DNA of 64,000 nt from Echinarachnius parma (Eukaryota; Echinodermata; Echinoidea; Clypeasteroida; Echinarachniidae): the NCBI GenBank assembly GCA_037951105.1, contig JBAMJV010003935.1, forward strand, positions 240,001 through 304,000, given 5' to 3'. A program made the position numbers and the translations under genes. The notes below the pieces were generated by a model. That model was given only the letters and a program-made list of their open reading frames with translations. It was not told where the DNA came from and made no database searches. Positions 1 through 64,000 of this stretch are shown here, in pieces; position 1 is the stretch's first letter; every line of letters starts with the position of its first letter.

Positions 1-2
1 AA

Positions 3-57
<55 letters not shown>

Positions 58-60
58 ATA
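1..60. repeat. AAAT-type tetranucleotide microsatellite
   Basis: Perfect run of the unit aata/aaat reaching the left edge, so its true length is unknown. Confidence 0.95.
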
Positions 61-408
61 CTGGAGAAAAAATTCAAAATTCTGTGTAGAAGTTTAGTGT
101 ACCAAACTTAGCTCTACCAGATAAAGCAAACCAAATCAAAATCGGTCGAGAAATGAAGGAGAAGAAGCATTTTTTGTGATTTCGAATAAATTTGCATAAA
201 TTACCATAGATAATGAATTTCACGATTCTGTGTAGAACTTTTAAATCCCCCTCCTATCGATATCATAGGAAACAATCAGAATCAAAATCGGTTGAAAAAT
301 AACGAAGAAGAAGCATTTTGAAAACTGTGGACGGACGGACGGAAGGACGGACGACGGACGCCACGCCATGGCATAAGCTCATCGGGACCTTCAGGCCGGA
401 TGAGCTAA
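61..408. repeat. Dispersed repeat fragment with GGAC tract and 3' hairpin
   Basis: A GGAC-rich stretch (about 329-360) is followed by a hairpin at 376-406 (AGCTCATC pairing with GATGAGCT) ending in CTAA. Two internal segments repeat each other, around 80-170 and 225-318: both carry 'ttctgtgtagaa', 'aaaatcggt' and 'gaagaagcatttt'. A hairpin followed by CTAA resembles a Helitron 3' end, but the base after it is A rather than T and no 5' end is seen. The class is undetermined. Confidence 0.5.
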
Positions 409-714
409 AAACGGGAAAAACAAAAGTTGGAATTTGCTCGGGAAAAATGCAGCGTTGTAGACTTATCTTTCTCGTTTCATATGTCAATATGAATGCAAAT
501 GTTGATGCTTTGGTGGATGAATATACAAATCTTTACGGGAAAATAGTTACTGACTATTCAGAATTAACTCAAGTTTCGCAAGAAAAGTATCTTTTTCGAA
601 GTAAATTTGTTCAGCATCGCGCCACACGTTCAAGCAAACTTTAGCCGAAAGTCCAGGCGGGACATTGGATTGATATTCTGTCGAGCGCTGGACAAAGACA
701 GCGCATTAAACAAT
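409..714. other. Non-coding stretch, nothing recognised
   Basis: No gene, splice-bounded exon or clear repeat structure was seen. The short reading frame here has no recognisable domain. Confidence 0.5.
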
Positions 715-1192
715 TGGCTTTAAATTCGTATTTTGGTGATCTACACCATTTCTAAACAATCTGATAGTCTACTTACATGATCGCATGGCATTTGGAAGCT
801 GAATAGAAACAAAAATGAGCCCGAAAACATGCGCTGAATAATAGTTTCTGGAAACGAGAAGATCGAAGTTACGTAGCATACGTCGTGCATATCATGTTGT
901 TACACGTTACCTGCACCATATTCGCGTAGCACAGTACGGGTACCGTACGCGAGTACAGTGTATATAACACATGGGTACGTGCGCGGTCTCCCAGTCAGTA
1001 AAATTGGTGCTCTCTCGCGATGGAAATTTACCGACGACATGACGAGTCATGTCCGATATTCAGCTCATTTTTTCCATTGTTTTGGGGCTCATTTTTGTTT
1101 CTGTTCAGCTTTCAAATTCCATGTAATCATGTAAGTAGACTAGCAAATTGTTTAGTAATGGTGTAGATCATTAAAATATTAATTTAGAGCCA
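715..1192. mobile_element. Foldback element with arms of about 125 bp
   Basis: The left arm starts TGGCTTTAAATT at 715 and runs through TGATCTACACCATT to about 840. It returns inverted at the right, about 1065-1192, through AATGGTGTAGATCA to AATTTAGAGCCA. The arms are imperfect and the centre is GC-richer. No target duplication could be fixed and no transposase is encoded. Confidence 0.65.
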
Positions 1193-1700
1193 CTTTTGTA
1201 ATGAACTGGCTCACAAACGCGATCCATCCAATTCCAATATGCAATGTCGCCGGGAGTATCGGCGCCGGAGTTTGGATCGGAACAGCGCTGTTCTAATAAT
1301 GCACGCAGCGCACATGGACACTTCTGACGAAATTTAAGACGCAATTGCCGAGTGAATTGCCGAGCGAACAAAGCATTTTCCGAACGGGAATGAGCGGGCG
1401 GATGCGGACTAAATTGTGTCCATAAAGCGTCATAAAGCGTCAGAATCGTTGGGGAAAAGAGCATGGACTAAAGTTTGTCCAAATTTAGTTGCAACCAATT
1501 TGAAAGACGAACTTTAGTTGGAAAACGAAATTGACGGAGGCGGAAGTTCTTGCGCGTACTGTATGTATTCCAATATGTTGATTTAAATTGTCCAACATAA
1601 TTTCTTGTGTTCCATTTGGAGCAGAAATGTCAATGTTCATAAGTTCGTATGGAGGCCTGGCACCACATTGACCCACTATTCTATTGTCCTTTATCTTCAT
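1171..1700 (-). other. Coding-like, GC-richer stretch of unknown origin
   Basis: Two adjacent minus-strand open frames (1171-1464 and 1485-1700) lie in a block much richer in CpG than its surroundings. The first overlaps the right arm of the foldback element. I recognise no domain. It may be a decayed transposon gene, because the two frames abut with a frame change and neither has splice sites I trust. Confidence 0.2.
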
Positions 1701-2589
1701 TCCTATTCAAAAATGAATTTTCAACCATATTGTGGAACTAGCTAAGCCCTTTTGTTCATTTAAATTTCTTAAGAAATACATACTGTAACTTCCAAAGATT
1801 TTAATTCGACTTTTTAATATTTTCAAAATAAAAATCCAGTATAAATGAAATCCTTTATAATAATAATGATAATAATAATCCTTTCTTATAAAGCGCAATC
1901 TTACAATTAAGTCTCAGTGCGCATAAATATATATACATGAAAAAGAGAGAGAAATTATTGTTTGATGGATGTCTATATTTCGAACCAATTTCAATTCACC
2001 GACATCTAGACTGGGAAAGTCCCCCAATAACCACCGCTTTCTAAAGAGAATGTTCTGAACCTCCGCCTTTCGATTTCTCACCCTATTTCGCTTGAACTAT
2101 TCTCACTTTTGTACCTTCCAGGCTTATGTTGAATTTATTATGTTGAATTTATTTAATGGCCAATGACCTATAAATTAACCATGAACTTTCTAAATTTAGA
2201 AATCACATGCTACTTCACTTTTCCTGGACTAATTCCTCTTTCATATTCCCTTCATTGTTCCCTCTGGCAGTAGGCTGGTAGGAAATGTTAATGGAAATCA
2301 TTGTTCACATAAATCTCTTTCAATTTAAAATGTTCGAAAGGTATATATTTTACACTCAGGAAACATTGATCAGCAGTAAATAAACTGAATTTGAATGAAT
2401 TAATAAACAGATTTAAACAAAATAACACACACAAAGGTGAAAAGGATGGAAGTAATAAAATCAGTGCTGTGTTTGGTTGGGGCATGACTCTTCTAAAATG
2501 AAATGTAACCATCGTATTACTCAGAACATTGTCTTGGGAACACTTTCCCTTTGAATTTGCAATCCCTTTTTGTTGGCTTCCTCCTCCAA
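1701..2589. other. AT-rich non-coding stretch
   Basis: No gene or strong repeat was recognised. Confidence 0.5.
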
Positions 2590-3690
2590 ACCTTTTTTAT
2601 CAGTCTATGATTGATAGGTCTTGAACCGTGTACCTGTGATTTATTTTCTTTTGAAATCCCTGTGCCCCTCTGCCTGTCTGTTTCCCCACATATTACTAAA
2701 TCTGTTTCTTTTGAAATCCCTGTGAACCTCTTGTCTGTCTGTTTCCCTTCATATTTCTCTCTATCCGTCTGTCTTTTTCTCACATTAAATCATTTTCTTT
2801 AACATTTATGTGTCTTTTTTTGTTGGCCTGTCCACCTTGTTATGTTTATAATAGAGGCCACACACGTTTCTTTGAAATTCTTTCTCAATTTTGTTCATGT
2901 TCCCAATACTCAATACCTATATATATTTACCATTACTCAATACCTGTCCGTCAGTCTGTCATTTTTATCCATTGTGCCATTTTGTCCAGTGCAGTCTTTT
3001 CCCACAGGCGTCTGGTACTAGACTTCCACTTCCTTTCAAGGGAAAACAAAACGAAATGTATTTTTCTGGGGCTACTTTTCAAGCTCACCAGCATAAAAAG
3101 AGGACTCTAAAATTTAGTTTTGCATTGAATTCTAGATGCAAATTTATGGGTGCCCTTTAATGATTTTGGGGGGCTCTTTTTGGCATTTCGGGGGCTAAAT
3201 CACCCTGAGCCCCTGTGTATTGTTTTCATTGTTCCTTTCACCTCTATTTCCCCACATATTACTAAATCTGTTTCTTTTGAAATCCCTGTGCTCCTCCTGT
3301 CCGTCTGTTTCCCTTCATATTTCTCTCTATCCGTTTGTCTTTTTCTCACATTAAATCATTTCTTTAACATTTATGTGTCTTTTTTTTTTTTGGCCTGTCT
3401 AATGTGTTCAACTTGTTATGTTTAGAACATAGGCCACACACGTTTCTTTGAAATTCTTTCTCAATTGTGTTCATGTTCCCAATACTAGATGTATACCTGT
3501 CTGTCGAGGCTGTCATTTTTGTCAGTTGTGCCGTTTTGTCCAGCAGTCTTTTCCCACAGGTGTCTGGTACTAGACTTCCATTTCCTTACACTCCCATTTC
3601 CCCCTGTGTGTGAATAATAATTAAAAAAAAGTATGTATTTTCTAAGAAGTCCATGAAAATTTATTTTACACTGTATATTTTGAAATGATG
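2590..3690. repeat. Tandem duplication, unit about 570 bp
   Basis: Two pyrimidine-rich units match in order. 'ccccacatattactaaatc' occurs near 2685 and 3250, the Tctctctatccgt block near 2757 and 3322, and the 'cccacaggYgtctggtact' block near 3000 and 3553. Between them, about 3120-3235, lies a segment ('gggctctttttggcattt') that recurs near 19270. Confidence 0.8.
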
Positions 3691-4085
3691 ACAAGTGTTT
3701 TGTCAGGGGCTATTTATGGAAAGTCCTGTGAGACATAAAGCAAATGCTTAGAACTACATAACTTTGTAGAACTGATGTTGGCTATATTTGTGACTAAAAT
3801 GTCTGGGAATGTATAATCACAAGCAATGTTGATGGATTTGAATGAACATTGGAAGTAATGCCTGTTCTTAAGACTATTATTAGATGCATACTTTTGTGGA
3901 AACAAATGTACTCTTCTTAAAATATTCAGATTCATGATGAAAGTTTTACAAAATCTGCCTGGGATTACCTGGTAAAGAGAGTTCAGGGCCAGTTGCAGAA
4001 AGAATTGAAATCGATTGTAAGATTGAAAGTCCGAAAAAATATGCATTTGAACCAATGAGATTTGCCCATTTAGTCGATTGCATCT

Positions 4086-5897
4086 GGGCAATTCCAAGCA
4101 AACATTGACATAAGCACCCATTTTTCAGATTCATCGAATCATAACATATTTGGTATCAAATTAAAGCTTAAAGATTAAACTATTCAGAAATGCATTTTGT
4201 TAAAAAAAATGTTTGGCGTAAACTATTATTTCATAGGAATAAATTAGCATAAATTAATTTTCAATTATTTTCACAAAATATACTTGTAAATATTAAGCTT
4301 AAAAGAGCTGCAAAAATAGGTTTTCATAAAATTTTCTTTCAGTGTTGGTAAGAACATTACTTCAATTTATCAGATAAATATCTATTTCGGCATTTTCGCT
4401 CTTTGTTCTGCTTCAGTGACTGTTTCATTTATAGTCATCTATATGTCACGCTGTTACCCTAAAAACAGGTATTTTTAATATTTCTGGAAAAATATGAATG
4501 GGAATGAAATTATTTTTTGTTTCTTCTTCATTCACCCATAGGGCTATATTATGGATGCTAAATAGCAGCATTATCTTTTACCACTAATTAATCTAAGCAA
4601 TATCAATTTGGTCACGCTGTTACTTTTTGGGTAACAGCGTGACGCAACCTACTTTTTTTTTGCAATATCTCAAGAATCGTTGGATGGATTCTGTTCAAAC
4701 TTTGTACAAGACATGTATTCAGAGGTATGGATTATCTGATACATTTTGGGGCCATGAGGTCAAAGGTCAAAGGTCACAGCTAATTAATATGCAAAAAATA
4801 TATATTATTCTCAACATATTTCAAGAATCCTTGAAGGATGACATGATAATTAATACTGGTATGCGTTCAGTGAAGTAGATGACCTGATTATAGAATTTGG
4901 TCATGGGGTCAAAGGTCAACAGGTCAAATTATTGTAGTTTATTTTTTATCTCACAAAAAAATGCCAGAATTAATGTTAGAAAGAGTACTGTAGATAAAAG
5001 AAAATTCTATGAAAATGTTTGGAGCACAGGTCAAAGGTCACTCGGATAATTACCAATTCAAACACAAAAACTTACTGACATTGAAATCATGTTACATGAA
5101 ACAAATCACTTGTAGATATGCACTGTGCCACATAAAATTAAACATTTGTATGCTAATTTGAGAAATAAGGTCAAAGGTCAGATGTTAAAGGTCTAATATT
5201 TCATTGTTACAATTAAGTTTGTATTTTGGGTTTGATATTTGATGGTTCCTCAAACTAAATTCTGAAAAAGATAAGAATTACAGTTTTGTCCAAAAACATT
5301 TTTGATCAATAGAGGGCGCTAGGCTGCAAATTTGTGTCATGCGAACCATCATTTCAGAGCATCTGGGTTATATTACCCATTCATCTAGTTCTGTATAGAT
5401 TCTGGATGACTACATCAAAATTATATAATCTTATTCATCTCATCAATATCTCCCATATATATAACATGTACAATTCAGAGGTCACGCTGTTACCGTCACG
5501 CTGTTACCGTGCACAGATACGTTTATGATATCATATTTACTATGAACATTGGATTTTTTCTACATTTTTATTTGGATGTTCTAGCTTGATGTCTAGTACA
5601 AAGAATCAATGTGACAAAATTGCAAAATGTTCCTGTAGTTCACAGAGTTTGCTTAGTTTCTTACCATGTAAGAAACCCATGTCTTTTTGCCGTCACGCTG
5701 TTACCGCAGATATTGATATTGATAATTCATAATTTAGTGGGAATTTTGATTTTCTTTCCTATTGTAAATAATTAGTAGAATAGTGGTAACAGATGCATAT
5801 CAAAATTTGGTTCTGGACATTTTTATTTTGTGAGTTATTTAGACTTTCACCGTGAGAAACACCCTCCTACCGTCACGCTGTTACCTTGGAATTGCCC
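4086..5897. mobile_element. GGGCAATTCC-family element 1 (non-autonomous)
   Basis: Starts GGGCAATTCCAAGCAAAC and ends CTTGGAATTGCCC. It is flanked by the perfect 4-bp target duplication ATCT (4082-4085, 5898-5901). It holds seven exact copies of GTCACGCTGTTAC: 4445, 4611, 4631 (inverted), 5481, 5495, 5692 and 5872. The pair at 4611/4631 forms a hairpin with a 7-nt loop. It is a diverged paralogue of 57692-59704 and lacks about 200 bp present there after its hairpin. No transposase is encoded. A 4-bp target is used by several DNA transposon groups (Chapaev, Sola, Ginger); the superfamily cannot be set from this. Confidence 0.9.
4757..5180 (+). promoter_or_regulatory. Clustered AGGTCA direct repeats (DR1-like) inside element 1
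   Basis: AGGTCA half-sites spaced by one base occur at 4757-4776 (three in a row), about 4906-4926, 5028-5040 and 5168-5180. One-base-spaced AGGTCA repeats are the classic target of RXR, HNF4 and COUP-TF nuclear receptors. All four clusters are kept in the paralogue. Activity is inferred only. Confidence 0.5.
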
Positions 5898-5919
5898 ATC
5901 TCTCACTGCAACAGGGTCC

Positions 5920-6814
5920 AGGACTAAAAAAATGGACAGAATATTGTTACTTTGTGGTTTCAACCTTCTTGGTGATGTGCTATTCACTCTTAAAGTACCT
6001 TTTAAACCGAGTACAAAGAGGGTGAAATCAGTATCATATTTAGGAAAGGAATGTCATGAAATGGATCTCTCTTGTCAATTTGTAAGGACCATGTGAAATG
6101 AGACTGTATTATGAATTCCGAAATATCAGATATATCAGTATCAAGACCCTGTATTGGTTCTTTCAAGATATTTGAATGAGGTTTTTGTAAAATGATCACG
6201 CTCAATTAATGATGGGTTATTGGCAAATTTATTTGAAGTGATCATATTTCAGCAAGCAGTTCATTTGCAATTTTGCCTTTAAAAGTACATTTCTTTAGTT
6301 TCCTGTGATTATTAAATCATGTACAATTATTAATTTTTTGGGATGTTGTTATGAGTGCCAGAAACTCTGAATACACATTTTGGGGTTGTTCAAATTTTCC
6401 TCTAATCACTTGCAGAACAGGCCCTTCTAGAACTGCATATATCAGGAATATTTGTTGTTTTATCTTCAGAAGATGTTGAACTAGTATACTTATTTTTTCC
6501 CCAGCGTTTAAATGTGTTTATTTTAATAAATCAATTTGTTAAGAATCATTGCCAAAATATAATAATACATGACATCATGTGTTTATTTGTTGGTTCACAA
6601 ACTGAACAGCACAGAGGGTTTGATGTTGCACTATTAAAAGTGAGTTGATTTTTGCTCAAAAATGTGATGCTTTTCCACAAATATGAGGTATAATTTCTAT
6701 AACTTTTGGGGGTAGGGAAGGGGGCTGCAGCCCCTCTAGTCTCCCCTCCCCCTTGCCAAGGTTGGCTGGTCATGGCAAGGATAGGCTTACTAATTACACA
6801 AACATCCTTCTTCC
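5920..6814. other. AT-rich non-coding stretch
   Basis: Nothing recognised. Confidence 0.5.
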
Positions 6815-7345
6815 CATCAATCAGTCTTGTTCAATCTGCATTAGACCGCCACAGTCTCTCCCATTCCCACCAACCTATTGATTTACAAACAACCGTTCTC
6901 TTGAATTACAGATGTTGCATCAATGAATGAACACAGCTATACCAGCCTAACAAAATGTATACTGTATGTGAACCATAATATTGCAGTTTCACTTTTATGT
7001 ATGAAGGGAAAACTTGATTTCATCTATCAGTCTTGTTTAATTAACATTAGATCACCATAAGTTCCCACCAACCAAAATTGATTTACACTCGACCATTCTT
7101 GAATTCCAGATGTTGCATCAATGAACACTTAACTACCATACTAACTCAATATATTATATAGGGTAATAAGTGTACATGACTAAAATATATATATTGCAAT
7201 ATGAACTTTATTTTATCAATCAGCCTTGTTTAATTGACATTTGACTGCTCTAGTCTCCCCTAACCTGTTGGGTCAACATACAGTGAATGTCAACAAGCCT
7301 TGAATAACAGAAGTCTTCAACACACAGACTGACGTCATACCTGTA
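6815..7345. repeat. Degenerate three-copy tandem repeat, unit about 190-205 bp
   Basis: Copies start near 6817, 7024 and 7212 with 'atcaRtcRgYcttgtt'. The first two share 'attccagatgttgcatcaatgaa'-type text (6908 and 7108); the third has drifted. Confidence 0.7.
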
Positions 7346-7744
7346 CCATAACACCGTAACATTATCTGATTTGTTTCGCCCATCTCACTTACATGTACTC
7401 TACACAGGTGTTTATGTTTGAAGGGAATATAGATGCAAAAAATACTAAATTGATAAACCTGCCATGGATAATTTAATTTTGGTTATTTTTATAAAATAAC
7501 TCATTATAATTGGCACCCAATCCAGAGATAGCTCAGGCACTGTCTCAAACAGGTTAACGATTCTTACAGATTTACTTTCATAATATGAGCAGACTTTGTA
7601 ATCAATTAGTAAATCGATTCAATTGGCCCTAATTACTTTATATCCACTTCATCATGTAATGGAATCTTGGCTAAGCATGCATACTTATCTATATTCTCTT
7701 CTCTCATGATCAATATACTGTGCTGGATCTTGTTTATTGGGAAA

Positions 7745-7960
7745 CTGATATCCCCATCAGGGTAGGAAATATATGGGGGCAGAGGGCGATTTTGCCCCCT
7801 AATTTTCAAAATAGCCCCCTAAAAATCAGTAGGTAGCCCCTAAAATTACCATCTATAGGGTATTATGTAGACAAATTTCTGGATATCCATCAGATTGGAA
7901 AAGTAGACCCCTAAAATTGAAAATTAATTCCTGCATTGATCCCCATGCCAGGGGGACACC
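7745..7960. mobile_element. Relative of the CCCCCTAAAA hAT-like MITE
   Basis: Contains repeated gccccctaaaa segments as in the element at 24348-24653. The ends resemble CAGGG...CCTG, but no clean 8-bp duplication was found, so the limits are approximate. Confidence 0.45.
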
Positions 7961-7974
7961 TGTAGGGCGCTCAG

Positions 7975-8400
7975 TGTTCATTGATACAGAATATCAAGTT
8001 ACAGCTCTCATTAGCTTTAATCGATGGGTCTTGTGCATGATACATGGCTTGACACAGATAGTTAGTGCATTCTAAATTTGATATGGAGATCTCCCTCTTT
8101 TATTTCTCACATTGTATATGCCTTTTCCTTAGTTTCTGGTACCAAAATATACTTCCAAAAATGATCTGCAACAAATCTTGATTCAGCTCTTGGTATTAAT
8201 GATGATTAGCAATTTTTAATTAAAATCTGAATGAACTATTCATTGATAAAGGATATCGGGTTACAACTCTAGCTCTCATTAGCTTTAATCGATGGGTCTT
8301 GCCTGATACATGGCTTGACACAGATAGTTAGTGCATTCTAAATTTGATATGGAGATCTCCCTCTTTTATTTCTCACATTATATATATTTTTTCCTGAGTT
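7975..8400. repeat. Tandem duplication, unit about 260 bp
   Basis: Two long, nearly identical blocks run from 'agctctcattagctttaat' (8001 and 8270) to 'gatctccctcttttatttc' (8087 and 8354). Confidence 0.85.
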
Positions 8401-8809
8401 ACTGAAAGTTACTTATAAGATGACCCACAACAAATACTTGATTCAGCTCTTGTAAGCAAAAATGAAAATGTCTTTACTCTTGCTCTCTAGATTATGTTTC
8501 CTTCATAACATAATTTTAATATTTTGGTCTTAATTCAATGTGAGATCTTCCTGCTCAACTCTAATAGTAATTTTTCCCCTACTATTTTTATGTAATACTA
8601 AAATTAGAATGATCATTAGAAATAATGTTTACCGGCCAATTCATAGACTTGCTGGCAGTAATAAGCTTTGCTCGTTAATATTGATATTTGTGAGCGGATG
8701 TTTTAGGGTTGATGATATGAAATACAAGAAAGTCATGAATTGAAATTCATGAAATGTGTCATTTCTTTTGAAAAGACAATGTCCATGTAAATTTATAAGT
8801 TATTAAGTT
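8401..8809. other. Non-coding stretch
   Basis: Nothing recognised. Confidence 0.5.
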
Positions 8810-9250
8810 AATTTGTCTCCTTATATGTCAGTTTCTTAACCAGATCAAATTATAAATTCTGCCTAGTTGCTTAGGATTCACTTATGGTAGAAGTCTTTTA
8901 GGAAAATAAGTAAATAACCTTGCCATCAGTTGATCTCAGATTTGCAGGGGATTGCTGCTATTGTTAGGAGGATATACAAGTAAATTTAAGAGAAATTAAT
9001 TTGTCATTCTGTTTATGTGGCAACAATGTAATGTACTGTACTGTAAAGTTAGTTTGTCTTCTTATTTCAGTTTCTTGCAAAGCGAGCCAGATAATACAAT
9101 TCTGCAAAGTTACATTGTTGATAGGCCATACAAGTAAATTTAAGATATTGTAGAATTCGTCCATAGGAAAAGAACCTTGCCTTCGTTTGATCCCAGATTT
9201 ATAGGGGATCGTTGCTATTGTGGGTAGGACATAAAAGTAAATTGGCCCTA
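8810..9250. repeat. Tandem duplication, unit about 240 bp
   Basis: 'ttatNtcagtttcttNNc' occurs near 8822 and 9061. 'aaccttgccNtc...gatcNcagatttNcaggggat' occurs near 8917 and 9173. Confidence 0.75.
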
Positions 9251-10380
9251 GGAATCAAATGGCATCATTAGCAGCTAATGACCCGTCTTAGTATCAATCA
9301 TGTCTTTGAATATCAAATCTTATTGTTGAATGAATGAACAGACTCTGTGGGTTTGCTGTGAATGAAGATTTTGAAAATGAAGTCAATAGATGAGATCAGG
9401 CTAGATATCGTTGGGGGAGAGTGAGGACGGCTTTATGTTGAGTTTTGGCTTGATTGAGTTATGCACACCATCTTGTACATGTAGGTTGGAGCCTAATCTA
9501 TGTGATGCCAGATTTTTCAGAGTATAATTTATAACAAAAATAAGACATTACAATTTTTTTTTTATGGGGCTCCACAAATTTTTAAAATAGAAATTTTGAG
9601 ATCTGCTTCAATATAAACTAGTACCAGTAACTTTTTTAGAGTTTTATGTATGATTTGAGTATGTCAATAATAATTTATGACATTTACGACAACATGTACA
9701 AATTGTATATAGCGCATCAGTTCTTTTTTAATAAAAATAAAACATGCTACAAAGACCCGTTTGTACACACAAATTTGAACGATCATGGGTACACCTCGTC
9801 AATGTGTAATGACACCAACAGGGACTGGTTTGACTGTATGAAACAACATTCATACAAAGCAAAGGGTTAATTTGTACAGTTGTTTGGCAGCCAAGATGAC
9901 CCCCCCTGTCTGGATCAATTTCAGCAAAGCTCCATGGGAAAAACACCAGACAACTGTGTTTACATCCCAGGAATGCAATCTATTCCTTTATTTCTGTTGA
10001 AGCAGCTGACATTCCAGTTATTTACATTGTGTAAATTATATCTCTGCAGACTAGAAACCACACAGTAATTTGTTTGGGTTTCATGATTATGTATGAAATA
10101 AATAAACTATAAATACACTATGAATTAAAAATAAACAATTTCAAAAATATTACCACACAGAGTTTTGTTTCGATTTCATGTTTCTGAATGAAACTAGAAA
10201 TAAATGAAAGTTCTATAATTAGATTTTTATCTCAACAGACCAGATACATCACTGAACGTTTATATTATAACGTTGTATAATTATGAATGATAATATGTTA
10301 TGATAAACTGTCAAATCGTCAGAAATATGACTCTCTACTTTCTATGTTGTTGTGTACCATTTGTTTGAGCATTGTTTTGA
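9251..10380. other. Non-coding stretch
   Basis: AT-rich. No gene, exon or clear repeat was recognised. Confidence 0.5.
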
Positions 10381-10384
10381 AGCA

Positions 10385-13300
10385 GGGCAATTCCACCATA
10401 ACGGAATTACATTCAGAGACGTTTTTTGCTCATTATTTCATTCCCTGCGCAATATTCTGATGACTTAAGTAAATTTTGATACTTATGTAAGTTGCACGGG
10501 TAACCAGGCTACAACATGATAGGGAAATGGTTTTATATCTTCCATGTGTTGTTGCACACTAGACCAATATGTGTGACCGTAACGGAATTACCGGAGAATG
10601 GAGTTTTTTTTTTGCTACAAGTTTGCATTGAGTTTCTCTGAAATATAAGACACTTTGAAACTGATTTTATGTATTTTGTCTATCTTGATAATGTCAACTT
10701 CATTTTGGAACAAGTACGTGCATAAACAACACAATGATAAGTTCACAAATTCACTTTTTTGAAAAAAGACCACTGTAACGGAATTACACAAATTTGTAAC
10801 GGAATTACATCTCTGAAAGTTACAAGGAAAACTCAATTATTTTGCACTCAACTTTTCTTACATGCTAATGCAAACATCAAGGCTATCTAGCACTTGAATA
10901 TAAACCATAATTTGACATATCTGTAAATCAATTTTTGAACTTGTTATGTGTAAAACAAATGAAAATATGGCCAAAATACAAATAAGAGTGAAATTTGAAA
11001 AAAATATTGCTAAACTCCAGCTTTATTTCGGTTTATTTTCAGCTTCATATTAGTAGGCAAGAAATTAAAAAGGATTGCATCAATTAAATGAAAGAAAAAT
11101 CCTAGAAACTATGTCCACTAGTGTGTAACGGAATTACACAACTTGAGCAGTGGGATCAACTTTTCCACAAATCGGTACATGAACAACAACAAATTCACAT
11201 TTTAGCTTCAATACTTTTCAAAAATCAATAATTTGACAATAATAACCATATTTGAAGTAAAAAATAGCAACATTTTTTAATTTTTCCTTTACTTCAAGAA
11301 AAATGGTTAAATTGTGAAAAAACCCAAAGTAAAAAAAAAAAAAAAGTACCTACATTATGTGACATGCTAAAGAACTGCACATCATCAATATCAAGAAACA
11401 TTTAAACAATTTAAAATCACAAACGGGGCAAATAATTCAACTTTCAATGCTATAAAGCCTTGTAAACTTCCTGAATATTGGAAATCTGTGTGAATGGAAA
11501 TGCATTGTGAATGGGCAATTCCACTGTTACAGAATGACATATAAGTGATTTTTAGCTCTGTTTTCTTAATCATATTTAAAATTCCTTTCACTTCCACAGT
11601 TTTTACAACTTTAATAACTGGCAGGGGTACTAGAGGTACAAATCTATAACACTGTAGCGTCAGGAGACCAAAATACAATCATAACGGAAAGGGGTCTTTT
11701 ATTCAACACTAACTTTGTAATGATTTTCTGCAAAAGCTACCACAAAAAATTCTTCATTGGTAATAAAAACTTATCATTTAAGTTACAAACTTGAATTTGG
11801 TACATCTTTTTTCCAGAAATGATCTATTTTAACCTCTGAAATTACCTTAAGACAAACGAATGTCACTGTAACGGAATTACGCCTGTGAAATCCACCCATG
11901 AATCCACCCATGAAAATGCAATTTCTTGGTTACATTTTTCTGCGTACAGTCTATAGTAAAGAATTTGTATGCATTGTTAAACAATGTATGCATTGTTAAA
12001 CTCTTACATAAGGACCAGAACAAGTCCTGAATTTATGTGTGTGCGTAACAGAATTACAAACAAATCGAGATTTGTTATATAAACTCTTGTTAATGTTATA
12101 TTCTAAAATTATTCTTTTAAAAATTCATCCTAAAGTGATCTTAATTTACTCTCAAATCAATTTAGAATGCGTTTTCATTCATTTCATGAAATACATGTAC
12201 GGATATAAACATGTATGATCCAAATACAAAAAGTTGGCATATAAAATTTAAAAATCGAATTGCAAAAAATGAAAGACACCTTTAGGAATTCCCATTTGAA
12301 AATGCAAATACTTTGTACATCTTCTTTGATCTGCATACAGAAGCACACTGAACACTCAATGAATTCTGACTTTATGATAATGAATCAAACATATCTTAGC
12401 CTGTATTATGTATAGTTTTGAATATCTTGAAGCCTATTCTGTATTTATGTTTGATTTTATATGCTTCAGTTTAATACAAATTTACATAATTAATGGTGAG
12501 TTATGAGCCCTTAACTGATCAATGATATTCAAATCTACATACAAAATTATTAATATTAAATCTCCTTGAAAGTTGAAGGTATGATTTATATCTTAAAATA
12601 CATCAATGTAAATTAATGTGAGAAAATAAATGTAGAACCAGTGTCATACTAATTACTGGATATTTTAAAATTTTTGTTATTGTTTTTGTTTTTCCCTATC
12701 TAAAGTACAAACATGAATCTGCTGCATCTTCATAATTTCAGTCAAGTGGGTCTTGCTGGAAACTAATTTAATGATAGAACATTATCATCTCTATTATGTT
12801 CGTGGAGAAATTAGAGAAATTATCTATCGTGTATCAATTTAGTTAAATCACCATTGATGCAATATGAAGCATGTGAGGTAATGAGTCAGATAAAGTAACA
12901 TTGTACAGTACATGTACTGTATGTATAATGACTTATTGTCTACGTATGGCTACAGTTCATGCTATTTAAAGGGTATTTCTACATTCAGAACAAGAAAACA
13001 ATTTATTTTCAGCAATATCATTCAATACCTTACAAACCATGTGCATGTAATTCCGTTACGTAACGGAATTACTAATACTGTTACGCCATTTTTGGAAAAA
13101 GTAGTGACATTATTTCAGAAAATTATGTTGGAAGTTCTTAGGACTATGGTGAAGGAAGAGAATTCACAATGACATGACTAAAGAACAAGTAATAAGATAT
13201 TGAGAAAAACTTAAATCGTTTTATCGTAACGGAATTACGATCAAATGTGCATAGATTAAAAAAAATTCTCAAAAAAATATGCAATGAAGTTACTGCCCAT

Positions 13301-13599
13301 GCTTTACAATTTGTGTTTGTTACAACATCGTATGGAAAATATGAGAAAATGAGCAGAAACAGTCATTGAATTCAAAGATTCACTTTATTTTCACAAAATG
13401 AAGCTGATTTATGAATAAAAGGTCATAAATTTCTGTTCAATTCAAGCAGAAATATTTGAAAAACCAATCGAGCTATATATACAAACGGTTTTCAGTTTCT
13501 TAAAATTCAAGTTTTCCTCTATTGATAACAGTTTGATTTAGGGAAGATTGCTCAACTTTGAGATGTGGTGTTTTTGCCTTCTCTCATACGGAATTGCCC
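10385..13599. mobile_element. GGGCAATTCC-family element 3 (non-autonomous, 3.2 kb)
   Basis: Starts GGGCAATTCC at 10385 and ends GGAATTGCCC at 13599. It is flanked by the perfect 4-bp duplication AGCA (10381-10384, 13600-13603). It carries its own 13-mer GTAACGGAATTAC exactly at 10579, 10775, 10796, 11125, 11868, 13047 (inverted), 13060 and 13226. Near matches lie at 10398, 11524, 12045 and in the right terminus. The pair 13047/13060 forms a 26-bp perfect palindrome. A second GGGCAATTCC at 11513 hints at a composite structure. No long reading frame is present, and its interior does not resemble elements 1 and 2. Confidence 0.88.
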
Positions 13600-13603
13600 A
13601 GCA

Positions 13604-15294
13604 CCTCTGCTAAAAAGATATTTCTCTTACTTAACCCATTGTACGTATGAATTTCATATCATGTCTATAAACTTGATAGATGATTTATACTAACTGTATG
13701 CAGTTGGTTAATGGGTACCTTTATATTTCTCTATAGATGATTTTATATTGGCTGGTAAAAGTCAGCTCTAAAAATAACAATCTGGCCTATCAATGACATA
13801 TAGAAAATATTTTGATTACATGGAAGGGGGGGGGGGGGGGCAAACTGGCAAAGGAAAGACAACCTAGCCTCAAGGCTGTAAGCTTTTAAGTTTTATTAAA
13901 ATATATGTATATATACTGTTTGTGGTTATCAAAGTTATTTTAATATGTCTGCTGTTATGAGATTTCTAACTAACTCTTGATCCTAAAAGAAATGAGATTT
14001 GATTGACTGAAATATGGTAAAAATTCTATCTATTCATTCATAACAAACTATATTCATGTAATAAGAACTATCAAGTCTGGAAGTCGGGTTAGATGCAAGG
14101 CTACTAGATATATGCAGTGAAAGTGACAAGACAATGGTGGATGGAAAATATGATGGCAAAATAAGCATGAAATGGATACAACAAATCAGAGAGATATAAG
14201 AGATTACATATTGGAAAGTTTCAAGTCAGTGTTCTAAACTGCATGTGCCTGATGTTTTCTCATTTAAAAGCAATTTTTTGTATCAAATGTGTGGTTCTAA
14301 AACTCCAAAATAAGATCAAGGGTCCCATCCATTTCATTCTGGTTAAGAATTTTATTTTATAGGATCAAATGCAAACAACCAACCTGTCAATGAAAGATGA
14401 TAGACAACTTACTTTCTTTGGCTAAAAATCCCATTATTTCCCAAGTGCAGATGGCCCTTTGTTGTTGACCTGTTGTTCTATACATTTGTAGAATTGTAGG
14501 TGAAGTACTGTACAAAAAAAAAGAACCACAAAAACTTTCCAAGTCCAAATTACCTCACAATTTCTACCCCCTAGGTGAACCGAGCCTTACGAAAATAATA
14601 CAAAAACCTCCCCAAGTTCAAACCACCCTGCAATTTCTATAACCCCTCGGGGTAGAATGGCTCGAAATGAAAGAAAATATTTAAAGTTTATTTATAGTTA
14701 TTCCATTTCTAAAGAGAGGCGGGTTGAAAAGTGCAACTGCACCATGAAAAATCAGGTTGTTCAATTTGTACTTTTTAGGCAGAAATATATTATATTATCC
14801 TCTTTTGGGCTTTTGTAAAATGTGAAATTAAGACCTTTGGTATGATTTTTTCCCCTTTTGGAATTCTTAACCCATTTAGGACGGGTCTATGTGTCACTTA
14901 AGTGGAGGTTTATGGTAGAAACACCTCTAATTGTATGAAAGAAGAGACACGTACAGTATGTTCTTGTAGTGTTTGAACCTCCCTAAAATCAACAACTTGG
15001 TGTGATTGTAAACCACTTCAAAGCTATGTTTATGTGTTTTTTTTCGGGGTAGGGGGGGGGGGGGTGGGGGGATGTTGAAGCTTTTGTAGGAGGCAATACT
15101 CAGAACTCATTTTGTCACCACAATAAATACAACCTATTATTGAATGACCTGCTGCATTTGAATTTGATATATAATTTAATTCCAGGATTTAAAATAAGTT
15201 TGTGTGTACAATAAAACTTCTTGTGAATCTATTCTCCAGGTCAATGTTAAAATCAGGGTTTGTGATTTGTTTACAATTTATTTAAAAGAGTAAT
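13604..15294. other. Non-coding stretch with two poly-G tracts
   Basis: Runs of 15 G at 13826-13840 and 13 G at 15052-15064. Otherwise nothing was recognised. Confidence 0.5.
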
Positions 15295-16140
15295 ATTTAA
15301 ATAATTGTCATCAAATCACTTTTAATTGATCAATATGAAAGTTAAAACAATTCAAATCAATGTTAGTAACTGATTACACACAAATTTAGATCATTTTAAA
15401 CCACACCCAATTTACCAGTCCAGATTAAAATGAAATTGTTTCCAGGAAGTAGCAACATTTAAACTACCAAACATACCGAAGTTTAATTTACGATGTCTCT
15501 ATAATAAAAATTCAAAACCTTCCATTCAAGTTCATGGAAGTTAAAGTGCAAAATAAAGTCCCCCAGTTCACACAAATGTGACCGGCTATAGCAAAACCCT
15601 GCACTTGTCGGTAATTCATGTTTAGAAGAAATGGGCATTTTAAGTTCACATAATGTGTATAAAAGACTTATGATTGTAAAATTAAAACATACCTTCACCA
15701 ATTATTGACCAATTTGTTAGAACAAAGCATCAAATGAAAGCTTGTGACGAGGCCTTTCTAATGGTATGAAAACTACATTTTGATTTTTACCCACAAGTGC
15801 AGGGTTTCGCTATATAGCCGGTCACATAAATTTATTAAAATATTTATATGAATCATGATGTTGATTTTATTCAAATCAATTTTAATTGATAAGTTAAAAC
15901 AATTCAAATTAACTGATTACACAATAAATAGAATCCTTTCAAACCACACCCAATTTACCAGTCCAGATTAAAATGAAATTGTTTCCAAGAAGTAGCAACA
16001 TTTAAAATACCAAACATACCAAAGTTTAATTTATGATGTCTCTATAATGAAAATTTCAAACCTTCCATTCAAGGTCATGCACTGAAGTTCAAGTGAAAAA
16101 TAAATTCCCCCAGTTCACACAAATATAATCTAGTTACTAG
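15295..16140. repeat. Tandem duplication interrupted by a MITE
   Basis: Unit 1 (about 15295-15576) and unit 2 (about 15868-16130) share long near-identical text such as 'accacacccaatttaccag' and 'cccccagttcacacaaat'. Unit 2 lacks the MITE and gives the empty site. Confidence 0.85.
15577..15826. mobile_element. TGTGACCGGCT MITE, copy 1 (TA-target type)
   Basis: TIRs begin TGTGACCGGCTATAGCAAAA and close with GCTATATAGCCGGTCACA. A second copy lies at 56302-56522 with TA on both sides, as expected of Tc1/mariner-type insertion. Here the left TA appears lost. Confidence 0.75.
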
Positions 16141-16149
16141 TGTGCAGGG

Positions 16150-17100
16150 TACACAAACCACCTGTGGTATTGAGCTGTCAAATGAAAAACATTAACAGCA
16201 AAATTGAACATGTGATATAGAAATAAAAGAAAACCATGTGTGTGGAAAGTTTACTCTTAAAATCATTTGAAACAAGTCAATGAGCTCAAGTATGTCAAAA
16301 TCATGCATTGCACACAAATTATTGTACATTTGTTGTTCAACTGCCAAATGAATAACATTTGTAACTCAATTGACATTTGATATAGATCTCAAACAAAAGC
16401 AGAGTATTGAAATAACATGTTGGAAACAAATAATTCCTGAATGCATGTACATGTATGTCAAAAGCAGACAAAACACAAACTGTTGTACATTTGATATTCG
16501 GCTTTTAAATGGATAACCTTTGCAATGTCATTGATACATTCATGTCAAAATCCAACATTTGTGTAAAAACAGGCGCACGAAACATGTAATGTCACTGAGG
16601 GTAAATGGGAAATGTGATATGGATGTTTTTGTGAGTGTCAACAAGTTATTTTAATATCATGCACTATTCATGAACTGCCTCCAGTATTTGGCTATCTAAT
16701 GAAAAACATTCAAAACATAATTTGTAACATCAATTTTGAAGCACAATATTTTGATTAATTCTTATAAATACAGGCAAAAAAAAGGTTTGAAAATTTGAAG
16801 AATGCATTTTAAAATTGGCATGAAACATCTCAACTTGCTTATTTCCAGCAAATTTGCACTGACTGCTATCTCAAGTATTTAACTGTCACATGGAAAACGT
16901 AATACAATTATCAATGTCACATTGTCAATGTACACATAAGAAATGGGAGAATTGCAAAATCCCCTCTGAAATTGCACTTGCATTCATGAAGCATCTCATT
17001 TCGCTATACTTTGGAAGACTGCACTATTTTACTGCACATGAATTGCCTCAAGTATTTCCACGTAGCTGTCACATGGAAAACATTAACAACATAATTTGAG
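16150..17100. repeat. Degenerate tandem array, about six units of 150-185 bp
   Basis: Recurring order 'NNNtatttNgctgtcaNatgRaaaaca...aacataattNgNaa', seen near 16167, 16337, 16500, 16680, 16878 and 17052. Strongly decayed. Confidence 0.6.
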
Positions 17101-17202
17101 AGGCTAGCACTCACGAGCTAGGCTATTGATAATGAAATCCATCTGCAATTTTCTCAGAAAAAAAATCCTCAAGAAAGGTTGAGGACAACAGACATGCAGC
17201 AT

Positions 17203-17686
17203 GTTCACACACACAAATTTTCATCCCTTAATCATGACTAACGATACGTCGTATAGAGAATCATGATTAACCCAAACTATCCTAACGTTCACACACACAC
17301 AAACAAGATCTCAAAACAGCTGGCTTCCAGCTGCCCCCAGCTACACGAAACATCGTATAAGCGCGCAGTTTGCTACTGCGCAGTGTGTTGTCTTTTCTCT
17401 GTCTGTGGGGCGTTAAGCTCCGCCCAGTTATACGAGTCTCGTATAGCTAATCATGATTAAAAGAGCGAGCTGTTGTTCACACATGAAATGATCGTGATTC
17501 TATAGTCAGCTCTCGTACAAAACGATGATCAAACCCGCGTTTCGTTAATCATGATTTGCTATACGTCGTTTCGTTAGTCAGCGTTCAGACACACAAATTT
17601 CATCGGATAGCTAATCAGCAGCTGATTCTATAGTCAGCTGCTGATTCTTTAGTCATGATTAAGGGATGAAATTTTTGTGTGTGAAC
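17203..17686. mobile_element. MITE with TIRs of about 38 bp and TCATGATTA motifs
   Basis: The left arm runs GTTCACACACACAAATTTTC to TTAATCATGACTAA. The right arm is its near-perfect inverse, ending TTTTTGTGTGTGAAC. The interior repeats TCATGATTAA, TCAGCTGCTGATT and partial GTTCACAC starts (17278, 17474, 17583), so it may be nested. No clear target duplication was seen. Confidence 0.7.
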
Positions 17687-18004
17687 ACGGGGATGGAGCC
17701 TATTTACTTTGAAGCGAAACATAGATAGAATTAAGGCCATAGATTTATCGGCTAGTTCAAGGCTACATTTTAAGTTTGTGTACCATAATTACAATGAAGT
17801 TTAAATAAAATTGATCATTTTAATATTCAAAACATAATTTTCTTCTTTCCTTGGTTTTTATATTTGCTGATATCTTAGCAAAAGCTAATTTGTTTGCCAG
17901 TAAATTTTCTTAAACTCATTTGCATGCGTATATTGATAATTTACTCATCCCACTAAGTTTATACACTTGCCAATGAAATTCATCAAGTATCATTAAACTT
18001 CTTT
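17687..18004. other. Non-coding stretch
   Basis: Nothing recognised. Confidence 0.5.
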
Positions 18005-18965
18005 GTTTTGACATACTGTATGGTTCATGGTGGTTCATTGTCTGGAGATTATGAAGTCATAGACCCTTCTACTTCTAGTTCTATGTCTAGTTCAACTCTT
18101 ACTGCGTCTTTCAGCTTTCGATCAGGGGGGAAATATTTGACAAACAAGTGTCAGTCAGCCAGCCAGCCAACCCTCTCCCAGGTTGTATGCCTGGGGGCTG
18201 AAGGGGGTCGTGCCAGGTCACCCACTGCAGGTATTTCACCCTGACAGTTTGAGTAGGTTGTGATGGCTTTCATTCAAGGGGCATTTCGCATTTGAAAAAT
18301 AAGTCCTCAACTACTATCTACAATATATTTATATACTCCTAGAGGTTTATGGGCCATGTTTTGGAATACAGCAGTGTGGTGTGAAGGGCATAATGCCAGG
18401 TCACCCACTGTAGCTATTTCACCCTGACAGACAGTTTGAGTAGGTTGTGATGTCTTTCATTCAAGGGGCATTTCACATTGGAAAAATAAGTCCTCAACTA
18501 CTATCTACAATATATTAATACTCCTAGAGGTTTATGGGCCATGTTTTGGAATACAGCAGTGTGGTGTGAAGGGGGTCATGTCAGGTCACCCACTGCAGGT
18601 ATTTCACCCTGACAGTTAGATTAGGCTGTGAGTGTGATGTCTTTCATTCAGGGAGAGGTATAAGGTATACCTGTAGCCGTGTAGGGACATTTCACATGAG
18701 AAAAAGAAAGCAAAGTTGTATACCATTTAATCTCCTTTGTTTGAAAATACTGTATAGAATTTTAAAGAAGTTGTGCAGGTATTTCACACTGACAAACTGA
18801 GCGATGGGTTATTGTGTGCGGAGGGTGGATACAAATTGTGTTCACTTTCTGTCAATTCATTGGTTTTTACATAGTTTGTACACAAGAGTATTGTTCATGG
18901 TTTGGAAATGCAGCATTACAGACTGAAGGGGGTCATTTCAGGTCACACACTGCAGGTGTTTTATC
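18005..18965. repeat. Tandem array, unit about 186 bp
   Basis: 'gaagggNNtNatgNcaggtcacccactg' recurs at about 18200, 18386, 18571 and 18925 (the last gap is about two units). It is followed each time by 'atttcaccctgacag' and, in two units, 'ataagtcctcaactactatc'. Confidence 0.85.
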
Positions 18966-19189
18966 CCTAGCAAGGAGTAAGTACTTAGTAGGGCCTAGGG
19001 AGTCATGGTAGCTTTCATTGAAGGGCATTTTGCACAGAAAGCAACTCCTACATCTCAAGATAAGAAAATAAAGTGTTTAAACTTGGATGATGTCCCCACT
19101 TCCCTGCTTGTAGATTTAAACGTAATTTCCTATATCATCTTAAACAGAGAAACAATTAAATATTATTATTTGGAGCTACTTGTCAAGCC

Positions 19190-19330
19190 TTTTGGCTGGA
19201 AAATTGCACTAAGGGATTTATTATGCTTTAAGCTTTTTGTAAATTTATGGGGCACTTTTTATGATTTTAGTGGGCTCTTTTTGGCATTTTTAGGGCTAAA
19301 TCACCACAAGCCATTGTGTATTTTTTCACT
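19190..19330. repeat. Dispersed repeat shared with 3120-3235
   Basis: Contains 'gggctctttttggcattt' and 'gggctaaatcacc' in the same order as near 3170. Confidence 0.6.
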
Positions 19331-19499
19331 GATCTGAAAGAGCCATTATAAAACATCCACAGGAAGAGGTAGATTAATACCTGTCAGAATTTAGACCCGT
19401 CATATCCAATTCAAAACTGACGACTTTTTCAATTTTTAAAAACATGAACAATTTTTTGCTCAATTTGCCCAAACCTTGATTTTGATGATAATGTGATTG

Positions 19500-20079
19500 G
19501 GTCGGAAAGCAACAATTTGTTGAGGATACAAACATGCCAGTCTGCAAAGAGATAGGCACATTTTCAAAATGGAATTTCGCCCTCTAGAGTCTATAACATA
19601 ATTTTGTCTTCAATGCTCTATTCAATATTTTCTCCCATCTCTAGAGGTAAGGGAATATTGCTATATAGTATGAGTCTGGAAATGGATGATATTGTTATTG
19701 GCTTGAAAAGCAACGATTTGTTGAGGAAACCCACACACATGATTATACACACACACACACACACATGCACGTAAATGCTGTCAATCGAGGACCGAAATCC
19801 TCGTACTATGCAAACGTGGACATGTGTGTATGTGTCACATTGATATTTCACTGCCCAACCGAGGACTATTGTGTATGTGTTCGACATTCAAGAGCACAAC
19901 CGTGGACGTACGGGGTGCACGTTAATTTTTCCGGATTTTTGATGCGCGCGCATATATGAATGGAAATCAAATTAGCAATCGTTTGCACTAGTTAAGAAAA
20001 TGAGAACGGTCCACGGATGGAAATGTGTCCGTGGTTGGATAGTAGTGGCATATACGTATGTCCTCGGTTGGGGGTGCTT

Positions 20080-20110
<31 letters not shown>

Positions 20111-20335
20111 CACACACGCTTGCCGATGCTATAAGAGAGATAGAAACAATTTAATAATTTAGTGTGTACAAGCCACAAGATTGTTTGTTCAAAGTTGAAG
20201 TTGACGATAGTATTATTGGGTAAAAATACAACAATTTGTTGAGGAAATGCACACACATGCCAGTCTCCAAAGAGACAGAAACAATCTCAAAATGGAATTT
20301 TGCCCCCTAGTGTCTAGAATATAATTTTGTTGTGA
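19500..20335. repeat. Degenerate three-copy repeat around CA microsatellites
   Basis: 'caacNatttgttgaggaNa' occurs at 19510, 19711 and 20231. The first and third are followed by 'catgccagtctNcaaagaga' and 'aaaatggaattttgcccNctag'. CA runs lie at 19747-19764 and 20084-20105. Confidence 0.7.
19769..20079. mobile_element. Probable MITE with mirrored CAACCGWGGAC motifs
   Basis: It lies between two CA runs. Left-half motifs are ATCGAGGAC (19784), CCAACCGAGGAC (19855) and CAACCGTGGAC (19897). The right half has the inverse: GTCCACGG (20009), GTCCGTGGTTG (20027) and GTCCTCGGTTGG (20060). The outer ends are an imperfect inverted repeat around gtaaRc. Exact ends are uncertain. Confidence 0.5.
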
Positions 20336-21162
20336 TTACTCCTGCTAGGCTGTCAAATTAAGCTGTTCAGGTCGATTTGACTTTCAAAATTGACTAGACT
20401 GATACACTCTGAATAGAGCAAGCATGTTTGGGGATAACCATATTAGTGACAATTTCACATTGATTTTGCAATAAAAGTATTATCAGAATGTAGTCTTACA
20501 TTTTTCTCTTCATATGGAAGCACACTATTGTAGCCTGATTGATTTGCAATTAGATAATAGTGATCTACACAAACGTATGTTTTAAGATGATTTTTTAAAT
20601 AATTATTTTGTTAAAAATCTTTTGGAGGGAGGGGCGGGGGGGGGGGGGGGGGGGGGAGTTGACAGAGATGTTAGAGTTGGTAGTGGTGTGAGAGTTCATT
20701 TTTAAAATTTTAAAATGACTTAAACTAAGTATAAGGCCCAGACACTTCTAAATAAAATTAATCTTATGCAATATTACATCGTACTATCGAAACGAGGTGT
20801 AGACAAAGTAAGAAACATACCTTGTTTTAATGCCCCCTGTGCTCTTCAGAAAGGAGGTCAGGTCTCCTTTGTTGCTTCGTCCATCCTCAGTCCCAGTAAA
20901 CAGGCAGATAACATTTCACTAAGTACACTTTCATTTCTCTTTGTATTTGTAACATGTTGAACTTGATGATGGAGTGAGTTTAGGTACCTGAATCGAATCT
21001 CTCTACACCTGTAAATATGATGCCCCAAGACAGTTACTTACAAACATGTACATATTGTCGCTTGAGAAAGAGAAGGGCGCTATGTCACTTTTGTACTTTA
21101 AAAATATTTGTGATAAAGCCATGCAGTATCCAATGTAGCTCTTTTTTATATGTGATTCATAT
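20336..21162. other. Non-coding stretch with 21-G tract
   Basis: Poly-G at 20636-20656. Nothing else was recognised. Confidence 0.5.
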
Positions 21163-21463
21163 GATGACATAAATGGTACCCTGGGGTACCAAATGAAAAT
21201 CCGCCATTTTGTTTAATTATTTATTTATTTTTCAGGGCTGTATGTCATTGGGGTACCAAAGAGTGTAAAATTATTTTCGTTATGCTTTATTTACATTCAA
21301 AATGCTCTCTTTGCGGCCAGGGTAGCGTGCATACAAGCGCTGCATGCACAACGCAATACACCAGCGGCGTCCATGATTGCTCTGCGGTACGGTTGTACTT
21401 TGGGTTGACACAAGATGGCGCTACACAACGCGGGATACCGGGGGTACCGTTGCGTGTGTCATC
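21163..21463. mobile_element. GATGACATAAA MITE, copy 1
   Basis: TIRs begin GATGACATAAATGGTACC and close with GGTACCGTTGCGTGTGTCATC. It is flanked by 4-bp duplication ATAT (21159-21162, 21464-21467). It shares interior text with 28514-28741, e.g. 'aaatccgccattttgttta' and 'cacaagatggcgctacaca'. Confidence 0.85.
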
Positions 21464-21467
21464 ATAT

Positions 21468-23887
21468 GTAGAAAATTAGACAGAATTATTATCTGAGCAT
21501 TTTCACATTACATAGAAGATGACCTGCAAGATGGAAAACATAACTCAATTTTGCAAAAAAAATCAACTTCAATGCCCTTCTCACTCTCATCTAACAATGT
21601 TGGGATGGGCTAGTTCCGGAGACATTCCACGGGGAAATTCAAACATATTGAAGACAAAGAACATGAATGTAAATCAGAAACTAACTTTCGTGTTTCATCT
21701 GTCATTGTTATAATGATATAGTTTTGATTTACATGATGTACTGTACATTAGATGAATTTCATTTATGTCTTTGTCTTTGTGTTTTGTGAATGTCACTAGA
21801 AATTGCATCCCACTTTCGGGTCAGTTTATGTGAAGACGTTATTATAAATCACCATTATTACTTTTACCCTTGGCATCAAATGTTTACTTTAAATCTTTAA
21901 ATTTTTATGTTGTTTTAATGTTACCACTACTTTCACTTTCATATTAATTCATAATTCATAATTTATTTCCTGTCTAATTGAAAATGATAATGGAAAAGGA
22001 TGTTGCTTCTTTGTTCGGAACATTAAATAGGTTAGTGCAAATTGATCTTTGTAATGTCATCTTATCCTTTTGTCATTCTAATATCCCAGCAGTTTCTAAG
22101 TTTAATCGTTTTATTTTTTATGGTTCTTTAGGTAAGTCAATCATATAAAAAAAGTTATTTTGTTATTGCAGTGATTAATTCAGTAAGTCAAACTCAAAGC
22201 CAAGAGATGTTTTATCTTCATTTTTGTTGTTGTACCTTGTGGTACTGTATGTAAGGGGGGGGGGGGGGGGTGGGGGGGGGGGGCAGAGGGAGAGGCGATT
22301 TTATGTTATCAATTTAGGGCCAGTGCCTGGCTTATAATGTCCAATCACAAACAATGATAAATTCTCTCTGTTGGAAAATAGTATACAATTTAAAGTACAA
22401 ATTTAAATTCAGGCGGCATACTTTAATCACATGTGTCATGTTGTGTTTGTGTGTTTTTATCTCTTTTAAACAAAAGTATGTTTGTCGTTGTTTGAACAAA
22501 TGACTCTCTGTTTTTATTTTGTACTAATATTGTACAATTTTGCACTAAGCTTTGTATGAAAAAGTTAAGTTTCCTATGTCTCACAAATGTGAGACAAGAG
22601 AAAATTTTGTAGAAACAATTTGTAAATGGCCCCAACCTCTCCAGCAGCAAAGAAAAAGGATACAAATGTCTGATAGGTTGACTGTCTGTAATCTGTTTTC
22701 ACTGTCACACTGCACCGAGCGGTAAATGCATACAAGCTACGGGCTGTGTTCTTAGGGATCTAAACCATCTCAAGTTCTTATACCATTATCATTCCATTAC
22801 TAAGAAAAGAAAACTCCCATACAATGTAAGAATTAAAGTCACACAGCAATTTTGTTTAAACAACTACTGAACTGAAGTGTAATATGCTAAAAATATGAAT
22901 TATTCATGATGCCATCTTTTTTATATTTCAACATAATTTCCTTTCACATGTCAATATTTCACTGTATTTCTTTCATTCTTAGTCATCCATTTTATATGTC
23001 AGTATGTCACATAGTATTTATTTTATTCCTTCCTCGGGGAAAAAAATGAAAATATTTTGTCACTAATCATTTTCATCAGTCTAATTCAAGTCGATCAAGA
23101 AATGGGGGCAAGTATTTTGGAGCTAAATTGGATGATATTTATATGGGAAAGGCCACAGAGGTCTGGAGGGGAGGGAGCAGGGGTTGGAATGTCTTGTCTC
23201 TGGTGTCAACTGGCCACAATTCATCGTAATTCCCATTTAAAAAGGAAAATCCATATATCCTGCCCTATTCCATTTAAGTCTTATTTCATATTTTATTGTA
23301 CAGTTTCATATGTCAGGGCTCATAGACTCCTTCATTCTTTCTTTTCCTATTTCAATATTTTGTTAAAAAATTTATATTTAGTATTTGATTTCATCTGTCC
23401 CAGCTTGTCGTAGCTTGCAAAGTGTTGCTTGATTAACCATTATGCCAGTTTGCACAGATTTTAAGTATCATGGTACATTTACAGTTTTTCCAGTGTGAAG
23501 AGAAGAACTGTCACAACAAAGGAATTTAAAAAGGCTTGTAATGCGGACATGGTGTTATTGGCCAGCTGAGCCAAACTATGTTAATGATTACAGTCTCTCA
23601 AATGGAATCTTGAGTTTATACAAATGGAATTTTGATATCTTACAAATGAATCCTGAAATTTGACAGATGGAATTTTGATATAATCTTATAAATGGAATCT
23701 TGATACCTTGCGAATGAGATCTTCAAACCCAATTCATCTACAATGTATCTCATTCTGTTTTGTGCGTTGATGGACATTTTGATCACATCAGCTGACTAAT
23801 AGGTACAGAAATTGCTGCTGATGATATATTTCTGGTGTTGGTTTCTTCAAATAGACATTGAAGTCATATATCCCTCTATATCCCTTA
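21468..23887. other. Non-coding stretch
   Basis: No gene was recognised. Poly-G at 22255-22270 and 22272-22283. Confidence 0.5.
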
Positions 23888-24046
23888 AGGTCCTGTTGCA
23901 GAAAGAGATACAAACGATTGCAATGTTGCAATTAATTGCAAGTTAGAAAAATGTGTGCATTTGAACCAATCACATGTGCGCATTTGGTCACATGATCAGA
24001 CTTACAATTAATTGCAACTTTACAATTCTCTTCTGCAACAGGACCT
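23888..24046. mobile_element. GTTGCAGAAAGA-type MITE
   Basis: AGGTCCTGTTGCAGAAAGAG at the left and CTCTTCTGCAACAGGACCT at the right. Internal complementary 'gcaattaattgcaa' segments let it fold almost end to end. Related copies are at 3986, 27475 and 44929. Confidence 0.8.
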
Positions 24047-24347
24047 ATATCATATAACTTTGACAAAAAAATGGTTACAATAAATTTGTTTCCTGTGTGT
24101 GTTAATACTGTGTGTAGGCTTATGGGTCATCTTTACCCCTTTGCCTATCGTAACCGGGTGGTTCCTGTATTAACTCGATGGGGTTTGCAAAATCTAGTAC
24201 TAAGTAGGGAACCAGTTGACTTCATTGCTAATGATCAGGTTAACATATTCATCGGCACGTCCTTGCGTCTTTGCGAGGGTCAAATTAATCTTTGATGAGC
24301 TATAAGGCTGTTGAACTAGAGTTCATAGTTCTGTTCATGGTATCTAC

Positions 24348-24653
24348 CAGGGAAAAAAATACACGGGGGCGGCGGGCAAATTCGCCCCCAAAATGCCTAA
24401 AAGAGCCCCGAAAAAAAGAGCCCCTCTTTTTTTGCCTGATTATCCTGCATGATCGGATATCGGCACGATCAGATCGTGATCAAATGCTGATCTGATGATC
24501 ACTTACAGCATTAGAGCTAAATAGTAGCCCCTAAAAATCGAAAAAAGAGGCCCAGATATTTGTAGCCCCTGAAAGTTGGAAAAGTAGCCCCCGAAAACTT
24601 CCATAAAATTAGATAGGGGAGCCCCTGAAATAAAAATATTAATTTTTTCCCTG
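24348..24653. mobile_element. Short hAT-type MITE (CAGGGAAAAAAAT ends)
   Basis: TIR CAGGGAAAAAAAT / ATTTTTTCCCTG with a perfect 8-bp target duplication GTATCTAC (24340-24347, 24654-24661), the hAT signature. The interior is rich in agcccct/aaaa segments, as at 7745-7960. Confidence 0.88.
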
Positions 24654-24661
24654 GTATCTAC

Positions 24662-26586
24662 TGCCAGGTAGAGCTACAATATGTGTATGTATGCTGAATT
24701 ATGTCTTGCATAGTCTCGTTAAAAATATTCTTTCTTCTCATTCAATTTATCTTGTCATTGCAAAAAATGACATTTTGTCATTAAAGTTGAACTAAATTCT
24801 CAAAACATGTATTCTTGGTTAAAACAAGGTTTCAATCTAGAGATAATGGATTTGCTCTTATCTGATTTATAAGCAATCTAGTTAGTAATCCATAATGTAC
24901 TGATGGTTCTGATTTTAGTGGTCATTGAACCTGCATGAAGCCAACTCTAAGGTGAAGTTGTGGTAAATACTAGGGGTAGAATCAGGTATACAATTCATCA
25001 GGAATAGATGCTTCAGTTTGGACAGCATGCATTTCCATAATTCTCTTCCATATATTCAATATTTGGCAGGAAAATAATAATTGGTATGAAATTGAATTAC
25101 ATTTTATAATACAGGGCTCCACACTATTTTGATTTGCTAGTAAAAATATATGTACTTGCCCCCCCAAAATTCAATATTTCATAAACTCTGTATCATTCAC
25201 AATCTCCTCTGTCTCTCTCTATCTATGAAACCCACAAAATAGAAGAAGCTTGACATTTAATTTCAAATAATGGTATTAAAACCCATAAGCCTGAGATGTT
25301 TTTTGTGTGGCGATCTCCTTTATCTTATAATAAGAAGTAGCATGGTTGTAAATTGTATTTTACTAAGAAGTCGCATTTAAATATTTTGTGTTTTGATACC
25401 TAGCTCATATTTTATGAACATAGTAAATGTCATCATATCAAGTTGGATGATATGTTGACACAAACTGCCTTTCATAGCAGAGGTACAGTGTAATAGGTAC
25501 TGGAAAAACAGAAGGTGTTTGTGTACATACACCCTTAAACGTCAAGCTGCAATTTATGGCCCAGTGGCATTCATTAGACAGACATTGACCGTGGCTCCTA
25601 CCCTGGTCTAGTAGATTAATGGACCTGTGCTGGAATGGTAGGCATTTCGTCCTCACCCCTGTGCCTTGCTTACCTTGCTTTCAGGCTGCTTTAATTTTCT
25701 GCAGATATTGTAATGGAGTTATGAACTCATATGTGAAGTGAGAACAATATCCTTCTAGATACTACATTTTATACAGGTACAAGTATGTTAGCCAGTGTTT
25801 TTCAGAGAAATTTGAAGCTGTAATTTTCACTTTACAAATGAAAACAAAGCTTTATTGCCATGTATTTGTCTCAATTGATATATATTAGCATTTATTTATC
25901 ACAGAAATGAAAAGTAGCATTTTCCCCCTAACTATAGGTCTCCTGCTGAATTGTTGTAAAAAGGGTTGTGTTAATGATATGGGAGAAGTGTATTTTGTGG
26001 TACAGTACTACACCCATGGTATCCCTGTGGTGTATGGATGACGGGTGTTCAGGGAGCAGTCTTTAAAACGCAACTGTTGTTTACCGAGCAAGGCGAGCAT
26101 ACAATGTATACCTGAGGAGTGAGGACAGCTATTCAAATAGGATTCACACTTCTTGTTAGCTAGTAAGCATACATCATACTTACAGAAGGGACTGTCAGTA
26201 GAACTTGAGGGACTTAATTTGAGTATTATGAAAAACTGCCTGTAAGGGACTGTACAGTAGATGTGTATTGTTTACATACAGGGAATGATTCTGTCAGGAA
26301 TCTGTCAGGGGATAAGGTTAATTGCAAATTACCAATGTACAGTAAAAGTTCAGTACCACAAATTGCTTGATGGCTAACATAAAAGTGCACGTGTGGGACT
26401 ACCGCAAAGATTATGGGGAAGCCCCAATTGTTTGTGTAGCTGGGATGATTCTGTTGGGGGATGGGATGATGGCAAATTATTGCATTAGGCGGAGATCCTC
26501 CCTAGCCGCAACAGACCCTGGTGTGAAGAGAGATTGGATGTGTACCCCATTCAAATCAGGAGTTAGACTAGTCCTGAAATAGTCCT
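24662..26586. other. Non-coding stretch
   Basis: No gene or clear repeat was recognised. Confidence 0.5.
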
Positions 26587-26762
26587 GGTCCCGTAACATA
26601 AAGATTTTTGATTAATCTTATGGTTAATCATTGAATTGATTGTACTATTAATTGTAAGCAATGGTAATTAATTAATTGATCGCACAATCAGCTGATTGAT
26701 CATACAATTGATGTATTGATCATTTAGATCAATCATAAATCGTTTGATATGTAACAGGGCCC
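26587..26762. mobile_element. GGTCCCGTAACAT MITE
   Basis: Left end GGTCCCGTAACATAAAG, right end ATATGTAACAGGGCCC. The interior is full of self-complementary 'ttgatcatacaattgat'-type segments. Boundaries are by eye. Confidence 0.6.
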
Positions 26763-27474
26763 AGACATCATCCAACTTTCAACCTAACATTCTCTTGAAA
26801 AATATAGGTAAGCCACAATCCAATCAATGTTACTGGAAGAATATATGCAAACTGTCTGATAAAATTGTGTGTGTCATAAGAGTGTTGCCATGCCAACCAC
26901 CCTGGTTGGAACGGTCTTGATTTGAAACCAAGATGTGAAAGGAGTTATTTTTATATATTAAAAGCCCAGATGTAATCACCCCACCAAATTATTTCCCCTG
27001 ATGTTTACAAGATGAGATATGTGAGTAAGATGAGAGGGCTACCGGCAGGCCTGTCTTTGTCATTGGTATCTGTTGATGTAAATACATGGGACACTCACTG
27101 GCATATGATGTTCAAGTACACAAGTACACCAGTACACCCTCATAGCAGCTTAGCCTATCCATTTTCCAGAGCTGAAAATTGATGAAAGAATTATTTAATC
27201 TTCAGATAACATGCATCCGCCGGAGATATATTAATTAGGTTTGATTTCTCAGGTGATAGAAATAAATACAATATAATTCCAACACTTATTTCTCCTCTAC
27301 CTTGCATAAAAATGAAAAAATATATAATCGCCTTGTCCCAAACCATAATATAATCCTTTTTTAAAACTTGAATTGATCTCTAGATATTAGCTTCTTCTAC
27401 AACTTTCTCAATCATGCATATGGTAGAAATTAAATTGACTTAAAGTGAAACCTCTGATCACTCATAACACATCT
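26763..27474. other. Non-coding stretch
   Basis: Nothing recognised. Confidence 0.5.
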
Positions 27475-27769
27475 TGGCCCCATTGCAGAAAGATATATTA
27501 TACAATCCTAGAAAGAATACAATCAGTCCTTTTCAGGACTCGCCAATCCTCCCCTCTCACATGTTGCAACCGCAAACCACGCGTATTATATACACCACCA
27601 TGGAAACTGATACTTACAAGCAACATTTAATCAATTGTAAGTAACATTTAATTGTAAGTCAGGAATTTTGCACATTTCAACCAATCAGATCTGTGCATTT
27701 AGTCACATGATCTGACTTACAATTAATTGTAACATATAATCGATTGTATCTCTTTCTGCAACAGGGCCC
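27475..27769. mobile_element. GTTGCAGAAAGA-type MITE with internal extra segment
   Basis: Left TGGCCCCATTGCAGAAAGATAT, right ATCTCTTTCTGCAACAGGG. ATCT stands on both sides (27471-27474, 27770-27773), perhaps a target duplication. About 110 bp near 27515-27610 have no match in the other copies. Confidence 0.7.
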
Positions 27770-27773
27770 ATCT

Positions 27774-28509
27774 GTCACTACCATATTACTACCAGAACTG
27801 TACTATCCCTTTAACTTTCATTCAATCTAAAAATGTAAGCTTTTGTATACATGCCTTTCTCAACCATGCAAATAGTAGAAAGCTTGTTCATATAAATTGA
27901 AAGAAGTGGGATCTGATTGATAATTACCTCATCTGTCACCACCAAACTTCATGGAACATTTTCTTGTCTCTGAAACACAAGGCCACCTACAACATACACA
28001 CATGGTCTAATTTAAGAAGCTAATGTGATGTGAGGGTAATGTGACACTCTGACATGGCTACTATATGAAGAAGATGCTGAAGTCATGCCAAAGGCATTCA
28101 TGAACTTTTTGTTTATAAAATTATCTCTGGGGTTAAAGGGATCTACAGTAGTAACATTGTCAAAATCATTAAAACTTACTTTGTTTAGAACTCTAGCAGT
28201 TCACACATTCCTGTTTGTATTTCTATTACCAGGTTTAGGTTTTCGGAATTTGTCTTTCATTGTAAAGATATAAAAGACATTCATTTGTGTTCAAAGTTAA
28301 TGCAGTGAGTTTGCAAATATCTCTTTGAATTGACTCTCATTACTTGGGCATATATGATATTCATTTTTCCATGGAATTTTCACACATCAATCAGTGATCA
28401 TATTATTCAAATTTTTTGTCAACCCTTTGTCAGTTTATGCACATTTAAACATAGTTACTTGATCCCTTTAAGCTATGACATGAGATATAATGTGTGGGGG
28501 ATGGGGAGC
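27774..28509. other. Non-coding stretch
   Basis: Nothing recognised. Confidence 0.5.
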
Positions 28510-28513
28510 ATTT

Positions 28514-28741
28514 GATGACATAAACGGTACCCTGGGGTACCAGACGAAAATCCGCCATTTTGTTTAATTATTTATTTAATTTTTAGGGCTGTACTGTGGG
28601 TATAGCGTGCATACAATCGCGCGCTGCACTGCATGCACAACGCAATACGGTTGTACTTCGACTGGGAGTGGACACAAGATGGCGCTACACAATGCGGGAT
28701 ACCGGGGTACAACGGTACCCCGGGGTACTGCGTGTGTCATC
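28514..28741. mobile_element. GATGACATAAA MITE, copy 2
   Basis: Same ends as 21163-21463 (GATGACATAAACGGTACC ... GTGTGTCATC), flanked by 4-bp duplication ATTT (28510-28513, 28742-28745). Confidence 0.85.
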
Positions 28742-28800
28742 ATTTGGCAGCTTTATGCTATTATCCTGCTCCCTACTAGATTTGTGCAATCCCCATTGAG

Positions 28801-29578
28801 TTATTACAGGGTCTTGTATGTTCCCGTAGGCAATTGGTTAACTTGGTGTAATGTGGAAAACTGATTAAGTTAAGGAAGTTAAGGAGCTCATTATGACGAG
28901 AGGGTAGTGTGATAATGTGATCATGTGACATACTTGACACTCTCTTTGTCCCATGTGGCATGGCTATCTGATGAGGATCATGTTATTACAGGATCTAGTA
29001 TGTTCCCGTAGGCAATTGGTTAACTTGGTTTAATGTGGAAAACTGATAAGTTAAGAAGCTCAGTATGATGAGAGGGTAGTGTGATAATGTGATCATGTGA
29101 CATACTTGGCACTCTCTTTGTCCCATGTGGCATAGAGCGTTTTCACACTGGTAATTGCAATCATGATTGGAGTTATGTTTACAATCACGGTGATTCTGTT
29201 GCCTTGCTTTCACACTACGAAAAAGACATACCTGTCAATCAAATAAGGAGAACACTAGTACTACACTGCATGACTGCATTCGAAGCGACGAGCGCCCGGT
29301 TCATTGGTGGAAGTGCATGTAAGGTCACGTAAGCTCCGCCTCCCAAATCATGTTTTGGAGGTCAAGCCGTTCACACTACCGATTCGCACTTTGATTTGAG
29401 TGAATCATGATTTGAAAACACCTCTGGACCATGATTTGAGTTTGGCGATTCGTGATTCTATTTTGTGTTCACACGGTCAAAAATACTGTGATTGGAGTGA
29501 AAAATAACTCAAATCATGATTGAAATCACGCATTTTCGCCAATGTGAAAAGGCTCATAGCTATCTGAAGAGGATCATG
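28801..29578. repeat. Tandem duplication of a 182-bp unit, second copy carrying an insertion
   Basis: Copy 1 is 28801-28982. Copy 2 is 28983-29135 plus 29555-29578. They are nearly identical over 'ttcccgtaggcaattggtta' and 'gagggtagtgtgataatgtg'. Copy 1 reads tgtggcatggctatctga where copy 2 is split. Confidence 0.92.
29136..29554. mobile_element. MITE with AGCGTTTTCACA ends and TCATGATT motifs
   Basis: Ends AGCGTTTTCACACTGG and CCAATGTGAAAAGGCT, with longer imperfect arms reaching ATCATGATTNNAGTTAT. CATAG flanks it on both sides (29131-29135, 29555-29559), confirmed by the uninterrupted duplicate at 28960. AATCATGATT-like motifs are scattered inside. Confidence 0.82.
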
Positions 29579-30299
29579 TGGTCATGCACTAGGAATGCTC
29601 TTATTGTTTGTAGATTCTCTGTGGGATTGTAAGAATGGGAGCTGTGAAATATGAAACTACAGGAGGGAGAGAGGGGTGGAAAATGTTCTCTATTTTTCCA
29701 CAGTGTTGGCAAGCATTGCACATATTGATGTAGATTAGATTTCAGCATCTGTCTTTGTTCTACGCCATCCCATGGAAGTTATGCAAAAAGATGCATTAGT
29801 CGTGGAAATGTTTTCACTTTTGAACTCTGCTCCCAAGTTGAGTTTTCAGGGTTGTAGCTAATATTGATTTATAAGATTGCGGGGAGGTGGATGGGGGGGG
29901 GGGGGCATTAACCCTTTGTGCTTATTGCTAACTATGAGGGGTTGCAAAATTGTTTTACCATGTCCTCATGAAGTACATGTATATCATGTATTAAGGAATT
30001 CTTAAATGTACATAATGCACTACTTTACCATCTACTGTAGATTATGTGTATAGTAATTTGCAGCTTTCATTGAATATATTGACATGTATCTCTTCTTACA
30101 GCTATTTTTAGTCGTATTCAATGCTACAATTTTCATTATTCTTTTTTATTTGCCATTTTTATATACTTTTTTTGTTTATAAATTTGTAAGTCATTATTTG
30201 AATTTCTCAATCAATTTTACAGTTTGCTTTGATAGTTTGTTCCTAAATAATTTTTTTTATTAAAGCGTACACTACATCTAGGTATTTCTTGTCTCAACA
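29579..30299. other. Non-coding stretch
   Basis: Poly-G of 13 at 29893. Nothing else was recognised. Confidence 0.5.
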
Positions 30300-30925
30300 A
30301 TTCTTTTTAGATTTGTTACATTTATTTGATATAATGCTACATTTATTTTCTAATCTCCATACAATGCTTTGTGTTCTTGTTCTGGATATAATTTTAGGAG
30401 TAGGTATACAGTCATAATGTTTAGGTATCTATCCTCTAGGAATACTTGAGCTCTTTGTAATTTTGGTTTAAATTGATTTTCTTTGTAAATTTATTTAGTT
30501 TCAAATCTCTCAATAATGCTTTGTGTCATCCTAATATTTTTTTAGCTGGAGGTATACAATCAGTATTCTAGTTAGATTTAGCTATCTAGGTATACTTAAA
30601 TTCTTTGAAATTGTAATTTGTGTTTATTTAATTATTTGTAAATTAATTTATTTTCAAATCTTGTAAAAGAAGTTTTGTTTAAATTTATTTTTTATGTAGC
30701 AATGCATTTATTTTCAGATCTCTCAGTCTTGCTCTAAATATAATTTTAGATGGAGGTATTCAATTAATTTTGTATTTAGATCTAGGTATATAGGTATCCT
30801 TCAACTCTTTGAAATGTTAATTTTTGTTTATTGAATTATTTGTGCATTTATTTCTAGAATTTCTCAATAATGCTTATAAATGTTCTTGCTCTAAATATAA
30901 TACTTTTTAGCCGGAGGTATACACG
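30300..30925. repeat. Degenerate tandem array, unit about 155-200 bp
   Basis: 'tNtagNNggaggtatNcaNtc' occurs near 30393, 30545, 30746 and 30908. Each is preceded by 'atttctcaataatgctt'-like text and followed by 'taggtatactt...ctttgaaatt'. Confidence 0.75.
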
Positions 30926-31965
30926 CGAGTCGATTGAAAGGTATAGTAATCTGATAGCACCTAGATTAGAGGAGGCGCACATCTACTAAGTACTTTATAT
31001 TTAGCGGAGAACTAACCCGTTTACTTTGATTACATTCTACTTAGTAATTTCCTATTAACACCAGAGATACATCATGAATTCTACCACTGATGATATTGTT
31101 CTGTATTATATTCACACTAATTAACTTTCCTAGATTAATTTTTCACATTTCTTCAGTTCTTATTGGGCTGATTTCTAGATACCTTCCATCTAAACTAGAA
31201 AAACACAATGTTTATATGATCAAACAATCTCATTATTAACCTACCACAACAACCACCTTCGGATGAAATGAGTGAATAAGTAGGGGATCCTTGTTCTGAT
31301 TTTTTGCATTTCTGTCTGGAGGGTTAACATAATTTAAACACGTTATTACATGTTCTGTATTTCTATCCATGATATAAAAATGTACAATACATCTCTTTTA
31401 TCTGGACATCATCTAGTAGTATCATTGTAGTTTTTATTTTAGGCCATAATCTTTCAGAACACATTTAGCAGTTTATCTTTCGCTGACATTTTCTGTCACT
31501 AGATACTTACAAGTCATTGTTACCTAATTTTATACTATTTCTCTCAGGTTTATAGAAGTTGTTGTTTACTAAATTTCCAATTTCCTGACACAGTTTTATA
31601 CTATTTTTTGTATTGAGAGTAAATTATTTCTGTTACACAAACATCTATTATATACTTCACCTATTGAATTGCTGTACTTGAATTGTTACAATTGCAGTGT
31701 CAAGAATCTTCTGACTTTAATACAATAAGTTTTTTCTTTCATTAATTACTGAACTATAACAAGTTTGAATTTACATTTTAATTCATTTATGGGTGCATCT
31801 TGAGCATTGTGACTTGTTTGAAAGTTTATATTAACAATTGACTTGAAAATTGTGATTGTTTTGTTTCTACAGGTTGCGGTGCATTACACATTTAATGGAC
31901 TTGTTAACTTGAAATGTTACCAGTACTGAAATTCATATAGAATCACAGTAACGATTAATACAGAT
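30926..31965. other. AT-rich non-coding stretch
   Basis: Nothing recognised. Confidence 0.5.
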
Positions 31966-32235
31966 TTGTTTAACCATGATAATCGTGATGATCGAATGAT
32001 AACAGAAGTAGTAATAATAAGAATGATGATGATTCATAATACAATAATAATAATTATAATCATCATCACCATCACCATCTTTATAATAATAATAATAATT
32101 ATAATAACAACAATAATAATAATAATATCAACAATAATAATAATAACGATAATAATAATAGTAGTAGTAGTAGTAATCGTCGTCGTCGTCGTCATCGTCG
32201 AGTTGTCGTCGTCGTCGTAATAATAATAATATTAT
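31966..32235. repeat. Compound trinucleotide microsatellite (ATA, GTA, CGT)
   Basis: Runs of aat/ata give way to gtagta and then cgtcgtcgt, and back to aat. The Ile/Val reading frame across it is low-complexity and not a gene. Confidence 0.95.
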
Positions 32236-33604
32236 TAAAATGGGAATTATCAAGTATGGAGGTCATGTATATTCTAGGCTACATTTTGGTGGTTGGTTTG
32301 TTTTATCAACAGATGTTTTAATTATATTAGATAGAAGGAGTATTTCACAAGACTAAACATGTACATACAAATATCTGTAATTCTTAATATTGGTGTAAAT
32401 TATATTTAACACCTTTTTTTTCATTTTTACAAACAATGTTATGTAATGTTAGACTATATATTAACCTATTGATTGAATATTTGGTGTAGTGGTTTTCCAA
32501 TTATAAATATGTATTGGTATTTTATCATCTAGGAGGGAGCAACAGTATGTAGTGTTTGGAGCAAACCCTTTGTACATATATGATAATGTATTCATTTTCG
32601 GTGACAGATATCCAAGAAATTGGATCAACCATGGTGTAAAATTCATGTCATTAATAATTAAGTAGCCTGTTTAAGATAGTTTGTTTTGTTGTAAGTAGAG
32701 GAGAGGGGTAAAGGTGAATTAACCATAGAGACAAACATCTAGAAGTTAGTTTTACTCTCCGGTAGTTCAGTTTAATAGTGGAATAGAAGTAGAAGGAGTA
32801 ATTTGTTAGCTTAGAATTGTACCACTAGATAGAAGTTATACATATTTCATGACTATGTATGAGCACATATTTCACAACTCTATTCATTGCACATTATGTG
32901 CCTCTGGTTTGAATATTTATGATTGCAGTAATTTTTCAGTCTAAATGCTATCCTTTCTTGTTCCTTTTCATAACATATTAAATTGTGTTTAATGTTTTAC
33001 ACTTATGGTTGTTGAATCAAGGCCATGATATCATATTAACACTCATTTTAAAAGTTAGCAATTCTGACCTACATTTATGGTAAATTGAATGCGAAAATAA
33101 ATATTTCATGATCAGAATATTAATAAATTTGAGATAGTGATTAGTTATATTTACAATTTAATACAAAAAAGTTTCAAAAATACATTTATGTTTTAACAAT
33201 GAATGTTCGGAAGCGAAATATTGAAAGAAATATATTGCAAGTTATAAAGCTTGAATTCTGATACTCTCATTATATAGACAATGATTATTTATAATAGTGC
33301 ATTTTTCTCTTTCAAATAAATACAATAGTTACAACTCTTCTACCCTACAGAATGAATTGCATTGTGGACAAAATATATATCTTCTCTCACATTGAAAAAT
33401 CAATTCAAGTTTATCTTAACCCATTGCCTGCTGGAACCTGTTGGGCCCTGTATTTAAACTCTATCCGGGGATTTCCAAATCAGGTAGGGAACAGTTTAAC
33501 AACATTTGTGGTTTTAATGAAGACAAACTCTAACAAACAATATTTCTTCTCTATCTTTTCCCCCACAAAAATCCCTCTCTTTCCCTACCGAATCCTTCTC
33601 ACAG
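32236..33604. other. Sequence upstream of the first CLIP coding exon
   Basis: AT-rich, ending in a pyrimidine-rich tract and the acceptor 'cttctcacag' (33595-33604). I see no CpG-rich promoter or convincing 5' exon here, so the transcription start of the long isoform is probably further upstream. Confidence 0.5.
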
Positions 33605-34110
33605 ATGCAGTGGCCAATTCAGCCAGAGCGGCCGGCATGCGACCGTCGGATGCCAACCAGCATGCAGACCGCACCGTCAAAACAGTCGGTACCAGTAACG
33701 GAAGCAGCGCTAGGTCCTCATCGGACGACTTCATCATCGGCGACAGAGTCATCGTCGGGGGCAACAAGCACGGCCACATCCAATTCCTCGGCGAGACGCA
33801 GTTCGCGAGCGGCGAGTGGGCTGGTGTCGTGCTTGACGACGTCATTGGGAAAAACGACGGTTCGGTCAATGGCGTACGATACTTCCAATGTGAGGCTAAG
33901 CGTGGGGTGTTCGCCCGGCCGGACAAGCTCGTGCGCGAGTCGGCGGGTCATGTGGACAGCCGGGCGGCAGTTGGCGGCATCGCAAGACATGTTCCGTCGA
34001 CACCGCGTATGGGCACGAAGGTGTCATCGCCGAGGAGTTCAATCTCGAAGCCGCCAGGATCCAAGCCGGGCTCAGTGTCAGAGGAGAAACAGGAACCCGT
34101 TGGGCTCAAG
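33605..34110 (+). CDS. CLIP-170-type protein, exon with first CAP-Gly domain
   Basis: Microtubule plus-end tracking protein of the CLIP family. CAP-Gly domains bind EB proteins and the EEY/F tails of alpha-tubulin. The exon starts after acceptor ctcacag and ends at donor AAG|GTAATT with phase 0. It enters in the second base of a codon, so an upstream exon exists. The likely start is the in-frame ATG at 33637. From there residues 1-34 are Ser-rich, the CAP-Gly lies at about 35-100 with [10 protein letters not shown] at 59-68 and the signature GKNDG at 71-75, and 101-158 is a basic Ser/Pro linker. The wording of the domain (GVVLDD, RPDKL) fits the first rather than the second CAP-Gly of CLIP-170. 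It is GC-richer than the introns. An open frame continuing upstream from 33352 is intronic read-through. Confidence 0.93.
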
Positions 34111-34936
34111 GTAATTATGAATGTGCTATTCGCATTCTTGATATTATCATTTAATAACATGACATGAAAAAGCCATAAGTTTTGTTTTTTCTTGTATATT
34201 TTTTAACGAGTCTCAGATTGGGGACTAGCTTTTGGTCCTAGCAGAATCTTATTCAGAGGCTAAATTACACTTTTTAACTTACATCTAGGAGAAATATGCA
34301 TGGTTTACTTAAATGACTCATCACAAGCATTTACTTGTATCAATAATCATGAATATTCCAATAGCTATATTTCTCCTCACTGGCGTCGATATTTGTTTTC
34401 ATTAGGGCGGGATGACACAATACAAGTAGGCTGTCTCTACCTTACTGAACAACCATATTCCTTTATAACAATTCAACGTTAATGTTTTGCAGTCATTAGG
34501 ATATCATAATATAAGTGAATCAATGTCTCTTTATAATGCTCTAGATGATTCCATTTAGATTACTGGTCATGCTTTGGGAAATGTGGTATACTCAATGCAG
34601 CGAGAGATTCCAAAATCAATAATTCACCGTTGCAGTATTCTAACACCCTAGTTGTGTCAGCTGTTAGGCTCTATGCATGGAGATTATTATTGTATTAATT
34701 ATCCAACTTGAATACAGGTCAGGTGTCGGGTAGTGCATTAGAAAATCAATGTTGCTTTTGAAAAAAAAAAACATTCTGTAAACATACATGATGCTTGCAC
34801 TATAATTCAGTTTGAACTGTTTGAGCTATTATAAGAGAAATAAATCTCAAAAGTTATTACTTTTTTCTTCTGCATTGGAGAACAAAAATTGTGACTAAAT
34901 TTCCCAGCATTAAATAATGTAATTTTGCTCTTACAG

Positions 34937-34966
34937 AAAATGAAATCAATGCAAGTTACTGATGAT
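34937..34966 (+). CDS. Candidate 30-nt cassette exon between the two CAP-Gly exons
   Basis: Acceptor ttgctcttacag and a full-consensus donor GTAAGT bracket exactly 30 nt. They read KMKSMQVTDD in the frame left open by the previous exon (phase 0 in, phase 0 out). Skipping it also works: the upstream exon ends GLK and the next begins VGDRV, matching the usual CLIP-170 spacing. It is therefore optional at best. Confidence 0.3.
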
Positions 34967-35179
34967 GTAAGTAATGCAAAGATTCAACAGAGGAACAAAA
35001 AGTCTTACAATACTCTTGAAAGACTTCTAATTTAAATATCCATCTCTATCACTTTATATTAGTACCAAATTGTGGTATTCTAGGCTATAATTTGCATGCC
35101 TTGGCTTGTATATATATATATATCGTATTTAAAATAAGTTTAATATGTATCTTAATCCACATAAGAAAATATCCAAGGC

Positions 35180-36290
35180 TTTAATAATTAGATATTAATC
35201 CTAATCAACATGAAGTTGATAGTGCTCAGTTAATCTCGGCTATAATTGTAAATCTTACTCAAGCCCCAAGTAGATCATCAATACAATTCATGCTATAACT
35301 TGTAAATTAAGTGTTTATCTTGCACCAGAAAAGTTCAATATTAATTAAAATTGAGGAAAAGGTGGTAGTTGATATTTATGATCCCATTTAGTTATTCCCA
35401 GGTAGTATTGTATGCCATATATGTACTGTACATAAAATACCCAAGAAAATATGAAATATTAATTCTAGTTGCTAAATATTGAACTAAATTGCTTATGATC
35501 ATACAGTAGGTTAAACCAGGCTAAAGTAATATGACAGACTACATTCTACCTTAGACCAGAAAAAATTAAATATTTATCTTACCCATGGCACGCAATATTT
35601 ATAAGATAAGTATACGCAATCCCCAAACGAAATATGCACCCTAATCACCAGGTAGTTGCTGAATCCAGACAATACATATAATATGTTGTAATGTTTTATT
35701 TGTAAAGACTAATGATATATTAATCCCTACCAACAAGTATTTAGATGAGTCCAAGCAATACTTTATATAGTTGTGTTTTAGACAAGACATAAATATATTA
35801 ACTCTAATCATCATGCTTAGTTTGATGAGCAGAATCGCAAAATATATGTGTGTATTTTGATCCAGACAATATGAATATTCATACATTGTTCAAAGTCTTA
35901 CACCAGATTAACCCTAATCACTAGGTAGGTGATAAGCAGATGCAATTTGGTACTCTCTATTCCAGAGTTAAACCATGCAATAGTCCCATGCTAATTCCAC
36001 TGCAACCCCTGTTATTGTCCCTTGAAATATTCCCTCGCAATTTATGTTTTAAGTGTTCAAAGACAATTGCAATATTCATCCTAATCGCCAGGTAGTTGAT
36101 GATCGGATACAGTATAGTAAATCACTTATCCCTAGTTAACCAGGCGAGTCCCTTGCAATATAAATGTTTCATTTTTAAGTGAAGACAAGTAAAATATTAC
36201 CCCTAATCGCCAGGTAGTTGATGAGCGGATATATAGTAAATCACTTATCCCAAGTTAAACCAGGCGATAGTCTCACGCTAATTCCTCAAC
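35180..36290. repeat. Intronic tandem array, units of about 80-130 bp
   Basis: Repeats of 'cctaatcRccaggtagttgatgagcggata' appear near 35640, 35720, 35798, 35905, 36076 and 36196. The last two also share 'agtaaatcacttatcccNagttaaNccaggcga'. Older units lie further left. Confidence 0.8.
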
Positions 36291-36339
36291 AATCCAGCCA
36301 ATAGCCCCTTGCTAATTCCCCCTCTGTCCCAATCCATCA

Positions 36340-36700
36340 AATCCAATGAGCCATCGTGCAAGGCCCTGTCCGCCCTCTCGGCCGTCACGCCATTCTCTCA
36401 AGAAGAAATTTACTCCCTTCCTGGCGACTAATCGCGTCACTACCACGTTGCTGAGGCTGCTGCCACGCTCGCTCGCACGCCCGTGAGGAGGTGCCGACGC
36501 AAAAATGCGAGATGAGACACCCGATTTCCTGTTTTGTAAAATTTTGTAGCGTAGCGGTGGTGTTGAAGTCGTCAAACAACGGAAAAAAGGGGCAACAACG
36601 GTTTTGGCCTCGGGTTTAGTCATATATTTTCCCCCCCTTCTCCTTGATTGGTTTGCACCGTGTGTCTTTAACCGTTGAGGACGAGAGAGTTATTGAGTCA
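36340..36700 (+). promoter_or_regulatory. CpG-rich block, candidate internal promoter of the CLIP gene
   Basis: About 350 bp dense in CpG (e.g. gctcgctcgcacgcccgtg) stand in AT-rich intron. The downstream edge holds ATTGG (36649-36653), an inverted CCAAT box. No TATA box was recognised. It is followed within 300 bp by an ATG exon with a good donor. Inference only. Confidence 0.4.
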
Positions 36701-36924
36701 TTATGAAGGAGAACAGCATTTGTGCATGTTGGATCTACAGGTACTGAACATAGCAGGCCGAAGTGTGTTGTAGTGTACACGTTAATGCATTATTCAGTAT
36801 ATGCAAGAAGAGTGAATACGCAACTACACATGCGAGGGACTAAGCGAGGCTTTTTGTGTGTGGAATTATTCAAGTACAGCCAGAGGCGGATTACGGAATT
36901 GTGTTTTATTTAAAGTTATTTGAT

Positions 36925-36963
36925 ATGCAGCGCAGGAGAACATTCTCAAGAAGTGGTCTGCAG
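36925..36963 (+). CDS. Candidate alternative first coding exon (short CLIP isoform)
   Basis: ATG at 36925 opens MQRRRTFSRSGLQ and ends CAG|GTATTA in phase 0. That would join directly to the CAP-Gly 2 exon at 40307 (VGDRV...) and give a protein with one CAP-Gly. It lies 3' of the CpG-rich block. An earlier ATG at 36703 opens a short frame (MKENSICACWIYR) that would act as an upstream ORF or belong to another 5' exon with donor at 36740. No protein homology supports it. Confidence 0.3.
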
Positions 36964-38962
36964 GTATTACACACATTTTATTATACCCATTTATTTAGTA
37001 TGGTGTTTGTGTTATAGCAAAAAAAAAAGGAAAAAAGGGAGAGGGTGAGACGTTGAATGTGCCTTTATGGTGTAGTGCACAGTGTGTTTATAATATAGTC
37101 CTGTACTTCGGAAGTTACACTGTGTAGTTTGTTTCCTTTAAAAGCATTTTAATAGGAGTTTGCTCCAAATTTAATGTTACTTCAACTATTTAGATTGATA
37201 AGTTACTTTTGTTCTGCATACATTTATGAAAAACTAAAAATCTTAAACAATTCTAGAATTGATAGAATTTCAATCTTTGTATTTATGTACTTGAATTTGA
37301 AAAAAATTGTATTTATAGACATGAACTACTCATGGAAATAGGAAATTAATAAATATACCGTCGTTCAATTATGATCATTGTTTTCATTTGTCTTGTAAGA
37401 TTTGTTATGGTTTTGATGAGTCATGCGTACAATCCAATGCTTCATTTGTCACCTACGCCAATTAGTCATTCTTAGTCAATTTTACCAAATTTATGTACAT
37501 GTATACATATTTTTGACTTGAAATTGTTGCTCGCATTCACTTGCATACATGTACTTGAACTGCTATCCAATGTGAATGCAGCCCACGTATCGGTCAAACC
37601 TGCTTTAAATAGCAATTTCCTAAACAAATAAAGGTCACCTTTCTATAAAGACCCTCTATAGATACATGTATGTATTTATCTTGTATCCCTAGCTCAGAGC
37701 AGTTTGCATGAAAGTGAACCTGTAGATAAAGACCACCTGTAGATCAACACCCCTTTTCGACTGTATTCTGCTTTTAGAAAATCCTTTAATACAGAGGATT
37801 ATTATTAAAAGCAAAGCTAACAACAGTTCAAACATACATGTACTGTAGAGAGACAATCTATCTAGAGCAATAATTTGATTCATATTGAGATGCACATAGA
37901 ATACATGTACATGTACACTGTAATGTGGATGTACAATTGTATACTGAATTTCAAGAGTAGTCTCAAATACTAGAAAAAATTACATAAAGAATTAAAGGGA
38001 CCATCCCGAGATATGTTTTGCACTATTTTTTCTTACAGATAGGTTCTTTCAATTTATATATTTTGTTACTAGTTTGAAATGAATGATTGTGTGCAATTTA
38101 GCTTTTGTAAAGATGAATCTTATTCCATCTGTGTGAAAAAAAAATTAAGTGTGGTCTTGAAAAAGGCCATAATATGATGACACACGCGGGTACACCACCC
38201 TATTGTAAATGAGCTGTGGACATTCATAATGAGTGCAGAAAATTAGCATCGGACGTTAGATGTCACGTTGCTTCCATCTTGGCGTCGATGGAGTGTTGCA
38301 GATTATTAAAAATGGTTGGCCATGCATTAGCATGGAAGTACTCTCTGTGGGATTATGTGTATTACATACATTTACATTCGGCAACATCAGTTGTGGAGGA
38401 AGGGATAGTTATAAAGAAGATGATAGATAAATATCAATCTCTGCAAATATATGAAATAGGCCATTATCTCAAGATTTGTGTGTGCCTTGATGATGGAAGG
38501 GTTAAGTTTTGTTATTTGTGTTGCTCGTCCAATAAATAAATTTGATCATGAGCTCAGATTTATAAGCAAATGAAATGAGTAGGCTTGATTTTATCAGTCT
38601 ACTAGTTGCCATATGTAGTCTCCCATACCCCAACATAGCTCTATTAACTCTGCGATATTTCCTACATTCTATGATTTTGTACATGAGGATAGCATGTGAA
38701 GAAAAGCCAGTTCTAAAGTAATGCCACAATGGAATGTATTACTTGACTTGAAACTGTATTATAAATCACCTCTTCACAGTAAATATTTAATTTCTTTGAT
38801 TGGTTAAATTAATGCTAAAAAATATTTCTTTTGTTTTGTTTATGGCATGTGTTCAGGTTAAGAGTGGGTAAATAGTGAGTGTAAATAAGCTTTGGAAGTG
38901 TGAAGGAGTTGGGCTAGTGAAAAAAAACAAAAACATAATTCACATTATTAATGTTCTTACAG
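36964..38962. other. Intron sequence
   Basis: AT-rich. About 38174-38300 looks like a diverged fragment of the GATGACATAAA MITE in reverse order (gatgacacacgcgggtac, then ccatcttggcg). Otherwise nothing was recognised. Confidence 0.45.
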
Positions 38963-38985
38963 GTTGGAGACAGGATAATATGACA
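38963..38985 (+). pseudogene. Remnant of CAP-Gly 2 exon, copy A
   Basis: Acceptor-like 'taatgttcttacag' and GTTGGAGACAGG match the start of the real exon and its intron flank (compare 39885-39916). The frame then hits TGA at once. Only about 35 bp in all can be aligned, so this is the weakest copy. Confidence 0.45.
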
Positions 38986-39485
38986 TCGTTGAGTTCTCAA
39001 AGGGTCAATCTGAAATCAATCCTACTGCATTACATCATTGTATTTTGATTAGTGGATCCAACAACTAATTAACACCTAATTTGTTTCTGTTAAAGTGAAA
39101 CCAGTAAAGTGTCTAACTCCACGAAAATGATTGGAGCTTCCACATTTCTCTTCTACCGTGTTGTTTGGCTTATGGTAATAGAAGAATAAAATACTAGGGT
39201 TAGATTTTTTAAAATGCCCCTTTAGTATGACGATATATATCATTGATAATCATTTAGCTCAAGAGCGTTAATGAACGGTCATAAACCTCATACACATTGT
39301 ACAGTAATTTGTTGTAAAAGCTGACGCTTTTCGCTTTTTTAACCAGGAAAGAAGTGTTCTTTTTTAATGAAACTTTCACACATCATTCGGACATATCTTA
39401 CAATGATTTTGGTATAGGATTGAAGTCTCAAATGTAATTTTGGGCAATATCTGACACTTTACAGGTGCACCTTTTATGTTCAAAT

Positions 39486-39595
39486 GTTGGTGACGAGGTA
39501 AATGTGAGTGGCAACAAGCTTGGTACATTGAGGTATACAGGCACAACAGAGTATGCCACAAAGTTTGAGGAGGAATTGACAGGAATAGAAATGAG
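39486..39595 (+). pseudogene. Truncated duplicate of CAP-Gly 2 exon, copy B
   Basis: Reads VGDEVNVSGNKLGTLRYTGT, then TEYA, clearly the first part of the CAP-Gly 2 exon, then diverges with a 9-nt insertion. It stops matching before the GKNDG segment. The AG acceptor is gone (ttcaaatg in place of ttcacagg). Its downstream flank (ttgagatgtacattacattt) is shared with copy D. Confidence 0.85.
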
Positions 39596-39702
39596 ATTCA
39601 GATTCAATAATACACTATGTAACTTTCGTTGTTTTATTTTGAGATGTACATTACATTTCTTAAGGAAGTATTAATCATTCTCATGGTTATTGTTTTACAT
39701 AG

Positions 39703-39798
39703 GTTAGAGACAATGAAATAGTAAGTGGCAGCAAACTAAGAACGATGTCGAATATGGGGACAACAGAATTGCCAAGAGAGAATGGGTGCAAATAGAAA
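39703..39798 (+). pseudogene. Truncated duplicate of CAP-Gly 2 exon, copy C
   Basis: Acceptor tacatag is kept and the text reads VRDNEIVSGSKLRTM. A 1-nt deletion at 'gaattgcc' (gagtttgcc in the real exon) shifts the frame and TAG follows. The unit is 217 bp after copy B. It lacks GKNDG. Confidence 0.85.
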
Positions 39799-39904
39799 TT
39801 AGCTTTTTTTGTGTTCTATGCTATATGGTCTGTTGTTGTTTTGTTTTTTTAGATAACTTTCTTAATGAAATATTGATAATTATCATTGTTGACGTTCTTG
39901 ACAG

Positions 39905-40003
39905 GTTGGAGACAGAGTGATAGTGAGTGGCAGCAAACTAGTAACAATGAGGTACACAGGCACAACAGAGTTTACCAGGGGGGAATGGGCTGGAATAAAA
40001 ATG
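39905..40003 (+). pseudogene. Truncated duplicate of CAP-Gly 2 exon, copy D
   Basis: The best kept copy: acceptor cttgacag, then [20 protein letters not shown] through GEWAGIK, 33 codons without a stop. Homology ends at the same point as in copies B and C, before [11 protein letters not shown], and no donor follows. It cannot supply a working CAP-Gly fold. It is 202 bp after copy C and 402 bp before the real exon. Confidence 0.88.
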
Positions 40004-40306
40004 TTCTCCAGTTATATTATATTTCAACATTTGTTTTACTTTTAGTTTTGAGATGTATACATTTCTTTATGAAGTACAGTATATTCCTCGACATCTTGAT
40101 AATCTTGAACAATAGAGGATTACTCAGCTCAGTTATTTCAACAACTTTTCACCAGTAATCTCTACCCAAGCCAGTTTAGCTGAAGAAGTAACCTAGATAG
40201 GTTGCAAAACTGTTCTTCTCCACAAATAGTAAGTCCAGTTGCTTAGATTCAATTTTCAACTTAATGTACAATATTAACCATTCTTATTGTTGATTGTTGT
40301 TCACAG

Positions 40307-40449
40307 GTTGGAGACAGGGTGATAGTCAGTGGCAGCAAGCTTGGAACACTGAGGTTCACAGGCACGACGGAGTTTGCCAAGGGAGAATGGGCCGGAGTGG
40401 AACTAGACGAAGAGCAGGGCAAGAACGATGGTGCTGTTGCAGGAACCAG
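40307..40449 (+). CDS. CLIP-170-type protein, second CAP-Gly domain, 5' part
   Basis: Acceptor gttcacag, donor AG|GTGAGT; enters phase 0 from the CAP-Gly 1 exon and leaves after two bases of an Arg codon. It encodes [20 protein letters not shown] and onward, with [10 protein letters not shown] (local residues 26-35) and the GKNDG signature (38-42), which line the groove that takes EEY/F tails. The GVELDE wording is that of the second CLIP-170 CAP-Gly. It is preceded by three or four decayed copies of its own 5' part within 1.4 kb. Confidence 0.93.
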
Positions 40450-40655
40450 GTGAGTACAGTACGCAAAGTTGTGTAATTAATGATAATCTTTTGCCAGGAA
40501 CCAGGAATAATTATGTAAATGATTCCAAATGTAAGTCCTGAAATCAACGATAAACCCAGAATATTTAAATGGGACCATACATCATTTTAAATAAAAATCA
40601 GTACTCATTGCCATCAGTGGTACTAAAAAGAACCTATTTTTTTCCCCTCTCACAG

Positions 40656-40920
40656 ATACTTCAATTGTAAACCAAAGCATGGGCTCTTCGCCCCCGTCCA
40701 CAAAGTCGCCAAGGTGCGGGGCGGAAAGGGCATTACGCCCCGCCTGCCCTCGCAAGGCGATGGAACCGGTCTCTCACAGAGCAAGCTCAGCACCAGTTCT
40801 ACCTCCATCAGCTCTATGGGGTCGTCTTCCAATGCCTCCAACATGTCCAGGGGGCTGGCCCTCAGTTCGGGGGACCTGGGGTCTTCGCCCCGTGGCTCCG
40901 TCGACTCCAAGAAGTCACAG
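40656..40920 (+). CDS. CLIP-170-type protein, CAP-Gly 2 end and Ser-rich linker
   Basis: Acceptor cctctcacag, donor CAG|GTGGGT. The first base completes Arg, followed by YFNCKPKHGLFAPVHKVAKV, the closing strands of CAP-Gly 2. The remaining 60-odd residues are Gly/Ser-rich with basic spots (LSTSSTSISSMGSSSNASNM). This corresponds to the Ser-rich segment after the CAP-Gly domains of CLIP-170, which in vertebrates is phosphorylated and tunes microtubule binding. It ends in phase 0 and is GC-rich relative to the intron. Confidence 0.92.
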
Positions 40921-43899
40921 GTGGGTTCCCCCCTCCCCCTTTTTCCCCCCAATTGTACCGTACTCTCTTCCTCTTTGATGATGTACTGATGTATTCTTGG
41001 GCTCTCAAATGGTTCCATGCATTAGAAGAGAGCAGATAATTAGTAGTCTCTATTCGATTGTACTATTTTGAGTTCCCCCCCCCCCCCTTATTACCTTACA
41101 TCACTTTTCCCTCCCCTCTCCATTTCTCAATCCGTAACCCCCTCCCCCACCACATACGATTCGATGCTTTACATGGGACCAGAGGTTTGTTTTACTCCTT
41201 TTAATTTGATTGATACCCTACCCCTCTTAAAACCCCACCCCACCCACCACCCAAATCTTTGTGATATCATGACCCCTTTACAGTTCATACTTTCATGTTT
41301 ATAATCAACTCTCTCCTAGGGTAATATGTTTTGTGTTGTCAAAGTGTCTCTCTATTTAAATATCACCTGGTCTCCTTAGAGAATTTACCAACTCTAGAAT
41401 TTACATTTGTCATCATATTTACAGTTTCACATACAAATAATGAGTTAAAATCAACACATTTACTTAATACAAACATTCCACTAAGTGAAATAAAACAAGC
41501 ATTGGCATTGCCTTGGGTAGGTTTATAGCCCCCTGAAAAGCACATGCATGCTCAATTATGATTTTGTGTCACTGCTTCCAATTTCTTTCGAAATATTATG
41601 CACTTTTTCAGAATACACCAAGAATGTTTGAGCATGTGCTTGACATTTAAAATCAGAATATGAGTTTTATAATTTGCTCAAATATGATTTTGCATGATCA
41701 GATAATACATATAGCCACGATTTTTTGTTCAATTTTAAATTGAAAATGTTGCGTAAAGTATTTGACATGACTATGCTAGAAAAAACAAAACAACCTATAT
41801 TGCGCACATTTTTGTCAAAGTTATGAAAATACAAACATTGGAAAACAATGACTCTTACAAATATTTAAATGCTCACTGCAAAATAACACTTTGAAGAAGT
41901 ATTATGTTTTATTAGACAGAGCTGCTATATTGAGTCAATTTAAGTGAAAGAAAAATATTTAAAAAGCTGCCTATGAATTGTATATGTTCCTTTTATCTTC
42001 TAGCAATAAAGACTATAGTTATATGCGGTACAATATACTTGGAAAAATCAAATGTGCCTATTTTTGTATGATCTTAATCTAAGCTTCATGTACATGTCCA
42101 TCTTTTCTTATGATTTCAATTTGTTTTTTGTTGTCATTCCTATTCATTTTATTTGCCTTTTTTGTTTTCTCCCCTCTTCTTTTGTCCCTCATCTTTTTCA
42201 TGAACTATATATATACTCCTCTTGCTCCGTATCACAATTAAATATAACTGCTGTTTATATATATATTTCATATGCCACACATAAACACATATATGTTTAT
42301 CTTTCATCATCACCACATTTTCATTTTAAGTGTTACATTGCCACTTTGAATTTGTTTGTTTTTTCTTTATAATTTTTGCAACAATTGGGTTGTCTAAAAT
42401 CGGTTTTAATTGGTCCGTAATGGTTGGTTTATTCTTTGATTGAATTGGTGCATGGCACTTGGGATTTGGTAATATTCGCAATTTTTGTGACAATTTGAGT
42501 TCTCAAATTTTGGTTTTACTTGGTATTTGATGATTGGATTTGTTTTTTTCTGGTATGATTTGGTAAACGTTGACTTCTCTTTTTCATTGGGATGGACCAT
42601 TTTGATTTTATATTTTTGACTTTGCTGTTCCATTCACAAATTGGTTGTTATGCTGGTGATGTGATTTACGACTTGTTATTTTGTTGATTTATGGGTTTTA
42701 AATTTTGGGGAAACTAATGTGATTAAAATTCATTTCTACTCAACTTTCCTTTCTTCTATTGCCCATCACTAACATAAACTTTCACTTGACCGCAACCAAC
42801 GCGATATATCATGTTCCGTCAAAACCCCCAATTACGAAACTAAACACTCCTAAAACAACACCCCTGCGAAAATAAAATCTTTGTGGATGGTGAAATCGCT
42901 GACCCATACCCTACCTTGGGGACATCAATAACTTGACCATGAATGGCCCCTGCTGTGCCCGAAAATATGCGAATGACCACTGCTGGACATTCTTCCATAC
43001 CTCCCGAATGTCTTGTATTGTCATTGTGGACTCTTGATTGTTTTTGTGGGTTTATGGGGTCAAATTATGGCAATTTCCTTCTTTCTTCCTGTCAAAACTT
43101 CTGTTTTTTTATGGGTTTTTTTTTCTCGAAATGAATGCTATTCATGGAAACTTTAAATAAATGTTTTTTTTTCTTAAACGACTATGAAAATCTACTCCTG
43201 GGTACATAAAATACTCCATCTCCGAATGTCTTCTATGTTGAACCCTGAAAATGTTTGACTTTTTGTTTCTCTTTATTCCATGATTATTTTGACTATTTTC
43301 CTGAATTGATTAACTACACATACCTGATTTGGTTGACAATGTGTAACTTTGGGTACATTTTATAAATTTGTTGCTGTATTTTTTGTGAAATCTCTTTTGC
43401 CTTTTCGTATATGATATCGATTTTTGTTCACAAAAAATTCCTGGCTCACAACAAAATTTTATGAACATTCTTAATGAATATGTATGATATATCCACTTGT
43501 TGATAAATTCTGGTATCATTGGGCAATTCATGACATTTTTATTGATGGAAAATTTGCATTCTTTTTCTTCTGTTTCCGCTTTTCATTCACAATTTGTAAC
43601 ATCAACTTTCTTTCCATTGTGTTCTCTACTAATATTTTTGAAATAATTTCCTCAAAATTGTTGGCTTGCTGCTTGCATGAAATGAAATGATTAAAACAAA
43701 ATATTTTGGATCATTTGCCAATGTTTTGCTTTTATTTCAACTAACAATTGCAATTTCATTCCCCCATTTCAACATCCTTGTGTGCTAATACTGCCATTTT
43801 GCTGTCATGTGATAATGGGTGTATCCACACTTAAATCATTGCAATGGTCAACAACTGTCTTTCAAATGCGGCAATATTATACATTCCCTCTGCCACTAC
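40921..43899. other. Intron sequence
   Basis: Holds the only long poly-C of the window (13 C at about 41075-41087). No exon or clear element was recognised. Confidence 0.5.
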
Positions 43900-44455
43900 A
43901 TTTCTGCCACCACCATCACTGCAACTGCCTTTTCCAACACTACCAACAACTCCACCACCACCATTCCTACAACCCCACCACTACAACCACCACCACCACT
44001 GCCATTACTATAACCCCACCACCACCACCACAACCGCAACAATGTCTACAACCCTATTACCGCTACCATTACTGCATCCCCACCACTACCAACACCACTT
44101 CTGCCGCTACCATTACCATCACCACAACCACTACTACCTCCACTACACCCACTCTACCTCCACCACAACCATAATCACAACTAATAACTGACAATTGCTG
44201 CTACCCTTGTGACAACCAACACTACTATACTACTATCAAACCCTTCAAATTGCCACCACCACGATTATAACCATCAATGACACCACTACCACCACTACCA
44301 CCAATACCACCACCACCACCACCACAACCACAACCACCACCTGTACCGTTATCAAATCCTAAATGTTCAACCACAATTACTATTACCAATAATACCTCTA
44401 CCACCACCACCACCACCACCACCACCACCACCACCACCACTACCATTACATCTGT
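43900..44455. repeat. CCA/ACC-rich imperfect trinucleotide tract
   Basis: Over 500 bp of ccaccaccacaac-type sequence, densest at 44400-44445, ending 35 bp before the next exon's acceptor. Thr/Pro reading frames through it are low-complexity; the frame of the next exon is closed by TAG at 44487. Confidence 0.92.
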
Positions 44456-44489
44456 GCCCCTGTCTCACGTAAACGTTACCCCCGAGTAG

Positions 44490-44810
44490 CTCCGGCGACC
44501 GAGCGTGGGCCGTAGTATCCCAACCTCGCAGTCATCACCCTCCTCCATCAAACCGAGAAGAGAGAGAGAGAAAGTGAAAAAGAAGAAAGAGAAAGAGGAA
44601 GAAAAAGAAGAAGAAGTTTTCATTGCCGCCACGACTGTAACGACCACAGAGGCGCTGCCGCCACCAGCCACAAACGGCCTCCGGTCGCGATCGGACTCGG
44701 CCGAGTCCGATTCATCGGCCGGTCTCCTCTCTCCGGTCGTCACGGATGCGATTATCGCTAAGGTGGCGACGACCGAGTCATACTCGTCTTTGCCCGAGTC
44801 TGAATCTCAG
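44490..44810 (+). CDS. CLIP-type protein, charged and Ser-rich linker exon
   Basis: Phase 0 at both ends; acceptor gagtag (44484-44489), donor CAG|GTACCT. The encoded 107 residues start LRRPSVGRSIPTSQSSPSSI. They continue through a Lys/Glu tract (KKKKEKEEEKEEE), a Thr/Ala segment and a Ser/Asp stretch (SRSDSAESDSSAG), ending SLPESESQ. It is predicted disordered. No family homology was recognised, but the position (between the Ser-rich linker and the coiled coil), the phases and the coding-like GC content support it. The acceptor is the least certain point. Confidence 0.72.
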
Positions 44811-44928
44811 GTACCTACATGTACTTGTACACCGTATATAGCAATCATTACCTTGCAATATATTATGCATTCCTATCATGGTATCATCATCAATCTATTA
44901 GATAGTAGATAGATCTTTAGTATCATCA

Positions 44929-45092
44929 GGGCCCCATTATAGAAAGAGATGCAATCGGATGTAAAGTTGCAATTAATAAGTCAGATCATGTGACTGAATG
45001 CACCAATCTGATTGGTTTAAATTTGCATATTTTCTGACTTGCAATTAATTGCTACTTTACAATCAATTGAGAATCTTTCTGCAACAGGGCCC
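44929..45092. mobile_element. GTTGCAGAAAGA-type MITE in intron
   Basis: GGGCCCCATTATAGAAAGAG at the left, CTTTCTGCAACAGGGCCC at the right. Internal complementary 'ttgcaattaat' segments. Confidence 0.78.
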
Positions 45093-46075
45093 AGAGGTTG
45101 TCTACTTACATTTATACAGTAGCGTCTCTACATATTAGTAGAATAGCCTATTTCCATATTATCTCTGGCATGTTGACCCCCCCCCCTCCTAGCATAGCAA
45201 AATGCTGTTGTATGGGTATACATTAATATACAATGTATATTGCGAGCATAGATACACATACATATATATTCATACTCATAAATATAAATACACATTAAAA
45301 ACATCTAGTAGAATTCACATCTGCAATTAATAGCAGTGGTCTTTAGAGGTCTACAACTATAAAGAAGCAACGAAAAAAAGGAGAAAGAAATTTGTACATC
45401 TGAAAGCTCAATGTCTGTATTTAAATTTGCTTTTGCTTATTGGAATCGATGTATGTTGCATACCTGTAGGCTTTTGTAAGTGGTGCTTCATAGAACTAGA
45501 TCAAGCCTAGAAATATGCAGGTAGAATTAGAGACATATCTAGATTGCTGAAGTTTATGAAACTCATGAAAATCTAGGGTAATTAATTTGTGTGCTATTCT
45601 GTAACATTTTACCTGTGAAGTAGCAAAATTTGTCTTGTTTTACACACATTCATAAAAACAAACTCACATCCATATATATACACTAATTCATAATTTTTGT
45701 AACACATTAACAGTGCTTATATGGTATGTAATCTAATTCAATTTACATTTGCATTATTATATTAAATTCATTCCATATTCAATTGAAATGGATTAAAATG
45801 TAATCAGCAACTTTATTTAATGTATTGTGAAAGCATTCAAAGTAATAAACATCCTTCCTTTCATATCATATTTTTGTATACATTAGTTGCTTGATAGATA
45901 TTGGGATTGGGTTACGATGTGGGCCATATCAGTAAGAATAACTTTTTAATAGGCAATTTAGATTGATGTTCAATGTCATATCATAGTTTGATGTTCAAAA
46001 TCATAAATATTGTTGAAGTTCAAAATCATAAATCATGTTTAAGATGAAAGTTTTAAAGTTACCTCAATCTGTCAA
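45093..46075. other. Intron sequence
   Basis: Nothing recognised. Confidence 0.5.
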
Positions 46076-46940
46076 CCAGTGATTAATAGCTCATCTCATT
46101 CCACCATGGCCTTTGAACACAGCAGTCCTAACCTTGCACTCTATTTTAAATATTTTACTTGGAAAATTATTTCTCAAACTGTTGTCAAAACATGTTTAAA
46201 TTCTGTAAAAATTAATAACTATTAAGAAGATATTGATGTATCGCTGAATCATGTGCTGGTAAATATTTTTTCTTCTTGTGACACTTAAAAGTTAATTGCA
46301 AGGTATTAACCCTTTTCCTACGGGGGGGGGGGGGGGGGGGGGGGGGAACCTGGTGGGCTATGGAGATTTCAGATTCCCAACGGGAACGAACGGTTTAACA
46401 GTAGATTATGATTGGGGTCATATATTTATTTATTTGAATAACTGTGGGACATGCAGTGCAGATCAATGTTCCATCCTTTAAATTATAAATGATAGCAGAT
46501 CATTAAATCCCCATATTTCTATTATTGATTGATAGCTACTGTCATTCGTCCATGGCTTTTGACCACAACATTCCTACCCTTGCATTGCGTAAAAACCCTC
46601 TCCCACCTACCATCAAAGTCCATAGGGCTACTGCAGAAATACTGTTTGAACGTTACATTAAAATGGGGGTATGTTTAGGTGTTTGGTTTTAAGCTATTTT
46701 CCAGGTAGCAATAAAGGCCTTAGAGTTATGATTAATATACTGCTCACATAACAATTATATGAGTGAGCTTGACTGATATGCACAGATTAGGTGTGAGGTT
46801 TATAGGTATTTTTCCAGGTGGCACAAAGGTCCATAGAGTTATACTAGAAATACTTCTCTATGTGGCCATACAAATAGTCAAGATTTATATGAATGTTTTA
46901 ATAGGTGCTCGATTTATAGCTATTTTCCAGGTAGCATTTA
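46076..46940. repeat. Local duplications and 25-G tract
   Basis: 'gatagctNctNtcattcNNccatggc' occurs near 46085 and 46530. 'tataggtatttttccaggtNgca' occurs near 46693, 46800 and 46915. Poly-G at 46322-46346. The text after it (aacctggtgggctatg) recurs at 55202. Confidence 0.6.
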
Positions 46941-48399
46941 CTAGCCAAGGCTACCACCAAATCCATCAGATATTCAAACTGCACCCAAGAAAACCAATCA
47001 TGAGATAGCTATGTGAACTCCACCACAGAAGAGGTCTGGAGAAACTTCTGGCTTCTTTAACCCATACAGGACTACTCCTGAAAATACTTGTGCTTTGGTC
47101 TATGGAGAATGAAGCAAATAATTTTGAAAAGTTCGAAAAATTTGCGGGTGCTATGGTTACAGAAAGGGTAAGGTAAACTGGGCGGTTACAGATTTGTTTC
47201 CTTCACTCAACTTGATCCTCAAAATATGTTGGAAGATATTAATTACCCACTTTGTGTATTCATTTTGGATTATGGTTTTAGATAGTGGTGGCTGTGGTGA
47301 TGATGGGGGGTTGACAAATATTTTCATAACCAATTTTTTTTATCCCGAACTATGTCTGGAAATGTTGCTCAAGGGAACTTTAAACCAGTTTTATGATTTT
47401 GTAGAGAAATGTTGGTATGTATGAAAGAGGTTAGCCCAGTGGTAGCAGATACTTTCCTGAACATATTATTTGTCAGGTGAGAGTGAGAAGGGCCTTAGTC
47501 ATTTTTTGCTATAAAAAATTAAGTTCTTCATACCATCTTGTAAATCAGAGCCTTCTCTCTAGTATGATGCCAAAGTGTTAGCTAATCTTTATTTCTAATC
47601 AGGGGAATATTCATCAAAAATAAAAGAGAGCTTAATCAGGGTTTTACAAGGAGCCAAAACTTGAAACATGGTTATCTGTAAAGTCAAAAAAGTTACTTAG
47701 TGCCCTTCTCTATCTCAACTGACGAATTGTTTGATAGAATATTCTGACCTTGAAGTCAAAACCATAAACCTGGCTCATAAACAGCATCTAAATCAAGTTC
47801 ACTGTTCTTTTGATCATAAAGTCATAAACCACCTGTATGTTATGTTAACTATTCGCTCAGGTGTACCTGAAACAAATTGTTTTAAATTTGATTTGACAGA
47901 AATTACGAGGTAAAATTTCCGCATTTATCTTTATTTTTAGTATTTCACTGCCTCTACTGTATAGTGTATATATACACTATTAAAAAGGTCTAAACATTTG
48001 TTATAACTCAATTTTGGAAAGGAAACAACTTGAATTGGTCTAATTCTTAAATGAAATCAGATTTGAGCTGCATGCTATTATTGGAGGTCTCAGCGGGAGA
48101 GCTTTATATTCTATTCCCGGCTGACCCAGTTTCTTGGCAGTGAAAAAAAGAAGGAGGTTAAATTGTTGTGAATTGGTCAAAATTAAAGATGGTTCGAATT
48201 TGTAAATCACACGTCTGGTGCCATCTTGTGAAGTATTGTGCGAGGTGCAAAATACACACTGGCTCAGTGTTATGTTGTGGGCACAAACTAGCCTAGTTAC
48301 AAATGTTTGGAAAACCCTCTCCATCCCCATGTATGGCAATGACTGATTAGAAATTATTGGGTGGTTAAAATTCATTTTTTTATTTCACTGACACTGGAC
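46941..48399. other. Intron sequence
   Basis: Nothing recognised. Confidence 0.5.
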
Positions 48400-49115
48400 A
48401 TTTTCTTCTGCATCTTGCATTTCATATCGTTGGATGTAGTAGAGAAATGTTGATTGCCAAGCTGAGTTTGGGTCTGCATAATAACCATCAATAATCTTTC
48501 TAGCTGTCCAGTTGGACACTTTCAAATGCATATTTTTGTATCTTCCCATCTTGCCAAGCCAAATCAAATGAGCCCAAACAATGATTGACCGATAATAACC
48601 TTTCAAATCAAACTGAACAGTCGGTATCCACAGCTCATTGTTTCTTCCATATGAATTTGAGAGCATTTTCCACTGTTTAGGTTGTATCTTCTGGTCGGTG
48701 ACTTTAAATGTAAATTATTTTGCCAAGCCGAAGCGAGCCCATGCAAAATTTGACCAATAATAACCTTTCAAATGCAGCTAGAGGGTATCCACTGCCTGTT
48801 GTATATTTCAATTGAATTTGGGAGTATTTTCCTCTGTCTAGGTTGAATCTTCCCATGATTTAAAATTAAAGAGTAAATTGTTTTGCCAAGTCGAAGAGAG
48901 CCCACACAAAAATGTACCGATGATATGCGAGTAAATTAATTATCTCGCCAAGCCCAAAAAATCCCAAGCAAAATTTGACCAGTAGTAACCTTTCAAATCC
49001 AACTGGACAGTATCCACTGTGGATATCTTTCACCCCATTATGAGTATTATTTTCATGCCAAGTTTTGCAGAGTTGTGCCCACGAGAAATTTGACCGAAAA
49101 ATGACCGATAACAAG
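48400..49115. repeat. Intronic tandem array, unit about 170-180 bp
   Basis: 'ttgccaagccgaagNgagccca' occurs near 48550, 48720, 48883, 48943 and 49057. It is typically followed by 'aaatttgaccNataataacctttcaaat' and 'ggtatccactg'. Confidence 0.8.
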
Positions 49116-50181
49116 CAATTTCCCCGACCTCTTCCGCCCCATCACCACCCAAGCCGCTAAATACTTCCTGGCAGAGTAAACCTCCTCTGCCTGTTTGCAT
49201 TTCCTTTGATAATACGTTATATTGGGGTCTGGTTAATATTCATATATAGGAGTGACTGTTGAAGAAGACTATTAACTCGTATTGAGATACCTTAATTGTT
49301 CTGAAAATGAACAAAATGTAAATATGTATTTGTGATCAAAATATGTTGTCAATATTTAATAAATATATACAAGCATAAACTCTAATGATTTAATTAAAAA
49401 TGCTAATAAACAACTAGGGCAATATTTTAAAAGGCAGACTAGCAGCCTGTTTAGGAAGATTATAGACATTTACTGTTGATTGTTGCCAGGGTTATTTTAC
49501 CAATTCTGCTCTTATTCTTGATTTGAAAAATGTGGCTTTTAAGAGTAGGAGGCTAGAAAACCCCAAGCTAGGTAGAAAAACAAGATATTGCCAATTTATA
49601 TTATAAATACCAAGATTGAGCGATATCAAATTGCTTGTCTTACCTCCCAAGTTACAAAAGCACTACCTGTGGATGCCCTCAGTGTGTTTTGATCTCTTTT
49701 TAGTTGTTGCTCCTGCCTCTTTTAATAGCAAAACCGATCTTTATGCCCACTTTGTGATTTCAGCATTTGATTTTCTACCAAAGAATGTTCAGGTGTTCAG
49801 GTGCTCCCTTTTGGGCCTTTAATATTGGTAAACCAAGACAGTTACAAGCTACTCAGACTTCCCCCTTAGCACTTTCTATTATCAGGTGTATTGTTGCAAA
49901 AGTCTTTAGGCATCTGTCACTTATTTAAAAAAAAATGTTTAGGTTCTCAGAAGAAAAGAGAGAAATTAATTTAAAAACTATTTGTTCCACCAGCGGCTTT
50001 TGATACTTATATATAGCTCATGGTTATTTTCACCTCTCCACAATGCAATGTTCGGGACCTTTTGAACATGTAATGTTTGGACTTTTCTTTCGACGCGTCC
50101 AACAATGTCACACCACAAGAGGTGACTGTCAAGAGTGGTAAATGTTTTAGGCTAGAAGCTAGCGATAGATTTCTCTTTTTA

Positions 50182-50182
<1 letters not shown>
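49116..50182. other. Intron sequence
   Basis: Nothing recognised. Confidence 0.5.

Positions 50183-50218
<36 letters not shown>
50183..50218. repeat. 36-nt poly-G tract
   Basis: The longest homopolymer in the window. Its length should be read with caution, since such runs are hard to sequence. Confidence 0.85.
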
Positions 50219-50219
<1 letters not shown>

Positions 50220-50249
50220 GGTTGAAGACTTTCCACAAACACCTCAAAC

Positions 50250-50727
50250 TTCACCTATTGGTAGGGAGGGTTAAGTATTTCTTTCAGCTATTTTGACAAG
50301 ATTCTTTAGGGAGGGTATAGATTTTCTTGCCAACCAATTTAGCAAGGGGCTTTTAATAGAAAGGGGTACATTTTTTAAACAAGTATCTTTTGGAAGAGCA
50401 TATTATTTCTTCCAGTCAATTTGACAAGACTCTTAAGCCTAAGGAAGGGTATAATTTTTCTATTCAACCAAATAGAGCAAGGGACTTGAGTAAGGGTACA
50501 TTTTTAACAAGTATCTTTTGGAAGAGCATATTATTTCTTAAGGTTGACTCTTAAGGCAGGGTACAGATTTTCTTTTTACCCAATTTAGCAGGGGGTTTAA
50601 CGAGGGGGTATATGTTTTTGGAAGGGCATATTATTTCTTCTAGTCAATTTGACAATCACTCTTTTGGAAGAGTGTCACATTTTCTTCAACAGAATTTAAC
50701 AGGAATCTTATTAAGTTAGGGCATATT
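50250..50727. repeat. Tandem array, units of about 110-150 bp
   Basis: 'cttttggaagagcatattatttctt' occurs near 50388, 50516 and 50617; 'ggNagggtaNagattttct' recurs between. The hAT-like element begins at its right end. Confidence 0.75.
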
Positions 50728-51776
50728 TAGAGGCACGGATTTTCCGCGATCGCGGAAAATCGCGGAAAATCGCGGAATTGACCATTTGAAACGGAAAATG
50801 AGTTCTCAAACGGAAAATCGCGGAAAACCTCTTTTTCCTCAAAAATTCATATTTTGTAGTAGAAAACTATCAGAAGAAAACAAATGACAAAAAAGTACAA
50901 GAAAGACGATGTCGAATGCAACTTACAACGACAAGAAATCCGCTGCGTTTATTATGACAGCCGATCTAGCGCGGTGCGGCGAGTACGGCATACGATCGAC
51001 GTCGTAGACTAGCTACCCCGGCGCGCCCCGGCCCCGCAGCTAGCTAGCTGCTATCAGTCAGAGCTAGCTGCGCCATACCATGTCACCCATGTAATACTGC
51101 ACATGATTCTCAAACGTTGACATCCAGTCCGCCCTCTATCGGTACAGCCCGCCATATCACTGGTTTACTTTGCGTGCAGGTTATGGGTCTCATTTCTTAC
51201 GCGAGATATCCATCCGCCGGGAATTGGGGAATTCCCCAATTCCCGGCGGATGGATATCTCGCGTAAGAAAAAAGACCCGATAAGCTGCACGGAAAGTATA
51301 CCAGTGAAGTGTTAGTGTTGACTTATTCGTGTCGTTGTACTGATATGATGTAAGCTTCAGTACACATGCAGGTACGTTCGAGGGGTTAGAAAATGTTCGA
51401 GATATAATCAGCGCACACGTGTGTATAACAATTACTTCCGCGTTCGTTCCGGGGTATATACTACGGCTTTGGTAATGGTACGGAATTCGATTACGACACG
51501 ACGTCACCACACGCTGATAGTGATACGTATGAAAGCTTGAATTGAAGTTGAAGCGAGAGAAAATCGGTAAGTTTTCACAATAAATACCTATATTATGATT
51601 TTACCATACTCATTGAATTTTGTATAGAGTTTGATGGTAAACGGAATTTGCAGTTTTTCACATGTACAACGTCTATGGCAAAACGGAATTTCCGTTTTTC
51701 AGGCAGGTAAAAACGGAATTCCCGATTTTCTGAAACGGAAAAGGCCTTTTTTTGAAACGGAAAATCCGTGCCTCTA
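50728..51776. mobile_element. hAT-like element with perfect 19-bp TIRs
   Basis: TIR TAGAGGCACGGATTTTCCG and its exact inverse at the right. Flanks GCATATTT / ACATATTT differ at one of eight bases, compatible with an 8-bp hAT target. Read from the outermost T, CATATT is perfectly repeated. The subterminal parts carry many CGGAAAATCGC or AAACGGAAAA motifs. The GC-rich centre has no recognisable transposase. Confidence 0.85.
51193..51270. repeat. 78-bp perfect palindrome inside the hAT-like element
   Basis: 39-bp arms, no spacer, centred between 51231 and 51232 (ggggaattcccc). Beyond the perfect part the arms go on with two mismatches to gggtct/agaccc, about 94 bp in all. Confidence 0.95.
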
Positions 51777-51782
51777 CATATT

Positions 51783-54468
51783 TCTTTCACCCCAAATATA
51801 CCCAGTGTTTACTCCGTTACATTAATGTTCGCTGTGATTGACACATCATGATTGTAGTGCCTATCCATGTGACTATTTCAGGAACTCCACTTGGCAAACT
51901 CTTGTGGTGTTAGCTTACACTTTTGTACATGTATATCTCCGAGATCGAGGTAAGGTATAATGATATGAATGCCTTGTCCATACTTTCCTTGGCCCTAGTT
52001 TTAAATACTATAGCTCCATCTAACTATGAAGTTACTAAGCAAACAGAAAAATGGATTATCTTGTACTGGTTAGCATCATTGGGGTGAATGTCTTGTCCAT
52101 ATTTTCTTTGGTCCTGGTTTTAAATAGCAATGCTGTGTCCAACTAAGTTCCCCACCCCCCTCCCCCCTCCCCCGAAAAAAAAAAACAGGGATTATTTTGT
52201 ATCGTTAGCTACATGTACAGAGTGTTGAATGTAGTGTCAAATTTCAAAGCTGTTTATATCCAAACTGTGATTTGTTACTTTTTTCTACCTTAGTCTCTTC
52301 TTTGATAAATGAAACTGCCATCAATCGTTTTCCTCTGAGAAATCGCTGTCGACACGTTCAGGTCTAGTCATGAAATCATCAAAAGTAAAGCTATCATACT
52401 CCTGATCCTGCAAGAAAGAGTTTTGTTGCAATTCATATTTGAAGAGAAAACAAATCTTGGTTAAAGATACTGTTGACAGTATAACGATGGTTCTTAATGT
52501 GGTGAGAGTTTACATCATCATCGTGGTATTTGAATATAACAGTTATTTTCGTCAAGCCTTTTTTTACCCAGCCTGAGGCCAATTATTAAACCTGGAAGTA
52601 AGAGAGGTGATGACACGTATGAAATAGTCGGCACTCAATTTTCTGGTGAAGAATATAACTCATTTCAACTTTTTTGAAAATTTTACATCATCATATTTGA
52701 AATGTCAGTTATTTTTTGTCTCGAGCCAGTCTAAGGGCGATTATTAAACATGGAATTAAGAGAGGTGATGACAAGTGTGAAATAATTGGTAATCAATTTT
52801 CTGTCCAAGAATGAGTCATAATTCTTTTCTTTTTTTGGTAGAAAATCTATCAATTGTCCGGACTGAATTTGGGGATCAAGTTTGAAGAGTGATGGGCTTG
52901 AGAGATGGCTACCAGTTACTGTAACTAGACATAGCACTGTATATAAAGGGTCATTGACCTCTACAGGGTGTCTCATGAAAAGTATAGAATTAGGCATTTG
53001 TGGTGAATAGTATAGAGTTTCTCTTAACTTTATTTGTATGATATGAAAGGGCTGCATTATGTGCCAAATTCGAATCGGCACAGGGATGACATAAGCTTAA
53101 TCTTTTTAAGCACTCTTGATGTCTGGAGTTCCTTTGATTGTACAGATTCTGAAGAATACAGCACTCATCCAACAAGATCTATCATTATATTTATGTATAT
53201 TGTTTGTTATTCCTCATGTAAATCCATCTTCACATTTCATCTGAAAGTTATAATTTTGTTTGCCTCGTACTGTTTGTATTCCATGTTGCATGTCCCAGCC
53301 TTTATCTTGTACACTGTATTGCATCACAATCCTTGCATGTTCACGCATCTTGCACTCTTGCACATACATGTATATTAACCTTCCTCAGTACCGTGACATA
53401 AAAAGGCAATCAAGATATTACACACAAGACATTACCAGTAGCAATTAGAGAAATCCAAGCTATTCCATGTTGGTGTTGGCTCAATGAAATAACCTAACTC
53501 ATATTGGGATTAAATTTAGTATGTGGTATAGTCTTTTGAAATTACTCTTTGTGTGAAGAGTATATATGTTAATGGTAAGTATAGCTCATGTAAAAAAATC
53601 TACTTTTATTATAAACATATATTTGCATTATATTGTAATTACTTATGCCTTGTGTTTAGTAAAACATTAATAATCATATTTAAACTCATATATATATATG
53701 CATATTATATTCATTCAGATTAGGTAGATATTGAGAGTCGACTTGGCTTAGGAGCTGCATTGATTATACCATATATCTATCTCATACATTTATATATATA
53801 TATATTTAACTAATAATTTACAATTACCATCTAAATATTTCTTCACTTCAGTAACAAAATTTATCTAAATTTATTTACTTGTCAAACAAGTAAATTTGAT
53901 ACTTCTCTAAATCATATTCATAATTTTGAATAGCTCACATGTCCAAGTGAGAACAGAACATGGTACAATTTTCTGATGATATATTTCATGCATTTTGATA
54001 GCATATTTGTATAGTATGTTGGAGAAATATTTTGTTGGCATGCTTTTAACAACATTTAACAAATTTATGTAACACAGATTATGAAGTGTTGCACTCGTAT
54101 AATATAGACTACTCTGTAAAAGTAAAGGAGGAGAAATTTCACTCAAGGACGGATATTCGGGAGCACTCTTTTTTTTTTAGTGAAAAAAACACAAGTTTTT
54201 CACTCAGATCTGGGGGCTAATTGATATATTCTGTGTCTTTCTAGAGCTGATATTTTTTTTAGCTTGACAAAAGGGGTGAAAAGTTAGCTCGTTTGCATTT
54301 ACAGAGTGGTACCTTGCATTTTGATTACTGAATGAAGGAATTTTGTTGCATATTGATTGACTGAAGGAATAACCACATATCTTGCATCTTGCTGTTTTGT
54401 TTACTATCTCACCCCTCAACCCTGCATCCCATCTAACCCCTCCACTCCACCTCTCACTCCTCCGTCCA
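51783..54468. other. Intron sequence with two local duplications
   Basis: 'gtccataNtttNctttggNcctNgttttaaata' occurs near 51975 and 52097 (unit about 122 bp). 'tcagttattttNgtc...attattaaacNtggaaNtaagagaggtgatgac' occurs near 52537 and 52705 (unit about 168 bp). Otherwise nothing was recognised. Confidence 0.55.
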
Positions 54469-54533
54469 TCCTAACGATCGATGACATCATCGATGACATC
54501 ATCGATGACATCATTATGACATCATGACATCAG
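54469..54533 (+). promoter_or_regulatory. Distant branch point and AG-free zone of the 45-nt exon
   Basis: A C/T-rich stretch (about 54418-54470) ends in TCCTAAC (branch A about 54474). No AG dinucleotide follows until the acceptor at 54532-54533. The gap is three units of cgatgacatcat plus related text. Long AG-free gaps are known from regulated exons. Confidence 0.45.
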
Positions 54534-54578
54534 TTGATAGAGCATGAGTTGGTCATCCTGAGGGCTCAGCATCAACAG
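54534..54578 (+). CDS. CLIP-type protein, 45-nt coiled-coil exon
   Basis: Reads LIEHELVILRAQHQQ in phase 0 to 0 between acceptor gacatcag and donor CAG|GTACAT. Joined to the next exon it gives IEHELVILRAQHQQYVREND and onward, which matches, residue for residue in spacing, the start of the CLIP-170 coiled coil before its REKVEL segment (IE-EL, R, H-Q). The acceptor sits at the end of a (cgatgacatcat)n repeat with no adjacent pyrimidine tract; a branch-point match, CTAAC, lies about 59 nt upstream. Two decayed copies follow. Confidence 0.75.
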
Positions 54579-54716
54579 GTACATGCATTTGTGACATTAA
54601 CCCATGATCATAATTAATCTGTCATATTAAAGTTGATTTAGTTTATCACCATTGTTTTTTTTGTGTATGGCTCGTCCGATTAGGGTGATATTTATGTTAA
54701 TCAATGGTGTCATAAG

Positions 54717-54763
54717 CTGGTAGAGCTTGAATTGGTCATCTCGGGGGGCCACAGCATTAACAG
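54717..54763 (+). pseudogene. Decayed duplicate of the 45-nt exon, copy 2
   Basis: Same acceptor-to-donor layout (cataag|CTGGTAGAGCTTGAATTGGT ... AACAG|GTACATG) but 47 nt long, so it shifts the frame. Intron text after the donor, 'gtacatgcatttgtgacatt', is shared with copy 1. The unit is 183 bp. Confidence 0.85.
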
Positions 54764-54821
54764 GTACATGCATTTGTGACATTAACCCGTGATCATAATT
54801 AATCCGTCATAAATTGATATA

Positions 54822-54997
54822 CAGTCTGACCACAGTTATCTGGCTAGCGGTTATCCAGAAACTATATATATATAAGCTGATGTGGTCCCGCAGTTAATTT
54901 TGATGGTTTTTTCCCATTCATTTCCACAAAAAAAATGTCGCTCGAACCTTACTCAAAACTTGTGCAATGTATGGCCAGATAACCGTGGTTTGGACTG
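54822..54997. mobile_element. Tigger/pogo-like MITE
   Basis: Ends CAGTCTGACCACAGTTATC and GATAACCGTGGTTTGGACTG, an imperfect TIR starting CAGT as in pogo/Tigger elements. TA stands at the left; the right base pair is TT. It interrupts the intron text shared by units 2 and 3 of the exon array, so it inserted after the duplication. Confidence 0.75.
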
Positions 54998-55085
54998 TTA
55001 TTTCATCACCACATGTGGTTTTGATGTATGGCTTATACAAGTTTGATAATATTTATTATGATTATTAAATGGTGTTTATTATCAG

Positions 55086-55131
55086 CTGGTAGAGCATGAA
55101 TTATCTTATCTTGAGAGTGCAGTATCAACAG
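55086..55131 (+). pseudogene. Decayed duplicate of the 45-nt exon, copy 3
   Basis: Acceptor tatcag, CTGGTAGAGCATGAATTATC ... ACAG|GTACATT. It is 46 nt long, so the frame is shifted (LVEHELSYLESAVST). 369 bp after copy 2, or about 193 once the MITE is removed. Confidence 0.82.
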
Positions 55132-56301
55132 GTACATTATTCATCCATCATATTTGTTTTCTGTGGTGTACATGGTTAAATACAATTTGGATAATTATGG
55201 GAACCTGGTGGGCTATGTATACATTCTATTGGGATTCCAGAATATCCTTTAAATTGTAAGAAACATGCAATTTTAGTAACAGCAGTATTTGCAATTTTGC
55301 AGTAATTTTTTTCATTGTGAAGAATAAAAAGAGTATAAGTAATTTTTCTGTTGTTAATTCATATGAAATAGAGTCCAGGGTTGGTAAGTACAAATGAAAT
55401 ACAAACTTATTCTAGAGATTATACTCATGAATCCTTCATAAATGTAGTAATACTGTATACTCAAGAAGTTAATATCTTAGCTGTAGATAATTCAACGGTA
55501 TAATTGGTCGAGAGAAGTAATTTGATAGTTTAAGGCTTTTCATGGTTGTCTACATCTAGTAATTAGCAGACCGGAAGGTAACAGTTTAGCTATTGGACAT
55601 TCGTGGAACATTTGTATACTAATTGCTGAATGTATATGGTTTTCTTGGGCATAGAGTTAATTTGCTTCCTTGATATAGCAACCTTCATATTGAGCATATA
55701 TACCCTAATGTCAAATCTGAATGTGACATGATAAACCCAATGTAGTTGCTTAAATAACCTACCCCGATTACTAAACAGCACCCTTGAAATAAATCTGTGT
55801 CATTTTTGCCAGAAAAATATCAATTGTATATAATAGATGCAAATAATTCATACAATTTATGTATAAATTAGTAGTGTAAGATGTATATACTCACAAAAAA
55901 TACCCCCCTTCTTCCCCCTCCCAGAAAAATTGTTTCAGTTTATTGGTCAATTAATATTCTAGAAATACATATATGGTAATTGGTATGCCATATTCCGTTC
56001 CCATGTAACCCTTAACTAAATGTGTTATGTTTTATGATATAAGTGGATGTGCATGAATCTATGCTAGTACCTGAAATGCCCGCCTATTTGGATGCAAACC
56101 CTATGCACACGTTTCTGGAATCTTGTGCACATAACATGAGGTATTAATATAATGACAATAACAACGATTTTGTTCACAATTGAAGTGATATGTGTTGTGT
56201 ATTTTTCTTTCATAATGTAATTTGTTGTAACTTTTTTTTTGAATTTTTGAGTTTGATTTTAAAACCCAAGGTGTACATCGTCTGTCAGAATTGTAACTAT
56301 A
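55132..56301. other. Intron sequence
   Basis: A short dispersed match at 55198-55262 (aacctggtgggctatg) repeats 46345 onwards. Otherwise nothing was recognised. Confidence 0.5.
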
Positions 56302-56522
56302 TGTGACCGGCTTTAGCAAAACCCGGCACTTGTCGGTAATTTATCTTTTAAAGAAATTTGCATTTTTAAGTTCATATAATGTGTGTAAAAGACTTATGAT
56401 TGTAAAAATTGAAACAATCATATCTTTGCCAATTATTGACCAATTAGTTAGAACAAAGCATCATATGAAAGCTTGTGATGATTTTTACTGACAAGTGCCA
56501 GGTTTTGCTATAGCAGGTCACA
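56302..56522. mobile_element. TGTGACCGGCT MITE, copy 2
   Basis: TIR TGTGACCGGCTTTAGCAAAA / TTTTGCTATAGCAGGTCACA with TA on both sides (56300-56301, 56523-56524). Near-identical in order to 15577-15826 but about 30 bp shorter. Confidence 0.85.
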
Positions 56523-56626
56523 TATTGCAGCCATTTTACCAGCTCTTCGTCAGCAGGTCAGATATAATCTCACACTATAAAAACAACAGTGCTCACCAAC
56601 ATGTGTTAACTTTTCCCATCATGCAG

Positions 56627-56730
56627 TATGTACGGGAGAACGACGAGACGATGGAGAGCCTCAAGGGCTTGGTGGAGACTGGGGATAGAGAGAAGGTAGA
56701 ACTCATCCAGAGACTGGAGGAGACCAAAAG
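56627..56730 (+). CDS. CLIP-type protein, coiled-coil exon (REKVEL), copy 1
   Basis: Acceptor catcatgcag, donor AAAAG|GTATGA. Phase 0 in; leaves after two bases of Arg. Encodes YVRENDETMESLKGLVETGD, then REKVELIQRLEETKR, a heptad coiled coil that matches the CLIP-170 segment with REKVEL. The coiled coil makes the parallel dimer that presents the CAP-Gly heads. Two extra in-frame copies follow. Confidence 0.9.
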
Positions 56731-56885
56731 GTATGAAAGAAAATGGCATCATTTTAAAGATATATTGGGTTGCGTTCTTCCAATTTGGGCAATCAGATTT
56801 GATTTGAATTGAAAATGACGTTGAATTTGTCAAGACATGTTGAAAGGTTGGTAGAAGATGTTGATAGAAGGAAGATCTCTTGCAG

Positions 56886-56984
56886 AAATGGGAAGGAGGG
56901 GATTATGGAGGGCCTCAAGGGCTTGGTGGAGACTGGGGATAGAGAGAAGGTAGAACTCATCCAGAGACTGGAGGAGACCAAAAG
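56886..56984 (+). CDS. In-frame duplicate of the REKVEL exon, copy 2 (cassette)
   Basis: Acceptor cttgcag, 99 nt, donor AAAAG|GTATGA. The entry phase equals the exit phase of copy 1, and 99 is divisible by three, so inclusion adds 33 residues without a shift: RNGKEGIMEGLKGLVETGDR then EKVELIQRLEETK. From GGCCTC to the donor and a few bases beyond, about 78 bp, it differs from copy 1 by a single base, while the introns on both sides differ. That implies recent duplication or gene conversion. The first seven codons are not alike. Confidence 0.75.
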
Positions 56985-57086
56985 GTATGAAATGGAAATA
57001 TCAACCATTTGAATGTTATTATATTGCTAGTATATGTAGTATCTAATTGACATTATTTGAATAAAGTTAATAAGACAAAGTTACAG

Positions 57087-57149
57087 CTTGGTGGAGGCCA
57101 GGGATAGAGAGAAGGTAGAACTCAACCAGAGACTGGAGGAGACCAAAAG
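57087..57149 (+). CDS. In-frame duplicate of the REKVEL exon, copy 3 (cassette)
   Basis: Acceptor gttacag, 63 nt, donor AAAAG|GTATGT. Same entry and exit phase as copy 2, so it too can be added without a shift (21 residues: SLVEARDREKVELNQRLEET and K). Its acceptor arose from the 'ggcttggtgg' part of the ancestral exon, so it starts later than copies 1 and 2. Whether it is used is unknown. Confidence 0.65.
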
Positions 57150-57300
57150 GTATGTTGTGGTTATCACCCATTTTAACGTAATGAAAATAATAATGATAAT
57201 AGTGGTTCTTTGTATAGCCCAAGTTCCATCTATAAACGCTAGTATATCAAATTGAAGTTTAATTTTAATGGAACTTGAAGTTGCCAAGAAAACTTTACAG

Positions 57301-57369
57301 CTTGGTGGAAGCTAGCAATAGGGAAAAGGTAAAATGCATGCAAAAACTATAGTAGACAAAGGAGGTATA
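57301..57369 (+). pseudogene. Decayed duplicate of the REKVEL exon, copy 4
   Basis: Acceptor ctttacag and SLVEASNREKVKCMQKL, then TAG; the donor 'aaaaggtat' has become 'ggaggtat'. It shares copy 3's truncated start, so copies 3 and 4 descend from one truncated unit. Confidence 0.82.
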
Positions 57370-57596
57370 AATTGGAAATATCACCATTTCAGAATATCAG
57401 AAAGTTATCTGGGTTTGTGTTCTATCCATTAATACAGTAAACTAACATTTGTATTGAAATTTAAAACAACAATAACAAATTTGTGTTTATTTTCTTTCAC
57501 AGATCAGTTTTGGTGGTATATTTTATAACTCATTGCTGACTGGCTGACAGTATTTGATTAAAATTGCATCATGTATAACTTTTGTTCTTCTTATAG

Positions 57597-57657
57597 ACAA
57601 GTGGATGATCTTCAGTTCAGGATAGCTGAGGTTTCAATCAACTCGTCAGACCTTCAG
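57597..57657 (+). CDS. CLIP-type protein, coiled-coil exon (DLQFR)
   Basis: Acceptor cttcttatag, donor CAG|GTAAAA. Completes Arg, then QVDDLQFRIAEVSINSSDLQ. This follows REKVELIQRLEETK exactly as the EDLQFR segment follows REKVEL in CLIP-170. Ends in phase 0. The next 2 kb are taken by a transposable element. Confidence 0.9.
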
Positions 57658-57691
57658 GTAAAATAGCTTATAATTCACTTAATTCAATAAA

Positions 57692-59704
57692 GGGCAATTC
57701 CAAGCAAACATTGACATAACCACTGATTTTTCAAATTCGTTGTACCATAACAAATTTGGTATCAAATGAAAGCTAAAAGATTGAACTTTCCAAAAATGTA
57801 TTTTGTTTTTGAAAAAAAAAATTGTAAACTATTATTTTATTGTTAATATATAGCATAAATTAATTTTCAGTTATTTTCACAAAACATTCAATTAAATATT
57901 AAGCATAAAAGAACTGCGAAAAGGAGTATTCATGAAATTTTATTTCAGTGTTGATAGGATCATTGCTTCAATTTTTCAGATAAATATCAATTTCGTCATT
58001 TTCGCTCTTCGTTCCGCTTCAGTGACTGTCTTATTTACAATCATTAATATGTCACGGCGTTACACTAAAAACATATATTTTTAATATTTCTGGAAAAATA
58101 TGAATGGGAATGAAATAATTTTTTGTTTTCTCTGTATTAGCCCATAGGGCTATAATATGCATGCTGAATAGCAGCATTATCTTTTACCACTTATTAATAT
58201 AATCAATATCAATTTGGTCACGGCGTTACGTTTTGTGTAACGCCGTGACGCTACCTACTGGATTCCCATTGACATAACACAGTAGACATAATCAAATAGT
58301 GTAAGATATTTTTTGTAGGTATGCTTGGGCATTGGTCATGCTATAATTATATGAATAGGGTCAGTTGATAATGTTTCCATCTCAAAGTTACCCGAGTCAT
58401 GTATGTGTATGGGTTGTATGTCCGTCTGTCTGTATGTGCATCTGTACATCAGTGTTCTTTTTTTTGCAATATCTCAAGAATCGTTGGATGGATTTCGTTC
58501 AAACTTTGTACAATCCATGTATTTTGAGGTACGAATTATTGGATATGATTTTGGTCCATGAGGTCAAAGGTCAAAGGTCACATAGCTAACAAATATGCAA
58601 AAATTATATTATTATCAAGATAGTTTGAGAATCCTTGAAGGATAACATGATAATAATACTGGTATGCGTCCAGTGAAGTATATGACCTGATTAGGGAATG
58701 GGGTCATGGGAGGTCATAGGTCAACAGGTCAAAATATTGTTGTTGTTTTTTGTTCTCACAATTAAGTTCCAGAATCAATGTAAGAAAGAGTACTGTAGGT
58801 AAAAGACAATTTTCTGAAACTGTTTGGGGCACAGGTCAAAGGTCACTCGGATAATTACCAATTCAAAAACAAACATTTACTAACTCTGAAATCATGTTAC
58901 ATGAAACAAATCACTTGCAAATATGCACTGTGCAGACCAAAAATTAAACATTTGTATGTTATTTTGAGAAACAAGGTCAAAGGTCAGATGTCAAAGGTCT
59001 CATATTTCATTGTTACATTTAAGTATGTATTTTGGTTTTAATATTTGATGGTTCCATTAACTAACTTCTGAAATAGATAAGAATTTCAATTATGTCCTAA
59101 AAGATTTTTTGATCAATAGAGGGCGCTGTGCTGCAAATTTGTGTCATGCGGATGATCATTTAATAGCATCTTGGTTATATCACCCATTCATCTAGTTCTT
59201 TATTGATTCTGGATCACTACATTAAAATTATATCATATTATTCATCTCTTTAATATCTCCCATATATATAACATGTACAATTCAGAGGTCACGGCGTTAC
59301 AGTCACGGCGTTACAGTGCATAGATACATTTATGATATCATATTTACTATGAGCATTGGATTTTTTCTACATTTTTATTTGGATGTTCTAGCTTTATGTC
59401 TAATACAAAGAATCAATATGACAAAAGTGCAAAATGTTCCTGTAGTTCACAGAGTTTACTTAGTTTCTTAGCATGTAAGAAACCCATGTCTTTTTGCCGT
59501 CACGGTGTTACGGCAGATATTGATATTCATAATTAATAATTTATTGGGAATTTTGGTTTTCTTGCCTATTGTAAATTATTGGTAGGATAGTGGTTACAGA
59601 TGCATATCAAAAGTTGGTTCTAGATATTTAGATTTTATGAGTTATTTGCACTTTCATTGTGAGAAACACCCTCTGACCGTCACGGCGTTTGCTTGGAATT
59701 GCCC
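57692..59704. mobile_element. GGGCAATTCC-family element 2 (non-autonomous, 2.0 kb)
   Basis: GGGCAATTCCAAGCAAAC at the left and GTTTGCTTGGAATTGCCC at the right (perfect inverse), flanked by TAAA (57688-57691, 59705-59708). Collinear with element 1 at roughly 13% mismatch by eye, plus about 200 bp absent there. Its motif is GTCACGGCGTTAC at 58051, 58217, 58237 (inverted), 59288 and 59302, with variants at 59499 (GTCACGGTGTTAC) and 59679. These seven places match the seven sites of element 1. It lies in a CLIP intron. No transposase. Confidence 0.92.
58561..58986 (+). promoter_or_regulatory. AGGTCA (DR1-like) clusters inside element 2
   Basis: Clusters at 58561-58580 (aggtcaaaggtcaaaggtca), 58711-58731, 58833-58845 and 58974-58986, in the same order and spacing as in element 1. 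Here they lie within the CLIP gene. Confidence 0.5.
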
Positions 59705-59970
59705 TAAAGTAACAAAATTGTTTGCATGTTATACACTATACATATATATAATGTACTTAGTAGTTTGCACTTGCAAATATTGAAAAGAACTTTAATAGGT
59801 GGTGACATGTTTTAATTTTTTCCTAATTCAATATGATGCTCCTTTATAAAATTAAAAGAACATGACTATTGTACTGAAAAAACAACAACAACACATTACT
59901 CAAATCTATGTTGTCACAATGTCTGGGCAATTTTGAAAGGCCTGATTAAATATTGAAATCTTCATCCTAG

Positions 59971-60008
59971 TCACAGAAGGTGAAATATCTTGAAACAAGA
60001 TTGGAGAA
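59971..60008 (+). pseudogene. Duplicate of the last coiled-coil exon, decayed copy
   Basis: Acceptor catcctag, then SQKVKYLETRLEK and TAA. A GTAAGC at 60009 could act as donor, but that leaves a phase that the next copy cannot take without a stop. Matches 60148 onwards ('tcacag-gtgaaa-atctt-aaacaagat-ggagaa') and the text after it (agaaagcttctagc). The unit is about 177 bp. Confidence 0.65.
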
Positions 60009-60129
60009 GTAAGCACACAGAAAGCTTCTAGCTTAGATATATGGGAATAAATTATATTTTACTTTAAGCTTTAAAAGAAAAAAAGAACTCTTTAAATATG
60101 AGTCATTTAAGTGTTTTGTTTTTGTATAG

Positions 60130-60249
60130 GAAGAGCATGTTGATGAATCACAGGTGAAAGATCTTCAAACAAGATCGGAGAAGGAAACGCAGAAGAAAGC
60201 TTCTAGCCTAATGATATGGAATGATGGTAGTGGAGAAAAGCTGTTTTGA
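60130..60249 (+). CDS. CLIP-type protein, last exon seen, ending at TGA
   Basis: Acceptor ttttgtatag. In phase 0 after DLQ it reads EEHVDESQVKDLQTRSEKET then QKKASSLMIWNDGSGEKLF and TGA (60247). The first 27 residues fit the next coiled-coil stretch of CLIP-170 (DL followed by a V/I-K-D/E-L-E/Q core), which normally runs on for several hundred residues. Either a donor inside the exon is used (a weak GTAGTG at about 60224), with later exons beyond the window, or the gene ends here in a short form. A LINE starts 12 bp after the stop. Confidence 0.55.
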   Translation, partial: EEHVDESQVKDLQTRSEKETQKKASSLMIWNDGSGEKLF

Positions 60250-60854
60250 ATTCATAATTACAAGGTTCAAGGTTCAAGGTTCATTTTATTTCTTTCTTTC
60301 ACAACATTTTTACATCTAATAATAGAACAAAACAGCATAAGAAAAACAATTTAAGTGCAATATTAAGTCGATATACAATCCAAATGAAAGAAAGTGGAGA
60401 CCTTAGAGAAGCTGGGCTTGTAAGAGCAAGGTCCCCATATAACATAATACATCAATGTTTCACTTTTTAAAATGTTTCAAAGTTATCAAAACTACAAATG
60501 ATTAAATATGGGGGAAATATTTACAAAGGGGATAGCTTGAAATTTGAAAAGGAGAGGATGAAAATATATACAAAAGGATGGAGAGGAAAATAGCAAACTG
60601 GAACGAGAAAAAAAAACAAACAGAGAAAAAACAGAGAAAGAAGAAAGTTATATGTATATAGGGGGAAATGGTATTTGGTGTTAAGAAAAAGAAAAATAGA
60701 AAAGAGGAGGGGGGGGGGGGAGAGAGAGAGAATGTGAAATGCTGACATTTATATTGAATAAACAAACATAACAAGAACAAAAAGATAATGCACGTTATCA
60801 ATAACAATTAATAAATTATTACTTAATATCATTTCTGGTGATATAATTTTTACG

Positions 60855-61725
60855 TTAATTCTCGACATAGTTACTCAATAAATGTAATTTCAATTTGCGT
60901 TTAAAAACAAAGACACTGACAGATCTAGTTACATCGATAGGAAGTGAGTTCCAAAACTTGGGACCAGTACAAGCCAGCGTCTTCAGAGCAAAAGCAGTTC
61001 TTACACGTGGAATATGAAGTGCAGTTGCCTGCCTTGTATTATAGCTATGAATTTGATTGTTCTTTCGAAATATTTGTACTAACGCATTTGGGAGAGTACC
61101 ATTTTCAAAACCATACATAATTGCGCCTAACTGTATAAAGTAAATGTCTTCAACCTTCAATAACTTATTACTGTAGAACAAAACATTAGTATGAGCACGA
61201 TAACTCGCATTAAAAACAACTCTAACCACCCTTTTTTGGGCAACAAAAATCTTATCTAATTGTGTTTTCAATGACTTCCCCCATGCCAGCACTCCATAAT
61301 TGAGATAAGGCAAAATTAAAGTAGAATACAAAATAAGCAAGATTTCTTGTGGGACAAAAGAACTTAATTTATAAATTACACCAGTATTTCTAGACACAAC
61401 TTTACAAATATTAGTACAATGAGATGCCCAAGACAGCTTCTCATCAATATGTAGCCCAAGAAACTTGGTGGAAGTTACTCTCACAACATTACCATCATCA
61501 AAAAGTACATTTCCAGGTACATCCTTTAGGGAGTTACTAAAAAACATATAGTTTGTCTTTTGAAGGTTCAAGGACAACTTATTTGCATGAATCCACAAAA
61601 TAACTTTCTTTAATTCAATATTAACTGTATCTAATAAAACTTTAGGGTTTTTATGAGAAAAAAATACACTTGAATCATCTGCAAAAAATATGAAAGATAG
61701 TATATCAGATGAAAGATAAAAATCA
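60855..61725 (-). pseudogene. LINE reverse transcriptase, C-terminal part
   Basis: Begins, after the Helitron, with DFYLSSDILSFIFFADDSSV. FADD is the catalytic block of the palm, here 12 residues into the fragment. It continues through the thumb region (TKFLGLHIDEKLSW) and a C-terminal part common in these LINEs (LPYLNYGVLAWG; SYNTRQ; GPKFWNSLP) to a stop at 60855. The frame is free of stops, so the element was young when interrupted. The in-frame residues beyond 61725 belong to the Helitron. Confidence 0.9.
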
Positions 61726-63402
61726 TCTATTATATTAATACGGTAAGCTTCAACCCCCCAAATGTGTCCCACTCGAGATATCCTCACCCCGAGAATTCGG
61801 CGACTCCCCGACCGTCGGGATCGAAGGATATACGTTTTGCGGAGGACAATAAGGTATTCCCGAGTCGCCCCCGCCCCGTGGTCGTCCTCCAGATCGAAGA
61901 AAAGGGAAAGTCAGCAATGCCGGTTGCTAAAGTTAAGGCGCCGAGCACTGACTAACGATTTATCGCCGCAACTTTGTTCGACGAATATAAAACAGAGTCG
62001 ATAAAACGAGTATTATATTGAGAAAGCCTTCTGAATTTTACACGTTGCAAAACTACCCAGGTTTTAAAAAATATCAATTTTTATATTAGGCGGATGGTAT
62101 GGTAATGATCGCTATTCCCGTTTGGCATCGTTTCTGCAAAGGCAGTAACGATAAAATGACGACAGCTTCAATTTAGCTGCGCTCGATAACACTCAGGTAG
62201 AAGGCTGTGCATTGTATTAAGCCACGGAGTCTTCTTAATCACCCCGCCGTAGCGGAGTTTGTTTGCATAGCTCACTGACCATCGACAATGGTCACTCTTT
62301 TGCTCATTCGCTCCATACACGATTATACAACCTCGCCAACTTGCGGTAAGATTATTGTATTATGCCAGTCGTGAATCAGTGGAAGCTACTACATTTGTAT
62401 TATACCAGAGAAGACGTCTGGGGGCCCGGGGGGGGGGGGGGGGGGGGGGGGTAGAATGGATGTGGGAGGTATCTGCTCATTTATTATGCAATACATGTAG
62501 GCATATAGACGGCTACTATTCCCTTCAAAGAACATTCATCATCGGGTTTGACAAGAATATGACAAAATATATATACGCCGAAGAATTTAGTTTGGATATG
62601 AAAAGCTTAGGGGACACGGGGTTATGTGTCATGCAGGCAATTGTGGTCGAGGGAGGGGGGGGGGGGGGGGTGGGGTGGAGCGACAAAGCTACTTTATTAG
62701 CAAGTACACGAGCATATTATATAGTGAACTGTATCTAATGTAATACATTGACCGGATGACATCGTTGGACGGGGCCCCGACGTGTTGTGGGGCGGGATTG
62801 AGTCGCCCGTGTTTATTTTGTCCTATACTATTTAAAGGGATAGTTGAGTATTGGTTAAACTTAACTTTAGTAATCAAAACCTGGACCATTACGGTACAAA
62901 ATAATAGTTAAAACTTCACCATGCTCGAAAAGTATACACAATTACAAAGGACTAAGTAAATCCTCTGTTATCATTCATAAAAAGTCGTTGCAACTCAAGA
63001 GGGCGCTCTCTAAAAGAGTGATTGGTTTTGACCATTTTCATACAAAAGTGTGCATTTAAAGTTTTGTTAAAATAATGATTCAATAGAGATTATCATCAAC
63101 AACCTTCCCCCAGTGAAGAATTTTGTAATACAAATATTGTTATGGTCTGGATATTTCATCCGTTTCTGAACCGATTTTGATCAAATAAAGTTTATTCTGT
63201 CATTAAAATTGTTTGTTCTTTCAAATTTGACAGTTAGTTCTTCCGTATCTTACAAACAATTATCAGGGGCACTTCGGGGAATACCAATACCAATACTACC
63301 TTTATGTGATGACTTTGGGAATAATAAAGTTTTAAAGTATCGCTATATCATCATCGCCTTTCTCTCACAAAAAAACCCGCGGATTTCCGCGGGTACAGCT
63401 AG
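61726..63402 (+). mobile_element. Non-autonomous Helitron, 1.68 kb
   Basis: 5' end TCTATTATATTAATACGG, 3' end hairpin CCCGCGG-ATTT-CCGCGGG (63376-63393) followed by TACAGCTAG. It lies between A (61725) and T (63403) with no target duplication: all Helitron hallmarks. The host LINE reads YIN|D across the site, giving the exact empty site. It holds poly-G at 62428-62451 and 62655-62670 and no Rep/helicase gene. Confidence 0.93.
61764..61955 (+). other. GC-rich coding-like fragment inside the Helitron
   Basis: An open frame of about 63 codons ending in TGA-like stop context, with text such as GSKDIRFAEDNKVFPSRPRP and VVVLQIEEKGKSAMPV, lies in a CpG-rich block unlike the rest of the element. Helitrons often pick up host exons, and IRFAE resembles a short docking motif, but I recognise no parent gene. 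The nominal start codon is not trusted. Confidence 0.3.
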
Positions 63403-64000
63403 TTAATATATAATATAAACAGAAGGGGGCCAAGAAGGGACCCCTGAGGGACCCCACAAAATATAGTTTGATGACTTGAGTCAATTCCATTTAATGATAC
63501 ATATTGTTTTCTGCCTGTTAAATAGCTCCTGAACCAGCTAAGAGCGATGCCCCTCACTCCATAATATGACAATTTACTTATTAAAATTTCATGATCAACC
63601 GTATCAAACGCCTTAGAGAAATCCAAAAAAATACCAATTGTATGAAGGTGATCATCTAGTGCTTGAGCTACTTTATCAACAAAGTGTAAAATTGCATGTA
63701 TAGTGGTGTGCTTTTCACGAAAGCCAAACTGGAATTTTGAAAATATTTTAGTCTTATTTAAAAATATCACTGTTCTATCATATATAAGCTTTTCTAAAAG
63801 CTTTGAAAAGGATGTCAATAATGAAATGGGTCTATAATTACTTAATGTTTGAGGATCACCCTTTTTGAATATTGGCACTACCTTAGCAATTTTCATTTGT
63901 CCTGGTACAATACCAGATAAGAAAGATAAATTAAAAATATGAACAAGTGGTATCACAATTCCATGTATAATATCCTTAATTAATTCATTTTTTATGCCAT
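63403..64000 (-). pseudogene. LINE reverse transcriptase, N-terminal part (cut by window edge)
   Basis: Open from the right edge. Contains NYRPISLLTSFSKLLEK, GIFLDFSKAFDTVDHEIL (first catalytic Asp), SWFRSYLTGR and GVPQGSLLGPLLFILYIN. It ends exactly where the YIND motif should continue; the missing D is the first residue of the other fragment. Removing the Helitron restores the frame. Confidence 0.92.

Follow-up and report, generated by a model that had tools for sequence, protein, structure and literature searches.

Dispersed site arrays of non-coding transposons in Echinarachnius parma may have been re-spelled in place

The short motifs to which VANC proteins bind in Arabidopsis vary from one VANDAL family to another, and the source papers propose that motifs and proteins coevolve through tandem repeats (PMC5735166, PMC10398659). 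The CACTA transposons of plants (En/Spm, Tgm, Tam1) combine conserved terminal inverted repeats (TIRs) with family-specific subterminal repeats, for which the accessible part of the source suggests coevolution with tnpA-like exons (PMC2613891). KolobokP solo repeats, according to the excerpted description, measure about 450 or 660 bp (PMC9587614) and are thus shorter than the elements considered here.

It is an old question how a binding protein acquires a new specificity if a whole set of sites has to change in step. Here, a window of 64,000 nucleotides (the whole stretch of DNA analyzed), part of the 1.2-Gb Echinarachnius parma assembly of 14790 contigs, offers a case in point. Two of its elements are non-coding cut-and-paste transposons of a high-copy group with 4-bp target duplications, and a third such element with its own site version, not part of the original prediction, lies in the same window.

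4086..5897, minus strand: element 1, non-coding DNA transposon with the CT version of the site; right end at 5897, left end at 4086
57692..59704, minus strand: element 2, GC version, collinear paralogue of element 1
10385..13599, plus strand: element 3, a relative whose right end is at 10385, with a third site version, GTAACGGAATTAC, arranged in the matching geometry

Element 1 measures 1812 bp and element 2 measures 2013 bp, and the two are 87.3% identical over 1809 aligned bases. Both begin with GGGCAATTCC and end with GGAATTGCCC, and this TIR is also present in element 3 and in the elements L091, L093, and GTG described below. The target duplications are ATCT in element 1, TAAA in element 2, and AGCA in element 3. 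Among copies with both TIRs, 50 of 52 are flanked by an exact 4-bp duplication (the exceptions are L045 and L076), and in these 52 copies the duplicated sequences are varied (ATCT, TAAA, AGCA, TACA, and others) with a weak TATA-like preference. The longest stop-to-stop frame is 93 aa in element 1 and 81 aa in element 2, with none above 95 aa in any of the three elements and none above 106 aa in the GTG element. By their TIRs, constant-length target duplications, and lack of long frames, elements 1, 2, and 3 are cut-and-paste (DDE-type), non-autonomous DNA transposons.

Other features of the window can be recorded here. The repeated GGTCAAAGGTCA, presumably DR1-like nuclear-receptor half-sites, occurs in element 1 (4758, 4907, 5029, and 5169) and element 2 (58562, 58834, and 58975) and is absent from element 3; plus-strand GGTCA is found 13 times in element 1 and 15 times in element 2, and TGACC once and twice, respectively. 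A near-perfect (96%) fold-back palindrome of 47 nt lacking a spacer lies at 51185-51278. Judged by eye, a frame at 33298-34167 contains a CAP-Gly-like stretch (CLIP type), and one at 60855-61910 on the minus strand is reverse-transcriptase-like.

The sites of the three elements are distributed as follows, with distances counted from the left end (LE) or right end (RE) of each element.

4445..4457, plus strand: element 1 site GTCACGCTGTTAC, LE 359
4611..4623, plus strand: element 1 site GTCACGCTGTTAC, LE 525
4631..4643, minus strand: element 1 site GTCACGCTGTTAC, LE 545, inverted partner
5481..5493, plus strand: element 1 site GTCACGCTGTTAC, RE 404
5495..5507, plus strand: element 1 site GTCACGCTGTTAC, RE 390
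5692..5704, plus strand: element 1 site GTCACGCTGTTAC, RE 193
5872..5884, plus strand: element 1 site GTCACGCTGTTAC, RE 13, three bases inside the TIR core
58051..58063, plus strand: element 2 site GTCACGGCGTTAC, LE 359
58217..58229, plus strand: element 2 site GTCACGGCGTTAC, LE 525
58237..58249, minus strand: element 2 site GTCACGGCGTTAC, LE 545, inverted partner
59288..59300, plus strand: element 2 site GTCACGGCGTTAC, RE 404
59302..59314, plus strand: element 2 site GTCACGGCGTTAC, RE 390
59499..59511, plus strand: element 2 site GTCACGGTGTTAC, RE 193, GGT variant
59679..59691, plus strand: element 2 site GTCACGGCGTTTG, RE 13, degenerate on the TIR side
10398..10410, plus strand: element 3 site ATAACGGAATTAC, RE 13
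10579..10591, plus strand: element 3 site, RE 194
10775..10787, plus strand: element 3 site, RE 390
10796..10808, plus strand: element 3 site, RE 411
11125..11137, plus strand: element 3 internal site
11526..11538, plus strand: element 3 internal degenerate site GTTACAGAATGAC, three bases after an internal TIR-like GGGCAATTCC (11513)
11868..11880, plus strand: element 3 internal site
12045..12057, plus strand: element 3 internal site GTAACAGAATTAC
13047..13059, minus strand: element 3 site, LE 540, inverted partner
13060..13072, plus strand: element 3 site, LE 527
13226..13238, plus strand: element 3 site, LE 361

The original prediction had described elements 1 and 2 as collinear paralogues with seven sites each at matching places, and both elements, all fourteen sites, and their positions and counts proved correct. 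In element 3, the segment 11513-11538 repeats the arrangement of a true right end and may be what is left of a nested or composite element.

The abundance of the group extends well beyond the window. The pattern GTCACGNNGTTAC occurs 6832 times genome-wide versus 589 times for the reversed pattern, and with up to 2 mismatches it has 33 matches in the window (mean 6.76 and maximum 15 in 100 shuffles). A motif-free anchor taken from mid-element sequence finds 1049 places in the genome at up to 3 mismatches, and a 188-bp comparison with element 1 gave 40 scored matches (of 1162 candidates), all 100% identical. For alignment, 70 anchor copies (L011-L080; L001-L010 were left out) were combined with elements 1 and 2 into 72 rows, 60 with all seven sites free of gaps and 12 partial; because the 100 anchor places listed of the 1049 all match the anchor exactly, this sample is biased to well-kept copies. 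Flanks are common to L011 and L070 and likewise to L018 and L050, so that each pair may be a single insertion present on two contigs.

Tabulating the central bases over these copies reveals how sharply the site versions are partitioned. The majority version of their sites splits the 72 rows into 20 of the CT (element 1) type and 52 of the GC (element 2) type, with no copy mixing CT and GC in any of the 72 rows, 12 of them partial. Readable core cells are CT in 126 of 128 cases in the CT rows (the remainder are one CA and one CC) and GC in 315 of 347 in the GC rows, with 29 GT and one each of AC, GA, and GG. Between the two subfamily consensuses, core columns 6 and 7 both differ at all seven sites (14 of 14 cells), the other eleven motif columns have changed in only 2 of 77 cells, both in the terminal GC-type site, and 196 of 1718 columns differ outside the motif (11.4%). 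The comparison of consensus columns therefore places the subfamily difference in the middle of the site and in the base beside GTTAC, which lies beyond the 13-mer and changes from C/T in the element 1 type to A/G in the element 2 type at six of the seven sites. Since this outside base switches too, the unit is one of 14 bp rather than 13. The terminal site, degenerate in element 2, is degenerate in its subfamily consensus as well. Mean non-motif distances are 2.3% and 2.1% within the two subfamilies and 12.1% between them.

These comparisons uphold the original prediction in its central observation, that the same two adjacent bases changed at dispersed sites, and reveal the covariation across copies, in excess of the flanking divergence, that it had proposed to look for. 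It had also judged independent drift very unlikely, and a simple rate formula agrees, putting the chance repetition of the two specific changes at six further sites at about 1e-17. Its reading of one site as half-switched fared less well. At 59499 (site 6), GT is found in 18 of the 50 copies having GC or GT there. On a FastTree tree built from non-motif columns, which is displayed without support values and has poor resolution, GC occupies this site in the deepest GC-type branches (L061, L075, L022, L060, L038, L018, L050, and L064), and GT appears in at least two later branches, that of L011 and L070 and others scattered through a large unresolved group. The change from GGCG to GGTG is a CpG transition. 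From these patterns, GT at site 6 looks like recurrent CpG-to-TpG decay and not a stepping stone, so that an intermediate in the switch is disfavored.

How widely such versions occur is illustrated by elements from elsewhere in the genome. A pattern in which the TIR is followed, after three unspecified bases, by a loosely defined site is found at 1275 places (reversed control, 0), and its form with 4 bases between TIR and site has 0 matches, which suggests a strict 3-base spacing in ends of the element 1 type. The same pattern gave one isolated match in viral contigs, with no array, and this was read as chance. Further families were read from among 100 listed of the 1275 places, where different TIR variants combined with different site versions also occur.

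L091: 1783 bp, target duplication TGTA; ten sites, nine of them exact GTAACACCGTGAC, the terminal one ATAACACCGTGAC (G-ATAAC...)
L093: relative of element 3, target duplication AACG
GTG family element: contig C49, 4526 bp, target duplication ATAA; eight exact GTAACGGAATTAC sites, a terminal site, and a loose match

By sequence comparison, five families carry versions of one 14-bp site, which read from the right end is [R/Y]GTAAC-NNN-RTKAC: R-GTAACAGCGTGAC in the element 1 family, Y-GTAACGCCGTGAC in that of element 2, Y-GTAACACCGTGAC in L091, Y-GTAACGGAATTAC in that of element 3, and G-GTAACGGAATTAC in GTG. The base before GTAAC is R in element 1 (five of its six non-terminal sites have G, the sixth A), Y in element 2, L091, and element 3, and G in eight of nine non-terminal rows of the GTG family, the ninth being the loose match. 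Element 3 and GTG thus have an identical 13-mer and differ in the preceding base throughout their arrays. The versions of element 2 and L091 are not sharply apart, because their single difference, GCC versus ACC, is identical to the CpG-decay step.

The geometry of these arrays is shared to within a few bases. Right-end sites start at 13, 193, 390, and 404 in element 1, L091, and element 2 (the first of element 2 is degenerate), at 13, 194, 390, and 411 in element 3 and L093, and at 13, 191, 391, and 411 in GTG, giving matching distances over the families of 13, 191-194, 390/391, and 404-411. At the left end, a site at 359-361 is present in all six elements (elements 1, 2, and 3, L091, L093, and GTG), and all of these except GTG also have a site at 525-527 whose inverted partner lies at 538-547; GTG has sites at 514, 530, and 547, each inverted. 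Additional internal sites occur in L091, element 3, L093, and GTG. The intervening sequence is far more variable. With 200 single-base shuffles per comparison, the spacers divide the families into element 1, element 2, and L091 on one side and element 3 and GTG on the other, with z values of 3.0 to 32 within groups and of -0.8 to 4.1 in 24 comparisons between groups (17 at or below 2). As these ranges overlap slightly, the two groups may be remotely homologous. On these alignments, the site positions have outlasted most of the sequence between them; because the geometry is also inherited, the families are not fully independent tests.

An order of change can be proposed from L091, which is 52-53% identical to elements 1 and 2. 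With it as the sole outgroup, the simplest history would have Y-ACC as the ancestral version, a change from A to G in element 2, and changes from C to G and from Y to R in element 1; the A-to-G change is the weakest of these steps because it involves the same base as the CpG variant. Between about 330 and 1151, L091 also contains tandem units, each about 225 bp long and 79-86% alike, that bear extra sites. Duplication has thus added some sites in this element, in an expansion resembling that described for VANDAL motifs.

Uniformity within arrays can be assessed more broadly from adjacent sites, which occur as pairs at 2156 places in the genome (control, 9). Among 100 listed pairs, judged by eye, the NNN is identical in both members in 92 (10 pairs are AGC/AGC), and 7 differ by one transition (3 GGA/AGA, 2 GCC/ACC, and 2 GCC/GCT). 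The remaining pair (C124:198488-198514), GTAACGGCGTGAC / GTAACACTGTGAC, fits no described version and may belong to another family. None of these 100 pairs combines AGC with GCC or GGA with a GTGAC-type site. Genome-wide, exact pairs of the two adjacent right-end sites include no AGC/GCC in either order, no RCC followed by AGC, and seven AGC followed by RCC, every one of them AGC/ACC. One of these seven, C1435, belongs to the element 1 type and deviates at one of the six sites read; of the five sites outside the pair, four were read and all are of the element 1 type. A single off-version site may therefore be tolerated in an array and, if the seven pairs are separate insertions, arrays with one site off would still be mobile. 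Searches for versions whose central N is A or T yielded 3 pairs versus 8 in the reversed control, none credible.

The search for a protein partner and for membership in a known class has so far produced mainly negative results. In none of the elements read was a transposase or other binding protein found; ten of 20 listed open frames of at least 85 aa (in L090, L091, L092, L094, L016, L081, and element 3) were scanned, with none above the Pfam cut-off, so the DNA-binding protein that the original prediction had proposed to seek in full-length relatives did not appear in the elements and frames examined. A DUF6589-type transposase, a kind linked to Academ, has 72 matches genome-wide. The top locus, L096, is the one that was read, and since it has no such TIR and no such site, this candidate was rejected at that locus. 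Several of the matches have equal scores and equal long frames (1767 aa), and they are likely another transposon group.

As to class, CACTA (CAC) termini are absent, the termini being GGGCAATTCC, and a subterminal repeated motif is present with arrays at both ends. VANDAL/MULE elements have target duplications of 8-9 bp; here these are of 4 bp, no VANC or MULE protein was found in the frames scanned, and the sites are mostly single and outside tandem repeats, except in the tandem units of L091. The TTAA duplication of Kolobok and piggyBac is replaced by varied 4-mers, and long terminal direct repeats of the kind that accompany the Kolobok transposase and His-Me nuclease in KolobokP are absent from the 20 largest repeat families listed for the window. 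The 4-bp target duplication agrees with Sola1/Sola2.

Taken together, the arrays are reasonably well explained as predicted 14-bp binding sites, held at fixed geometry, for one transposition protein whose recognition changed repeatedly, and this is the reading favored here. One transposon-encoded DNA-binding protein, either the transposase itself or an accessory factor belonging to the same system, would bind all sites of an element, and this binding would pair the two unequal ends and permit excision. What this protein reads at the middle bases and at the base preceding GTAAC would have changed several times, and every site would have followed each time, since arrays that no longer fitted the protein would stop transposing. 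The fixed distances from both ends, the site lying three bases inside the TIR core, and the lack of genes in the elements fit sites for end pairing, and the uniform version within each family fits one protein per version; the protein is likely the transposase. Because elements 1 and 2 are collinear and non-coding throughout, their common ancestor was probably non-coding already, and the protein that their lineage followed was probably encoded at another place in the genome. The fuller proposal, that non-coding transposons repeatedly re-spelled a seven-site array in place and under fixed geometry by following the specificity of such a protein, is more tentative and falls somewhat short of being probable.

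A different role for the sites is conceivable. They might be bound by a transposon-encoded anti-silencing protein like VANC, in which case the arrays would follow a regulator instead of the transpososome. VANC21 binds YAGTATTAY and VANC6 targets AGTTGTCC/AGTTGTAC, motif sets proposed, in the parts of the papers at hand, to coevolve with their proteins (PMC5735166, PMC10398659). The site-bearing tandem units of L091 would suit such a role, as would the CpGs of the sites, which hold one or two each in element 1, element 2, and L091, the elements being CpG-poor elsewhere (observed/expected outside sites of 0.30-0.46 in these and element 3, and 0.55 in GTG). VANDAL motifs, however, lie in expanding and contracting tandem repeats, whereas the sites here are mostly single, keep their positions although the spacers align poorly or not at all, and in one case lie just 3 bases from the TIR core, leaving an anti-silencing role unlikely, if the most serious of the alternatives. 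Transposons can also recruit host factors, and full arrays in non-coding copies without a protein of their own would agree with sites bound by such a factor, in transposition or repression, with versions that follow its change or escape from it. Yet several exact versions coexist in young copies, identical among the 40 scored matches to element 1 and about 2% apart in the element 2 type, which one host factor could not easily select; a family of host factors would be required, and this explanation is accordingly improbable.

Processes that leave specificity unchanged fare worse still. Ectopic gene conversion or recombination could homogenize the sites of each element and so account for the uniformity of versions, and the left flanks of the L091 sites resemble one another more (40% identity; C occupies -2 in nine of nine), with tandem units carrying extra sites. 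The 13-base blocks that flank the sites of elements 1 and 2, on the other hand, are 24-29% identical against a composition expectation of 28%, a chance similarity that continues up to the edge of the motif and makes conversion very unlikely; the sites are also mostly far apart and in both orientations, and tracts of about 14 bp lying exactly on the motif would be needed at six places. That the families are simply old, with motif differences arising from ordinary drift and CpG decay, is barely credible: single GGC/GGT differences do behave as CpG decay, but all 14 consensus core cells changed alike, against 11.4% elsewhere. Conversion of the array, which the original prediction had kept as an alternative, is consequently set aside, and its half-switched site is not favored as an intermediate. 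Overall its interpretation is partly supported. The core proposal, that one protein binds all sites and the array switched with it, is well supported by the lack of CT/GC mixtures among the 72 copies, by the absence of AGC/GCC from adjacent right-end pairs, by five uniform families, and by the chance-level flanks in elements 1 and 2; AGC/ACC is the one mixed class that turned up.

If the fuller proposal is true, this group would be a natural record of the evolution of protein-DNA specificity, with several orthogonal transposase/site pairs in one genome. That genome offers several versions at matching positions, more than 1000 anchor places, an outgroup family, and a few copies with one site off, so that it allows direct tests of the sequence in which the changes arose and of how far mixed arrays are tolerated. 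Should the partner proteins be found, they might yield orthogonal pairs of transposase and transposon end.

Comparison with known systems, made from the available parts of the sources cited, places these elements among several partial likenesses. With Galileo of the P superfamily they share multiple sites per end, there several THAP sites in long TIRs bound by one transposase domain (PMC3688188), but the TIR here is short, the sites are dispersed, and no THAP protein was found in the frames scanned. Sola2 likewise has a 4-bp AT-rich target duplication and short TIRs (PMC3627910), although the preference here is weakly TATA-like and that of Sola2 is AWWT. KolobokP resembles them in a short TIR, RR...YY termini, and 3-5-bp duplications without strong target preference (PMC9587614), and differs in the long terminal direct repeats (about 450 or 660 bp) that enclose its coding region, which have no counterpart among the largest repeat families listed for the window. 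Plant CACTA elements with TNPA or TNP1 are similar in their asymmetric subterminal arrays, conserved TIR, and motif varying between families within a species (PMC2613891), and differ in a target duplication of 3 bp and in their termini; the sites here are few, occupy conserved positions that reach about 545 bp inward, and show a two-base switch between paralogues that are 87% identical. Closest in principle are VANDAL and VANC, where related families have different short motifs in non-coding DNA that are proposed to coevolve with the binding protein (PMC5735166, PMC10398659), except that motif change there involves tandem-repeat turnover, and mostly single sites are re-lettered here in situ at fixed distances from the ends. 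In the open-licence literature searched, so far as its accessible text goes, no report of in-place switching of site arrays was found; judged by title and the start of the abstract, none of the papers listed on concerted evolution of transposase sites deals with this, and none of the literature matches listed for the GGGCAATTCC terminus was related. The principle is thus common to VANDAL/VANC and CACTA, and it is the in-place re-spelling of mostly single sites under fixed geometry that, by this comparison, appears to be new.
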